DNA of 47,718 nt from Fimbriimonadia bacterium (GTDB lineage Bacteria; Armatimonadota; Fimbriimonadia; Fimbriimonadales; JABRVX01): contig JABRVX010000001.1 in NCBI GenBank assembly GCA_039961735.1, forward strand, positions 1 to 47,718, in the 5' to 3' direction. The notes under the pieces are model-generated. The model had not been told where the DNA came from and did not search any database. It saw nothing but the letters and a program-made list of their open reading frames with translations. The position numbers and the translations under genes were made by a program. The first letter of the stretch is position 1. Every line of letters starts with the position of its first letter. Below are positions 1-47,718 of the stretch, in pieces.

Positions 1-102
1 TGGCATCGCCGTCTCGGCGATGGGTTCGGGACTGTGGCATCGCCGTCCCAGCGATGTGTTTTGGGCCGTGGCATCGCCGTCTCGGCGATGGGTTCGGGAC
101 CG
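1..102. repeat. 34-bp tandem repeat array, three units, each with an internal palindrome
   Basis: Three head-to-tail copies begin at 1, 35 and 69. Each starts TGGCATCGCC and contains the inverted pair CATCGCC/GGCGATG around a 4-nt loop. The middle copy differs at several bases. The array begins at the window edge, so more copies may lie to the left. It sits just downstream of the transaldolase stop, so transcripts from that gene would run into these hairpins and might end there. Confidence 0.8.
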
Positions 103-130
103 GCGGGGCGCCGGAACTACGGAACCACCG

Positions 131-790
131 CTACGAGAAGATTTTCAGACCCGCATTATGGAAGTCGTCTAGGAAGCGCTGCAGGCCGATGTCGGTCAGA
201 GGGTGCAGGAACATCTGCTCCAGCACCTTGAACGGCATGGTAGCAATGTGCGCGCCGCACTCCATCGCCTCGACGACATGCATCGGGTGTCGCACACTGG
301 CGACTAACACCTCGCTAGGAAAGCCGTAGTTCTCCATGGCCTGCACTGTGGCAGCCACCGCCTCCATGCCCCCGCCGCTGATGTCGTCCACACGACCGAC
401 GAAGTTGCTGATGAATGTCGCTCCGGCCTTTGCCGCCAGCAGCGCCTGCGAGACGCTGAACACGAGCGTGCAGTTCGTGCGGATGCCCTGTGACGAGAGA
501 GTGCGAACAGTCCGGATGCCGTCGCGCGTCATGGGCACTTTGATCACGACGTTGGGGTGCCACGAAGCGATCTCGTGCGCCTCGCGCATCATGCCCTCGT
601 AGTCCGTAGCTACCACTTCTGCGCTCACGCACCCCTCGCGGACGATCTCGCACATCTCGACGACGGTCTCTTTGAACCCTCGGCCGGACTTGGCAATCAG
701 GGTCGGGTTCGTCGTCACCCCGTCCAGAATTCCCCACTCGTGTGCCGTGCGGACCTCGTCCACCAGACCGGTATCCACGAAGAGCTTCAT
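131..790 (-). CDS. tal: Transaldolase, short TalC/MipB-type (219 aa)
   Basis: Predicted cytosolic class I aldolase of the non-oxidative pentose phosphate pathway, moving dihydroxyacetone units between sugar phosphates. The protein opens with MKLFVDT and [13 protein letters not shown]. The Schiff-base lysine is Lys84 in VVIKVPMT, followed by [15 protein letters not shown] and SNFVGRVDD. Phe130 sits where true transaldolases have Phe and fructose-6-phosphate aldolases have Tyr, so transaldolase is the better call. An Asn replaces the usual Pro just before that Phe. The start at 790 has GGAGG nine to ten bases upstream; a longer in-frame reading would run into the neighbouring gene's territory. 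Length is normal for the ~215-residue short subfamily. It lies downstream of the GNAT gene on the same strand, separated by about 50 nt. Confidence 0.9.
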
Positions 791-840
791 CGGTTTCCTC
801 CAACAGCGCAGAATGAGGGCGGTCGTGCCCGGCGCCGATT

Positions 841-1764
841 CTACTCCGCCAATCGCTTTCGGCAGAGCCGGTAGGACGTGCGAACAGCAAAGCCCATCTT
901 GCCATAGAAGCCGAGTAGTCCCGTCCAATCCACCGAGATGCCCGTCACTCCCTTTGCGCGCAGCACCTCGATGGCCGCTTCCATCACCGCCCTACCCAAG
1001 CCTCTACCACGGTAAGACGCTGCCACCCCCACGTTGCCAATGCCCCCTGGGTTGCCCCCTAGGGCGAGGTGAAAGCTGAGGTTGCCGGCTAGGTGCCGGT
1101 GTTGGAGGGTGCTCGCGTGTACGAACGCGACGATCTTGCCGGCATCGCGCACAGCTACTGCGAAGGACGGGGCGTCCTCCACGCGCAGTCGGTGCTCGGT
1201 CTCGGCAAGCCAACGACCCGGGAACTCACGGCCAACGAATGCCAGCAGCCCCTCGACCTCCCTTGCCGTAACGGGCCCGGCCTCGGGGTGACTCGGCCGG
1301 ACCGGCAGCACCTCCATCGGAGCGAACAGGTCGTACACCGGCTCGCCGAGCTGATAGCCTCGGGCCGCGAGTAGGTCAGTTAGCCAGGGCTCCTCCTCGG
1401 GCGGGCCAGGGTAGATGTGGTTGGGGTCCGAGCCGAAGCACACCTCACTCATCCCGGCGCTGCGCAGCGCCTTCTCCGCGTGGTCCAGGAGCGCGTCTGC
1501 TATGGCGGGGTCCGGCGCCGCAAGGGCACCGATCCAGCCGACATCCGGTGGCATCCCCTCCCAGAGCGGCGGGTCGAGCGGGACCTTCGCAGTCACCCAC
1601 GTGCCGGAAGGCGGATGGAACAGGCAACCCTCGGGAAGCGCGTGCGGGTCCTGAAAGGCGTGCTGCGCGAACAAGCGTGGGCAAATACGGTGCTTGGGCG
1701 AGTAGCAGGCGTCCCACGCTTCGAGCGCGGCGGTACAGTCGTCTTGGGTGAGGGCACGAATCAA
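841..1764 (-). CDS. Tandem GNAT-family N-acetyltransferase (307 aa)
   Basis: The C-terminal half is a clear GNAT fold: [15 protein letters not shown] carries the acetyl-CoA pyrophosphate-binding loop, followed by an alpha helix and [11 protein letters not shown] near the end. The N-terminal half (roughly residues 1-160) is also GNAT-like, with [11 protein letters not shown] and a following helix, but lacks a convincing RxxGxG loop. It is probably a degenerate first domain, as in other double-GNAT proteins. Acetyl transfer to an unknown acceptor is inferred. The chosen start is TTG at 1764, which overlaps the stop of the upstream gene as TTGA, indicating translational coupling. The reading frame is open further upstream, but that extension is out-of-frame shadow of the neighbour. 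Confidence 0.8.
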
Positions 1765-2312
1765 CGCGACTGTTCTCGGAGGTAGTCCCCCAAGCGGTAC
1801 AAGGCATCGCGTGAGCGCTCGATGCGATCTATCAACTTGCCGTCGTCGGCCTTGTGCACCGCGTCTAGGTCTGGCGGGTAGAAAAGGCACTGTAGTGCGT
1901 CCAGCGGCAGTCCGCAGAGCGACAGGCCGTACTCGGCATCGGCGACGTCCACGCTCAGGAATGCGAGAACGTAGGTGCGGATGACGGGATAGTTGCGCTT
2001 CATCGCATCGGTGAGCTGGCGGTACTCGGCTGCCATCCCGCCCACCACGCCGCAGCGTGCCGAGGCGCAGATCAGGTCCACCAGGCTCTCGAAGTCGTCG
2101 TAGAACCGCAGGAGATGTGCGCGCAAGGCTGCCAAGCGGGCCGGGTCCTCGCGCCCGATGGCACGATAGTACGCCGCGCGCATGGCGAGCGGGATTGCGA
2201 TTACTGCTCGCGCACCTTGTCGAGCAAGTGCCGACGCCCGAGTGGCAACTGCCAAGCTCCAACGTTGCCTGCGATACGCAAGTGTACGAGCAACCCCTTG
2301 GACGATGGTCAC
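1761..2312 (-). CDS. Hypothetical helical protein coupled to the tandem GNAT (183 aa)
   Basis: I do not recognise this protein. It starts at GTG 2312, preceded by a strong GGGGAGG ribosome-binding site at about 9 nt, giving MTIVQGVARTLAY. It is rich in Arg, Ala and Leu, looks largely alpha-helical, and has no signal peptide or obvious membrane span. A mid-section (ICASARCGVVGGMAAEYRQL) and an aromatic stretch (ALQCLFYPPDLDAV) are its most distinctive parts. It ends in a 4-nt overlap with the GNAT gene, so the two are probably co-translated and could be functionally linked, for example as acetyltransferase and partner or substrate. That link is inference from position only. Confidence 0.7.
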   Translation of the reverse strand: MTIVQGVARTLAYRRQRWSLAVATRASALARQGARAVIAIPLAMRAAYYRAIGREDPARLAALRAHLLRFYDDFESLVDLICASARCGVVGGMAAEYRQLTDAMKRNYPVIRTYVLAFLSVDVADAEYGLSLCGLPLDALQCLFYPPDLDAVHKADDGKLIDRIERSRDALYRLGDYLREQSR

Positions 2313-2771
2313 GCGTTTACGCCTCCCCGTGGCCGTCCGTATACGTGCCAACCTGAGTATATCACAGAGTGCCACGGGTTGTGGTGTCAATCAGAGGAGG
2401 CGGCGTATATTGTGGCTGTGGTGCGCTCGAGTTCGCACGGGATGACTCGAGCCACGGCACGGTTTTTGGGGCCACTCTGTGCGTTCACGGGGGGCGGGCC
2501 GGCGGATGCTCTGACGAGGCACTGCCCCTTGGACTCGCCTCCGCAGGCATACAATGATGGGCCTACTGGATTCCCGCCTTCGCGGGAATGACGTGGAAGC
2601 TAGTGATCCAGAAGGCCGCGGCCTCACTGGATTCCCGCCTTCGCGGGAATGACCCCGCAATACAGCCTCAGTTCAGTACTTGTCCTTCCCGCGAAGGCGG
2701 GAATCCACGGACATGCGTTGCGCGTGGGTGAAATGGTCAAGCCAGATGCCGTGAGTGAGCTAGGCGTGGTC
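2313..2771. other. Intergenic gap without a supported gene
   Basis: About 460 nt between two minus-strand transcription units. The only structure I can support is the set of palindromic repeats at 2565-2707. Short reading frames here have no ribosome-binding sites and no family resemblance. Confidence 0.6.
2565..2707. repeat. Three copies of a dRS3-like palindromic intergenic repeat
   Basis: Copies lie at 2565-2592 and 2626-2653 in direct orientation and 2682-2707 inverted. The core is ATTCCCGCCTTCGCGGGAAT, ending in GAC, a near-perfect palindrome of the ATTCCC-N8-GGGAAT type known as dRS3 in Neisseria and seen in many other genomes. The third copy has one mismatch (GTCCTTCCC for GTCATTCCC). 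Each copy can form a hairpin on either strand and may act as a bidirectional transcript end. Confidence 0.85.
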
Positions 2772-3122
2772 TCAGTCCGACTCCACCTGTGCGCTAGGTT
2801 GGGACTGGCGTGCGAAGTTGATTCGCAGGTTGGTGATCAGGTTACGGACGGCGCGCTGGTCCGCGCCGTCCAGATGGGGAAGCAGCGTATCGGCCATGCT
2901 CGAGGCGATATCCACCGCCGCCTTCGCTTCCTCCATGTTCTTGACCACCTTTCCGGCGATCAGATCCGTCTGAAGTCCCATGCGCTGGTAGGCAAGGTCG
3001 TTGAATGCGTGCAGCATCTGATACGCGAACACGAATACCGAAACCGGTTCGTGCGGCGGCGACGTATCGGACGTTTCGGCCGGCTGCTCCTCAGGGGTTT
3101 GAGTGGTGTCGCTCTCGTCCAT
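2772..3122 (-). CDS. DUF1844-family protein (116 aa)
   Basis: A small acidic protein. Residues 1-25 are a low-complexity Glu/Thr/Ser/Pro tail. The body has the DUF1844 pattern: a hydrophobic first helix (VSVFVFAYQMLHAFNDLA), then GLQTDLIAGKVVKNMEEAK, then ASSMADTLLPHLDGADQRA and an ITNLRINFARQ end. DUF1844 proteins are small, of unknown function, and often sit near translation or transport genes. The start at 3122 has no strong ribosome-binding site. It is the last gene of a probable operon behind the ABC exporter, with a 34-nt gap, so translation may depend on upstream ribosomes. The family call rests on pattern similarity and is moderately secure. Confidence 0.65.
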   Translation of the reverse strand: MDESDTTQTPEEQPAETSDTSPPHEPVSVFVFAYQMLHAFNDLAYQRMGLQTDLIAGKVVKNMEEAKAAVDIASSMADTLLPHLDGADQRAVRNLITNLRINFARQSQPSAQVESD

Positions 3123-3156
3123 TCTGCGTGCGAGTATATCACGGAGAGGCGGGCGA

Positions 3157-5325
3157 CTAGATGAGCCTAGCTTCGTTGAGTCGCTGCTGCATCTCCACCA
3201 ACCGCTTGTACACGCCGTCGCTCGCCATCAGTTCGTCGTGCGTGCCGATCTCTGCGATTTCGCCCTCTTCCAGGACGACGATTCGGTCTGCGTGCCGAAG
3301 CGTCGAGAGCCTGTGCGCGATGACGAAGGTGGTGCGGCCCTGCACTAGCCGGTTGAGCGCCTCTTGGATTGCTGCTTCTGTCTCGCTGTCAACGCTCGAG
3401 GTAGCCTCGTCCAAGATCAGGATGCGCGGGTCCCTTAGGATGGCGCGGGCGATAGCGATGCGCTGACGCTCCCCGCCCGAAAGCCTCTGCCCGCGCTCAC
3501 CAACGTAGCTGTCGTAGGCATCCGGAAACTTCATGATGAAGTCGTGTGCGTTCGCGGCCTTCGCTGCGTTCATGATCTCGATATCGCTTGCGCCGGGGCG
3601 GCCGTACTCGATGTTCTCCTTGAGCGAAGTGGGGAAGAGGAAGGAGTCTTGCAGGACGAGCGCGATCTGGCTGCGCAGATCGTCCAGGCGGATGCGCCGC
3701 ATGTCCACACCGTCGATCAGGATGCGGCCTTCGGTGGGGTCGAAGAAGCGACACAGCAAGTTGGTAATGGTGGTCTTGCCGGCACCGGAGTGGCCGACCA
3801 GCCCGATCATCTCGCCTGGCTGTACGTCCAGGTTGATGTTCTTCAGTACGGTGCGGAGCTTGTCGTAGCCGAAGTTGACCCCCTCGAACGTCACGCGCCC
3901 CTCGATGCGCGGCATGGGAATGGCGTCCGAGCTGTCACGGATGTCCGGCGGAGTGTCCATGATCTCGAACACGCGCTCGGCGGCAGAAAGCGAGCGCGAT
4001 GTCCAGTCAATCCAGCGCGTGAGTTGCTGCAACGGCATGTAGAAGAGCGCCAGATACCCGATGAAGGCGACGAGCTCGCCGACGGTCATGGCGTCGTGGA
4101 TGACCTTGATGCCTCCGGCATACCACACGATGAAGGAGCTGGCGTTGATGAGGAAAGTGATGAGCGGGACGAGCGTCACCCACATACTCTCGGCGCGCAT
4201 GCCGGCATTCCGCAGCTCTCCGACCCTCCGCTCGAAACGCCGTTGCTCCACAGCCTCACCGGCAAACGCCTTGACCACCTTCATACCGCTCAGCGTCCCG
4301 GTCAGGGCGCCGCCGAGCTTGGACCAGCGGTGCCAGTAATGCCGCCACGCGCGGAAGATCTTCCTGCGGGACATCCGAACCAACACGGCAATCAGTGGTG
4401 CGGGTAGCAGCGTGAGCAGCGCGATGTCCCATCGAAGCAGGAAGAGGGCGATAGCGATAGCGATCAGAAGCGCCGAGTTGCCGATCAGCGCGGGAACAGC
4501 GTCCACCAACATGTCGAGCAGCGCGCTGGTGTCTTGGGTGATGCGGCTGATGATGCTGCCCACTTGGCGCTTCTCGAAGTAACCGACAGAGAGAGACTGG
4601 AGCTTGCGGTATAGGTCGGCACGCAAGTCGAAGATGGCGGAGTGGCCCACCTTCGCGCCGATGCGACCCCGAGCGGCCTGCAGCACGCCGTGCAGGACTC
4701 GGGAGAACACGAGGGCGAGCACGAGCAGTGAGAACAGCCCGACGTGCTTGTTGGAGAGAAGCACGTCGTCAATAAGTATCTTGGTGAGGTAAGGCGGTAC
4801 GGCCTCGAGCCCCGCCTCCGCCAATATGAGGCAAGCCGACAGCACGACGTATCGCCGGTACGGACGCAGGTAGCCGAAGATGCGAAGTAGAGTCCTCCCC
4901 TTGTGGATGCACGCGTCGCATCGGTCGCTGTCCTCGGGAAGCGGCCGGTTGCACTTCGGACAGAGCCTGGGCGTCTCGATCTTGACAGCCGAGGCTTCGC
5001 CGCTGAGCATGCCTTCCAGCTTCTTCTGTGTGGAGAGCAGGAGGCTAGAGCAGCGGTTGGTGCCCCTTACTAGTTCGATCTTCGCACCGTTGACGCTTAC
5101 GACCAGCGCGCTGCTGTCTACCAGCGGTTCGATCCTTGGCGCGCTCACGTCCGTAATGGGGAGTTCGAGCCTAGGGGTGCCGCCTTCGGTTACCCGAAGT
5201 GTGCCGTTGGATACTTGCAGGCACGTGCTTCCGAACGTTCCGTCTGAGCGGAGGTCGGTGGATATTTGCAGGGTTGGCTCAGCTTCTGCGGGCTCCGCTT
5301 CGCCGGAGATCTCGGCCAACGTCAC
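3157..5325 (-). CDS. ABC exporter (fused TMD-NBD) with N-terminal beta domain and zinc ribbon (722 aa)
   Basis: A half-size exporter of the MsbA/LmrA type, expected to act as a homodimer in the inner membrane; the cargo is unknown. Residues 1-110 form an extra beta-rich domain, possibly PH-like. A zinc ribbon follows (Cys122, 125, 136, 139; [18 protein letters not shown]). The membrane domain covers about 160-430 and includes [14 protein letters not shown]. The ATPase domain has Walker [14 protein letters not shown]-loop [12 protein letters not shown], signature [15 protein letters not shown], Walker [13 protein letters not shown] with Glu, and the H-loop [13 protein letters not shown]. All catalytic residues are present. 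The start is GTG 5325, 14 nt after the ATL gene stop, so the genes are probably co-transcribed. The extra N-terminal module is absent from MsbA and suggests regulation or metal sensing. Confidence 0.9.
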
Positions 5326-5339
5326 GATCGCATTCTACA

Positions 5340-5690
5340 TCATTCTTGCTGCGCCGGCACACCGAGCAGGACCTCCATTTGCTCCACGGACAGGCAGAAC
5401 TGCGCCATGTCCACACAGTCCCCGTGGAACACGACGCCTTCCTCCTCCAGCCTGCGGCGTTGCTCTACTGCGTATTGCGGCGAGCGTTTGCCAATGGGTA
5501 GCGCGCCAATCCGGTTGACGACCCGCCACCAGGGAGCATCTTCGGGGCAGCGGAACATCAGGCGTCCGACCATTCTGCCCGGGAGCGGCGGTGTGACCAG
5601 TTCTCCAATCGCTCCATAGCTCACGACGCATCCACGCGGGATGCGGCGGACCACCGCATAAAGCTGAGCGGCACTGTCGGAAGTGGGCAT
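5340..5690 (-). CDS. Alkyltransferase-like protein (ATL/MGMT-fold), 116 aa
   Basis: This is the DNA-binding half of an O6-alkylguanine-DNA alkyltransferase. It has the helix-turn-helix entry VVSYGAIGELV and then the active-site motif. In real MGMT the motif is PCHR with the alkyl-accepting Cys; here it reads P53-W54-W55-R56-V57, so Trp replaces the Cys and the His is also Trp. Known ATL proteins carry PWHR or similar, bind O6-alkylguanine by base flipping, and hand the lesion to nucleotide excision repair rather than repairing it. The same role is inferred here. There is no N-terminal MGMT domain. The start at 5690 has GGGAGAG upstream. It is the first gene of the operon with the ABC exporter and lies divergent from the phosphofructokinase gene. 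Confidence 0.88.
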   Translation of the reverse strand: MPTSDSAAQLYAVVRRIPRGCVVSYGAIGELVTPPLPGRMVGRLMFRCPEDAPWWRVVNRIGALPIGKRSPQYAVEQRRRLEEEGVVFHGDCVDMAQFCLSVEQMEVLLGVPAQQE

Positions 5691-5785
5691 TCAGATGCAC
5701 TCTCCCGGTTCGCTGGAGCCCCCTTTAGGTAGACTCCTCGCAGTCCGATTGGACAGCGATAACCTTACCCCGGAGGTTACCCAAG

Positions 5786-6943
5786 GTGCGCGTCGGTATC
5801 TTGACAGGTGGGGGAGACGTTCCCGGTCTCAACCCATGCATCAAAGCGGTCGTGGACGACCTGATCGACTGCGGCCACGAGATGGTCGGCATTCGTCGAG
5901 GTTGGGCAGGCTTGCTGCACTACAACCCGGATTCGTTCCCGGAGCAGCCTGAGTGGGTCCGTTCGCTCTCGAGACTGGACGTCCGAACCATCGACCGCAC
6001 TGGTGGCACGTTCCTGCACACCTCGCGCACCAATCCAGCATCGGTGAAGCTTAAGAAGGCTCCAGCGTTCCTCTCCGACCCGAACCCGGAAGCCGGTCCT
6101 GATGAGCCGCGGGACTTTACGGCCCATGTGCTGAAGGTGATTGACAGACTCCGGCTCGACAGCCTGGTTGTCATCGGCGGGGACGACACCCTTAGCTACG
6201 CAGTGCGGATGCACAAAGAAGGTGTTCCCGTAGTGGCCATCCCGAAGACGATGGATAACGACGTCTTCGGCACCGACTATTGCATCGGGTTCTCCACCGC
6301 CATCACCCGTAGCGTGGACTTCATCACGAACCTTAGAACCCCCGCAGGGTCTCACGAGCGCATCGCGGTGGCGGAGCTGTTCGGACGCAACTCCGGCGAG
6401 ACTTCGCTGATCACCGCGTACCTGGCGAACGTGGACCGGGCGATAATCTCCGAGGTACCGTTCGACATCAAAAGGCTGGCGGACTTCCTGGTGAAAGACA
6501 AGGCTGCCAACCCCTCGGGCTACTCTATCATGACGATATCCGAAGGGGCTCAGATCATCGGCGGCGACGTGGTGGAGCGTGGCGAAGCCGACGCGTATGG
6601 GCATCGCAAGCTGGGCGGTATCGGCACGATCGTAGGCGAAATGATCAAGGAGATCACCGGCCAGGACGTGATCGTGCAACAGCTCGCCTACCTGATGCGT
6701 GGTGGGGCGCCGGACAGCTTGGACCGCATGGTCGCACTCAGCTTCGGGCACCTAGCGGCGCAGATGCTGCTGCGCGGCGAGACCGGTGTCATGGTAGCCA
6801 TTCATCGAGGTATCTACGGCTCGACACCGCTGGCAGATGTCGGGACGGGAACGAAGCGGGTAGACGTGTCCGAGTTCTACGACCCGGACCAGTACAAACC
6901 CGTGATCCGCCACGTCCTGGACAAGCCGATGTTCCTGTACTAG
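5786..6943 (+). CDS. Phosphofructokinase with PPi-type residues (385 aa)
   Basis: Phosphorylates fructose 6-phosphate in glycolysis. It begins [17 protein letters not shown], the standard nucleotide/PPi-binding loop. The phosphoryl-donor motif is GGDDT (131-135), and the catalytic segment is PKTMDND (153-159) with base Asp157. ATP enzymes have GGDG[ST] and PGTIDND; the Asp in GGDDT and the Lys in PKT are the two classic markers of pyrophosphate-dependent enzymes. PPi dependence, and hence reversibility, is therefore likely. Compared with the E. coli enzyme there is an insertion between about residues 50 and 110. Translation starts at GTG 5786 with GGAGG nine bases upstream. It stands alone on the plus strand, divergent from the ATL gene. 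Donor choice is inferred from these residues, not measured. Confidence 0.9.
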
Positions 6944-6982
6944 CTGCAGCGACCACCTACGCATCACGCTGAGCCCCCGTGT

Positions 6983-7105
6983 CCGTCATGCTGAACTCAC
7001 CTGCCCGTCATGCTGAGCTTGTCGAAGCATGACGCCGGAAGCCGCCGAGTTGGCAAGTTGATAGCTGCAAGCGATGGCATGCTTCGACAAGCTCAGCATG
7101 ACGGG
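6983..7105. repeat. GTCATGCTGAG-type repeats, including a long inverted pair
   Basis: A partial copy is at 6983-7000. A full copy at 7004-7034 (core GTCATGCTGAGCTTGTCGAA, ending CATGAC) faces an inverted copy at 7077-7105. Because the two full copies are complementary, the segment could form a stem of about 28 bp with a 42-nt loop. It sits between the convergent ends of the phosphofructokinase and alpha-galactosidase genes, a good place for a bidirectional terminator. Confidence 0.85.
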
Positions 7106-7154
7106 TAAAGAGCGATCCCATCGTCGCCGGACGGACTATCCTGTCTGCACGCCC

Positions 7155-9092
7155 CTACAGATCCCCCTCGCGAGGAGTGCCGATCTTGACGAACACCGCC
7201 CCGTGGCTTGGGACCGCCACTGAGAACTCGCGATCGAAGATGCCGAGGTCCCTCTGTCGCCAGAGATCGCGCACCGGCTGCCTGCCACGCAGCCCGAGAT
7301 CCGACCACCTCGCTGTGACCTCGGTGCGGAACGAGCCGCGGTTGAACAGCCCGACAGCTACCGTACCATCCCAGAGCGGCCGCGCCCACACCTCGGTCAT
7401 GCCTTCCTTGGCCTTCCGCCCGGCGGCCTTCCCCAGAGGATCCTGGTTGACGTCCAGCACCTCGCTGTTCGTAAGCAAGTCGATCGTGAACTTATCGAGT
7501 TGCGAAAGATCACAACCTAACAGCAGTGGAGAAGCGAGCAGACACCACAACGTGATATGAGTGATCTGCTCGTTCGGTGTTAGTCTGGTCGGCCGGACGT
7601 TCGGCCCCCAACCTAACACTCCTACCACTAACATATCGGGGTCGTTCCATCCGCCGGGGCCGGCATACTTCTCGCGGCCGTCGTGTCCGAATCCGATGGA
7701 TGACATGCTTGCCCAGGTGTCGGTGATGTCACCCGTGGTCCGCCAGCAATTGCCACCCACTTCGGCACCCCACTTCCACACCTCACCCATCCCATACTGG
7801 CACAGGCTGTACACGATGTCCCGACCACACTTGTCGAGTGCGTCTCGCATTACGTAGTATGGTTTCTGCAGCTCCGCCAGGCTGTTGTCCTTCGCGATGG
7901 ACCCGTACGAACACCAGTCGTACTTGATATAGTCCACTCCCCACGCAGCCCACGTCCGCGCGTCCAGTTCTTCGTAGCCGTAGCTGCCCTCGAAGCCTGC
8001 GCACGTCTTCGGGCCGGGCGAGGAGTAAACACCAAACTTCAGGCCGAGGGAATGCACGTAGTCGGCCAGCGCCTTCATGTCGGGGAACTTCTCGTTCGTG
8101 CCGAGCACTCCGTCCGGTCCGCGCTTCCCCTCCCAACAGTCGTCCACGTTGATGTACTGGAAGCCCTTGGCGGCCAACCCACTCTTCACCATCCACTCGG
8201 CTGCAGCTCGCACCTTCGCATCGTCCACGGCTCCGGCCCACACGTTCCATGAATTCCACCCGAGCGGTGGCGTGAGTGCGAGCTTGTGCTCGCCCGTGAC
8301 AATGGCCAGCTTGCGCGTGGCTTCTCCCAAGCGGTTGCGGACGTGTAGGGTGACAACCGCCTTCCCCTGCGCCGGGGCCCGTCCGGCGATGATGCCAGTG
8401 CGCGGGTCCAGGTTCAGTCCGGCTGGCAAGTTGTCGGCCGAGAACGTCAGTGGTGCCTCACCGGTCGCGGGGATGCGGAACAGAAAATCGTGCCCAGGGG
8501 TTGCTCCGACGATTCGCGGGCCATGGATCCGAGGTTGCGGCGGGTCTCCGGAGGCGATCTCGGGCGTGGGTTCGGGTGGTCGCTGGAGCGCCACGGGTCT
8601 GCGGCTCGATGCGGAGCGCAGCACGATCATCGCGTTCGCCCAGTCGGCGTGATCGTGGTCAATACCGTCGTCGGCGTCCAGCACCATCAGTGTCAGTGTA
8701 GAGGCCCCTGTGAGGTCAATGGAAACAGGCACGGCGGCCTGCCCGCCTCTCAGCACGCCAGACGTAAAGGCGAGCCGGTCGTCCACGATAACCTGGAACT
8801 CGACGCTGCCTCTACCCTGAGTCTCGTCGTCCACACCGACCATGGCTTTGAAAGTTACTGCCTCGCCACCGAGATTCAAACTGAACTCGCTTACTGCATG
8901 AGTGCCCACGCCGTGCGCGAACTCCCGACCGCCGATCCGAATCGGATTCCGCTCCACAGAGCTCCCTGCTCGCGGGCTTCCCCACTCTTGGGTCATGCGG
9001 GCGATGTCGAGGTCCTCCAGCCAGACGATGGCCTCTCTGGACGTCTGCTGCGGGGCAAGCAGTGTGCTGAGAAAAAGGGCTATGACGAACAC
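7155..9092 (-). CDS. Secreted alpha-galactosidase, NPCBM-Ig-GH27 (645 aa)
   Basis: Glycoside hydrolase family 27 enzyme, expected to release terminal alpha-galactose from plant galactosides or galactomannan outside the cytoplasm. Residues 1-20 are a signal-like hydrophobic stretch (MFVIALFLSTLLA). An NPCBM carbohydrate-binding domain spans about 22-160, ending in DADDGIDHDHADWANA. A putative Ig domain covers about 190-265 (FSADNLPAGLNLDPRTGII). The GH27 barrel starts at PPLGWNSWN (275), continues INVDDCW and KFGVYSSPGPKTC, and has its nucleophile Asp392 in KYDWC and the acid/base Asp in WNDPDM (482-487). A beta-sandwich closes the protein. I chose GTG 9092, with AGGAG upstream and a clean signal peptide. 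A longer frame exists but would run into the divergent gene at 9223. Confidence 0.9.
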   Translation of the reverse strand: MFVIALFLSTLLAPQQTSREAIVWLEDLDIARMTQEWGSPRAGSSVERNPIRIGGREFAHGVGTHAVSEFSLNLGGEAVTFKAMVGVDDETQGRGSVEFQVIVDDRLAFTSGVLRGGQAAVPVSIDLTGASTLTLMVLDADDGIDHDHADWANAMIVLRSASSRRPVALQRPPEPTPEIASGDPPQPRIHGPRIVGATPGHDFLFRIPATGEAPLTFSADNLPAGLNLDPRTGIIAGRAPAQGKAVVTLHVRNRLGEATRKLAIVTGEHKLALTPPLGWNSWNVWAGAVDDAKVRAAAEWMVKSGLAAKGFQYINVDDCWEGKRGPDGVLGTNEKFPDMKALADYVHSLGLKFGVYSSPGPKTCAGFEGSYGYEELDARTWAAWGVDYIKYDWCSYGSIAKDNSLAELQKPYYVMRDALDKCGRDIVYSLCQYGMGEVWKWGAEVGGNCWRTTGDITDTWASMSSIGFGHDGREKYAGPGGWNDPDMLVVGVLGWGPNVRPTRLTPNEQITHITLWCLLASPLLLGCDLSQLDKFTIDLLTNSEVLDVNQDPLGKAAGRKAKEGMTEVWARPLWDGTVAVGLFNRGSFRTEVTARWSDLGLRGRQPVRDLWRQRDLGIFDREFSVAVPSHGAVFVKIGTPREGDL

Positions 9093-9222
9093 TGGCGACC
9101 ACGCTCCTATCTGGGGGCAGCCCCAGGAGGCATTCGCCTTGGGCGCCCCACCCTCCTGTCCCCGTAAGGCAACGGGTCCCGAGTTCCTAGGAGAAGTTGC
9201 GTAGGAAGCGAAGGATGCTCCC

Positions 9223-11304
9223 ATGAAAGGAACTATCGGTTGTACAGCGGTGCGGACGGCGGCGCTTCTGGTCGCCGCCGTCTTCCTTCCGATCGCCGTC
9301 CCGGCGGACACGCTGGAGCTGAAGGACGGCACGATACTGCAAGGGTGTTATGTCCGAGACGAAGGCATCCGCTACACGGTTTGGGAAAACCTGGAGCAGG
9401 TCGGCAGCCCGCCCAAGGCGATCCCCCGCAGCGCAGTCAAGTCGGTCAAAATCGAGCGTCCCGATGAGTGGGACCTCAAGCCGAACCTGCCCGACCTGAC
9501 CGTGACCTACATCGAGATGAACCCAAAACTCGCTGGCCTGCACGGCAAGGTGAACTACGACGTGTACGGACGGCCCAGCCTAGGCAACTCCCCGCTGATC
9601 CCCGACCTGGGAGACCGCATCTTCATGCAGCCCGAAGAGGCTGCCAAGAACCTGAAGCTCAAGTACAAGCCGGGAGAGGAGATCACGCTTACCGGCCACG
9701 TCCGCAATCTCGGCTTTGCCACCGCGAAGCCGTTCGAGATCGTTTGGCTTATCGACGGGCAAGAGATGAAGCGCGAGCGGTGCCGGCGTGAGCTTAAGGA
9801 GATGGAGGAGTTCACCACGCAGCTCAAATGGCATTGGCGCGACGGCTTTCATGAAGCAACTTTGCGCATTGTCACCGATCAGAAGGAAATCGCTACCATC
9901 AATAACGAGGCCACCGATCCGCTGTGGGCCTTCACCTACTTCTACATCGTTAGCAACGGAAGGGTGAAAGCATGGCACGAGAAGAGAACCGCCTACGGCA
10001 CGTTCTCGTTCGAGGACTTCTACCGGTGGCACCTGGACATCATGAACCTGCTCTTCGCGCACAGCGTGTGGCCGGCCTCGCCCAACGGGATCGTCGCTCG
10101 CGTGCGACTGGACAAGATCTACTATACGGACGACGTGGACCAGGCGATCAAGGACCGCACCTCGCCCGACGGCATCGCCTATGATCAGGGCGGCTGGATA
10201 TGGATTGACGACCAGGACCGCAACAAGAAGTGGGAACCCGCAAGCAAGGAGTGGAGAAACCAGACCGAGTGGTCGCTGCCACACGAGTTAGGCCATCAGC
10301 TCGGCCTGGTGGACTATTACGCTCTCGACTATGGCGGCCACGAGGATCACGTCGCGCCGGACAACGGCGAAAAGGTGACTCACTTCCAAAATCACCCGCA
10401 GACGATGATGCACTGGCACGGACCACACTTGTTCAACGAGGTAGATGCAGGTTATCTGAACATGACCTGGGATAAGCCACGCGGTCACTTCGGCGACTAC
10501 TACTTTGCTATACCGGACGAGAACTTCCTTCGCATTACAGACGTGAACGGATTGGGCGTCCCAGATGCCAAGGTAGAGATCTATCAACGTGGCTGCACGG
10601 TGGACCCAGAGGGGGTTCCTGGCGAGGACCGTGGCGTCAAGTACTTCCCGGTGATCGAGGACGGAGACTTCGGCAAGCCCGTCTCGAAAGACCCCGTGAT
10701 CGTGGGTACCACCGACCGTGAGGGCTATCTGCGCCTGCCGAACCGCCCTGTGATGGAGGTACGGACGCTGAACGGCTTCCATCGCAAGCCCAACCCTTGG
10801 GGCAATATCAACGTGGTGGGTGGCCGCGGCTTGATGCTAGTGAAAGTCACGAAGTACGAGCGACCGGTGTACTTCTGGCTGGAATCTGCCGAATTCGTTC
10901 GTGCGTGGTTTCGTGGCCAGAAAGACCGCTACGTCACGGTTCTTAAGACCCCCTACCGCTCGGTCACATCCCCACTACCACCGGTCCAAGTGAGTGTGGA
11001 TAGACTCGACGAGCACCATGTCAAAGTTACATGGCAGCCATCGCCGGATGTGCGGGAGCAGCACTACTTCGATCGTGCCATCGGCTACCGAGTGTATCGC
11101 CGCATCGGCTACGATGGTCTGAATGATCGCCCTTGGTTCCCGGTCGCGACGGTAGGGCCGAACACCTTCGAGGCGGTGGTTGACCTGAGGGAGTATCCCG
11201 AGGACGTGTACTGGTTCTCGCGCGTCAACCGCTTTGCGGTCACTGCGGTGGGAGACCTGAGCATGGAGAGCGAGTTAGTCGAGGTGCTGTTACCACAGCA
11301 GTAG
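9223..11304 (+). CDS. Secreted zinc metallopeptidase with HELGHQLGLVD motif (693 aa)
   Basis: Residues 1-28 form a signal peptide ending near VPADT. A small beta segment follows (LELKDGTILQGCYV), resembling the SH3-like start of several exported proteins. About 155-230 is a CARDB-like adhesion fold (GEEITLTGHVRNLGFATAKP). The catalytic site is HELGHQLGLVD: His354, Glu355, His358, with Asp364 as third ligand, the HExxHxxGxxD pattern of snapalysin-type metzincins. A carboxypeptidase-regulatory-like beta domain (DVNGLGVPDAKVEIYQRG) and a fibronectin-III-like C-terminus (RVYRRIGYDG) follow. Zinc peptidase activity is inferred. The start at 9223 has AAGGA nine bases upstream. It is divergent from the GH27 gene and shares its architecture with the protein at 25454-27781. 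Confidence 0.8.
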   Translation: MKGTIGCTAVRTAALLVAAVFLPIAVPADTLELKDGTILQGCYVRDEGIRYTVWENLEQVGSPPKAIPRSAVKSVKIERPDEWDLKPNLPDLTVTYIEMNPKLAGLHGKVNYDVYGRPSLGNSPLIPDLGDRIFMQPEEAAKNLKLKYKPGEEITLTGHVRNLGFATAKPFEIVWLIDGQEMKRERCRRELKEMEEFTTQLKWHWRDGFHEATLRIVTDQKEIATINNEATDPLWAFTYFYIVSNGRVKAWHEKRTAYGTFSFEDFYRWHLDIMNLLFAHSVWPASPNGIVARVRLDKIYYTDDVDQAIKDRTSPDGIAYDQGGWIWIDDQDRNKKWEPASKEWRNQTEWSLPHELGHQLGLVDYYALDYGGHEDHVAPDNGEKVTHFQNHPQTMMHWHGPHLFNEVDAGYLNMTWDKPRGHFGDYYFAIPDENFLRITDVNGLGVPDAKVEIYQRGCTVDPEGVPGEDRGVKYFPVIEDGDFGKPVSKDPVIVGTTDREGYLRLPNRPVMEVRTLNGFHRKPNPWGNINVVGGRGLMLVKVTKYERPVYFWLESAEFVRAWFRGQKDRYVTVLKTPYRSVTSPLPPVQVSVDRLDEHHVKVTWQPSPDVREQHYFDRAIGYRVYRRIGYDGLNDRPWFPVATVGPNTFEAVVDLREYPEDVYWFSRVNRFAVTAVGDLSMESELVEVLLPQQ

Positions 11305-11320
11305 CGTGCATTCTCTAGGT

Positions 11321-11350
11321 CGGCGGACGCTCTTTTCTGGACATCCGCCG
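11321..11350 (+). terminator. Possible terminator hairpin after the metallopeptidase gene
   Basis: CGGCGGA and TCCGCCG form a 7-bp stem around a 16-nt loop, 17 nt after the stop at 11304. There is no clear T-tract after the stem, so a Rho-independent terminator is only possible. Confidence 0.3.
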
Positions 11351-11418
11351 ATGCATTTCGCCCCGTCTGCGTTGCACGTGCCTTGCCGTGCGTGGTACCG
11401 TCTATAGGGTGGATCCGC

Positions 11419-12408
11419 ATGCCATTACTGCTAACTAGAGCCGACGTGGAGCGGTGCCTCTCCATGGGAGCCGCAATCGAGGCCGTCGAGATGGGCTTTC
11501 GCCGTCTCTCGGCAGGCGAAGTGGTCATGCCGCAACGCACCGTAACGCCCGTGGTAGCACACGATGGGACACTCCTGTGCATGCCTGCCTACGTAGAGTC
11601 TCAGCCGGAGGTGTTATGCGTCAAGGTGGTCACGGCGTACGGGCAGAACATCGCCAGGCACTCCGAGGCGCCAGTGCAAGGAGTCGTTCTGTTGCACCGC
11701 CCGGAGACCGGAAGGTTGATTGCCATCATCGAGGCCGAATACCTGACTGCTGTGCGCACCGGGGCAGCCGGCGGAGTTGCTGCGAAAGTCCTGGCATGTG
11801 CAGATGCCACGGTTGCCACCGTTTTCGGTGTGGGGGCGCAAGCGCGGACTCAGTTGATTGCTCTATCCGTCGTTCGACCATTGCGGAGTGTTTTCGTGCT
11901 GTCCAAGCATGACCCGCGGACAGACTCGTTCTGCCACGAGATGGCGACACTCCTGGGTTGCAACGTGCTGGCAGCCACGGACCCCGAGGAGGCTGTACGC
12001 CGGTCGGATGTCATCATCACTGCCACCAACGCCACCGAGCCGGTGTTTAGGGGAGAATGGCTGCGTCCAGGCACGCACGTTACGGCGGTCGGCGCGTTCA
12101 CGCGCAGCACTCGTGAGTTGGACTCAGAAACGGTGCGCCGTTCCAAGCTGTATGTGGACCATCGCGCTGCGGCGCTGCTCGAGGCTGGAGATGTTCTGAT
12201 ACCGTTGGGCGAAGGTGCGATCGCTCCGGATCACATCGTGGGGGAAGTCGGCGAGGTTCTACTGGGCCTCGTACCCGGAAGAACACAGGCGGACGAGATC
12301 ACTGTCTTCAAGTCAGTGGGGCTGGCCGTGCAGGATGCGATGGTGGCCAACTCGGTGTATCAGCGGGCCATAGAGTTGGGGCTCGGAACGGAGGTCCCGT
12401 TGGAGTAG
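11419..12408 (+). CDS. Ornithine cyclodeaminase/mu-crystallin family protein (329 aa)
   Basis: NAD(P)-dependent enzyme of the OCD/mu-crystallin family, whose members deaminate ornithine cyclically to proline, or act as alanine, lysine or imino-acid dehydrogenases. Visible family motifs are the N-terminal MPLLLTRADVERCL, substrate-region KVVTAYGQN, EAEYLTAVRTGAAGGVAAK, the dinucleotide-binding VFGVGAQARTQLIAL, and the late GEVGEVLLGLVPGR with KSVGLAVQD. The start at 11419 avoids a 12-codon upstream extension; its ribosome-binding site is weak (AGGGTGG). The serine dehydratase gene follows after 2 nt, so they form an operon, probably for amino-acid catabolism. Which substrate it uses cannot be told from sequence; 'ornithine' is only the family name. 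Confidence 0.85.
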   Translation: MPLLLTRADVERCLSMGAAIEAVEMGFRRLSAGEVVMPQRTVTPVVAHDGTLLCMPAYVESQPEVLCVKVVTAYGQNIARHSEAPVQGVVLLHRPETGRLIAIIEAEYLTAVRTGAAGGVAAKVLACADATVATVFGVGAQARTQLIALSVVRPLRSVFVLSKHDPRTDSFCHEMATLLGCNVLAATDPEEAVRRSDVIITATNATEPVFRGEWLRPGTHVTAVGAFTRSTRELDSETVRRSKLYVDHRAAALLEAGDVLIPLGEGAIAPDHIVGEVGEVLLGLVPGRTQADEITVFKSVGLAVQDAMVANSVYQRAIELGLGTEVPLE

Positions 12409-12410
12409 GT

Positions 12411-13925
12411 ATGAACGCAGTAAGCATCCTGAACGAAGTACTCGGACCTATCATGTTCGGCCCGTCGAGCTCGCACACGGCGGGCAGCTACCACATCGGC
12501 CGGCTGGCCCGCGACCTGCTAGGCGAGCCTCTTCGAACCGCACGAATCGCGTTCGATCCGGCCGGCTCTTACGCACAGCTGTATCGCGAACAGGGGAGCG
12601 ACCGCGCGTTCGTGGCGGGACTGCTGGGGTGGGATATCACCGACGACCGGTTTCACTCTGCTCTGGCAGAAGCCGAGCGCTCGGGAGTCTCCGTGGAATT
12701 CGTGGTCGAGCCGTTGGCGGAGGCGGACCACCCGAATACGGTGGAATTGTCGCTAACTGGTGTTCGTGGCACGACGCTCCACGTGGTAGCTCGTTCCATA
12801 GGTGGTGGCGCAATCGAGATCGTACGACTGAACGGGATGCCGATACTACTGCGTGGCGATGCGAACGCCTGCATACTACTGCCAAAGGCAGGTACCGTGC
12901 AGAACGTAATCGAGATGCTGCGGGCGCAGGGAGTCGAGCATGTAGCATCCAGCGAGCCGCTCCTGATAGCGGCGATGGAGGGAAGGGAGCAACCTAAGAT
13001 TCCGGATGAGGTCCTCGAGGATGTGTGGACCGTACGAGCCATCTTCTACCCTCGCCTCGGTTCGCCGCCGTGGCGGTCGTCAGCCGAGCTGCTAGCGCGT
13101 GGAGGCGAAAGGCTGGGCGAATCGGGCCTGTTCTACGAATGCGCGGTGCTGGGCCTGGACGAGCAACGCGTGCTGGCGGAAGTGTTGCGCCGCTACGATG
13201 TCATGCGCGAGTCGGTACACACGGGTCTGTGCGATGAAGACCTAAGCATGCAACTCCTTCGCCCCGTGGCTGGGGCGATGATGAAGCACGAGCACGCCGG
13301 AGCGCTGCCGGTAGGCGGCCTGCACGCGCGCGCGGCTGCCAGGGCGATGGCGGTGATGCATGTCAACGGTGCCATGGGGCGACTCTGTGCTGCTCCCACC
13401 GCAGGCTCGGCAGGGGTTCTTCCCGGCGTGTTAGTGACGCTCGAAGAGGAGTGTGGCGTGGATCGGGAACGTATCGCACTCGGACTGCTTGCTGCAGGAG
13501 CGGTCGGAGTGGTGATCGCGGAACGTGCCACTTTCGCCGCAGAGGTGGCCGGTTGTCAGGTCGAGATCGGTGCTTCGGGCGCCATGGCAGCCGCGGCGGT
13601 GGTGGACATCTTCGGTGGCTCCGCACGCCAAGCGTGTGATGCAGCCGCGATCTCGCTTCAGAACACGATGGGGATGGTATGCGACTTGGTGCAGGGCATC
13701 GTGGAGATACCCTGCCACACACGCAATGCCGTCGCTGCATCCAGCGCCTTCGTCTGCGCGGATCTCGTGATGGCAGGCTACCAGAACCCGGTGTCTCTCG
13801 ACGAAACGGTGGATGCCGTCTACGCGGTCGGGAAGATGCTGCCGCCGGAGCTACGCTGCACATCGAAGGGAGGGCTGGCCGTCACACCCTCCGCAAAAAA
13901 CCTGCGACGGTTGCGTGTGCTGTGA
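12411..13925 (+). CDS. sdaA: L-serine dehydratase, fused beta and alpha subunits (504 aa)
   Basis: Iron-sulfur L-serine deaminase, converting L-serine to pyruvate and ammonia. The beta-domain signature MFGPSSSHTAGSYHIGRLA is at residues 15-33. The alpha domain has KHEHAGALPVGGLHARAAA, CAAPTAGSAGVLPG, GCQVEIGASGAMAAAA, and CDLVQGIVEIPCHTRN. These contain the conserved cysteines that hold the [4Fe-4S] cluster. Both domains lie in one polypeptide, as in E. coli SdaA and unlike the split sdaAA/sdaAB of Bacillus. The start at 12411 has GGAG five bases upstream, overlapping the previous gene's end. It converges on the URO-D gene with only 3 nt between stops. With the OCD-like gene it suggests that amino acids feed central metabolism. 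Confidence 0.92.
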   Translation: MNAVSILNEVLGPIMFGPSSSHTAGSYHIGRLARDLLGEPLRTARIAFDPAGSYAQLYREQGSDRAFVAGLLGWDITDDRFHSALAEAERSGVSVEFVVEPLAEADHPNTVELSLTGVRGTTLHVVARSIGGGAIEIVRLNGMPILLRGDANACILLPKAGTVQNVIEMLRAQGVEHVASSEPLLIAAMEGREQPKIPDEVLEDVWTVRAIFYPRLGSPPWRSSAELLARGGERLGESGLFYECAVLGLDEQRVLAEVLRRYDVMRESVHTGLCDEDLSMQLLRPVAGAMMKHEHAGALPVGGLHARAAARAMAVMHVNGAMGRLCAAPTAGSAGVLPGVLVTLEEECGVDRERIALGLLAAGAVGVVIAERATFAAEVAGCQVEIGASGAMAAAAVVDIFGGSARQACDAAAISLQNTMGMVCDLVQGIVEIPCHTRNAVAASSAFVCADLVMAGYQNPVSLDETVDAVYAVGKMLPPELRCTSKGGLAVTPSAKNLRRLRVL

Positions 13926-13928
13926 AGT

Positions 13929-15173
13929 TCAGTATTGCTCTGCTAGGCGCTTTGCCACTCGCGTCCACTCTGTGAAGCGCTCTGGCTTGTGCTCGCATGT
14001 GTGTGTGTCCTTCAGCACCATCTCGATCAGGCAGTCCCTCGTCACATCCAGTGTGTGACGGATGTACTTCTCGATGAAGGATAGGTCGAACTCGCCGACC
14101 AAGTGAGACGGCTGCGGCTTCCAAGAAAATATGGCCCGTTTCCCGATACCCTCTGCACACTTGACCACGTCGGCCGATGGCGCCACCGAGATTCGTCGCA
14201 TGCTGGGCAGGCTCAACACGAGGTGCAACTTATCATGCAAGGGATCGCAGCATCCGTATCCGGTCAGTCCGAATGGCTCTAGCAGCGTGCGCTCGTACTG
14301 CCATGCGAACTCCTCGTGCATACGTGGTGAAACGACTGCGAACTCCTGGGTCTCCGCCGATGCCCACATGTCGCAGGGCCGAACTTGCTCCGGATCGTAA
14401 TCGGGGGCCGGTAGGTCCCACGTGTAACCATTTCCTCCGGTCGAGCAATAGGTCTCATCGTTGTTCAGGCTCAGCAGGTTCATTGCCTGATACTGCTCGA
14501 TAAGTTCTCGGTTTCCTCGGGTTAGTAGTGACATGGCTGCGTGTACCATCTCGGGTTGTTCCACCATGTCCACCATCACCTGCTCGAGCCCGCGCAGCTT
14601 AGTGTAGAGGTTCATCATGTGGAACGAGACGTGTGCGATGCCCTTCTGCACGATGTCCAGAATGTCACCGAAGAGATCGTGTGCGATGTCCAAGTCTCGT
14701 GCGCTGCCCTCTTCGTCCACGGTGACCCTCGGCATTCGCAACTTCTCCAGGTCGTCCCAGCTACGTATGACCGGGTCGAACGCCCAGGAACCGCGCTCCA
14801 TCGGGCTGTCGGTCTGACTCGCCTCGAGTCCCCACCCGGTGTCGGTGATACGTTTTCGAACGATCCAGCGTCCCTCACACACGGTGTCGTCGTCGAAGTG
14901 CTCATAGGTGTAGATCCGTGCGCGCAGATTCCACTCCATAGCGCGCGTGGTTTCATCCTCACATGTCAGCGAGGACTGCGGTAGCAGCTCTTCCCACGAG
15001 CCCTCTGGGAACACGAGGATCATGGGGCGCACGCGCTCGAGGCTGTTGTGGCGCGTCCACATATCCCGCCGCTCCTGCATAATCGGCAGCGCGGCGATCT
15101 CTGCCACGCGCTTCGCGAGATCGCGCAGGGTAGCGCGGTCCCGAGCAGAGATGCTAGGTTCGATTGCTGTCAT
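13929..15173 (-). CDS. Uroporphyrinogen decarboxylase-superfamily protein (414 aa)
   Basis: A TIM-barrel protein of the URO-D/corrinoid methyltransferase-like superfamily. It is longer than genuine HemE (about 350 aa) and lacks the HemE N-terminal substrate motif. Recognisable segments are the entry [51 protein letters not shown], and [19 protein letters not shown]. The Cys-Cys and His in GCCDPLHDK and later CEHKPE could bind zinc, as in methyltransferase relatives. Such proteins are abundant in Armatimonadota and Lentisphaerae and mostly uncharacterised, so I make no heme claim. The start at 15173 has GGAGCGAGGG upstream and overlaps the tdk gene by 20 nt, placing it third in the FmdB-tdk operon. 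Confidence 0.75.
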
Positions 15174-15816
15174 CGAATAGCCCTCGCTCCTCGTGCACGA
15201 AGGTCTGGTTGCCCGAGGAACGCGAGTAGGTGCGCCTGCGCGGCTTGGGCGCATCGGGTAGTTCATGGCAGTGTCTGCAGCGAGCCTCGTATCGCTCGCT
15301 CGCGCCTATGAGCACGATGGGGTCGTGGTAGGATGCAGGTCGCCCGTCTACCAGCCGCTGAGTGTGGCTTGCAGTGTTACCGCACCGCACACAGATGGCG
15401 CGCAGCTTGACCACTTCGTCGGCTAGGGCAAGCAGCTTCGGCATCGGGCCGAAAGGTTCTCGCCGAAAATCCTGATCCAGTCCTGCCACTAACACCGTCT
15501 TGCCCTTGTCTGCAAGCCTGTTGCACAGGTCTGGCAAGAGCATGTCGAAGAACTGTGCCTCTTCTATTGCTACCACTTCGGTGTCGGGTATCAGTAGCTT
15601 CTCGAGATCGGCGGAGCTGCGGACGGCTATTGCGTTCAGCTTAACCCCTTCGTGGGTGGCAATCTCCGTCTCGGAGTACCGCGTGTCATAGGCGTGCTTG
15701 AACACCTGTACCTTCTTTTTCGCGTACAGCGATCGGCGGATGAGACGTATCAACTCCTCCGATTTGCCCGCAAACATCCCACCGCAGATAACGGTGAGAC
15801 TACCTCGCCGTTTCAC
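15154..15816 (-). CDS. tdk: Thymidine kinase, type II (220 aa)
   Basis: Phosphorylates thymidine to dTMP in the salvage pathway. It shows the P-loop [13 protein letters not shown], the catalytic region [11 protein letters not shown] with its general-base Glu, [12 protein letters not shown], and the lasso/zinc part: [15 protein letters not shown] and a later CRHCHELP, giving four cysteines for a structural zinc. [16 protein letters not shown] is the thymidine-binding lasso segment. The C-terminal ~30 residues are a basic extension beyond the usual end. Translation starts at GTG 15816, overlapping the FmdB stop as GTGA, with GAGG upstream. It is the middle gene of the FmdB-tdk-URO-D operon. Confidence 0.95.
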
Positions 15817-16136
15817 AGGTTTTCATCCTCGCCTGCGTCGGTCTCGAGCATCTCCTCCATCTCGTCGGACATGTCGTCATCCAAGGCCTTTCCCATCTCG
15901 CGTGCCAGCTCACGCATCTCGCGAGGGCTCTCTGGCTCGCCCATCGTCTCGATCCGGTCCGCTAGCTCGTCCAAGCGGTCCTCCTCGGAGCGAGCGGGTC
16001 GGAACCGGGACACGGCACGGACGAGGTCGGTCGAGCCGCACTTCGGGCAAGGCTCGACCTGTGAATCGGCGGTCACGCCTAGCAACTGCGAGAAGCGGTG
16101 TCCGCAGCGTCGGCACAAGAACTCGATGAGTGGCAT
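15813..16136 (-). CDS. FmdB-type zinc-ribbon protein (107 aa)
   Basis: The first 40 residues are a CxxC...CxxC zinc ribbon: [15 protein letters not shown], then [16 protein letters not shown], the pattern of the FmdB putative regulatory domain. The remaining ~65 residues are very acidic and helical ([14 protein letters not shown] at the end). FmdB proteins are thought to be small regulators, but their function is unproven. It is first in a tightly packed operon and couples to tdk through a 4-nt GTGA overlap. The 46-nt space to the upstream metallopeptidase stop could hold a promoter, but I see no clear one. Confidence 0.85.
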
Positions 16137-16182
16137 AGTCGTGCCTCAGACTACCACGCGCGTCGCCGCCTTCCTCCCCCGT

Positions 16183-17835
16183 CTACGGATCGCCCTGCTT
16201 GCCGAAGTTGATCAGCACGATGTTCAGGTCGGATAGGTCCACGGTGCCATCCCAGTTCAGGTCGCCTTGGTCCGGGCCAAGCCCGAGACTTGTCAACACC
16301 AATGTCAGATCCTCGATGTCCACGGTATTGGTGTAGTTCGCATCGCCGGCAGTAAGCAGCACGCTCAGGTCGATAGACGGTGCAGCTACCACGATGTTGG
16401 GAACGGTCTTGCCTAAGAATGTCTCCCAATAGAGCCATGCGTCGTAGTCCCCGCAGTCGGCAAGCCACGCACTGGTGAAGCGCCTGTCTGCGTTCAACAC
16501 CGGATAGTCCAGATACCGGATCGTCTTGGTCCCGGGGTTGCGTAGCTCCAATCCTCCCATGAATCCGACCGGATTGCCCAGGTAGTACTGCATGTCGACG
16601 GTTCCGGTCACTCGCGCTCGTGTTAGGTTGCATCCGGCCTCGTACTGGATGTAGTACAGGATGCGCTCGATGACACGCGGATGGAACTGCAGCAGAATGT
16701 TCCACATACCGCCGGAGCAAATGTGGCAGTAGCTCATGATGGTGCCGACGAAAGGCGGGTCGTTGCACCCGAGACCACAGGTATCGATCGGCGGATTGTA
16801 CCCATCGTGCGTGTGCAGGGTGCCGAAGTTGTGACCGGTCTCATGTGCGACCACGAACGGGTCCCAATTGCTCCAATGGGGCTCCAGAGACGGATTGAAG
16901 TAGCCATTGAGGTTTGCGCTCAATGCAAACCCCCACCAGGGGTTACATACTACGCCGACCCATGCCACCCCACCACCTAAACTGCGCGCGGACAGAAAGT
17001 GGCCCAGAGCGCGGGGGATGTGCGCCATATTATTGACCCAGTAGTCGCGGTACTGAGATAGCTGGTCTCCCGTGTTAGCCTTGTCCCACGGGTCGTTCGT
17101 CAGCCATAGTCGCAAGTATGTGACGACCAGCCTCGTTTGCACGTCGCGCTCGTAGATGAACGTCATGGCCCCGTACAGCTCTGCAACATAGGCAGCCGCG
17201 CGGGTAGGGTTGTTGGCAAAACGGAGCAGAGTGAACTCGCGGTCCGTCTCCAACGCAATAGATGCGATCCTGGGGCCGACGCTCTCGACCCGTACCCCAT
17301 GGTCGGCATGTAAAGTGGTTTGTGGTGGTATAAGTGCTTCACACGTCCAGTTGCTGGAAGGCTGCGTGGGCAAACTGCGCAGATCGGTAATCGTGGTAAC
17401 CCCGTCCTGAGTAGAGATCATGTGCCGCTCATCGCCGCGGTTGATCCATCCGTTGCTTAGGTGTGGTGACAGGCCCAGATAGACTTCCGAATCCGGTTCT
17501 CCCTGAACCTTTCCGCGCAGCAGCACGACGTCCGGGAAGGGAAGTCTGCGCTCGCCGTCCGGGTACACGGCCACGATCTGCGTGTGCGCGGAGAACACCT
17601 CGAACCGCTGCAACTCCAGGTTGACCTTGCGCCCGGCGTCGAGCGGGAACCCACGCAGAAGCACGAGTCCTTCGGCGCCCTTGAGTGCTCGGTAAGCGAC
17701 CGGGTCGAAGGCCAGCGGGGTGCCCCACTCGGGTCCGGTGCGGTCCGCGAGCCTCAGCGGCGACGGGGCGACCGACACCTGCGCTAAGACCGCCACACTG
17801 AACAGCCAGAGAACCAGAATGCTTAGAGTCCTCAT
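16183..17835 (-). CDS. Secreted metzincin peptidase with C-terminal dockerin-like repeat (550 aa)
   Basis: A zinc endopeptidase of the reprolysin/adamalysin-like (M12B-type) group. Residues 1-20 are a signal peptide (MRTLSILVLWLFSVAVLAQ). The N-terminal ~180 residues look like a prodomain. The catalytic helix is HETGHNFGTLH (His331, Glu332, His335, His341), and the Met-turn is GTIMSYCH, so the full metzincin set is present. The last ~55 residues carry two calcium-loop-like repeats, GDANYTNTVDIEDLTLVL and GDLNWDGTVDLSDLNIVL, a type I dockerin pattern. ATG 17835 is chosen over GTG 17850 because AGGAG lies seven bases upstream. No cohesin is seen in the window, so the dockerin may bind elsewhere or act as an anchor. 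Confidence 0.88.
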   Translation of the reverse strand: MRTLSILVLWLFSVAVLAQVSVAPSPLRLADRTGPEWGTPLAFDPVAYRALKGAEGLVLLRGFPLDAGRKVNLELQRFEVFSAHTQIVAVYPDGERRLPFPDVVLLRGKVQGEPDSEVYLGLSPHLSNGWINRGDERHMISTQDGVTTITDLRSLPTQPSSNWTCEALIPPQTTLHADHGVRVESVGPRIASIALETDREFTLLRFANNPTRAAAYVAELYGAMTFIYERDVQTRLVVTYLRLWLTNDPWDKANTGDQLSQYRDYWVNNMAHIPRALGHFLSARSLGGGVAWVGVVCNPWWGFALSANLNGYFNPSLEPHWSNWDPFVVAHETGHNFGTLHTHDGYNPPIDTCGLGCNDPPFVGTIMSYCHICSGGMWNILLQFHPRVIERILYYIQYEAGCNLTRARVTGTVDMQYYLGNPVGFMGGLELRNPGTKTIRYLDYPVLNADRRFTSAWLADCGDYDAWLYWETFLGKTVPNIVVAAPSIDLSVLLTAGDANYTNTVDIEDLTLVLTSLGLGPDQGDLNWDGTVDLSDLNIVLINFGKQGDP

Positions 17836-17960
17836 CTTCACTCTCCTCACCCTACACTGTACCGCACTTCAGGGGCTTCGTCCAGGCTTGCATGCGGCTG
17901 ATCGAGCAATGCCGGTATCCCGCCAACCGGCGGGCCGATGCATCCGAGCCGGTATGGAGA

Positions 17961-18308
17961 TCACGTCGGGGCTCTCCACTGACGGCCCTCGTCCAACAGC
18001 GCGAGGTAGATGGTCAGTGGTACGTAGTTGGCGACGCTGTTGCCCGTGCCCAGCAGGAAGTCGCCGCCAGGCATGCAAGCATCCAGTGTTGCCCGCACGA
18101 ACAGCTCCTCCGCGCTGCACAGGAACCCCACGTCAATCCCCCCGAGGATCGCGACCCGATCACCGTACGACCGCTTGGCACACTCGGGTGGCAGGATCGT
18201 GTTCTCATAGGAGTGTTTGCCGTCTATCCGTACGTCATCCAGCAGGTCGGGCATGATGGCGCTCACCACACGAGTGCAGGATGTATGGCGCTCGGCGGCA
18301 TGACACAT
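17961..18308 (-). pseudogene. C-terminal fragment of a URO-D-superfamily gene (115 aa)
   Basis: The frame matches only the last third of a uroporphyrinogen-decarboxylase-like protein: IDGKHSYENTILPPECAKR, YGDRVAILGGIDVGFL, and PGGDFLLGTGNSVANYVPL, which is the family's C-terminal barrel edge. The N-terminal two thirds are missing. It nevertheless starts at ATG 18308 with GGAGG eight bases upstream, right after the stop of a small ORF. An internal deletion that joined a gene start to a distant C-terminus would explain this. It may be translated but should not fold into a complete barrel. Alternatively it is a free-standing short gene of unknown role. Confidence 0.6.
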
Positions 18309-18317
18309 CTGCGCCTC

Positions 18318-18497
18318 CTATTCCGTTGGTACCATGTAGGCGAACGTCTCGATTCGCTGCAGATCACGCACCGCAATCTCTAGCATGTCACGGAACAACC
18401 CGCCGTTGCTCCTCGTCTCCCACCAATCGCCGATGCAAGCCCAGAAAGCGGAAGCCTCCAGCCCAAACAGTACCGTCGGCAGATTGTCACAGGTCAC
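18318..18497 (-). CDS. Small hypothetical ORF downstream of GNAT (59 aa)
   Basis: A GTG start at 18497 overlaps the end of the GNAT gene and leads to a 59-residue frame containing LPTVLFGLEASAFWACIGDW and RDMLEIAVRDLQRIETFAY. I do not recognise it. Its stop (18318) is followed at once by GGAGG and the ATG of the URO-D fragment, so the order GNAT, small ORF, fragment looks translationally coupled. It could be a real small gene or the tail of a decayed one. Confidence 0.35.
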   Translation of the reverse strand: MTCDNLPTVLFGLEASAFWACIGDWWETRSNGGLFRDMLEIAVRDLQRIETFAYMVPTE

Positions 18498-19029
18498 CTG
18501 GTATCAGGGAGTAGCCCACTGCGTCCCTCGGCTCGCCGCGTAGGACGAGTGCATTGCGCAACACACCTTCGCGTACGGCGCCCGCCTTCTCCGCGACCCG
18601 CTGACTGGGCAGGTTCTCGACGTCCGCCAGGATGTACACGCGGACCAGGCCCATCACCTCCAGAGCGAATCGCGCCGCCAGCCGTGCGGCCGCAGTGGCC
18701 ACCCCGCGACCGGCCGCCGTGGTCCGCACCCAGTAGCCCAGGTTGGCCGACCGAAGGCCGCGGTTGATACTGTTGATGCCCACTCCACCCAGCACGCGCC
18801 CCGTCTCCGCGTCCTCAATGACGAACTCGTAGGCGTCGCCGCGGTCCCACGCCTCGATGCGGCCCGCAATCCACTCTGCGGTCTCCTCCCGACGGTAGTC
18901 GGGGTGACACCAAGGCAACCAGCGCCCGACTTCGGCTATGGACTCTCGCGCAGCCTCGAATAAGGCATCCACATCGCCTTCCCGATGCCTGCGAATGCGT
19001 ATTTCGCCGTCGGCGAGCTCATCGAGCAT
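18487..19029 (-). CDS. RimJ/RimL-type GNAT acetyltransferase (180 aa)
   Basis: GNAT protein of the ribosomal-protein-alanine-acetyltransferase-like branch. It has IRIRRHREGDVDALFEAAR at the start, then RVLGGVGINSI, NLGYWVRTTAAGRGVATAA (the acetyl-CoA loop RxxGxA), and VENLPSQRVAEKAGAVREGV, the Asn-x4-Arg-AEKxG segment typical of RimJ/L. N-terminal or small-molecule acetylation is likely; the substrate is unknown. Start at 19029 is chosen because longer readings run through the tRNA-Thr gene. No strong ribosome-binding site is visible. It lies 53 nt downstream of that tRNA on the same strand and may share its transcript. Confidence 0.85.
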   Translation of the reverse strand: MLDELADGEIRIRRHREGDVDALFEAARESIAEVGRWLPWCHPDYRREETAEWIAGRIEAWDRGDAYEFVIEDAETGRVLGGVGINSINRGLRSANLGYWVRTTAAGRGVATAAARLAARFALEVMGLVRVYILADVENLPSQRVAEKAGAVREGVLRNALVLRGEPRDAVGYSLIPGDL

Positions 19030-19082
19030 GACGAAAGGAGTGTACCGGGGATGAGGGGGATGTGTCCCTCCGGAAGCTGGAA

Positions 19083-19157
19083 TGGAGCCGATGGTCGGAT
19101 TCGAACCGACGACCTGCTGTTTACGAAACAGCTGCTCTGCCACTGAGCTACATCGGC
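19083..19157 (-). tRNA. tRNA-Thr (anticodon CGT)
   Basis: Read on the minus strand, the acceptor arms GCCGATG and CATCGGC pair fully, followed by discriminator T and an encoded CCA. The D-arm contains GCTCAGTGGCAGAGC, and the T-arm has GGTTCGAATCC. The anticodon stem GCTGT/ACAGC closes the loop TTCGTAA, giving anticodon CGT for the threonine codon ACG. Confidence 0.96.
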
Positions 19158-19264
19158 CCCTGGCGGGAACCTGATCGAGCGCCGCCGAGAGGTCCGGTAG
19201 GCGCCGGCCGCCCCTCGGTGCCGAGGAGACGCTGTTCATTATATCGGATACAGATGCTTCGGGG

Positions 19265-20287
19265 CTATGGGGCCGAGGGGACTGCTTGCCGACGAAGCAG
19301 TCGGTCGTAGAAGAGGTACTGGTGTGCCCAACCCGCCAGGTCGCCGAACCGCTCGGCCAGCAGTGCCGTCACTGCCTCGTATCGCCGCTCGGTCAGCGCC
19401 AGGCCGCGCCACTCGGGGAAGTACCGCTCGCACATCGCTTGCCACAGGTGCGTGTCAACTGGCGCGGCCCGCTGGAAGCCGAGGCCGAAGAGACATACGC
19501 AGTCGGCCACCTTGCGGCCCACGCCCGGCAGCGACTGCAGCTCGCGGCTCGCTTCTTCGTAGCATCGGTGCGACAGCGATTCGAGCCAGCCGACGGGCTT
19601 TTCGCAAAGCGCGCGTGCCGCGGAGCGAAGTGTCCGTGCCCGGTAGCCGAAACCGAGCCCGCGCAGCGCCTCCTCTGGTAAGTCCGCAATGGTCGCCGCC
19701 GACGGGAATGCGTGCAGATCTGGCATCGTCGTCGGCCCAGGCGAAGGCAGGTCCGACCGCATCCTCAGACCTCTCTCACCAGAAGAGCCTCTTGGGGGAA
19801 GGGGTGTCCGGCGATCGCCGTCGTCCCGGTAGGGTGCCGACCACGCTCCGAGGCTGAGTGACGAGCCGAGGTGCGTGCAGAGTCTCTCGATCATCCCGGA
19901 GATGCGGGGGATATTGTTGTTCACCGAGCAAAGAAAGCTGAGCAGACACTCCTCGGCACTGCCCCAACGCAGCACTCGGAGCCCCGGGAAGCGTGCGACG
20001 AGCGGTGCTAGGTCCGGCTCGGCTTGCAGGACGGCACGATGCACCTCGGCGAGGTCCACATCGAGTTGGAAGTAGCATCGGATCCAGTCTTCGCGGCCCG
20101 GCTCGGGCAGGGTGGCATACTCCACGCCATCGGCCAGAGGCCGAAACCACATGACGCGCTCAGCATCCACACCCAGCCACCCGCCCCCCCACTCGCGCCA
20201 CCGAAAGGCCTGGCCACGACTAACACACAGTGGTATGTCCCACTGCTGCATCGCGTAGCGGATCATGCCATCAGGGTGAAGGCTCAC
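19265..20287 (-). CDS. 8-oxoguanine DNA glycosylase, OGG1-type, with an in-frame insert (340 aa)
   Basis: Bifunctional glycosylase/lyase that removes 8-oxoguanine. The OGG_N domain includes SRGQAFRW and the HhH-GPD domain LLSFLCSVNNNIPRI and LPGVGRKVADCVCLFG. Catalytic Lys259 sits in GVGRKVADC, matching Lys249 of human OGG1, and Asp278 in APVDTHLW matches Asp268. Residues about 151-187 are a Gly/Pro/Arg-rich segment not expected in the family, resembling a translated palindromic repeat. The chosen GTG start (20287) overlaps the upstream stop as GTGA; ATG 20266 is an alternative giving 333 residues. It is cotranscribed with the glycosidase-like gene. It is one of three repair-related genes in the window, with ATL and Nfo. 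Confidence 0.85.
   Translation of the reverse strand: MSLHPDGMIRYAMQQWDIPLCVSRGQAFRWREWGGGWLGVDAERVMWFRPLADGVEYATLPEPGREDWIRCYFQLDVDLAEVHRAVLQAEPDLAPLVARFPGLRVLRWGSAEECLLSFLCSVNNNIPRISGMIERLCTHLGSSLSLGAWSAPYRDDGDRRTPLPPRGSSGERGLRMRSDLPSPGPTTMPDLHAFPSAATIADLPEEALRGLGFGYRARTLRSAARALCEKPVGWLESLSHRCYEEASRELQSLPGVGRKVADCVCLFGLGFQRAAPVDTHLWQAMCERYFPEWRGLALTERRYEAVTALLAERFGDLAGWAHQYLFYDRLLRRQAVPSAP
19727..19837 (-). repeat. Probable repeat-derived insert inside the OGG coding frame
   Basis: This stretch encodes the atypical Pro/Gly/Arg-rich segment (RRTPLPPRGSSGERGLR) between the two halves of the OGG protein. On the plus strand it holds purine/pyrimidine-rich inverted stretches such as CTCTTGGGGGAAGGGG. 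It resembles GC-rich intergenic palindromes that translate as 'PLPPGE...GERGLR' in other genomes. The insert keeps the frame open (37 codons). The origin is inferred from composition and family comparison. Confidence 0.45.
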
Positions 20288-21882
20288 CTGGCATTCCGAA
20301 GCGAGCGCAATAGCGACGGGTTGGCGTGGGGAGGACCCGGTGCAAGCGCGAACTCCTCTTCGAACACGTGCCACCAGTCGTTCTGCACCACATATACCAG
20401 GTCGAATACGCACACCCCCAACGAGTTGCGCCTCGCCGCACGAATGGCAGCACGCAGTTCCTCGGCATCCTCGTACTCTAGCAGGTACAGTGTGCTGTAC
20501 ACGAAGGTAGCATCCCCTGCCACTTCTACCGCGCGCGCAGTCGATCCTGCTACTGTTAGTAATGGTTCGTCAGGCAAATCCTGCACCTCGGCAGGACGGT
20601 AGTAGGCACCAACGCACAAGAAATCGAGCATGTTAGCATAACCGCTAAAGCGGAATTCTCGCTCGGCGTCGGCATACTGCACAGGGAGTGCATCGTCAGC
20701 CCAGTTGACACCTACGCCCTCGTATCGGTCATACCATGCGCCGACGTAGGCACCTAGAGATACGCTAGCGGGCAGTGCCGAGCGCATGTCACGCAAGAAG
20801 TCGCGGATGACATCCGCCCTAAGCTGCTGGTACTCGGACCACCTAGGTCCCTTCTCGGGTGCCTCGCCGGGTGACTTGGGTGGTGCGAGAATGTCCTCAG
20901 GCCATGAGACGGGCTCCCCGAAGCGCTGTACGAAGGCGTCGCGCATGGCGGTGCCGAAGTCGTTGGACCATCCCTCGAACCGCATGCGATCCATCACCAA
21001 ACCGTCCACGCCGTACCGCTCGGCGATCTCCTTGGCCAGCGCGATCTGTCTTGCTCGCGCTTCCGGGTGGAGTGGCGAGACGAACAAGGCGGTGTAGCTA
21101 GAGGCGTGCCCGATGACTGGCTCCATCACCGCCAACACCCGAAAGGTGACCCTGCCGCTCTGCTCGGTCAGCTCTCGAAACACACCGTCCGACCAGCCGA
21201 CCAGCACCCATTGCCATCCTTCTCTGGGTGGCCGGCCGTTTCCCGAGGCCGCTACGATGCCATCCTCCGAGACTGTCAGCCAGTCTTTCGGCTCCGGCAG
21301 CTTCTGCAGAGTCGCCCAACCATCCGGTGTGAAGACCGCGGTGCTGGCCCCCGGCTTAGGTGAATTCACCCTTCCGCATGGGACTCGTGCCCCGCCCCGC
21401 TCGGCAGCCCACTCCCAAACCACCGCTGTGGAGGCCCACTCCGGGTGCTGCCAGATGTCGCCTGCATGCTCGAAGTGCGCATGTCCCTCGCTGAAGACGT
21501 TGATGGATGCGCAGATGCGCAGTCCTTCCGCACGTGCCGCCCCGACCATGGTTCCGAGGATGTCCAAGCCGTCGGGTTTTCGAATGCCCTTCCACTCTCG
21601 CAGTTCGGTGGCCACGCGGCTCGGGAACAGCACATGCCCCACGATGGGCTTCACGTCGAGGATGATCTCACTGAAGCCCGCCCGCTTCGCCTTAGCACAG
21701 ATGTCCCGGATGGACGCCTCGTTCACCAGCAGCGACCAGTTGGCTGAGGCATCCACCCAGAGCTGGCGCGCCTCGTGCCCGAACTCCCGAGCGCGTTCGG
21801 TCAGCGTCGGTACCGCCCATGGACCATGTGCGGTGCAGCCTAGGCTCGACCCGATCAGAACGAGAGCTAAAGCGATATTCAT
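20284..21882 (-). CDS. Exported glycoside-hydrolase-like protein, GHL10/family-10-like barrel (532 aa)
   Basis: A signal sequence (MNIALALVLIGSSLGC) ends at a cysteine that might be a lipobox, though its -3/-2 residues are not ideal. The body is a TIM-barrel protein of the kind annotated 'family 10 glycosylhydrolase' or glycosidase-like: SIRDICAKAKRAGFSEIILD, GTMVGAARAEGLRICASINV, AKEIAERYGVDGLVMDRMRF, and YRPAEVQDLPDEPLL. The Asp/Arg pair in VDGLVMDRMRFEG is a plausible catalytic edge. Proteins of this group act on extracellular glycans, but few are characterised, so specificity is unknown. The start at 21882 has AGGA six bases upstream. It ends in a GTGA overlap with the OGG gene. Confidence 0.7.
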   Translation of the reverse strand: MNIALALVLIGSSLGCTAHGPWAVPTLTERAREFGHEARQLWVDASANWSLLVNEASIRDICAKAKRAGFSEIILDVKPIVGHVLFPSRVATELREWKGIRKPDGLDILGTMVGAARAEGLRICASINVFSEGHAHFEHAGDIWQHPEWASTAVVWEWAAERGGARVPCGRVNSPKPGASTAVFTPDGWATLQKLPEPKDWLTVSEDGIVAASGNGRPPREGWQWVLVGWSDGVFRELTEQSGRVTFRVLAVMEPVIGHASSYTALFVSPLHPEARARQIALAKEIAERYGVDGLVMDRMRFEGWSNDFGTAMRDAFVQRFGEPVSWPEDILAPPKSPGEAPEKGPRWSEYQQLRADVIRDFLRDMRSALPASVSLGAYVGAWYDRYEGVGVNWADDALPVQYADAEREFRFSGYANMLDFLCVGAYYRPAEVQDLPDEPLLTVAGSTARAVEVAGDATFVYSTLYLLEYEDAEELRAAIRAARRNSLGVCVFDLVYVVQNDWWHVFEEEFALAPGPPHANPSLLRSLRNAR

Positions 21883-21950
21883 CTTGATCCTAAGGGTACC
21901 GCCGGCAGGACCTGAGAGGATCACGGGACGAGACTTCGTAGAGTCCTACC

Positions 21951-22793
21951 GTGAAAAGACTCATCGGCGCGCACATGCCGACGGCCAAAGGAATGGCGCA
22001 AGCCCTCCACGACGGCAAGGCCATCGGCTGCGATTGTGTACAAGTTTTCACCACTACACCTATGCAATGGCGGGGGAAAAGCATCTCGGAGGAGGACGCT
22101 GCAGCATTTCGCGCTGCGGTTCCAGAAGCCGGGCTCGGAGCCGTCGCTTCCCATGCCATCTACCTACTCAATCTCGCCTCGCCCGACCCCGAATTGCTGG
22201 AGAAGTCCCGTACGGCCTACCTGCAAGAGCTGGAACGGTGCCGGCTGCTCGGCATCCCGCAGGCCGTCGTCCATGTGGGTAAGCACATGGATTCGGGCGA
22301 GGACGTCGGTGTGCAAACACTGTCGGAAAGCATCCGCGCCGTCCTGGCGGAGTCGCCGAAGGAGGTGGCGATCGCGATGGAGACGGATGCTGGGCAGGGG
22401 ACCTGCATCGGCCACCACTTCGAGCAACTCGCAAGCGTGCTCGATGCAAACAAGGGACACAAGAGGCTTACCATCTGCTTGGACACCTGCCATATCTTCG
22501 TCGCTGGCTACGACATAAGGACTGCCGAAGCATTCTCGAAAGTACTGGACGATTTCGACCGCGTGATCGGCCTGGATCGCCTCACCTGCTTGCATGCGAA
22601 CGATGCCAAGAAGCCGCTCGGCTCGCGAGTGGACCGCCACGCACACATCGGTGACGGCGAGATTGGCATGGAAGCCTTCCGGTTCCTGGTGAACGAACCG
22701 CGACTGGCCCATGTGCCCATTTACATCGAGACGCCCGAGATGGAGACCATGCACGAGGAAAACGTGCGGCGCCTGAAGTCCCTGCTGGCCTGA
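21951..22793 (+). CDS. nfo: Endonuclease IV (AP endonuclease), 280 aa
   Basis: Cleaves the phosphodiester bond 5' to abasic sites in base excision repair and uses three metal ions. The TIM-barrel motifs are GAHMPTAKGMAQAL at the N-terminus, VASHAIYLLNLASPD, AVVHVGKHMDSGE, IAMETDAGQGT, ICLDTCHIFVAGYDI, HANDAKKPLGSRVDRHAHIGDGEIG, and IYIETPEM. These supply the His, Glu and Asp ligands. ICLDTCH and DRHxHIGxGxIG are the family signatures. Length is normal. Translation starts at GTG 21951 with a weak ribosome-binding site. It is divergent from the glycosidase-like/OGG pair, so a glycosylase and its downstream AP endonuclease sit within one 4-kb locus. Confidence 0.93.
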   Translation: MKRLIGAHMPTAKGMAQALHDGKAIGCDCVQVFTTTPMQWRGKSISEEDAAAFRAAVPEAGLGAVASHAIYLLNLASPDPELLEKSRTAYLQELERCRLLGIPQAVVHVGKHMDSGEDVGVQTLSESIRAVLAESPKEVAIAMETDAGQGTCIGHHFEQLASVLDANKGHKRLTICLDTCHIFVAGYDIRTAEAFSKVLDDFDRVIGLDRLTCLHANDAKKPLGSRVDRHAHIGDGEIGMEAFRFLVNEPRLAHVPIYIETPEMETMHEENVRRLKSLLA

Positions 22794-22818
22794 AACCGCG
22801 CGGTCCGAGCGGTACAAT
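22790..22818 (+). promoter_or_regulatory. Candidate sigma-70 promoter for ndk
   Basis: CTGAAA (22790-22795), a 17-nt spacer and TACAAT (22813-22818), ending 27 nt before the ndk start. The -10 hexamer equals that of the strong rpsU promoter in this window; the -35 box matches consensus at four of six positions. Confidence 0.45.
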
Positions 22819-22845
22819 CCGTGCCGTTTGGAACGAGGAGGCGGA

Positions 22846-23271
22846 ATGGCGGACATACAGCGGACCCTGGTGCTGGTGAAACCGGACGGAGTGCGGCGCG
22901 GCTTGGTGGCGGAGGTGCTCGGGCGCTTCGAGCGTCGCGGCTTCCGTATGGTCGGGCTCAAGCTCGTTCATCCCTCGCGTGCGTTGGTCGAGCAGCACTA
23001 CGGCGAGCATCGGGAGAAGCCATTCTTCGGAGAGTTGGTCTCGTTCCTGAGTGGGGGCCCCGTGGTGGCTGCGTGCCTCGAGGGGCCGGATGCGGTGGCC
23101 ACGGTCCGGGCGATGATGGGTAAGACCAATCCGCTGGAGAGTGCCCCCGGAACGATTCGAGGGGACCTGGCGACGAAGCTGGAGGAGAACGTGGTTCACG
23201 GCTCCTCGGACCTGGATGCAGCAGAGCGCGAGGTCAAGCTCTGGTTCCAACCGGGGGAGTTGTTCGTATAA
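22846..23271 (+). CDS. ndk: Nucleoside diphosphate kinase (141 aa)
   Basis: Transfers the gamma-phosphate from ATP to other nucleoside diphosphates through a phosphohistidine. It opens with QRTLVLVKPDGVRRGLVAEV and includes FRMVGLKLVHPSRALVEQHY, the hinge GPVVAACLEGPDAV, and the family signature NVVHGSSDLDAAEREVKLWF with the catalytic His. The length of 141 aa is standard for bacterial hexameric Ndk. ATG 22846 has GAGGAGG about eight bases upstream; the in-frame ATG at 22828 is too early and lacks a site. It follows nfo by 52 nt. Confidence 0.97.
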   Translation: MADIQRTLVLVKPDGVRRGLVAEVLGRFERRGFRMVGLKLVHPSRALVEQHYGEHREKPFFGELVSFLSGGPVVAACLEGPDAVATVRAMMGKTNPLESAPGTIRGDLATKLEENVVHGSSDLDAAEREVKLWFQPGELFV

Positions 23272-23440
23272 GGACTGCTGACCCAGCATTGCAACTGGCC
23301 GGTACTTCTGCGCCTTCTTGCCATCGCTCCAGCAGGCATTGCTCTCCAACCTTCTGCAACCCGTAGTAAACTGAACTAACCGCAGCGCGTCTATGGATTG
23401 GGGCGGACGCTGGTCCGGCCATTCGAAAGGGGTTGCCGAT

Positions 23441-24703
23441 ATGATCGCTCGCTTACTGCTATCGTGTGCCGGCCTGATGGCCCTCGCGACTGCCTTTCCT
23501 GCCGACTTCGCCGAGCGGGAGCCGAACAACAGCTTTCCGTCGGGGCCTCCCATCGGCACGCTCCAATCAGGCGATCGAGTCGTCGGCACGATCTCGCCCG
23601 CGCTCGACGTGGATTACCTTCTCTTCTACACGGCAGGCACGGACCAGCCTGGCTGGTACCGTTTCGTCTTCCGCACGGAGGGAATTCCTTCGGGCGGGGA
23701 CTCATTGCTAACACTCTACGACGGTGTGACCGACGAGTTCACCCTCTGTTTCAACGACGACTTCGTCAGCGGAGTGGACCTCACTAGCCGGTGCGGCTTC
23801 GACATGTATTGGGATGGTACAGACATCCTTTGGTGCTTGCTAATCGAAGGATTCGACACGGGCGACGTGTGGCCATATGCCATACGTGTCACCTACGAGC
23901 CGATCGATGTGATACAAGGTCCGACGATCACCCCAGGGCAAGTGGTCTTCGACACATCGGGCGATGGGACGATCGCGGATACCGTGCTATCCCTATTCGA
24001 TTCGCAGGGTAACTTCATCGCCTACGACGACGACTCGGGCTCCGGCTTCCGGGCGAAGCTAACGCGGTCGCTGGCGGCGGGCACCTACTACGTAGCAGTC
24101 TCCACGTTCGAGAGCTGGGTTCCTCAGCAGGGTCACCTGCGCTCTGGCCTCGGGCTCGGCACTGGCGACGAGGGTACCTACACACTGACCATCAAAGGCA
24201 TTCCGTTCTCCGGCAGCATCGCGCGGGGCACCGCGGCGTGGTATAAGGTCGAGGTCCAGAGCGCCACCAAACAGGTAGCAGGTCGGGTGCTGATGGATCA
24301 CTTTATAGGCGACCCGCGAATGTGGCCCGTCACCTTCGAGCTGCGAGAGCCGGGTACTACGAACGTGCTAGAAACACACGTAGTACCTCTGGATATTGAT
24401 GGCTTCTACTCATTCACCACGGAGCGGAGCGGGCTGGTAGACGTTGCTGCCAAGTCTGCCCAGTGGCTGCGTGTCATTCAACCACTCGACCTGCGAGGTA
24501 CTACCACCGGCTTCGACTGGCTGCTGCCCGGCGGCGATGCGAACGGTGACAACTTCGTAGACCTGCTGGACCTCAACATGGCGCTCATCAACTTCACGAA
24601 GGAAGGGCCCTACACACCCGGAGACGTGGACGGCAACTCCCAGGTGGACTTGCAAGACCTCAATCTCATCCTACTCCGCTGGAACACCCGCGGGGCCGAT
24701 TAG
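23441..24703 (+). CDS. Secreted PPC-domain protein with C-terminal dockerin-like repeats (420 aa)
   Basis: A signal peptide (MIARLLLSCAGLMALATAFPADF) precedes the PPC-like beta-sandwich. PPC regions read EREPNNSFPSG...GTISPALDVDYLLFYTAG and a second PPC-like stretch DTVLSLFDSQGNFIAYDDD, GTYYVAVSTF. The C-terminal ~55 residues form two calcium-binding-like repeats, GGDANGDNFVDLLDLNMALI and GDVDGNSQVDLQDLNLILL, the dockerin type I pattern. The same tail occurs on the metzincin at 16183-17835. No catalytic motif is visible, so a binding or structural role outside the cell is the reasonable guess. The start at 23441 has AAGGGG about nine bases upstream. Confidence 0.8.
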   Translation: MIARLLLSCAGLMALATAFPADFAEREPNNSFPSGPPIGTLQSGDRVVGTISPALDVDYLLFYTAGTDQPGWYRFVFRTEGIPSGGDSLLTLYDGVTDEFTLCFNDDFVSGVDLTSRCGFDMYWDGTDILWCLLIEGFDTGDVWPYAIRVTYEPIDVIQGPTITPGQVVFDTSGDGTIADTVLSLFDSQGNFIAYDDDSGSGFRAKLTRSLAAGTYYVAVSTFESWVPQQGHLRSGLGLGTGDEGTYTLTIKGIPFSGSIARGTAAWYKVEVQSATKQVAGRVLMDHFIGDPRMWPVTFELREPGTTNVLETHVVPLDIDGFYSFTTERSGLVDVAAKSAQWLRVIQPLDLRGTTTGFDWLLPGGDANGDNFVDLLDLNMALINFTKEGPYTPGDVDGNSQVDLQDLNLILLRWNTRGAD

Positions 24704-24803
24704 CGACCCGAGCCGACCCGGCACGACATTCCAATTCCGGTGGCAGCAGCGAGTGCTGCGTCACCGTAGACACAACCGTGCCCTTCTCTGCACAATGCAA
24801 TGC

Positions 24804-25376
24804 ATGAGTGAAAGTTCAGGAAAACCGGCGACCTCGCAACGCCTTGCCGAAGCACAGGAGCTCTTCATCCTCGAATGGGGCCGGATGAGCTCCTCCTGGG
24901 GCATCAACCGCACGATGGCGCAGATCCACGCCCTGCTCTACATCACCGGCGAGCAGATGACAATGGACGAGATCATCGAACGCCTGCGCATCAGCCGCGG
25001 CAACGCCAGCATGAACCTGCGCGAGCTGATGGCGTGGGGCATGGTGCACCGCTACAAGCGCCCGGGCGACCGCAAAGACGTGTACTTCTCGGAGTCCGAC
25101 GTGTGGCATATGTTCTCGCGCGTGGTTCGCGAGCGGAAGCGGCGTGAGGTGGATCCGACGGTGTCCGCGCTGCGAGATTGCCTCGCCCTAGTGCGTGACG
25201 AGCCGAAGAGCACCGCATCGCAAACCTACGAGACGCGCGTGCGAAACTTGCTGGACGTGTTCGCACTTCTGGACACGCTCTTCCGGACCGTGATCACGGA
25301 CGATGACGCCCTTCGTGTCGCGGTGGAGCAGGGCGCTGCCCTGCACGGGGTGACCACACCACGTTCTTCGGACTAG
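24804..25376 (+). CDS. GbsR/MarR-type transcriptional regulator (190 aa)
   Basis: A winged-helix DNA-binding protein. AQELFILEWGRMSSSWGINRTMAQIHALLYITGEQMTMDEIIERL is the first half, RISRGNASMNLRELMAWGMVHRYKRPGDRKDVYFSESDVW the recognition helix and wing. This spacing is that of GbsR-family repressors, which sense choline or related osmolytes in Bacillus; here the ligand is unknown. The C-terminal half is helical and probably dimerises. An ATG at 24795 is possible too; neither has a good ribosome-binding site. It lies between the PPC protein and the second metallopeptidase on the same strand and could regulate its neighbours, but no operator was found. Confidence 0.8.
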   Translation: MSESSGKPATSQRLAEAQELFILEWGRMSSSWGINRTMAQIHALLYITGEQMTMDEIIERLRISRGNASMNLRELMAWGMVHRYKRPGDRKDVYFSESDVWHMFSRVVRERKRREVDPTVSALRDCLALVRDEPKSTASQTYETRVRNLLDVFALLDTLFRTVITDDDALRVAVEQGAALHGVTTPRSSD

Positions 25377-25453
25377 CGGCCCGATCGAGGGGCACGGGGG
25401 TGTTCCTAGCGGCTACAATCCCGGGAAATCACACCACGTAAAGGCCCCTATCC

Positions 25454-27781
25454 ATGTACTTCGCAGCTCTCCTCGCTCTACTCACCGTCCAGGCCAAGCC
25501 GACCGACACTCTGTTCCTGCCGCTCGCCGTAGCGGATAAGGTGGTTCGAACCGAGTCCACCAAACTCGACATCGGCGATCCGAGCAAGCTGTTCGACCAC
25601 GACCGCACGACTCTGATCCGCACACCTGCCATCAATCCGGCCTTCGTGCGCGTGGAGTTTCGCGAGCCGATTGCCTTCGAAGCCATCCGCCTGCATCTGA
25701 TTGACGAGGAGCACACATGGTCGCTGGCTGCCGCCGATAGTTGGGACGACCTCGTGGGTAAGCGTGATAGCTATCGCATGCTGGTGACCGAGCGAAAGGG
25801 AAAGGGCGAGGTGCAAGAAGTGCAGCTCGCAGGACGCACCTCCGCCCGAGCGTTCCAGCTGGACGTCCACCGCCTCACCGGGGACGACTACGTGCACATC
25901 GCGGAGTGGCAGTTCTGCGCACCGGGTCGGATCGAGATCCTAACAATCAGCCAGGTGACTGACCGGCGTCAGGCAGCTGCTCCCGCAGGCCGGAGAGAGG
26001 TCACTGGAGCGATCAGCAAGCCCACGCAGACCGTGATATGGTTGAAAGCCGAGGCGCAGGCGGGCGAAGTGCGAATGGATGTGTCCGACAAGGTGCGATG
26101 GAGCGCGCGAGGCAAGGGGCTGAAGGCGTTCGGTGACACACCCGGCATGTTCGTCATCGAACAGGTGGGTGAAGGCACACTGACGGCGAGGTTCGGCGAC
26201 CTAGCGCGAAATGTGACCGTCTTCGGCACGGAGCGGCGCATCCAGAACCGCTTGCCCGACATAGACGTGTGGTACATCGAGCGCCTGCCACGCATCCCCT
26301 ACGACGGCCCGAACGAGGGAATGCCACTGCCAGACTCCAACGTGACCTGGCGCGCACACGTGTACAACTGGGGAACCGCTCCGCTGGTCGGCCTGTACGA
26401 ATGGAAACTGGATGGAAAGGTTGTCAAGAGCGGAAGGATCAACCTGCCGGTAGGCCCTCCATCCACTCAGGCTGTCACTGTAGACCTTCCGTGGAAGTGG
26501 GACCCGAAGAGGCACCAACTAACCTTCTCGATCCAACCACTCCAGCGCATTGCGGAGGCCATCACGCAAAACAACTCGCTCACCATTGATACGGATGCCA
26601 TTCTGGTAGGTGCGTGGGTGGAGCAGTCGCTATGGGAGTTCCACCACGAGCACCAGATGAAGCTGCCGACGAAGGACGCTAACAGCTTCGCGGGTTGGAT
26701 GCAGCGGATGATGCGACAGTGGAACAAGATGTTCGTCCAGGCACGATTCCGCGAGTACCCCAACGGGATTCAGGAGAGGGTGCGCCTGGATAGGCTTGTC
26801 ATCGTTCCCGACTTCGGACTACCACTCGCTGGCGGCCTCCCCTCGAACAATCCAGACCTTCGTGACAAGACAGTGGATATTACATGGGGGTACGAGTCCG
26901 GAGATATCGGTCCCGGAACGACCGTTGACCGAAATCACTGGTGGTCTCCCGAGCGTGCCATCGAGGCGCTCGATTCCGGCCGCGTGCAGCGGAGGCAAGA
27001 GGACCCGCCCTTCTGGTGCGGGCTAGGCTACATTCACGAGATGAATCATGCACGCTATCTGGTGGACTCCTACGGCTTCAACGTGCACTCCGGTAGCGAC
27101 GAAGATATCGGCAAGCGGAACATACGTGTTACCGATGAGGTGGGCCCCATCCTTGGACGCTACATGCCTCTCGACGTGGATATCCAGCACAGACAGAAGT
27201 ACGAAGGCCAGATGGGTGGCGACTACTGGAAGTTCAGCGTCTTCGAAGCGATGTGCTGGGAGCGCGTGCGTGGGAAGCGGGCCCGAGGCGGGAACTGCAA
27301 CGCCCCCACTACCATCGGCGAATTTCTGCAGGACATGCCTGCGAAGATGATCTACCGGTACCGAGATGAGCAGGGAAGACCGCTTGCCGGTGCCGAGGTA
27401 GTAGCGTATCGTGCTCGCGGCACTGGTAGTGATTGGTATACCAAGGTGTACGAGGACGAGCCTGCATTTCGGACGAGAGCCGATGACCAGGGACGAGCCG
27501 TCTTGAACCGGACGATCTGGGAGCAAGATGGGAAAGTACACCACACGTACGGGATCGCCACCTCGGTAGCGTTAGTGAGAGTCACCTATCAGGGCAAGCA
27601 CTACTTCCTGTTCGAAGAGGTGACTGATCCCAACATCGCCTACAACCTCGGGCACAAGGACGAATACACGTTCCTGCGAGAGATCCGTCTTCGCTCTGGC
27701 GACCCCTCACCCGCAGAGTGGGACCCGGCAGCCACGTGGCAACCCCCCGGCACTGGCTTTGGGCTTCCCGTGGGCCGGTAG
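25454..27781 (+). CDS. Secreted metallopeptidase-like protein with HEMNHARYLVD motif (775 aa)
   Basis: A short signal-like start (MYFAALLALLTVQAKPTD) leads to a discoidin/F5-8-like region (residues 30-155; DHDRTTLIRTPAINPAFVRVEF). Next come an Ig/CARDB-like segment (NVTWRAHVYNWGTAPLVGLYEWKL cut by NLPVGPP) and PNGIQERVRLDRLVIVPD. The zinc site is HEMNHARYLVD: His528, Glu529, His532 and Asp538. This keeps the HExxH and the Asp third-ligand position of the protein at 9223-11304 but has Tyr instead of the Gly in HExxHxxG. A regulatory-like beta domain (YRYRDEQGRPLAGAEVVAYR) follows. Activity is inferred and may be lost if the Gly matters. It has the same domain order as that paralogue. Confidence 0.75.
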   Translation: MYFAALLALLTVQAKPTDTLFLPLAVADKVVRTESTKLDIGDPSKLFDHDRTTLIRTPAINPAFVRVEFREPIAFEAIRLHLIDEEHTWSLAAADSWDDLVGKRDSYRMLVTERKGKGEVQEVQLAGRTSARAFQLDVHRLTGDDYVHIAEWQFCAPGRIEILTISQVTDRRQAAAPAGRREVTGAISKPTQTVIWLKAEAQAGEVRMDVSDKVRWSARGKGLKAFGDTPGMFVIEQVGEGTLTARFGDLARNVTVFGTERRIQNRLPDIDVWYIERLPRIPYDGPNEGMPLPDSNVTWRAHVYNWGTAPLVGLYEWKLDGKVVKSGRINLPVGPPSTQAVTVDLPWKWDPKRHQLTFSIQPLQRIAEAITQNNSLTIDTDAILVGAWVEQSLWEFHHEHQMKLPTKDANSFAGWMQRMMRQWNKMFVQARFREYPNGIQERVRLDRLVIVPDFGLPLAGGLPSNNPDLRDKTVDITWGYESGDIGPGTTVDRNHWWSPERAIEALDSGRVQRRQEDPPFWCGLGYIHEMNHARYLVDSYGFNVHSGSDEDIGKRNIRVTDEVGPILGRYMPLDVDIQHRQKYEGQMGGDYWKFSVFEAMCWERVRGKRARGGNCNAPTTIGEFLQDMPAKMIYRYRDEQGRPLAGAEVVAYRARGTGSDWYTKVYEDEPAFRTRADDQGRAVLNRTIWEQDGKVHHTYGIATSVALVRVTYQGKHYFLFEEVTDPNIAYNLGHKDEYTFLREIRLRSGDPSPAEWDPAATWQPPGTGFGLPVGR

Positions 27782-27786
27782 ATTCA

Positions 27787-28332
27787 TCAGGCCGCCGGGA
27801 TAGTCTCAATGGTCAGGTTGCGGTTGGTATAGACGCAAATGTCTGCCGCAATCGAGAGCGCTTCGGACACGATCTGTTCGGCCCCCATCGAGGTGTGCGC
27901 CAACAGGGCAGTGGCGGCAGCCTGCGCGTAGGGCCCGCCGCTGCCGACGCCAACCACCCCCGAGTCTGGTTCCAGCACGTTCCCGTCGCCGGTGACCACC
28001 AGCATGGCGTCCTTGTCCGCTACCACCAGAATCGCGTTGAGCTGGCGCAGGATCTTGTCTGTCCGCCACTCTTTGGCGAACTCGACCGCCGCCCTCCGCA
28101 AGTTGCCACGGCTGGCCTCGATCTTCCCTTCGATCTTGTCTGCCAGCGCCTGCGCATCGGCCACGGCTCCCGCGAACCCGGCGATCACCGAGCCGCCAGC
28201 TAACTTTCGCACCTTCCGCGCGGTGTGTTTCAGTACCACCGCTTGGTCCGCCAACGTCACCTGGCCGTCCCCGCCGATTGCCACCGTGCCGTCGCGCTTC
28301 ACCCCCAGTATCGTGGTCGCGTGGATGTTCAT
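27787..28332 (-). CDS. hslV: ATP-dependent protease proteolytic subunit HslV (181 aa)
   Basis: The threonine peptidase of the HslVU (ClpQY) protease. The protein reads MNIHATTILGVKRDG: after removal of the first residues the catalytic Thr6 heads the mature subunit. The other segments are VAIGGDGQVTLADQ, KVRKLAGGSVIAGFAGAVADA, and GGPYAQAAATALLAHT, which are family hallmarks. It overlaps xerC by 4 nt (ATGA). A usual partner, the HslU ATPase, is not encoded next to it: the neighbour downstream is the convergent metallopeptidase gene ending at 27781, five bases away. HslU must be elsewhere or absent. Confidence 0.93.
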   Translation of the reverse strand: MNIHATTILGVKRDGTVAIGGDGQVTLADQAVVLKHTARKVRKLAGGSVIAGFAGAVADAQALADKIEGKIEASRGNLRRAAVEFAKEWRTDKILRQLNAILVVADKDAMLVVTGDGNVLEPDSGVVGVGSGGPYAQAAATALLAHTSMGAEQIVSEALSIAADICVYTNRNLTIETIPAA

Positions 28333-29213
28333 TCCTCTGCCTCCTCGGCCCGCGGATGGGCCTGTTCGTATGCCTTGCGTAGGCGCTCGATACTCAGGTG
28401 CGTATACACCTGCGTCGTCTGGATCCGCGCATGCCCCAGAAGTTCCTGCACGCTCCTTAGGTCCGCACCGCCATCCAGCAGGTGCGTCGCAAACGAGTGG
28501 CGCAACGTGTGAGGCCCGGCGCGAAGTCCCACTTTTGCCGCCGCCCTCTGAGCCAGCCGGTGTATGGACCGTACCGTCAGCCGGCCACCCTTCGAGTTCA
28601 GGAACAAGGCCGGCTCTACCCGTTTCGATAGTAGCTTCGGTCTCCCGTGCGCGACATACTCGACCAGTGCTTCTGTTGCTGCTCGACCAAATACAGCAAT
28701 CCGCTCCTTCGACCCTTTGCCCAGCACGCGACAGGTGCCGGCAGTTATGTCGAGGTCCGACACGTTCAAATTGCACAATTCCTGTACTCGGAGGCCGGCG
28801 CCGTACAGCAGTTCCAGCGCAGCGCGATCCCGCAGCGCCGTTGGTTCCCCTCCCTGCACGCCCTCGACCAACTGAGCAGCTTGCCTCGCGGTCAGCGCCT
28901 TCGGCAGCCGCTCGCGGCGGATGGGCGCCTCGACCTCTAGTGTCGGGTCTCTCTCGACCATGCCCCGCGAGCGGAGAAAGCGGTAGAAGCTGCGAACGGC
29001 GTAGAGCTTTCGCGCCGGGGTCGAGGCTTTCGCGTGAGAGAAGGCGCGCAGGAACCTACGCACGTGTTCGGGGCGCACCGCCTCCGGCGAACGGACTCCG
29101 GCTTGGTCACACACCTCGGCAAACTGGGCGAGGTCCGTCGCATATGCCTTCACAGTATGCGCCGCGCGACTCGTCGCCAGGTGCCCGAGGAACCGCTCGA
29201 TGGCTTCATCCAT
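28329..29213 (-). CDS. xerC: Tyrosine recombinase XerC (294 aa)
   Basis: Resolves chromosome dimers with a partner recombinase at dif. The N-terminal SAM-like domain (MDEAIERFLGHLATSR) binds DNA. Catalytic residues are visible: Arg in LLYGAGLRVQELCNL, Lys in VLGKGSKERIAVF, His-x2-Arg in PHTLRHSFATHLLDGG, His in LLGHARIQTTQVYTHL and the nucleophilic Tyr of VYTH. All six active-site residues are therefore present. The start at 29213 follows the trmFO stop by one base. The order trmFO-xerC-hslV is that of Bacillus-like genomes, which supports XerC over XerD or an integrase. No dif site was identified in the window. Confidence 0.9.
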   Translation of the reverse strand: MDEAIERFLGHLATSRAAHTVKAYATDLAQFAEVCDQAGVRSPEAVRPEHVRRFLRAFSHAKASTPARKLYAVRSFYRFLRSRGMVERDPTLEVEAPIRRERLPKALTARQAAQLVEGVQGGEPTALRDRAALELLYGAGLRVQELCNLNVSDLDITAGTCRVLGKGSKERIAVFGRAATEALVEYVAHGRPKLLSKRVEPALFLNSKGGRLTVRSIHRLAQRAAAKVGLRAGPHTLRHSFATHLLDGGADLRSVQELLGHARIQTTQVYTHLSIERLRKAYEQAHPRAEEAEE

Positions 29214-29214
29214 C

Positions 29215-30534
29215 TCAGATCTCGCCCAACTCCTCACGAACGAACTGCCGTATGGCGTCCCGTGCGGCACCCAGCTTAGCCATGCGTCGCTGCTGCTTGT
29301 CCCGTATCGGTGGCTCGGGATCGGGAAGCAGCCCCCAGTTGGCGTTCATCGGGGCAAACTCCTTGGCCGGACAGGAGGCCACGTAGTCCAACAGAGCGCC
29401 AATCATGCTCTCGCGAGGCGGCGTAACCGGTCCGCATCCTCGAACCATACGTGCTGCGTTTATGCCTGCGACGATGCCGGCAGCCGCAGACTCGATGTAG
29501 CCCTCTACGCCCACCAACTGCCCGGCGAAGAATAGCCCGTCGTCCCTACGAAACTGTAGCGTCGGGAACAGCAGCCTGGGTGAGTCCAGATATGTGTTGC
29601 GGTGGATGACGCCGTAGCGCACGAACTCCGCCTGCTCCAGCCCAGGAATCATCCGGAACACGCGGCGTTGCTCCCCCCACTTCATCCGGGTCTGACACCC
29701 GACCAAGCTATAGAGTGTTTTGTCTAAGTTCTCTGGTCTAAGTTGCACAACGGCGTACAGTCTGTCGCTCGACCCCGGGTTGGTCAGACCAACAGGCTTG
29801 AAGTTGCCGAATGCCAGCGAACGCCGACCACGGCGCGCTATCTCTTCGATGGGTAGGCAGCCCTCGAAGTACTGCGGCTGCTCGAAATCGTGCAGCGGAA
29901 CCTGCTCGGCTGTCAGAAGGGCGTCTACGAACGCCTCGTATTGGTCCTCGGTCATTGGGCAGTTCAGATAGTCGCCACCGCTCTTGTCGTAGCGCGACTG
30001 TGGGAAGACGACCGAGTGGTCGAGGCTGGATGCCTCCACGGTTGGTGACACCGCATCATAGAAGTACAGGTGCTGCCGTCCCGTGAGTCGCCCGATGGCT
30101 TGGCAGAGCCGGTCGGAGGTGAGTGGGCCCGTCGCAATCACCAATGGGCGATCGGCTGGGATCTCGGCGGCCTCCGTTCGCAAAACTTCGATCAGAGGAT
30201 GGGCCTCGATGCGGCGCGTGATCTCGGATGCAAACTGCTCGCGATCCACCGCGAGCGCCTCGCCGGCAGGTACAGCGAACTGGCGGGCGACCGGGATCAC
30301 CAGCGAGCCCAGCATCTCCATCTCGGCCTTCAGCTCGCCGGAAGGACTGTCCGGAAGCGCGGACTTGAACGAGTTGCTGCACACGAGTTCGCACAGAAGC
30401 CCGCTCTTGTGCGCCGGGGTCATGGTCTCGGGACGCATTTCGATCAGGCGCACGCACACGCCACGCTGCGCAGCCGCCCATGCTGCCTCCACTCCGGCGA
30501 ACCCGCCGCCTAGGATCGTGATCCTTTCTTCCAT
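29215..30534 (-). CDS. trmFO: tRNA (uracil-54-C5)-methyltransferase TrmFO, folate/FAD-dependent (439 aa)
   Basis: Makes ribothymidine at position 54 of tRNA using methylenetetrahydrofolate and FAD. It begins with the FAD-binding ITILGGGFAGVEAAWAAAQRG. The motif LLCELVCSNSFKS carries the catalytic-region Cys. Further blocks are PAGEALAVDREQFA, FYDAVSPTVEASSLD, GGDYLNCPMTEDQYEAF, and LFFAGQLVGVEGYIESAAAG, all typical. The length of 439 aa matches the family (about 435). It begins at ATG 30534 and is the first gene of the trmFO-xerC-hslV operon. The gene is transcribed toward xerC with only one base between stop and start. Confidence 0.95.
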   Translation of the reverse strand: MEERITILGGGFAGVEAAWAAAQRGVCVRLIEMRPETMTPAHKSGLLCELVCSNSFKSALPDSPSGELKAEMEMLGSLVIPVARQFAVPAGEALAVDREQFASEITRRIEAHPLIEVLRTEAAEIPADRPLVIATGPLTSDRLCQAIGRLTGRQHLYFYDAVSPTVEASSLDHSVVFPQSRYDKSGGDYLNCPMTEDQYEAFVDALLTAEQVPLHDFEQPQYFEGCLPIEEIARRGRRSLAFGNFKPVGLTNPGSSDRLYAVVQLRPENLDKTLYSLVGCQTRMKWGEQRRVFRMIPGLEQAEFVRYGVIHRNTYLDSPRLLFPTLQFRRDDGLFFAGQLVGVEGYIESAAAGIVAGINAARMVRGCGPVTPPRESMIGALLDYVASCPAKEFAPMNANWGLLPDPEPPIRDKQQRRMAKLGAARDAIRQFVREELGEI

Positions 30535-30562
30535 CGGCTGGATTCTACCGGCGCGGCACAGG

Positions 30563-32212
30563 TTACAGTGGCCGGCCTACCTCGCCCAGCATCTTCTTGC
30601 GAACCAGAGGGATGGGAGGAGTGCCGATACGCAGGAACCTATCGTGGAACTCCTTCAGGGATGCGCCACGATTCTGCGCCATGAAGTCTTCTCGCAGCTT
30701 CAACATCATCAGCTTGCCGAGCGTGTAGCTGCTGTAGAACGGGTCCACGGTGCCGCGTCGCGCCTCTCGCACCGCGTTCACGGGTTCCAGGTAGCCTTTC
30801 TTCTGGAATACGCTCACTGCCTCCTCATAGCTCATTTCACCTGTGTGCATGCCGATGCCTACCACCAGCCTACAGGCTCGCAGCAGCGCCTCCTGAATCT
30901 GCCCGAGGTGAAACCTAGCATCACCCCCGTTCAGCCCCTGCTCGATCACCATCTCCTCCACATAGTGCGCCCACCCCTCTACCGCGGAGTAGGATCCGAA
31001 TAACTTGCGTGCTCTCGACCCCCATAGGTGTTGGTGTAGGAATTGTGTGTAGTGGCCGGGATAGGCTTCGTGCACGCTCGTGGATGTTAGTGTGTAGCGA
31101 TTATACGAGCGCATATGCTGCTCGATGGTGTCGGCGTCCCACTCCGGCAGCGCGGTCGTAACGTTGTAGTATGCCTCCGTCGAGTTCTGCTCGAACGGGC
31201 CCGGCGTGTCCATGCTGGCAAAGGTCAGCTCGCGAAAGAACTCCGGTGTGGGTTCTACCGTACACCGCACCTCGCTCGGGAATGTTAGTATCTCTCTCTC
31301 CACGCAGAAAGCTCGAAGGTCCTCCAGCAGACTGGACGTGTATGTCAGCAGATCATCGGCGGACGGATGGTCTTTCGAGAGAGTCTCGAACACCTCGGCA
31401 GGTGTTGCCGAAGCATCGATCTCGCTGCATGTGGCGACGAAGACTTCGCTGAGCCGATCCAACTCTCGCCGTCCGATCTCGAACACGTCACCGAGTGGCA
31501 TGTCAATCAGCTCGGCCTGCCGCATGTAAGACTCGTAAGCCTTTTCCCCGATGGCGAACTCGGGTGTGGCGACAGCCTTCTTCTCTTCGCACCACGCTGC
31601 CAGCCGGCGATACTCGCTGGCCGCGGCCTCGATCGCACTTCGCAGCCGCACTTGCATCGCAGCATCCTGCACCCCCGCGAATGCCGCTGGGAGTGAGTTT
31701 TCCAAGAAGGGAATCGTGTCTCGAATCGAGTTGACAGCGATGTCCATCGGAATGCGCGATGGGTCGGTTAGGCGCGCCCGCGCAGCCTCGGCCACAGCGG
31801 GGAACTTCTCGAGGCGAGAGGTGACGTTTCCCATTCGCACCTCGGCCGGTGCGAAGGTTCGCTTCGAAGGCGTGAACAGACCCCAGCAGAAGCTACCTAG
31901 GATCTCGTCGGGCGTGCGCGCGCTCAGGCGCACTTCCTCTTCGTACACGAGTTGTCCGCGAAGGAATGCCAGTGTTAGGTCTCGGTCGAGCGCACCGTGC
32001 TCGTCCAGACCCGTGGGCTCTATCGCCTCCAGTCGGCGCGCCTGCCCGGCACGCTCGCGAATCGCGGCCTGCACCGCGGCGGGGGAATGGTCGGTCACTT
32101 CGTCATCGTAGTCGTGAACGCCCGCATAGGTTGCAAACTCGGGGCTTCGGCGAAGCTCGCTGTCAACGACTTCATCGCACAATCTATCAACGACGGTGGC
32201 GTCGTTCATCAT
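30563..32212 (-). CDS. DUF885 family metallopeptidase-like protein (549 aa)
   Basis: DUF885 proteins are predicted zinc carboxypeptidases or dipeptidases related to M32/M3-like folds. The zinc-binding helix is STSVHEAYPGHYTQFL, with the HExxPGH form typical of DUF885, and a downstream glutamate in SAVEGWAHYVEEM is the probable third ligand. GTVDPFYSSYTLGKLMMLKLRED and a C-terminal FHDRFLRIGTPPIPLVRKKM close the domain. There is no clear signal peptide, so it may be cytoplasmic, unlike many relatives. Two adjacent ATG codons (32212, 32209) follow AAGGAG; the second has better spacing. The gene lies 28 nt upstream of trmFO on the same strand and could be in its operon. Confidence 0.85.
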   Translation of the reverse strand: MMNDATVVDRLCDEVVDSELRRSPEFATYAGVHDYDDEVTDHSPAAVQAAIRERAGQARRLEAIEPTGLDEHGALDRDLTLAFLRGQLVYEEEVRLSARTPDEILGSFCWGLFTPSKRTFAPAEVRMGNVTSRLEKFPAVAEAARARLTDPSRIPMDIAVNSIRDTIPFLENSLPAAFAGVQDAAMQVRLRSAIEAAASEYRRLAAWCEEKKAVATPEFAIGEKAYESYMRQAELIDMPLGDVFEIGRRELDRLSEVFVATCSEIDASATPAEVFETLSKDHPSADDLLTYTSSLLEDLRAFCVEREILTFPSEVRCTVEPTPEFFRELTFASMDTPGPFEQNSTEAYYNVTTALPEWDADTIEQHMRSYNRYTLTSTSVHEAYPGHYTQFLHQHLWGSRARKLFGSYSAVEGWAHYVEEMVIEQGLNGGDARFHLGQIQEALLRACRLVVGIGMHTGEMSYEEAVSVFQKKGYLEPVNAVREARRGTVDPFYSSYTLGKLMMLKLREDFMAQNRGASLKEFHDRFLRIGTPPIPLVRKKMLGEVGRPL

Positions 32213-32866
32213 AGGGCTCCTTGAACGGCCGGGCTCAGTGCCGGCCCATTTCTCCCAATGTTCGTGGTCCAGGCGTGGCAACCTGCCTTCGAGGGGCTTC
32301 CGTGTGCAGAATGCATTCCTTTGTGATATCAACAGAAACATCTAGTCTTGGTGGGTTATCGGGCATGAAAAGTGGCGCGATCCGCGCTATTGCTGTATAA
32401 TCTCTTTGCTTGTCGGGGTGCATGCTCCCGACGGCTAATCGAGAGTGGCTGCGGAAACCGGTCGGTCTCCACAGCGTAAGGCGGACCGACGAGATGATCG
32501 TGTGCGATGTTGCCCGGTTCGGGCCGGCCGTGCCGGTTCCGAGTTCTCGTTCCGCTCCCGCTTCCCGCGCGGAGAGCCGCATTGCTGCCGTGTTTTCCTT
32601 GCATCTCACTTGTCCACGTCGCCAGACCTCATCCACCTCGGTCCGCCATTCGCCCGCTTCGCCCAAGTTGCGCCCGGGCTTCGAAGCCTGGGCGCTTCGT
32701 ATTACGACCTCACGCATCAACACTGCGAAGGGAGAGAGAGAACCCCTAGGGCAACTAAAGGCACCCTTGGGGCACGTGCCGGCCCGGCTTTCGCGAGCCG
32801 GGCCGGTCCATCGTCCATCTACCGGCGGCGTGCGCTTCGGCGATGTGGTATGCTTCGTTCGGTCGG
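32213..32866. other. Long intergenic gap upstream of tRNA-Pro
   Basis: About 650 nt lie between the divergent DUF885 gene and tRNA-Pro with no gene I can support. Several overlapping reading frames here are a GC-content effect. Structure seen: the hairpin-dense segment at 32396-32806. Confidence 0.6.
32396..32806 (+). ncRNA. Hairpin-dense non-coding segment behind a TATAAT box; candidate structured RNA
   Basis: A perfect -10 hexamer TATAAT lies at 32396-32401 but lacks a good -35 box. After it come several possible stems: GTCGGG/CCCGAC (from 32413), GTCGGTC/GACCGAC (about 32461-32490), GCCCGG/CGGGC (about 32513-32525), a 13-bp near-palindrome centred on GGCTTCGAAGCC (32668-32693), CCCCTAGGG/CCCTTGGGG, and GGCCCGGC/GCCGGGCC (about 32780-32803). 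I find no RNase P, tmRNA, SRP or common riboswitch signature. It could be an unrecognised RNA or a cluster of repeat palindromes. Confidence 0.3.
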
Positions 32867-32943
32867 CGGGGCGTGGCTCAGCTTGGTAGAGCGCACCTTT
32901 CGGGTGGGTGAGGTCGGCGGTTCAAATCCGCCCGCCCCGACCA
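32867..32943 (+). tRNA. tRNA-Pro (anticodon CGG)
   Basis: Acceptor strands CGGGGCG and CGCCCCG pair completely; discriminator A and CCA are encoded at the 3' end. The D-arm contains GCTCAGCTTGGTAGAGC and the T-arm GGTTCAAATCC. The anticodon loop TTCGGGT, closed by CACCT/GGGTG, gives anticodon CGG, reading proline codon CCG. Confidence 0.96.
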
Positions 32944-33121
32944 GTTCGAACTTCCCTCGGCACAGATGCTCGTTTACCTCGTCTCCGTACCATATTTCGG
33001 GTCGCCCCCGGACGCCGTCCTCTTGTACGTCTCAGCGCTCTCTGCAGTCCTTCGCGCTCTTCGAGTGACCAATCCCCCCGTGCAGAAGAATATCGGGTGA
33101 CAGCAGCCCTCGGAGGGCGGG

Positions 33122-36100
33122 CTAGGCTACCTTTTCTGCAGTCAGCCCTAGCGCCGTTCGTAGCCGCGCCTCCGCCTCCGACCCGCACTCGATAAACCCC
33201 GCGATCTCGCCAATGGAGGCCAGGTCCACCAGCTCGATGTCCGCGCACGACTGCGTCTCCACCTTCTCGCGGGCAAGCATATCCCCTACCATGCTACTCG
33301 CTTCCTCGGCTCCTGCGCCGGTCGGCTCCTCGACCAGAAGGCACAGGGTCACACTGTCCGTTTGGGAGTAAGTATGAACGTATTGCCGCACGAATGGCTC
33401 CCAAGTCTCTCGCCGCTGCCAGTCCGGAGTGAGCAGGAAGCGGCGACGCCCCGCTCCGGCCAACTCGTCATAGATGGCGCGATAGGCCTGGGCGCATCGC
33501 TGATGCGAGAACTCGGCGATGCACCGCTCCTGCAGTCGGCGCACGCGCTCGGAGCCCTTCGCCTCGCAAGCCTGGTCCACCGCCGCGCGAATCGACTCGG
33601 GGTCCGCCGGATCGCAGTACCATGCATCGTCGCCCAAGTAGTGTCGAATGGTCCCGCACTCGGTGGCGACCACAGGGCAGCCCGCGACGGCAGCTTCCAC
33701 ACTTACGAGGCCCGGCACCTCCCACCAACTGGCCAACACATGGCACGCGGCGGCTTTGTATGCGGAGGCCACCATCCACGGCGGCTGATTGGAGAGATGC
33801 ACCAGACGCTCGCCTCCCCAGTGCTTGCACAGCTCGAGGTATTCGGGGTCTGACGAACCCCCCAGTAGGACGATCTGCCGGTCCGTCTCACGGAGCGCAT
33901 AGGCGGTCATGAGCTGGTTCTTCATCGGCTCGACGCGTCCGACACATAGCACGAAACCGCGCAGGCCGAACGCTTTCTCGAAGTCCTCCGCATCGGCGTT
34001 CCGGAACAACTCCGTGTCCACACCCAGATGCACGCTGCCCGTTCCCGCGGAAGTCGGACCTAGCATCTGGTCCATTGCCAGCAACTCTTGCGGCCCGGTT
34101 GCGATCACGCGGTCTCCTAGGTCTCGCACGGAACGCAACGCGCGGATCACGTCGCCTGATTCGCGGGCCTGCTCCAGCGTTACGCCGTTGGCCGCCAGCG
34201 TGCGGTCCGCGTAAAGTCGGAGCAGTTGGCGCCGCTCCTCTTCGGGCCGGTCGGGCGCGAGGACATAGGGCAGAACCGCGGTGACCCAACGGACCCGAGG
34301 GCCGTCCCAGTGAATGGGCATCACTACCTTGGGCTTGGTCCAGCCCCGGATGGTCTCCACATGGTCGGGCTGATACAGCGATACCACGTGAACGACATCG
34401 TGTGCGTCGGGCCGCAGCCGTAAAGCCGCGGTCACGTCCGCCCGTACACCGGCTTCCCTCTCGGCCTTCAACAGCGTCTGAAACACCACGGCCTCGCCGC
34501 CGCCCATCATGCGGAAGGCGTTCCGGTGCAGGGTGACCAGGGTCTTCCGAGCCACCGAGATGCGTTCGCGGTTCCACAGCACCGCCACCAGACGCGAGCA
34601 GTCGGAATCCGGGTCCACGAAATGCACGGTCGCCTGGAACAGCGTCTCCAGCTTGCCCCGCAAATCCTCGAAGCTCTCGGTTGGCGGAAAACCGAGAATC
34701 ACGAGCCCCCCCTGCCGCGCCTCGGTGGCCAGCTTCACGAGCATACCGGGCGAGGTTGTTTCGCACCGCCACACGACCAGCGTGTCGGCCTTCCGCATCG
34801 CGTTCTTGCCTGTCGGTAAGTTCCAGCCCCGCGCCCGAGCCGCTTCGCAAAGCGGCGGGCAGTCCAGGAAGTGGCCGCGTCGCTTGCTGCGGGGGTCGGA
34901 GAGCATCTCCGCCAGCGGGAGCAGCCAACTCGGCGGCTCTGGTGCCCCCAGACCTCGAGGTTTTGGACTCGTGTCGGCTGTTACACGCGTAGGCTCCACC
35001 ACCCCAACTCGGCTCAGCGATGCCCGGTATGCGGCCTCTGCCTGCGCCCTCTGCGCTGGATCCGCGGCGTCGTAGCCTTGCGTCCGACGGATCTCGATGC
35101 CGATGCTCCCTTCCCAAGTCTTGCCGGCCCGCATCACGCCGTACGGGTTCGCAGCCAGCCTCTTCGCGACGTCCTGATGCACACGCTCCAACACGGCGAG
35201 CAGGTGGTGGCAGGCGCTTTGTCCGTCGGGCCGCCGAAACGCCGCGAGCCCCGACCCCCATGGCTCGGCATACCACTGCATCGCCGGGTGAGCGACCAGG
35301 ACTGCCGCGGTCTTGGTTGGTAACTCCACGTAGCCCCGGACCGCCAAAGACTCCAGTCGTGCAAAGGTGGCCGCCAGGTCCTGAACCTCTCCGAGCCCCT
35401 CGCGGACAATCAACACGTCGTATCGTGACTTCTCTGTTGTTAGCGAGCCGTCCGGCTGGAACTGTCGGACCTCTGACTGCGGGAACCAAGGTGCGGAGGA
35501 GGTGACCTCCAGTACGCTCGTCTTCGAGCCGATCTTCAGGTCGCGAGCCAGCCGAGCAACGTCGGGGTAGTGGGGAAGGTCCTCGTCGGGCAATGGCACC
35601 AGCATGGGCCGTCCGTCCGACGATGGTGTGAGCCGTGCATTCTCCGCGAACTCCCTCTGTCCCGGCTCCAACGTGGCCGCCAGCCGGAACCGCTCCAATG
35701 CCTCGTCCCGCCGGTTCTCCGCCCAAAGCACGACACCGAGGGCGTTGTGCGCCAAGGCCCAATCGGGTCGGAAGCGAAGAGCCATGGCGATGTCTTGCTT
35801 CACTTCGTGAACGGGCGGCGAGCACATCATCAGCGCATTCAGTGCGAAGTCCAGGTGCGCCAGAGCGGCGTTCTCGGGCACTCCGTAGTCTGGTGCGCTG
35901 CCATCATCCTCGACCCGGACGCGCAGAGATCCCTCCCACCGATGCTGGGTCATCGTCACATTTCGGTACTTCAGTTCGAAGTCGAACCGGGAGGCGGCGT
36001 CGAACCACCAGAAGGGGCGCATCGCGTTCAACAGCGGATTCCGTAGCCACTTGCGCCTACGAAAGACCAGCGTGTCATCCTCCACGGAGATGATCCAGAG

Positions 36101-36547
36101 GTGAGGCGGGAAGCCGAGGACGCTTTCGAAGACGGGTCCGGGGGTGTCCACGAACCCGGCCCTAGCCACGCGACTCATCTCTCGTGCCACCGCCTCGGGG
36201 TCCAGGACGTGCTCGAGAGTGTGCCTGCTGATCACGAAGTCGAACGAACCATCCTGCAGCGGCATGCGCTCCGCGTAGCCTGCAACCAACGGCACGGTGC
36301 GTACGGCGGCCTTGCCCTGACGGTGGATGTCATCGTCCACGAATGCGTCCAGGTTTAGCGATGCCGGTGCGAACGGGTATTGGCCGCCGCCAACGTCCAG
36401 CACTCGATGGCCGGGCTCGATGCCGAGTAGGCCCGCCATCGGCTCGTCCAAGAAGCTCGGATAGTTCCGTCCCCACGCGTTCGTGAGCGGCACCTCGTCC
36501 GAGTGCCCGAACATCTCCACCCGCATGCTGCCGTTCCAATCCGCCAT
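33122..36547 (-). CDS. Fused SAM-methyltransferase, TPR-like segment and GT4 glycosyltransferase (1141 aa)
   Basis: Residues about 45-190 form a class I methyltransferase: VLDVGGGQYPFAPASL (motif I) and later FDFVISRHTLEHV. About 250-300 is a TPR-like helical repeat (NALGVVLWAENRRDEALERF). A long middle region (roughly 300-690) has no clear family. From about 690 onward is a GT4 retaining glycosyltransferase: GSVHLGVDTELFRN, VLCVGRVEPMKNQ, and the E-x7-E pair in WWEVPGLVSVEAAVAG, which binds the sugar nucleotide. A ~120-residue tail follows. GAGGGGG lies five bases before ATG 36547. Joint methylation and glycosylation of a cell-surface glycan is the likely job, but only by domain logic. No other glycan genes adjoin it. 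Confidence 0.8.
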   Translation of the reverse strand: MADWNGSMRVEMFGHSDEVPLTNAWGRNYPSFLDEPMAGLLGIEPGHRVLDVGGGQYPFAPASLNLDAFVDDDIHRQGKAAVRTVPLVAGYAERMPLQDGSFDFVISRHTLEHVLDPEAVAREMSRVARAGFVDTPGPVFESVLGFPPHLWIISVEDDTLVFRRRKWLRNPLLNAMRPFWWFDAASRFDFELKYRNVTMTQHRWEGSLRVRVEDDGSAPDYGVPENAALAHLDFALNALMMCSPPVHEVKQDIAMALRFRPDWALAHNALGVVLWAENRRDEALERFRLAATLEPGQREFAENARLTPSSDGRPMLVPLPDEDLPHYPDVARLARDLKIGSKTSVLEVTSSAPWFPQSEVRQFQPDGSLTTEKSRYDVLIVREGLGEVQDLAATFARLESLAVRGYVELPTKTAAVLVAHPAMQWYAEPWGSGLAAFRRPDGQSACHHLLAVLERVHQDVAKRLAANPYGVMRAGKTWEGSIGIEIRRTQGYDAADPAQRAQAEAAYRASLSRVGVVEPTRVTADTSPKPRGLGAPEPPSWLLPLAEMLSDPRSKRRGHFLDCPPLCEAARARGWNLPTGKNAMRKADTLVVWRCETTSPGMLVKLATEARQGGLVILGFPPTESFEDLRGKLETLFQATVHFVDPDSDCSRLVAVLWNRERISVARKTLVTLHRNAFRMMGGGEAVVFQTLLKAEREAGVRADVTAALRLRPDAHDVVHVVSLYQPDHVETIRGWTKPKVVMPIHWDGPRVRWVTAVLPYVLAPDRPEEERRQLLRLYADRTLAANGVTLEQARESGDVIRALRSVRDLGDRVIATGPQELLAMDQMLGPTSAGTGSVHLGVDTELFRNADAEDFEKAFGLRGFVLCVGRVEPMKNQLMTAYALRETDRQIVLLGGSSDPEYLELCKHWGGERLVHLSNQPPWMVASAYKAAACHVLASWWEVPGLVSVEAAVAGCPVVATECGTIRHYLGDDAWYCDPADPESIRAAVDQACEAKGSERVRRLQERCIAEFSHQRCAQAYRAIYDELAGAGRRRFLLTPDWQRRETWEPFVRQYVHTYSQTDSVTLCLLVEEPTGAGAEEASSMVGDMLAREKVETQSCADIELVDLASIGEIAGFIECGSEAEARLRTALGLTAEKVA

Positions 36548-36670
36548 GAGACCCCCTCTCGACCGAAGCGCACAGGACCGCACGATCTAACTGGAATCAT
36601 CGGTTGCAGGAAGCCTCGGTTGTCGGGCACGGTCCAGCTTTGGCCTAAGGATTGCCATAATGGGAGTTGC

Positions 36671-36699
36671 TTGACATGGTGCCTTCGAATCGGTACAAT
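36671..36699 (+). promoter_or_regulatory. Strong sigma-70 promoter for rpsU
   Basis: TTGACA at 36671-36676, a 17-nt spacer and TACAAT at 36694-36699. The -35 box is a perfect match, the -10 box is one base off consensus. It lies about 84 nt before the rpsU start, directed at it, and probably also drives pgpH and following genes. Confidence 0.85.
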
Positions 36700-36725
36700 G
36701 CCCATAACAAGAGGTGGAAAACGGC

Positions 36726-36757
36726 GACCGAGCAAGGCTGCCTCGGTCACCCTTTTT
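36726..36757 (+). terminator. Leader hairpin with T-tract before rpsU; possible attenuator
   Basis: GACCGAG and CTCGGTC form a 7-bp stem (36726-36732/36742-36748) followed by ACCCTTTTT. It sits between the strong promoter and the rpsU ribosome-binding site, so it would end transcripts early unless read through. That is the geometry of transcription attenuation, possibly by the product S21; the regulatory role is inferred. Confidence 0.55.
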
Positions 36758-36782
36758 GGCGTCTTAGGAGGGAGTGCGCAGT

Positions 36783-36947
36783 TTGATTCAAGTTCAGGTG
36801 CAGCAAAACGAGTCCATTGACGCGGCTCTGAAGCGGTTCAACCAGAAGCTGCAGCAGAGCGGCATTCTAAAGGAACTCAAAGAGCATGCTCATTACGAGA
36901 AGCCGAGCGAGAAGAAGAGACGGCTGCGTCGTCGCCGTCGCCGATAG
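36783..36947 (+). CDS. rpsU: Small-subunit ribosomal protein S21 (54 aa)
   Basis: The translation MIQVQVQQNESIDAALKRFN, then a helical stretch and a basic end (KKRRLRRRRRR), is S21. It binds near the 3' end of 16S rRNA and is needed for initiation. The start codon is TTG at 36783, with GGAGGGAG about eight bases upstream, so gene finders that ignore TTG or small genes would miss it. Length is normal for short S21. It leads a cluster of pgpH, ybeY, dgkA and corC/hlyC, and its promoter lies in front. Confidence 0.95.
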   Translation: MIQVQVQQNESIDAALKRFNQKLQQSGILKELKEHAHYEKPSEKKRRLRRRRRR

Positions 36948-37032
36948 CGCGCGCCCCTCACTGGTTCCCACATTCACCCTCTCTGACTGCGCCTTTGCGC
37001 ATCGCCCTATCGCAGGTTAGGCGGAGCTACTC

Positions 37033-38538
37033 ATGATTCGCCGTAAGCCCACTCCTTCGCCTGCCCGACCCCGATCCAACCCCGTAGCAATGCGGGGAAG
37101 CTCCAGACACGTCATCTTGGCCATCGGCGCGTGGGTCCTGATCGGCGGGTTGATCCTCGCACCATTCCCGTACGAGCTGACCGTGGGTCGAGCCGTCGCC
37201 GTCGCGCTCTTCTCGCTCGTAGGAATGGGAGCGGTGCTCAGCCACCTGTTCCATCAGCGCCTCAGCTCGCGGCGCCTGCGCAAGCGCTTGGGGGTCATCT
37301 TCGCGGTCACGGTGCTGTCGCTCATCGGCCTGCAACTCGCGCGGTATGCCATTGCCGGTCGCCCGGACGACGGGCTTCAACTTCTTACTACGGCGCCGCT
37401 CGTCGCGACGGGAATGCTGCTCGGTGCGCTGATGAGCCCGGGCACCGCCGCGGTCTGCCTCGCCTTGCTCACGGTGCTGGTGTGGATCGGCGGCGTCGCG
37501 GAAAGCACTTTCCTCGCAGCCGCTGCGCTCTCCGGGATCGCCGGGGCCTATGCGGTCAACCCGCTCAAGCAGCGGTCGGACCTCTTGCGCTCCGGGGTCG
37601 TTGTCGCACTCACGTTTACCGCACTCGGCATCGGCGCGGCGGCAATCAGTGCAACGAGCGTCGTGGATGCCCTGCAGGTCGGACCGTGGGGTGTGATCGG
37701 CGGAGTGGGGGCGATGGCGCTCTTCTGGCTATCTGTCGCCGTGTTCGAGCGCGCCTTCGACATCACGAGTGATTGGGGACTCCTCGAGCTGTGCTCACCC
37801 GAGAACGCCTTGCTGCACGAGCTAATGGTTCGCGCCCCCGGAACATGGGCGCACAGCGTGATGGTCGGAAACTTGGCCGAAGCCGCGGCCAAGGCGATCG
37901 GCGCGAACGCCCTGCTCGCACGCGCTTGCGCGTACTATCACGACATCGGCAAGATGAACCGCCCGGAGTTCTTCGTCGAGAACCAAGCGGGAGGGAACAT
38001 ACACGAGACGCTTTCCCCCAACCTCTCGGCAAGGGTGATTGCCGCGCACGTGAAAGATGGGCTCCAGATGGCCGAAGAGCATCGCCTGCCACAGGCAATC
38101 CGAGAGGCTATCGCTCAGCACCACGGCACGACCCTCATTAGCTACTTCTATCATCGCGCCGCAGCCGGTCAGGAAGACCCCGTGTTGAAACAGCACTTCC
38201 GCTACGAAGGGCCGAAGCCGCAGCGTAGAGAGATCGGCATCCTGATGCTTGCCGACATCGTGGAGGCCGCAACGCGATCTCAAGAGAAGACCAGCCCGTC
38301 ACGTCTGGAGCACCTGGTCAGCAGTTTGGTGACCGACAGAGTGGAAGACGGACAACTGGACGAGTGCGAACTCACGTTCAAAGATGTGCGCAGGATCGTG
38401 GCGGCGTTCGTGCAATCGCTGACCGCTGTGAGGCATAACCGGATAGACTATGGACAGGCCATCGAGGAAGAAGGTAGTGGCGAACAAGGTGACCATGACG
38501 TCCCGGTTCCCGAGGCGCCTGCCGTCGGCGCCGATTAG
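37033..38538 (+). CDS. pgpH: PgpH/YqfF-type HD-domain membrane phosphodiesterase, lacking the extracellular domain (501 aa)
   Basis: Related to PgpH, the c-di-AMP phosphodiesterase. The C-terminal HD domain is clear: LLHELMVRAPGTWAHSVMVGNL, AYYHDIGKMNRPEFFVENQ with His303-Asp304, SARVIAAHVKDGLQMAEEH, IAQHHGTTLISYFYHRAA, and ILMLADIVEAATRSQ, together supplying the metal ligands. Before it is a 6-7-helix membrane region (about 25-265). Known PgpH has about 710 residues with a ~260-residue extracellular 7TMR-HDED module between the first and second helices; here they are adjacent and that module is missing. The start at 37033 has GGAG six bases upstream. c-di-AMP hydrolysis is inferred from family membership. 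It is followed by overlapping ybeY. Confidence 0.88.
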   Translation: MIRRKPTPSPARPRSNPVAMRGSSRHVILAIGAWVLIGGLILAPFPYELTVGRAVAVALFSLVGMGAVLSHLFHQRLSSRRLRKRLGVIFAVTVLSLIGLQLARYAIAGRPDDGLQLLTTAPLVATGMLLGALMSPGTAAVCLALLTVLVWIGGVAESTFLAAAALSGIAGAYAVNPLKQRSDLLRSGVVVALTFTALGIGAAAISATSVVDALQVGPWGVIGGVGAMALFWLSVAVFERAFDITSDWGLLELCSPENALLHELMVRAPGTWAHSVMVGNLAEAAAKAIGANALLARACAYYHDIGKMNRPEFFVENQAGGNIHETLSPNLSARVIAAHVKDGLQMAEEHRLPQAIREAIAQHHGTTLISYFYHRAAAGQEDPVLKQHFRYEGPKPQRREIGILMLADIVEAATRSQEKTSPSRLEHLVSSLVTDRVEDGQLDECELTFKDVRRIVAAFVQSLTAVRHNRIDYGQAIEEEGSGEQGDHDVPVPEAPAVGAD

Positions 38539-38947
38539 GCACGCCCTGCTGGAGTTGCTTCACGAAGAAGGGGTCGAGGGATCGGAGGTGAGTGTCCTCA
38601 TCTGTGACGACGATGAGATGCACAGATTGAATAAGCAGTTCCGAGGCGTGGATGCGCCGACCGACGTGTTGGCATTCCCGCAGGATCGTGATGCTACGCT
38701 CCCCGATGGAACGCGCCTCCTCGGTGACGTGGTCATATCGCTGGATACTGCCAAGCGACAGGCGGAAAGCCGTGGCCATTCGCTGGTCACCGAATCCGTC
38801 TTGCTCGGCCTACACGGAACGCTGCACCTGCTCGGGCACGACGATCACACGGAGGAAGAGGCGGCGGACATGATCGTACGTGCCGAACGGATTGCCATGC
38901 GCCTCGGGCACTCGTTCGCCGTCGAGGCAAGGGGAGACGCAGAGTGA
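38477..38947 (+). CDS. ybeY: Endoribonuclease YbeY (156 aa)
   Basis: Single-strand-specific RNase with roles in rRNA maturation and quality control. It has the zinc-binding signature LHGTLHLLGHDDHTEEEAADM (H-G-x-L-H-x4-D-x2-H) and the conserved Asp/Arg regions EMHRLNKQFRGVDAPTDVLAFP and LLGDVVISLDTAKRQ. The first in-frame start at 38450 has no ribosome-binding site; GTG 38477 has GAGG nine bases upstream and is my choice, with ATG 38495 as the third option. It overlaps the end of pgpH and its stop overlaps dgkA as GTGA. Confidence 0.9.
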   Translation: MANKVTMTSRFPRRLPSAPIRHALLELLHEEGVEGSEVSVLICDDDEMHRLNKQFRGVDAPTDVLAFPQDRDATLPDGTRLLGDVVISLDTAKRQAESRGHSLVTESVLLGLHGTLHLLGHDDHTEEEAADMIVRAERIAMRLGHSFAVEARGDAE

Positions 38948-39663
38948 AAGGACGGCGTCACAACCCATTCGAGCCGTTCCGCGTAGCGTTGGAGGGTGTT
39001 ATCCACACCTTCCGCACGCAGCGCCACATGCGCTTTCACTTCTACACCGTCGTGGTCGTGCTGGTTCTCGGCATGTTCTACAACCTGCACTACCGCGAGA
39101 TCCTGATCCTGTTGTTTACGATTTCCATGGTTCTGATGGCCGAGATGTTCAACTCTGCCATCGAAGCCGTAGTGGATTTGGTCCAACCGACATACCATCC
39201 CATGGCGAAGTTTGCCAAGGACATCGCCGCGGGAGCCGTCTTGATAACGACCGTGAATGCCATCGTGGTAGGGTCCCTGCTCTTCATCGGAGACACACGC
39301 CTCGTGGATCTCAGCAGGCTGTTCCGGCCGAACGAGATTCCCCAAGCGATCACGCTCAAATCACTGGTCGGCGTGTTCGTCGTGTTTGCTCTCGTGGTGA
39401 TAGGCAAGGCGCTCGGTAGGCGAGGGTCCCTGTGGCATGGCGGTCTAATCAGCGGTCACTCTGCCCTGGGCTTCTTCTTCGCGATTGGCATCGTGATCCT
39501 GGCCCAAGGCAACATTCTCGTTCAGCTCTTGGCCGTAATGCTGGGCTTGTTGGTGGCGCAGAGCCGGTGGGAGGCCGGCATTCACTCGCTCTTCGAAGTA
39601 GGCTTGGGAGCGACCGTCGGCAGCGTGCTTGCAGCAATCATTTACGGGCTGAGCGCTCGATAA
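38944..39663 (+). CDS. dgkA: Diacylglycerol/undecaprenol kinase fused to PAP2-like domain (239 aa)
   Basis: The first ~125 residues are DgkA-like: an amphipathic start (FEPFRVALEGVIHTFRTQRH), then EMFNSAIEAVVDLVQP with the conserved Glu/Asn/Glu, and AKFAKDIAAGAVLI. The last ~110 residues resemble a PAP2 phosphatase, with LISGHSALGFFFA and SRWEAGIHSLFEVGLG. In PAP2 the third motif is SRxxxxxHxxxD; here the Asp is Glu. So one membrane protein could both phosphorylate and dephosphorylate a lipid such as undecaprenol or diacylglycerol. The start is GTG 38944 inside a 4-nt overlap with ybeY. Location in the ybeY cluster matches the usual dgkA locus. Confidence 0.85.
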   Translation: MKGRRHNPFEPFRVALEGVIHTFRTQRHMRFHFYTVVVVLVLGMFYNLHYREILILLFTISMVLMAEMFNSAIEAVVDLVQPTYHPMAKFAKDIAAGAVLITTVNAIVVGSLLFIGDTRLVDLSRLFRPNEIPQAITLKSLVGVFVVFALVVIGKALGRRGSLWHGGLISGHSALGFFFAIGIVILAQGNILVQLLAVMLGLLVAQSRWEAGIHSLFEVGLGATVGSVLAAIIYGLSAR

Positions 39664-39672
39664 ATCTTATCT

Positions 39673-41181
39673 ATGAACGAAACAAATAGTAACGAAACGC
39701 CCGCCGGAAGTAATGGGGACCGACCTCCATCATCATTACTCGGATCCTCGGTGGGTGCACTCGTCGTTCTTGTCGCGCTGTATCTCGTACTGCGACCCGA
39801 ATGGCTGCCGCTTTCGGTCGGTATCCAGAGCAGCACCCCGGAGAGCCGAAGCAGCCAATTCTGGCTGGCGGTCGTCTTCGTCATCCTATCGGTGGTTCTT
39901 CGCTTCGCACTGGAGCAAGGGGAGACAGCGCTGGCTTCGATTAGCCCGGCACGCGCGGCACAGCTTCGTGAACGGCGGCAAAGAGGAGCCAAGGCGCTTC
40001 AGGACCTGACCGACCATCTGGACCATTCCATCCGTACGGTCCGCCTCGGATCGCTACTGCTCCTCGCACTAGGCTTGGTAGTGGGAGTGCTGTACGTTGG
40101 AGGAGGGATTGCCGAAGCGCTGCGCAAAGCCGTGCCGACACTGCAGCAGCAAGATGCACTCGGTCTCGCGCATCTAGCGGTGTTCGTAGTGGTTGCAGGG
40201 CTCATGATGGTGTTCGGCGAAATGCTACCCCGCAGCCTCGGAGCCGCCAACCCAGAGCGATGCGCTCTTCGCCGTGCGTGGCTCCTGCGTGCCGTTCGAG
40301 TCCTTCTCGGACTGCCAGTAGCCCTCAGCGCGTGGCTAGCCGGAAAGCTCTGCTCGCTGTACCGTGTCAAACTGTACACACCTATCCAGGTCGTCACGGA
40401 GGAGCAGCTCCGGGACATGCTAGACGCTACCCCGGAAGGCGGCCTCGAAGAAGAAGAAAAGCACATGATCCACTCGGTGTTCGACTTCACAGACACCGTG
40501 GTCCGTGAAGTGATGACACCCAGAACGGATATGGACGCCATCTCCGTTGACGCTTCGCTCGCAGAAGTCGCCGAACTGGTTTCCTCGACCGGCCACAGTC
40601 GTATCCCCATCTACGAAGAGACCGTGGATCGGATCATCGGCACCATTCACGCCAAAGACCTGCTGAAACACATGCAGGCAGCGCAAAACGTTAACCTGCG
40701 CGACATCATGCGCCCCGTCTATCTGATACCGGAGAACAAAAAGATCGGCGAGTTGCTGAGCGAGTTCCGGACCGGCAGGACGCAGATCGCTATCGTACAG
40801 GACGAGTACGGTGGTACCGCCGGCCTCGCAACCATCGAGGACATCGTCGAGGAGATCGTCGGCGAAATCGTGGACGAATACGACGAAGAAGAGCCGATGG
40901 TGGTGCAGCTGGACGACGGCACCTTCATCGTGGACGGGCGGATGAACCTGGACGACGTGAATGACCACCTGGACTCGGAACTGCAGTCCGAGGAGTTCGA
41001 CTCGATCGGCGGTTACGTTTTCGGTTTGCTGGGCCACCAGCCGGCACAAGGAGAAGTGGTCGAGGACGCCGGCTGGCAGTTCGAGGTGAAAGAGACCGAC
41101 GGCCGCCGCATCACGAAGGTGCGTGTGAAGCGACTGCCCGTGTTGACGGACGAAGAAGAACTGGAGCGGGCCGAGAGCTAG
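39673..41181 (+). CDS. CNNM/CorC-HlyC family membrane protein with CBS pair (502 aa)
   Basis: A CNNM-type transporter-like protein, probably handling Mg2+ or Co2+. Order: two or three helices, with a DUF21-like region (about 65-225; RFALEQGETALASISPARA and MMVFGEMLPRSLGAANPER), then the linker TEEQLRDMLDATPEGGLEEEEKHM, a CBS domain pair (about 278-400; REVMTPRTDMDAISVDAS, GHSRIPIYEETVDRIIG and QIAIVQDEYGGTAGLATIED), and the CorC_HlyC C-terminal domain (about 410-495; GRMNLDDVNDHLD, FDSIGGYVFGLLGHQP). All modules are intact. It begins 10 nt after dgkA and is the last gene of the rpsU cluster. Confidence 0.92.
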   Translation: MNETNSNETPAGSNGDRPPSSLLGSSVGALVVLVALYLVLRPEWLPLSVGIQSSTPESRSSQFWLAVVFVILSVVLRFALEQGETALASISPARAAQLRERRQRGAKALQDLTDHLDHSIRTVRLGSLLLLALGLVVGVLYVGGGIAEALRKAVPTLQQQDALGLAHLAVFVVVAGLMMVFGEMLPRSLGAANPERCALRRAWLLRAVRVLLGLPVALSAWLAGKLCSLYRVKLYTPIQVVTEEQLRDMLDATPEGGLEEEEKHMIHSVFDFTDTVVREVMTPRTDMDAISVDASLAEVAELVSSTGHSRIPIYEETVDRIIGTIHAKDLLKHMQAAQNVNLRDIMRPVYLIPENKKIGELLSEFRTGRTQIAIVQDEYGGTAGLATIEDIVEEIVGEIVDEYDEEEPMVVQLDDGTFIVDGRMNLDDVNDHLDSELQSEEFDSIGGYVFGLLGHQPAQGEVVEDAGWQFEVKETDGRRITKVRVKRLPVLTDEEELERAES

Positions 41182-41190
41182 GCCCGAGGC

Positions 41191-41437
41191 TCACGCTGCT
41201 AGGCCGCCTCCTCCCTTCGATCGCTTGCGCCATCCGATGGAGATGAGCAGCAGCGCAAGGGGCCACCAGGGGCACACCCCCCGGCTCTGGGACGGAGGTG
41301 TAGAGGCAAATGGACCACCTGCCGTCCAGGGGGTTGACCATCCACAGCACCTGCCCCGCGTTGTTGACGGCGAGGGGCTGGGAGTTGGGAAGCCAATCGG
41401 TCCAATGCTGTCTCAGTGGCGATGGGCTGTCAGGCAC
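41191..41437 (-). pseudogene. Frameshifted C-terminal remnant of a PEP-CTERM protein
   Basis: One frame reads QPLAVNNAGQVLWMVNP through WSICLYTSVPEP, an extracellular repeat followed by the PEP motif. The next frame continues GVCPWWPLALLLISIGWRKR, a hydrophobic helix plus Arg-rich end, up to a stop at 41191. Together they are a proper PEP-CTERM sorting tag split by one extra G in a run of six G's (about 41278-41283 region). The upstream part of the gene is not found. It could be a decayed gene, a phase-variable tract or a sequencing error. Confidence 0.55.
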
Positions 41438-41540
41438 CGGAACTCAGACGCTGTTCGAAATAGTCGTACAACGAGCTGTACGGTACGCTCCCCACTCGGT
41501 CTATGATGATCCATGACCCTCCTCCTGGCGTTGACTCTCC

Positions 41541-41691
41541 TGTCATTCCGAGCGAATTGCGCTCCTCGCACGGCCGTTTTGTCATTCCGAGCGAAGAGAG
41601 GAATATCTCTGAACCCTCCCGCCCGCGGCCCGTAGCGCACAAACAGATGCAGGGGGGAGAGAAAGCGATTCCTCGCTTCGCTCGGAATGAC
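41541..41691. repeat. TGTCATTCCGAGCGAA-type repeats, two direct and one inverted
   Basis: Copies at 41541-41572 and 41580-41612 share TGTCATTCCGAGCGAA. An inverted copy at 41666-41691 ends TTCGCTCGGAATGAC. The pair 41580/41666 could form a long stem. These are intergenic and common in mixed environmental genomes. The surrounding 41182-41909 holds the PEP-CTERM remnant but no other supported gene. Confidence 0.85.
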
Positions 41692-41909
41692 GGGGGACGA
41701 GCGCAAGCCCCCACGACCTGGTAGCAGTACGGAGAAGTTCTAGCGTGTGTCGCTTCGGCGGCTGGCGCCCCCGGTCCCCACGACGTAGTGCGCGGGACCC
41801 CGGGCAGATGGTTCATTATCACCGGATGGGGACAGGCTGCTACGGCGAGCAGGGTGTCAGCGTGCAGGGGCCCCGATGGCCCGTAGGAGCCTGTGCAGGA
41901 CGTTAGAGG

Positions 41910-42302
41910 CTAAGTATGCTTGTCGGCGAGCCGTCGGCGCCGTAGCGTCGTGCGGAACTCGGCGCAGTGCGCCATGTGCTCCAGCATCACGGCAGTCCGC
42001 GCGTTCACCTCGTCCTCGCTCAGCTCGGGATGGCGCACGTGCAGCATCTCGTGCACTAAGTCCTCCACGGTCAGCGCGCGCGTGTGAAAAATGCAGGGGC
42101 CGTCCTCCTCGTGCGCCACGCCGACCAACGGTGCACCGGGCCGACCATGCTCCCCCGTCACCTGCCAGCGACTGATGCGCTCCAGCCGTACCTGGTGAGA
42201 TAGCCGAAGCTGCCGCCGGAGATACTCCGTAACCATCCGGGCCCTTCGCGGCGTCAGGCGCACGCTAGGGCCCCCGAATCCACTTGTCTCCCCCATCGCC
42301 AT
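41910..42302 (-). CDS. Small SprT-like metallopeptidase-type protein (130 aa)
   Basis: The zinc-binding helix LVHEMLHVRHPELSEDEV has HExxH, with a further Glu a few residues later, as in SprT-like and minimal gluzincin-like families. Before it lies a beta-rich segment (GVAHEEDGPCIFHTRAL). It has no signal peptide or partner domain, and at 130 aa is near the minimum for such a fold. The start at 42302 follows AGGGA at about eight bases; an earlier ATG at 42338 would lengthen it by 12 residues. The function is unknown. It is divergent from the NicO-type gene. Confidence 0.65.
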   Translation of the reverse strand: MAMGETSGFGGPSVRLTPRRARMVTEYLRRQLRLSHQVRLERISRWQVTGEHGRPGAPLVGVAHEEDGPCIFHTRALTVEDLVHEMLHVRHPELSEDEVNARTAVMLEHMAHCAEFRTTLRRRRLADKHT

Positions 42303-42399
42303 CCGGTTTTTCCCTATGCCGGGCAAGGCCGTCGCCAAGTACGGTTTCGAGTATATTGGTGCTTTACCGCAGGAACCGGCCCCCGCGAGGACTTCTACG

Positions 42400-43077
42400 A
42401 TGGATGCACATCACGAATTGCGTCTCGGCATGTCTCTGGTTGCTGCGTTCCTCTTGGGAGCGTTGCATGTGCTGGAGCCGGCACACGGGCGGAGCATCAT
42501 CACGGCTGTCGCCGTAGGCCTAACGGGAAGTCGGGCTTCCGTGCTCCGGTACGCGCTGACGGTGACGGTCGCTCATGCCGCCGCGACCTTTCTGATCGCC
42601 GTTGCGGTCGCACTGCTCGGGTCGGCCTTGGAGCCCGGCAGCACGGCCGACGCCGTCCGCGCGCTCGGTTCCCTACTGACCATCTATTTGGGCGGCCGGA
42701 TGCTGAAGCATGCCAGTGAGGAGGGCGCCGACTGCCACTGCCCGATGCACGCGGAAAAGGGGAATGAGGCGTTGGGCCTAGGAGTGGCCGGTGGATTGAT
42801 CCCTTGTTACGGGTCTTTGGCCCTTGTTATGGCAGCGGCAGGTACGGGGCACTTCGGTGCTGCCGTTCCGTTGGTCCTCGCGTTCGCTCTCGGACTGGGA
42901 GTAACGCTGCTCGTGGCAGCCCTGATGTCCGAAGCTCTGGCAAAGGTCTTGCGCGAACGCATGGACCGGCTGTTCCGCTACGCCGGACACGTCTCCGGCG
43001 CGGCAATTCTGCTTGCCGGCCTGGGGAACCTGGCCTACGTGATCGCACAGATGCTTTTTGGCGGCCCGGCGCACTGA
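42400..43077 (+). CDS. NicO/UreH-type nickel-cobalt transporter-like membrane protein (225 aa)
   Basis: Six hydrophobic segments and the family motif LGALHVLEPAHGRSII, equal to the HxLxPGH metal-site motif in NicO/RcnA relatives (here HVLEPAH, with Ala for Gly). A second His appears in TVTVAHAAATF, as in the family's second half. A Cys/His cluster (DCHCPMHAEKGN) sits in a loop and could bind metal. Related proteins are Ni2+/Co2+ exporters or urease accessory permeases; direction is not decided by sequence. ATG 42400 has GAGG nine bases upstream. No urease or hydrogenase genes are near. Confidence 0.8.
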   Translation: MDAHHELRLGMSLVAAFLLGALHVLEPAHGRSIITAVAVGLTGSRASVLRYALTVTVAHAAATFLIAVAVALLGSALEPGSTADAVRALGSLLTIYLGGRMLKHASEEGADCHCPMHAEKGNEALGLGVAGGLIPCYGSLALVMAAAGTGHFGAAVPLVLAFALGLGVTLLVAALMSEALAKVLRERMDRLFRYAGHVSGAAILLAGLGNLAYVIAQMLFGGPAH

Positions 43078-43273
43078 GCGGTTATGGCGCTCGCGCGCCC
43101 GCTCCCTCGAGAATCTGCCGTCCGCTGCGGCCCCCGCCCTCGCGGAAAGGGTCATCGCGCTGGTGCAGCGGCTGCCGGGTGACGTTGCCATGTTCCTCCG
43201 GCCGATCCCAGCAGTCGAGCGGCGAGGCATCCTACTTCGCGCGTCCGACGCCTAAGGAGTTCTCTTCCCCGAT

Positions 43274-43303
43274 TGTCATTCCGACCGCAGTGAGGGATCC
43301 CCT
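43274..43303. repeat. TGTCATTCCGACCGCAG-type intergenic repeat
   Basis: TGTCATTCCGACCGCAGTGA, then GGGATCCCC, differs from the repeat at 41541 but shares the TGTCATTCCGA start. A possible inverted mate, GGGATTCCTCGG, lies at about 43377-43388. Confidence 0.7.
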
Positions 43304-43470
43304 TCTTGCCGACCTGTGGTCCGGAGTCTGGGTAGTTGGGTCGCACGCGTGCACGGTGGGCGGCGGGTTCAGAAAGGGATTCCTCGGTTTGGTCCCGAGG
43401 TTGTCAGGGCGGGCTCGGCCGGCAGCGGCAGAGGGCTGTCGGACAACCACGCTGAGACCGCAAACCCACG

Positions 43471-43502
43471 AAAAGAATGAAGGCCGGGCTAGGCGCCCGG
43501 CC
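43471..43502 (-). terminator. Rho-independent terminator-like hairpin after the PEP-CTERM gene
   Basis: GGCCGGG and CCCGGCC form a 7-bp GC stem (43482-43488/43496-43502). On the minus strand the T-rich TTCATTCTTTT follows, so it fits a terminator for the gene ending at 43550. Confidence 0.6.
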
Positions 43503-43549
43503 AACTGCACACGAAACCACTCTTTTCGGACACTTATGCCATTAGGAGG

Positions 43550-44233
43550 TCACTTGCGACGTCGTCTCAGCACGGCGGTTAGCGTGGCCAACGCCATGCC
43601 GAGACCCGCGATCTGGCTCGGCTCTGGCACGAAGGACAGTTCCTTCTCCACCAGGGTCAGCGCAGCGAGCGCGGTCTCGTCGATTAGGGTTCTGCCGTTC
43701 TCGTCTGTGTACGTCACGCCGCTCAGAACAAAGGTTTCCTTGATCCTGATTGCGTGAGTGGGTCGGTCGAATACGTAGTGGCGCGATGTGGGCTGTACGT
43801 AATCAACGCCCGAGTCGGACACAAGGATCGTCGGATTGTTCGCATCCGAGATATCCTTGATCAGTTCGGTCCATGCGATATACGGGTTGAGTGCCTTCTC
43901 ACCCGGAACGAGCTGCCCCAACAGGTCGACTCGAATGTCGTGGATGGCTGGGCCGCGAGGATCTGCGAATACGTCGCACACCATCACGATGGACCCGATG
44001 GATCGACCAGTCCCATTCCCGACGAAAGCATTCGGCAACACGAAGTTGACTGTGGTGTCGAAGATGCGATCGGGGCCGATCTGAATAACGCCAGAGAACG
44101 TATCGTAGGCGTCTTCGCTGAGGGACCCATCCAGCACATAGCAATTCCAAGTGACCGTAAAGTCGGCTGCCCGCGCGGCGAAAGGCAGACACAGGGCCAC
44201 CGCCGCCAAGGCGGCGATCAAGTACCTTCTCAT
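43550..44233 (-). CDS. PEP-CTERM exported protein (227 aa)
   Basis: Signal peptide MRRYLIAALAAVALCLPFAARA, then a beta-rich passenger (WNCYVLDGSLSEDAYDTF, VLPNAFVGNGTGRSIG) and a C-terminal sorting tag, VPEPSQIAGLGMALATL and TAVLRRRRK (about 203-227). The tag, VPEP, hydrophobic helix and basic end, is recognised by exosortase/EpsH-type enzymes that place proteins at the surface or in the exopolysaccharide matrix. No exosortase is in the window. The passenger has no known fold I can name. A GGAGAA site is about six bases before ATG 44233. Confidence 0.85.
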   Translation of the reverse strand: MRRYLIAALAAVALCLPFAARAADFTVTWNCYVLDGSLSEDAYDTFSGVIQIGPDRIFDTTVNFVLPNAFVGNGTGRSIGSIVMVCDVFADPRGPAIHDIRVDLLGQLVPGEKALNPYIAWTELIKDISDANNPTILVSDSGVDYVQPTSRHYVFDRPTHAIRIKETFVLSGVTYTDENGRTLIDETALAALTLVEKELSFVPEPSQIAGLGMALATLTAVLRRRRK

Positions 44234-44254
44234 CCAGGTTCTCCTTCAAACACC

Positions 44255-44272
44255 GACACCTCAACTGGTGTC
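44255..44272 (-). promoter_or_regulatory. Small hairpin in the leader of the PEP-CTERM gene
   Basis: GACACC and GGTGTC form a 6-bp stem with a 6-nt loop about 10 nt upstream of the ribosome-binding site of the gene starting at 44233. It might modulate initiation. No riboswitch family was recognised here. Confidence 0.25.
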
Positions 44273-44461
44273 AGGTTCAATCAAAGCCAAGAAACAACAT
44301 CCGTGGGCCAACCACCCGTGAGCGGCGGCCTCGTCTCCGTCGCCCTCTATTCTCCAACACTTTTCTCCCGATGTCAAGGGCAACGGGCCGAAAAGATCGA
44401 AGAAACTCTGGACTCCCGGATAGATCGCTAGGTGTGCAGGGTCGTCGGTTCGGCCGGAGAC

Positions 44462-46570
44462 CTACATCGAGCGCGCAAGGAACCGTTCCAGCATGGTGAA
44501 GATGTGCTCACGCATGCCTTCGATGCCGTGCTTCTTCCCCGGATAGAACATCGTCTCGAACTGCTTGCCGGCCTTCTGCAGCGCCTCGACCAGACGGACC
44601 GAGTTCTGAAAGTGCACGTTGTCGTCCGCCATCCCGTGCACTATAAGCATCGCGCCCTGCAGCTTATCCGCGTGAGCCTCCGGCCCGCTACGTGCATAGC
44701 CTTCGGGGTTCTGCGCAGGCGTCCGCATGAACTTCTCCGTGTACACGCTGTCGTACAACTCCCAGTGCGTCACCGAAGCCACGCACATGCACGCTGCGAA
44801 AACGTCTCCTCCCAACAGCGCACTCAAAGACGAGAGGTAGCCGCCATAGCTCCAGCCCCAGATGGCGATTCGCTTCGGGTCTACGAAGCCCAATGAGGCG
44901 AGGTACTTCGCCCCTTCGATCTGATCGTGCGCCTCCCAGCGCCCCAGGTCCATGTACGTGCACTTCGCGAACTCGGACCCTCGCCCACCGGAGCCGCGCC
45001 CGTCGCACAGGAAGCACACGTATCCCCTTTGCGCCAGGTACTGGCACAACCAGTCGCCCGTCCACTGATCCGTGCACACCTGCGAGCGCGGCCCGCCGTA
45101 GGTCGAGATGAGGGCAGGATACGTTCTGTCCTCTCGAAAGCCCTTGGGTAGCAGAATACGACCGTTGAGCTTCACCCCGTCGCTGGTCCGAAAGGACACG
45201 AACTCCCACTCCTGCAACCGGTAGCCTCTCAGCGTTTCGATGCGCGGCTCCACGAGCCTCGCGAGTTCCCGACCCCACGCGCTCCGGACCGTAACCGAGT
45301 GCGGGCTGTTGATGGTGCTGTGCATCAGCAGATAGGTTCGCGAGTCATCGGAGAACGAGACGGTGTTCCACCCATCCTCCTTGGTCAGTCGCTTGGCCTT
45401 GCCGCCGCTCAGCGGAACCGAGAAGAGGTTCATGTGCATTGGCGAGGGCGACTGAGCGGTGAAGTACACCAGGCCCTCGTCCTCATCCACTGCCTCTACT
45501 TTGGCTACGTCGAATTTGCCCTGCGTGATGGGCTGCCGACCACCATCTCGTAGGCTACAGAGCGAAACTTGCCTCCAGCCGGTCTCCTCTCCGATCCAGA
45601 GAAAGTGCTCGTTATCGCGCAGGAAGCGTAACTTGCCGGGGCTGTCGACCCATCGGTCATCGGCAGCGCTGAAGGCCACGCGACACCGTCCCGTCTTCGG
45701 GTTGCAGACCAGTACGTCGATTCGGTTCTGCAGCCGTGGCATGCGCTGTACGACGAGCTTCCCATCCTCAGTCCACTGCATATGGATCAGATAGCCGTCT
45801 TCTTCGTGCTCGGTGTCCATCCACCGCACCGACCCACCCTTCGCCGGGATCACTCCGATGCGAACGACCGGGTTCGGGTCGCCTGCCTTCGGATATCGCA
45901 TGCGCTCGTGCTTAGGGTGCTTCGGGGTGAAGTCCGTGAACTGAAACTCTGGCACCTTCCGTTCGTCAACCAAGAAGAAGGCGATCCACTTCCCATCGGG
46001 CGAGTAGCTCCAACCATCCACCTGCCCCAGCTCCTCCTCGTACACCCATCCGAAGCGACCCACGTACACTGAGGGTTTGGCGAGTTCGGTCAGCCGTGTC
46101 TCTTCACCGGTTGCCAGGTCCACCGACCACAGATCGTCGCCGCGCACAAATCCCACGCTCTTGCCGTCCGGCGAGAACTTACCGTTCCGCTGTGGCTTGC
46201 CCATAGCGCACAGGCGTCGAAGCGTCTGGCTCGAGGGCTCGTACAGGTAGTACACCCCGGGCATTGAGATGCGCGCGGGACCCTGCGAACACAGGAGCAG
46301 CAGCCTTTCGTCCGGCGACCACACAAAGTTGTCAATGCCCATCTGCCGCTTCGGCCGCACGCGCACCTTCTGCACGTCAATCAGCGGCTCGCGCTTGCCG
46401 TTCCCAGTGTCCAACTGCCACAGCGTGGTGCAGTCCCGCCCAGGCGCCGTGTGGATATAGCAAAGGGTTTTTCCATCCTTCATCCAGTGCGGATGCGTTG
46501 GGAGCGGGTGCTTGAACAGGTCCTTGGTGAAGCAGTCGTGGAGGGTGAAGCGTTTCGTTGAGCCGGTCAT
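44462..46570 (-). CDS. Prolyl-oligopeptidase/DPP-IV family serine peptidase (702 aa)
   Basis: An S9-type peptidase. The first ~450 residues form a beta-propeller with WD/TolB-like blades (FVWSPDERLLLLCSQGP, NGKFSPDGKSVGFVRGDDLW, GWSYSPDGKWIAFFLVDER). The alpha/beta-hydrolase domain follows: TYGGPRSQVCTDQWTGDW, CFLCDGRGSGGRGSEFAK, catalytic Ser in IAIWGWSYGGYLSS, Asp in LIVHGMADDNVHF, and His in YPGKKHGIEGMREH. All three residues of the triad are present. No signal peptide is visible, so it may be cytoplasmic. Start 46570 was chosen because the longer frame overlaps the divergent gene at 46676; its ribosome-binding site is weak. Confidence 0.92.
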   Translation of the reverse strand: MTGSTKRFTLHDCFTKDLFKHPLPTHPHWMKDGKTLCYIHTAPGRDCTTLWQLDTGNGKREPLIDVQKVRVRPKRQMGIDNFVWSPDERLLLLCSQGPARISMPGVYYLYEPSSQTLRRLCAMGKPQRNGKFSPDGKSVGFVRGDDLWSVDLATGEETRLTELAKPSVYVGRFGWVYEEELGQVDGWSYSPDGKWIAFFLVDERKVPEFQFTDFTPKHPKHERMRYPKAGDPNPVVRIGVIPAKGGSVRWMDTEHEEDGYLIHMQWTEDGKLVVQRMPRLQNRIDVLVCNPKTGRCRVAFSAADDRWVDSPGKLRFLRDNEHFLWIGEETGWRQVSLCSLRDGGRQPITQGKFDVAKVEAVDEDEGLVYFTAQSPSPMHMNLFSVPLSGGKAKRLTKEDGWNTVSFSDDSRTYLLMHSTINSPHSVTVRSAWGRELARLVEPRIETLRGYRLQEWEFVSFRTSDGVKLNGRILLPKGFREDRTYPALISTYGGPRSQVCTDQWTGDWLCQYLAQRGYVCFLCDGRGSGGRGSEFAKCTYMDLGRWEAHDQIEGAKYLASLGFVDPKRIAIWGWSYGGYLSSLSALLGGDVFAACMCVASVTHWELYDSVYTEKFMRTPAQNPEGYARSGPEAHADKLQGAMLIVHGMADDNVHFQNSVRLVEALQKAGKQFETMFYPGKKHGIEGMREHIFTMLERFLARSM

Positions 46571-46675
46571 CGAGAGAGTGTTCCGCAAAATCCGCTCTGC
46601 TCCTTCCGCGTTGGGCCGAAGGGAGGAATCCTCATCCCGTCGAATCTGTGCTGTACCTTCACGAGGCGGTGTGCT

Positions 46676-47413
46676 ATGGCAGAACCGATTCGACGCTCTG
46701 ACGTGGCGGAGAAGGACATCGAGGCCGGCATCTACTGGCTGATCGGCAGTCTGGTGGTCGCTCTCCTCGGATTCCTGTTCGGTCGGTACGGCGGCGGAGG
46801 TCCCGTGTCGACGGTGGGTTGGATCATCCTGGCTGTCACGCCGATCGGACTCATCGTCTCCGGCACGAAGTTCTATGCGGCGAAGAACGTGCCCGGGGTC
46901 CCAGTGTTGTGCCCCTATTGCCACTCGAAGACCTATTTCTTAGCCCCGCCGGCTGGCGACTTCACGTGTGATAACTGCCATCGCCGGGTCGCCGTGGAGG
47001 ACGGGAAGCCGTTGCGGGTGATAGAGGTCAAGTGCGGCTTCTGCGGCTCGCTCCAGCGGTTCTCGGAGCGCACCGAGGTTGCGCTGTGCGAAGAGTGCGA
47101 TCACGAAATCCCGCTGGCCTCGTCCGAGACCGGTCACATGAAACATCTGGCCAAGGGCATCGCACTGGAGGAGGACCCGCGGCCCTATGACCTCATCCTC
47201 GTCGCGCCGGGTCCGCAGGTGGAGCCGCTTATCGGCAGGCTGCAGCAGGTGCTTGCGCTGCCGAGAAACCAGGTAAAGGACATGCTGGTCAGCTTGCCCG
47301 TCACGCTGCTACACGGCATTCCGATGCGGAAGGCCAAAATGTTGCACGACGAGCTGGTGCGCATGGGCGCGGCGGTGGACATGAAGCCGCAGGGTGATGC
47401 GCCGAGGCGGTAG
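46676..47413 (+). CDS. Two-helix membrane protein with two zinc ribbons and an L7/L12-CTD-like tail (245 aa)
   Basis: Two membrane helices (about 18-36 and 46-64). Then two treble-clef-like cysteine sets: Cys79/82 with 98/101 (CPYC, CDNC) and Cys120/123 with 138/141 (CGFC, CEEC). The last ~75 residues (171-237) line up with the C-terminal domain of ribosomal protein L7/L12: YDLILVAPGPQVEPLIGRLQ with NQVKDMLVSLP and HGIPMRKAKMLHDELVRMGA, matching its FDVILKAAG..., VKD...P...G and LxxxGAxVxxK spacing. In L12 this domain recruits translation factors. What it binds here is unknown. ATG 46676 has AGGCGG upstream. It is divergent from the peptidase gene. Confidence 0.7.
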   Translation: MAEPIRRSDVAEKDIEAGIYWLIGSLVVALLGFLFGRYGGGGPVSTVGWIILAVTPIGLIVSGTKFYAAKNVPGVPVLCPYCHSKTYFLAPPAGDFTCDNCHRRVAVEDGKPLRVIEVKCGFCGSLQRFSERTEVALCEECDHEIPLASSETGHMKHLAKGIALEEDPRPYDLILVAPGPQVEPLIGRLQQVLALPRNQVKDMLVSLPVTLLHGIPMRKAKMLHDELVRMGAAVDMKPQGDAPRR

Positions 47414-47441
47414 GCGGCACAGAGGCACGCGTCACCACCCC

Positions 47442-47510
47442 GTCATGCCGAGGGAGTCGGCACCAATCCGACCTGTCGGCACACCCTCCCGCCCGTGACC
47501 GAGGGATGAC
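47442..47510. repeat. GTCATGCCGAGGG-type intergenic palindrome
   Basis: GTCATGCCGAGGGAGTCGGC at the left and CCGAGGGATGACAGG at the right share the GTCAT/ATGAC ends seen in other repeats of this window. Inner GTCGGCACC/TGTCGGCAC copies add further symmetry. It lies in a gap without a gene. Confidence 0.6.
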
Positions 47511-47625
47511 AGGATAGGGACGGGTCGGTGCCCCGGGCGGCAAAGGCATGAAATCCACCGTGACCGGTTATGCTGTTCGACTCCTGCACCGCGCGAATGA
47601 TCTGACGTAATCCTCGGCACAAGGC

Positions 47626-47654
47626 TTGACAAGGGCCGGGGGTTTTGCTATCTT
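47626..47654 (+). promoter_or_regulatory. Sigma-70 promoter at the right edge
   Basis: TTGACA at 47626-47631, a 17-nt spacer and TATCTT at 47649-47654. It points at the start codon at 47699, 44 nt downstream. The -35 box is perfect and the -10 has four of six consensus bases. Confidence 0.75.
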
Positions 47655-47698
47655 GGTAGCGTGCCCACTATCAGCCGAAGGGCACAAAGGGGGTTAGC

Positions 47699-47718
47699 AT
47701 GGCTGAGCTTTCGGGGGG
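47699..47718 (+). CDS. First codons of a gene cut by the window edge
   Basis: ATG at 47699 reads MAELSG before the window ends. AAAGGGGG about six bases upstream and a good promoter at 47626 support a real start. Nothing can be said about the product. Confidence 0.6.

Follow-up and report, generated by a model that had tools for sequence, protein, structure and literature searches.

Near one end of the 47,718-nucleotide stretch of Fimbriimonadia DNA analysed here (the window) lies a gene for a membrane protein whose C-terminal tail is a true homologue of the C-terminal domain (CTD) of ribosomal protein L7/L12 (bL12); this domain assignment is secure. We suggest, with a probability of about 0.6, that the protein is a membrane-anchored cytosolic zinc-ribbon adaptor in which an L12-type docking domain has been repurposed. 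The open reading frame occupies positions 46676-47413 of the forward strand, begins with ATG and encodes 245 amino acids. Its parts, with the basis for each in brackets, are as follows:

46663..46666, + strand: candidate ribosome-binding site GAGG, 9 nt 5' of the ATG (putative, from the sequence)
46676..47413, + strand: whole gene, coding for a protein of 245 amino acids with two transmembrane helices, two zinc ribbons and an L12-CTD-like domain (open reading frame; homologues found in 58 of the order's 61 sampled genomes)
46694..46885, + strand: transmembrane hairpin, helices at residues 7-38 and 43-70 (AlphaFold model, hydropathy, positive-inside bias)
46910..46978, + strand: zinc ribbon 1, C79-x2-C82 ... 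C98-x2-C101 (invariant cysteines and their spacing)
47033..47098, + strand: zinc ribbon 2, C120-x2-C123 ... C138-x2-C141 (invariant cysteines and their spacing)
47099..47185, + strand: linker of ~29 residues (lower model confidence, with block means of pLDDT 61-71 over residues 151-170)
47186..47389, + strand: L7/L12-CTD-like domain, residues 171-238, beta-alpha-alpha-beta-alpha-beta (hhalign, PDB profile search, AlphaFold, Foldseek against 1ctf)
47219..47290, + strand: helices corresponding to L12 helices 4 and 5, residues 182-205, the GTPase-binding site in bL12 and rewritten here (column table, charge, model)

Taken alone, the window protein does not reach the cut-off of Pfam family PF00542 (Ribosomal_L12; 25.9 bits), scoring 13.1 bits (E 0.12) at full length and 16.2 bits (E 0.013) as an isolated tail, and the significance of the L12 match therefore derives from comparisons made at the level of the family. 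Members in 14 of the 36 genomes checked do pass this cut-off (for example L154 at 32.8 bits, L007 at 32.0 and L157 at 29.1). When the family tail was compared with 18 bL12 sequences of Armatimonadota using hhalign, a probability of 97.2 and an E value of 4.5e-11 were obtained over 68 columns without gaps, and the tail of the window protein (residues 171-238) aligns ungapped along the whole L7/L12 CTD. A search of all PDB sequences with the tail profile returned bL12 for every one of matches 1-17 (best E 1e-7). The family profile, when run against individual genomes, finds in most of them their own bL12 as the second match, over profile positions ~150-238; similarly, bL12 is the sole other match when the window protein is searched against its own genome (E 0.004). 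With a profile built from Armatimonadota bL12, the tail of the window protein obtains 19.4 bits and the highest of its scored shuffles 10.1; each of the 100 family tails outscores every one of the 4,604 shuffles that were scored. A quick tree separates the tails, as a single clade, from the bL12 set (56/56, support 1.0), the alignment being short enough that this split is the only meaningful feature of the tree.

The AlphaFold2 model of the 245-residue protein, built with 56 sequences, has a pLDDT of 91.9 and the helix and strand order expected for an L12 CTD; from this model an L12-type fold of the tail is predicted with high confidence. Foldseek placed L7/L12, or ribosome entries carrying L7/L12, at ranks 1-15 (E 1e-3), with an rmsd of 1.1 A to 1ctf and a TM-score of 0.91 by target. 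ClpS shares the general fold of the L7/L12 CTD, but it appears only at Foldseek rank 21, behind the L7/L12 entries and with an E value of 0.6, and it is absent from the sequence-profile matches; assignment to the ClpS fold was ruled out on the Foldseek ranking. Chance resemblance to L12 is likewise ruled out by the shuffles, the profile comparison and the fold search. The original prediction, that the tail aligns over its full length with the ribosomal L7/L12 CTD, is thus borne out by hhalign, the PDB profile search and Foldseek. Of the two checks proposed with it, the profile search upholds it through the family, the window tail alone remaining below the PF00542 threshold, and structure prediction does so through the superposition of the model on 1ctf; no result placed the tail in an unrelated fold or left it lacking an L12 match.

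Outside the tail the protein has little in common with bL12. Its N-terminal two thirds consist of the membrane hairpin and the zinc ribbons, which stand in place of the N-terminal dimerisation/uL10-binding domain of bL12, and the hinge is also absent. The genome carries one normal bL12 gene, adjoining rplJ on contig C33, whereas the gene studied here lies outside the rplJ-rplL locus. Since the L12 N-terminal domain is missing, the GTPase site is lost (see below) and a separate bL12 is present, a second ribosomal copy of L12 or a paralogue fusion was ruled out. Across the family, the mean number of lysines plus arginines is 2.8 at the N-terminus and 2.4 after the second transmembrane helix, compared with 1.0 in the loop of the hairpin, and this excess on its flanks suggests that both ends of the protein are cytosolic. 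All eight ribbon cysteines (C79/C82/C98/C101 and C120/C123/C138/C141) are invariant among 56 aligned sequences, and their spacing is near-constant throughout the family, with two CxxC knuckles per ribbon, a pattern from which zinc binding by Cys4 ribbons is predicted. Two membrane helices and two Cys4 ribbons ahead of the tail had also been predicted originally, in agreement with the model and the conserved cysteines. The DmmA-like zinc ribbon (NF041259, PF22289) is among the best matches to the ribbons, although below threshold (19-30 bits for NF041259 against a cut-off of 60), and it is the ribbon part only that this family shares with the protein.

Homologues were found in 58 of 61 sampled genomes of the order Fimbriimonadales (Armatimonadota), with one full-length copy in each; the family is thus conserved across the order and is not peculiar to the genome of the window. 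A profile search of 291 Armatimonadota genomes added full-length members from four further families (f12, f13, f14 and f19, 37 genomes in all), and gave bL12-type matches alone, or nothing, in most of the remaining families. A scan of a larger genome collection used peptide patterns tuned to Fimbriimonadales and returned loci of the Fimbriimonadales type only. One of the records carrying such an Armatimonadota locus, JADZEW010000026.1 (L101), is titled "Methanoregulaceae archaeon", a name that looks wrong. No relatives were found among the plasmids and viral contigs searched, and a mobile or viral origin was ruled out on this ground. In Pfam and NCBIfam the window protein obtains sub-threshold matches only (zinc-ribbon families, PF00542, and TIGR00855 at 13.4 bits against a cut-off of 84.4), and no L12-like membrane protein turned up in the literature searched; these results accord with the original remark that no described protein is known to have this order of domains.

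In genus g25 (L042, L151 and L152) the gene stops after the second ribbon in several species, so that the tail is absent while the transmembrane and ribbon part is kept. These copies are alike in length and end point across three species and contain no remnant of the tail, which rules out sequencing error, and they stand beside the sigma factor and STN-protein genes that usually accompany the family (see below). The loss of the tail with retention of the rest indicates that the tail can be separated from the protein as a module and that the transmembrane and ribbon part serves some function by itself.

The GTPase-site residues of bL12, which we take from mutagenesis work to be K65, V66, I69, K70, R73, L80, E82 and K84 in E. 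coli numbering, were compared between the family and the 39 bL12 proteins of the same genomes. All 39 bL12 proteins have K/R at position 65, L/I at 66, I at 69, K/R at 70, R/K at 73, L at 80, E at 82 and K at 84. Among 74 family members, position 66 is E/D in 73, position 73 is Q in 70, position 80 is R in 73 and position 82 is Q in 70; positions 65 and 70 are variable, with K outside the four commonest residues at both (S, N, G and Q being the commonest at 70). Position 69 is I/V/L in all 74 and position 84 is K/R in 73, and the equivalents of I69 and K84 are the only ones of these positions that have been kept. Across the equivalents of helices 4 and 5 the family displays the motif IxxLQxMLALNRNQVK. 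Residue variants of their own occur at these positions in family f2 and in the lineages beyond Fimbriimonadales, and helix 5 of the latter retains E/D82 and L80. Helix 4 has a mean charge of +2.28 in bL12 and of -1.14 in the family, and in the other lineages the mean is -1.42; helix 4 of the window protein itself is neutral, that of E. coli bL12 +3. According to PMC6753160, IF2, EF-Tu, EF-G and RF3 bind to the bL12 CTD at a conserved site on helices 4 and 5 that is positively charged. This site is absent from the family. The substituted positions are themselves conserved, which fits adaptation to a new ligand and not a decaying domain. Given the L12 features that are retained (I69 and K84, and outside the order E/D82 and L80), weak or altered binding of GTPases by the tail may persist.

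These substitutions bear directly on the two readings offered in the original prediction, namely that a membrane-bound L12 domain tethers translation factors or that the domain has been reused for another partner. In the first, the tail would catch EF-G, EF-Tu, IF2 or a specialised GTPase and so concentrate translation at the membrane. The genuine homology and fold of the tail, the retention of K84 and I69, and the precedent of the membrane-bound, ribosome-associated E. coli proteins YqjD, ElaB and YgaM (PMC10502375) are in keeping with such a tether. It appears decidedly doubtful, however, since the equivalents of R73, K70, K65, V66, L80 and E82 have been replaced, helix 4 carries negative charge in place of the positive surface that bL12 presents at its GTPase site (PMC6753160), and a translation-factor gene was seen next to the family gene just once. 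This was elongation factor P beside a single copy (L067), an adjacency taken as chance. A further version, in which the re-specified helix-4/5 face recruits a particular GTPase or ribosome population and thus forms a second, membrane-based "stalk" in Armatimonadota, is highly improbable. The tether is accordingly disfavoured by the loss of the positive helix-4/5 surface, and reuse of the domain for another partner fits better.

The genes around the family offer other candidates for a partner. In 46 of 79 Fimbriimonadales loci, and usually in the largest family, f3, the gene is preceded by an ECF sigma factor gene and a gene for a single-pass membrane protein with an STN domain. The latter protein has a three-helix N-terminus predicted to be cytosolic, one transmembrane helix and a C-terminal secretin-N0/STN fold, and its fold matches include the signalling domain of the anti-sigma factor PupR and FecA. 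It (L066:5147-5899 and its equivalents, alignment A5) is likely to represent an undescribed FecR/PupR-like anti-sigma family of Fimbriimonadales. The family protein might then be the third component of an ECF sigma/transmembrane anti-sigma-like module, binding either the sigma factor or the STN protein's cytosolic portion and tuning sigma release. The recurrent gene order, the domain layout and fold matches of the STN protein, and the persistence of the cassette in g25, where the tail has been lost, all speak for such a role, and in family f3 a membrane signalling partner is our leading guess on account of these neighbours. As a general explanation it is nevertheless unlikely. This gene order was not found in the lineage to which the window belongs, in families f2 and f5 or in the inspected loci outside the order, although the family gene is conserved there, so a sigma role cannot be universal; moreover, the survival of the cassette in g25 is survival without the L12-like tail.

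Outside the order, a gene for a CPDC-type glutaredoxin lies directly downstream in 11 of 15 loci (for example L155:3880-4137, L158, L161 and L166), and this is the usual arrangement in two related lineages. Together with the eight invariant cysteines, it speaks for the idea of a redox- or zinc-responsive membrane protein, whose ribbons would act as thiol switches or as a zinc reservoir serviced by the glutaredoxin and whose tail would transmit their state. Such a neighbour suggests that the ribbons might be under thiol control, but a glutaredoxin gene adjoins the family gene in none of the 79 Fimbriimonadales loci, and structural zinc ribbons are common without a redox role, so that none need be invoked. 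We regard this explanation as quite improbable.

A membrane pyrophosphatase gene lies downstream in about half of the Fimbriimonadales loci. In the genome of the window it is situated elsewhere, and the pyrophosphatase was set aside as a partner for that reason. The pyrophosphatase adjoining the family gene at L053:6752-10222 (forward strand) has an insertion of ~300 residues that contains a weak L12-CTD-like segment (residues ~616-672; 18.4 bits with PF00542, 15.4 bits with the family tail profile) in a presumed external loop; no such segment was found in the other pyrophosphatases scanned. The window copy has no sigma, STN-protein or glutaredoxin gene upstream, and the contig ends ~300 bp downstream of it. 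On that upstream side, and divergent from it, is a large open reading frame (44462-46924, reverse strand), assigned by eye to the S9 (dipeptidyl peptidase IV-like) peptidases, the true start of which is probably near 46570 rather than at the GTG at 46924. As the neighbours differ from lineage to lineage, any partner they point to is a lineage-specific hint and not proof.

Other membrane proteins are comparable in part. In the same phylum, 2TM-domain proteins (L200 and L201, with matches to PF13239 and partial matches to PF00542) also carry an L12-derived C-terminal element, but this consists of the helix-4/5 hairpin only, and zinc ribbons are lacking. L198, L199, L200:553-1206 and L201:510-1199, all from Armatimonadota, end in such a hairpin (e.g., IEAIKRLREETGSTLKDAKDAVEMYERIHPGSI), which apparently keeps more of the factor-binding residues than the family studied here. 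YqjD, ElaB and YgaM of E. coli are likewise small and membrane-anchored, and YqjD binds ribosomes; they differ in being anchored by a C-terminal tail, and an L12 domain or zinc ribbon is not mentioned in the available portion of PMC10502375.

On the ribosome, the L7/L12-CTD fold serves as a tethered "fishing" domain. For the adaptor proposed here, whose role and topology we infer, the two-helix hairpin would anchor the protein in the inner membrane, its two termini facing the cytosol, and two rigid Cys4 ribbons followed by a flexible linker would present the L7/L12-CTD-derived domain. Because its helix-4/helix-5 face has been rewritten and the positive GTPase patch is gone, this domain would most likely capture a different cytosolic protein and hold it at the membrane. 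The protein is a new combination of known domain types, not a new kind of system. Describing it assigns an identity to a conserved gene, in a little-studied phylum, for which Pfam and NCBIfam have no family. With the L7/L12 CTD moved to the membrane, its binding face rewritten and its fold kept, the family would offer a clean example in nature of an interaction domain of the ribosome switching partner.
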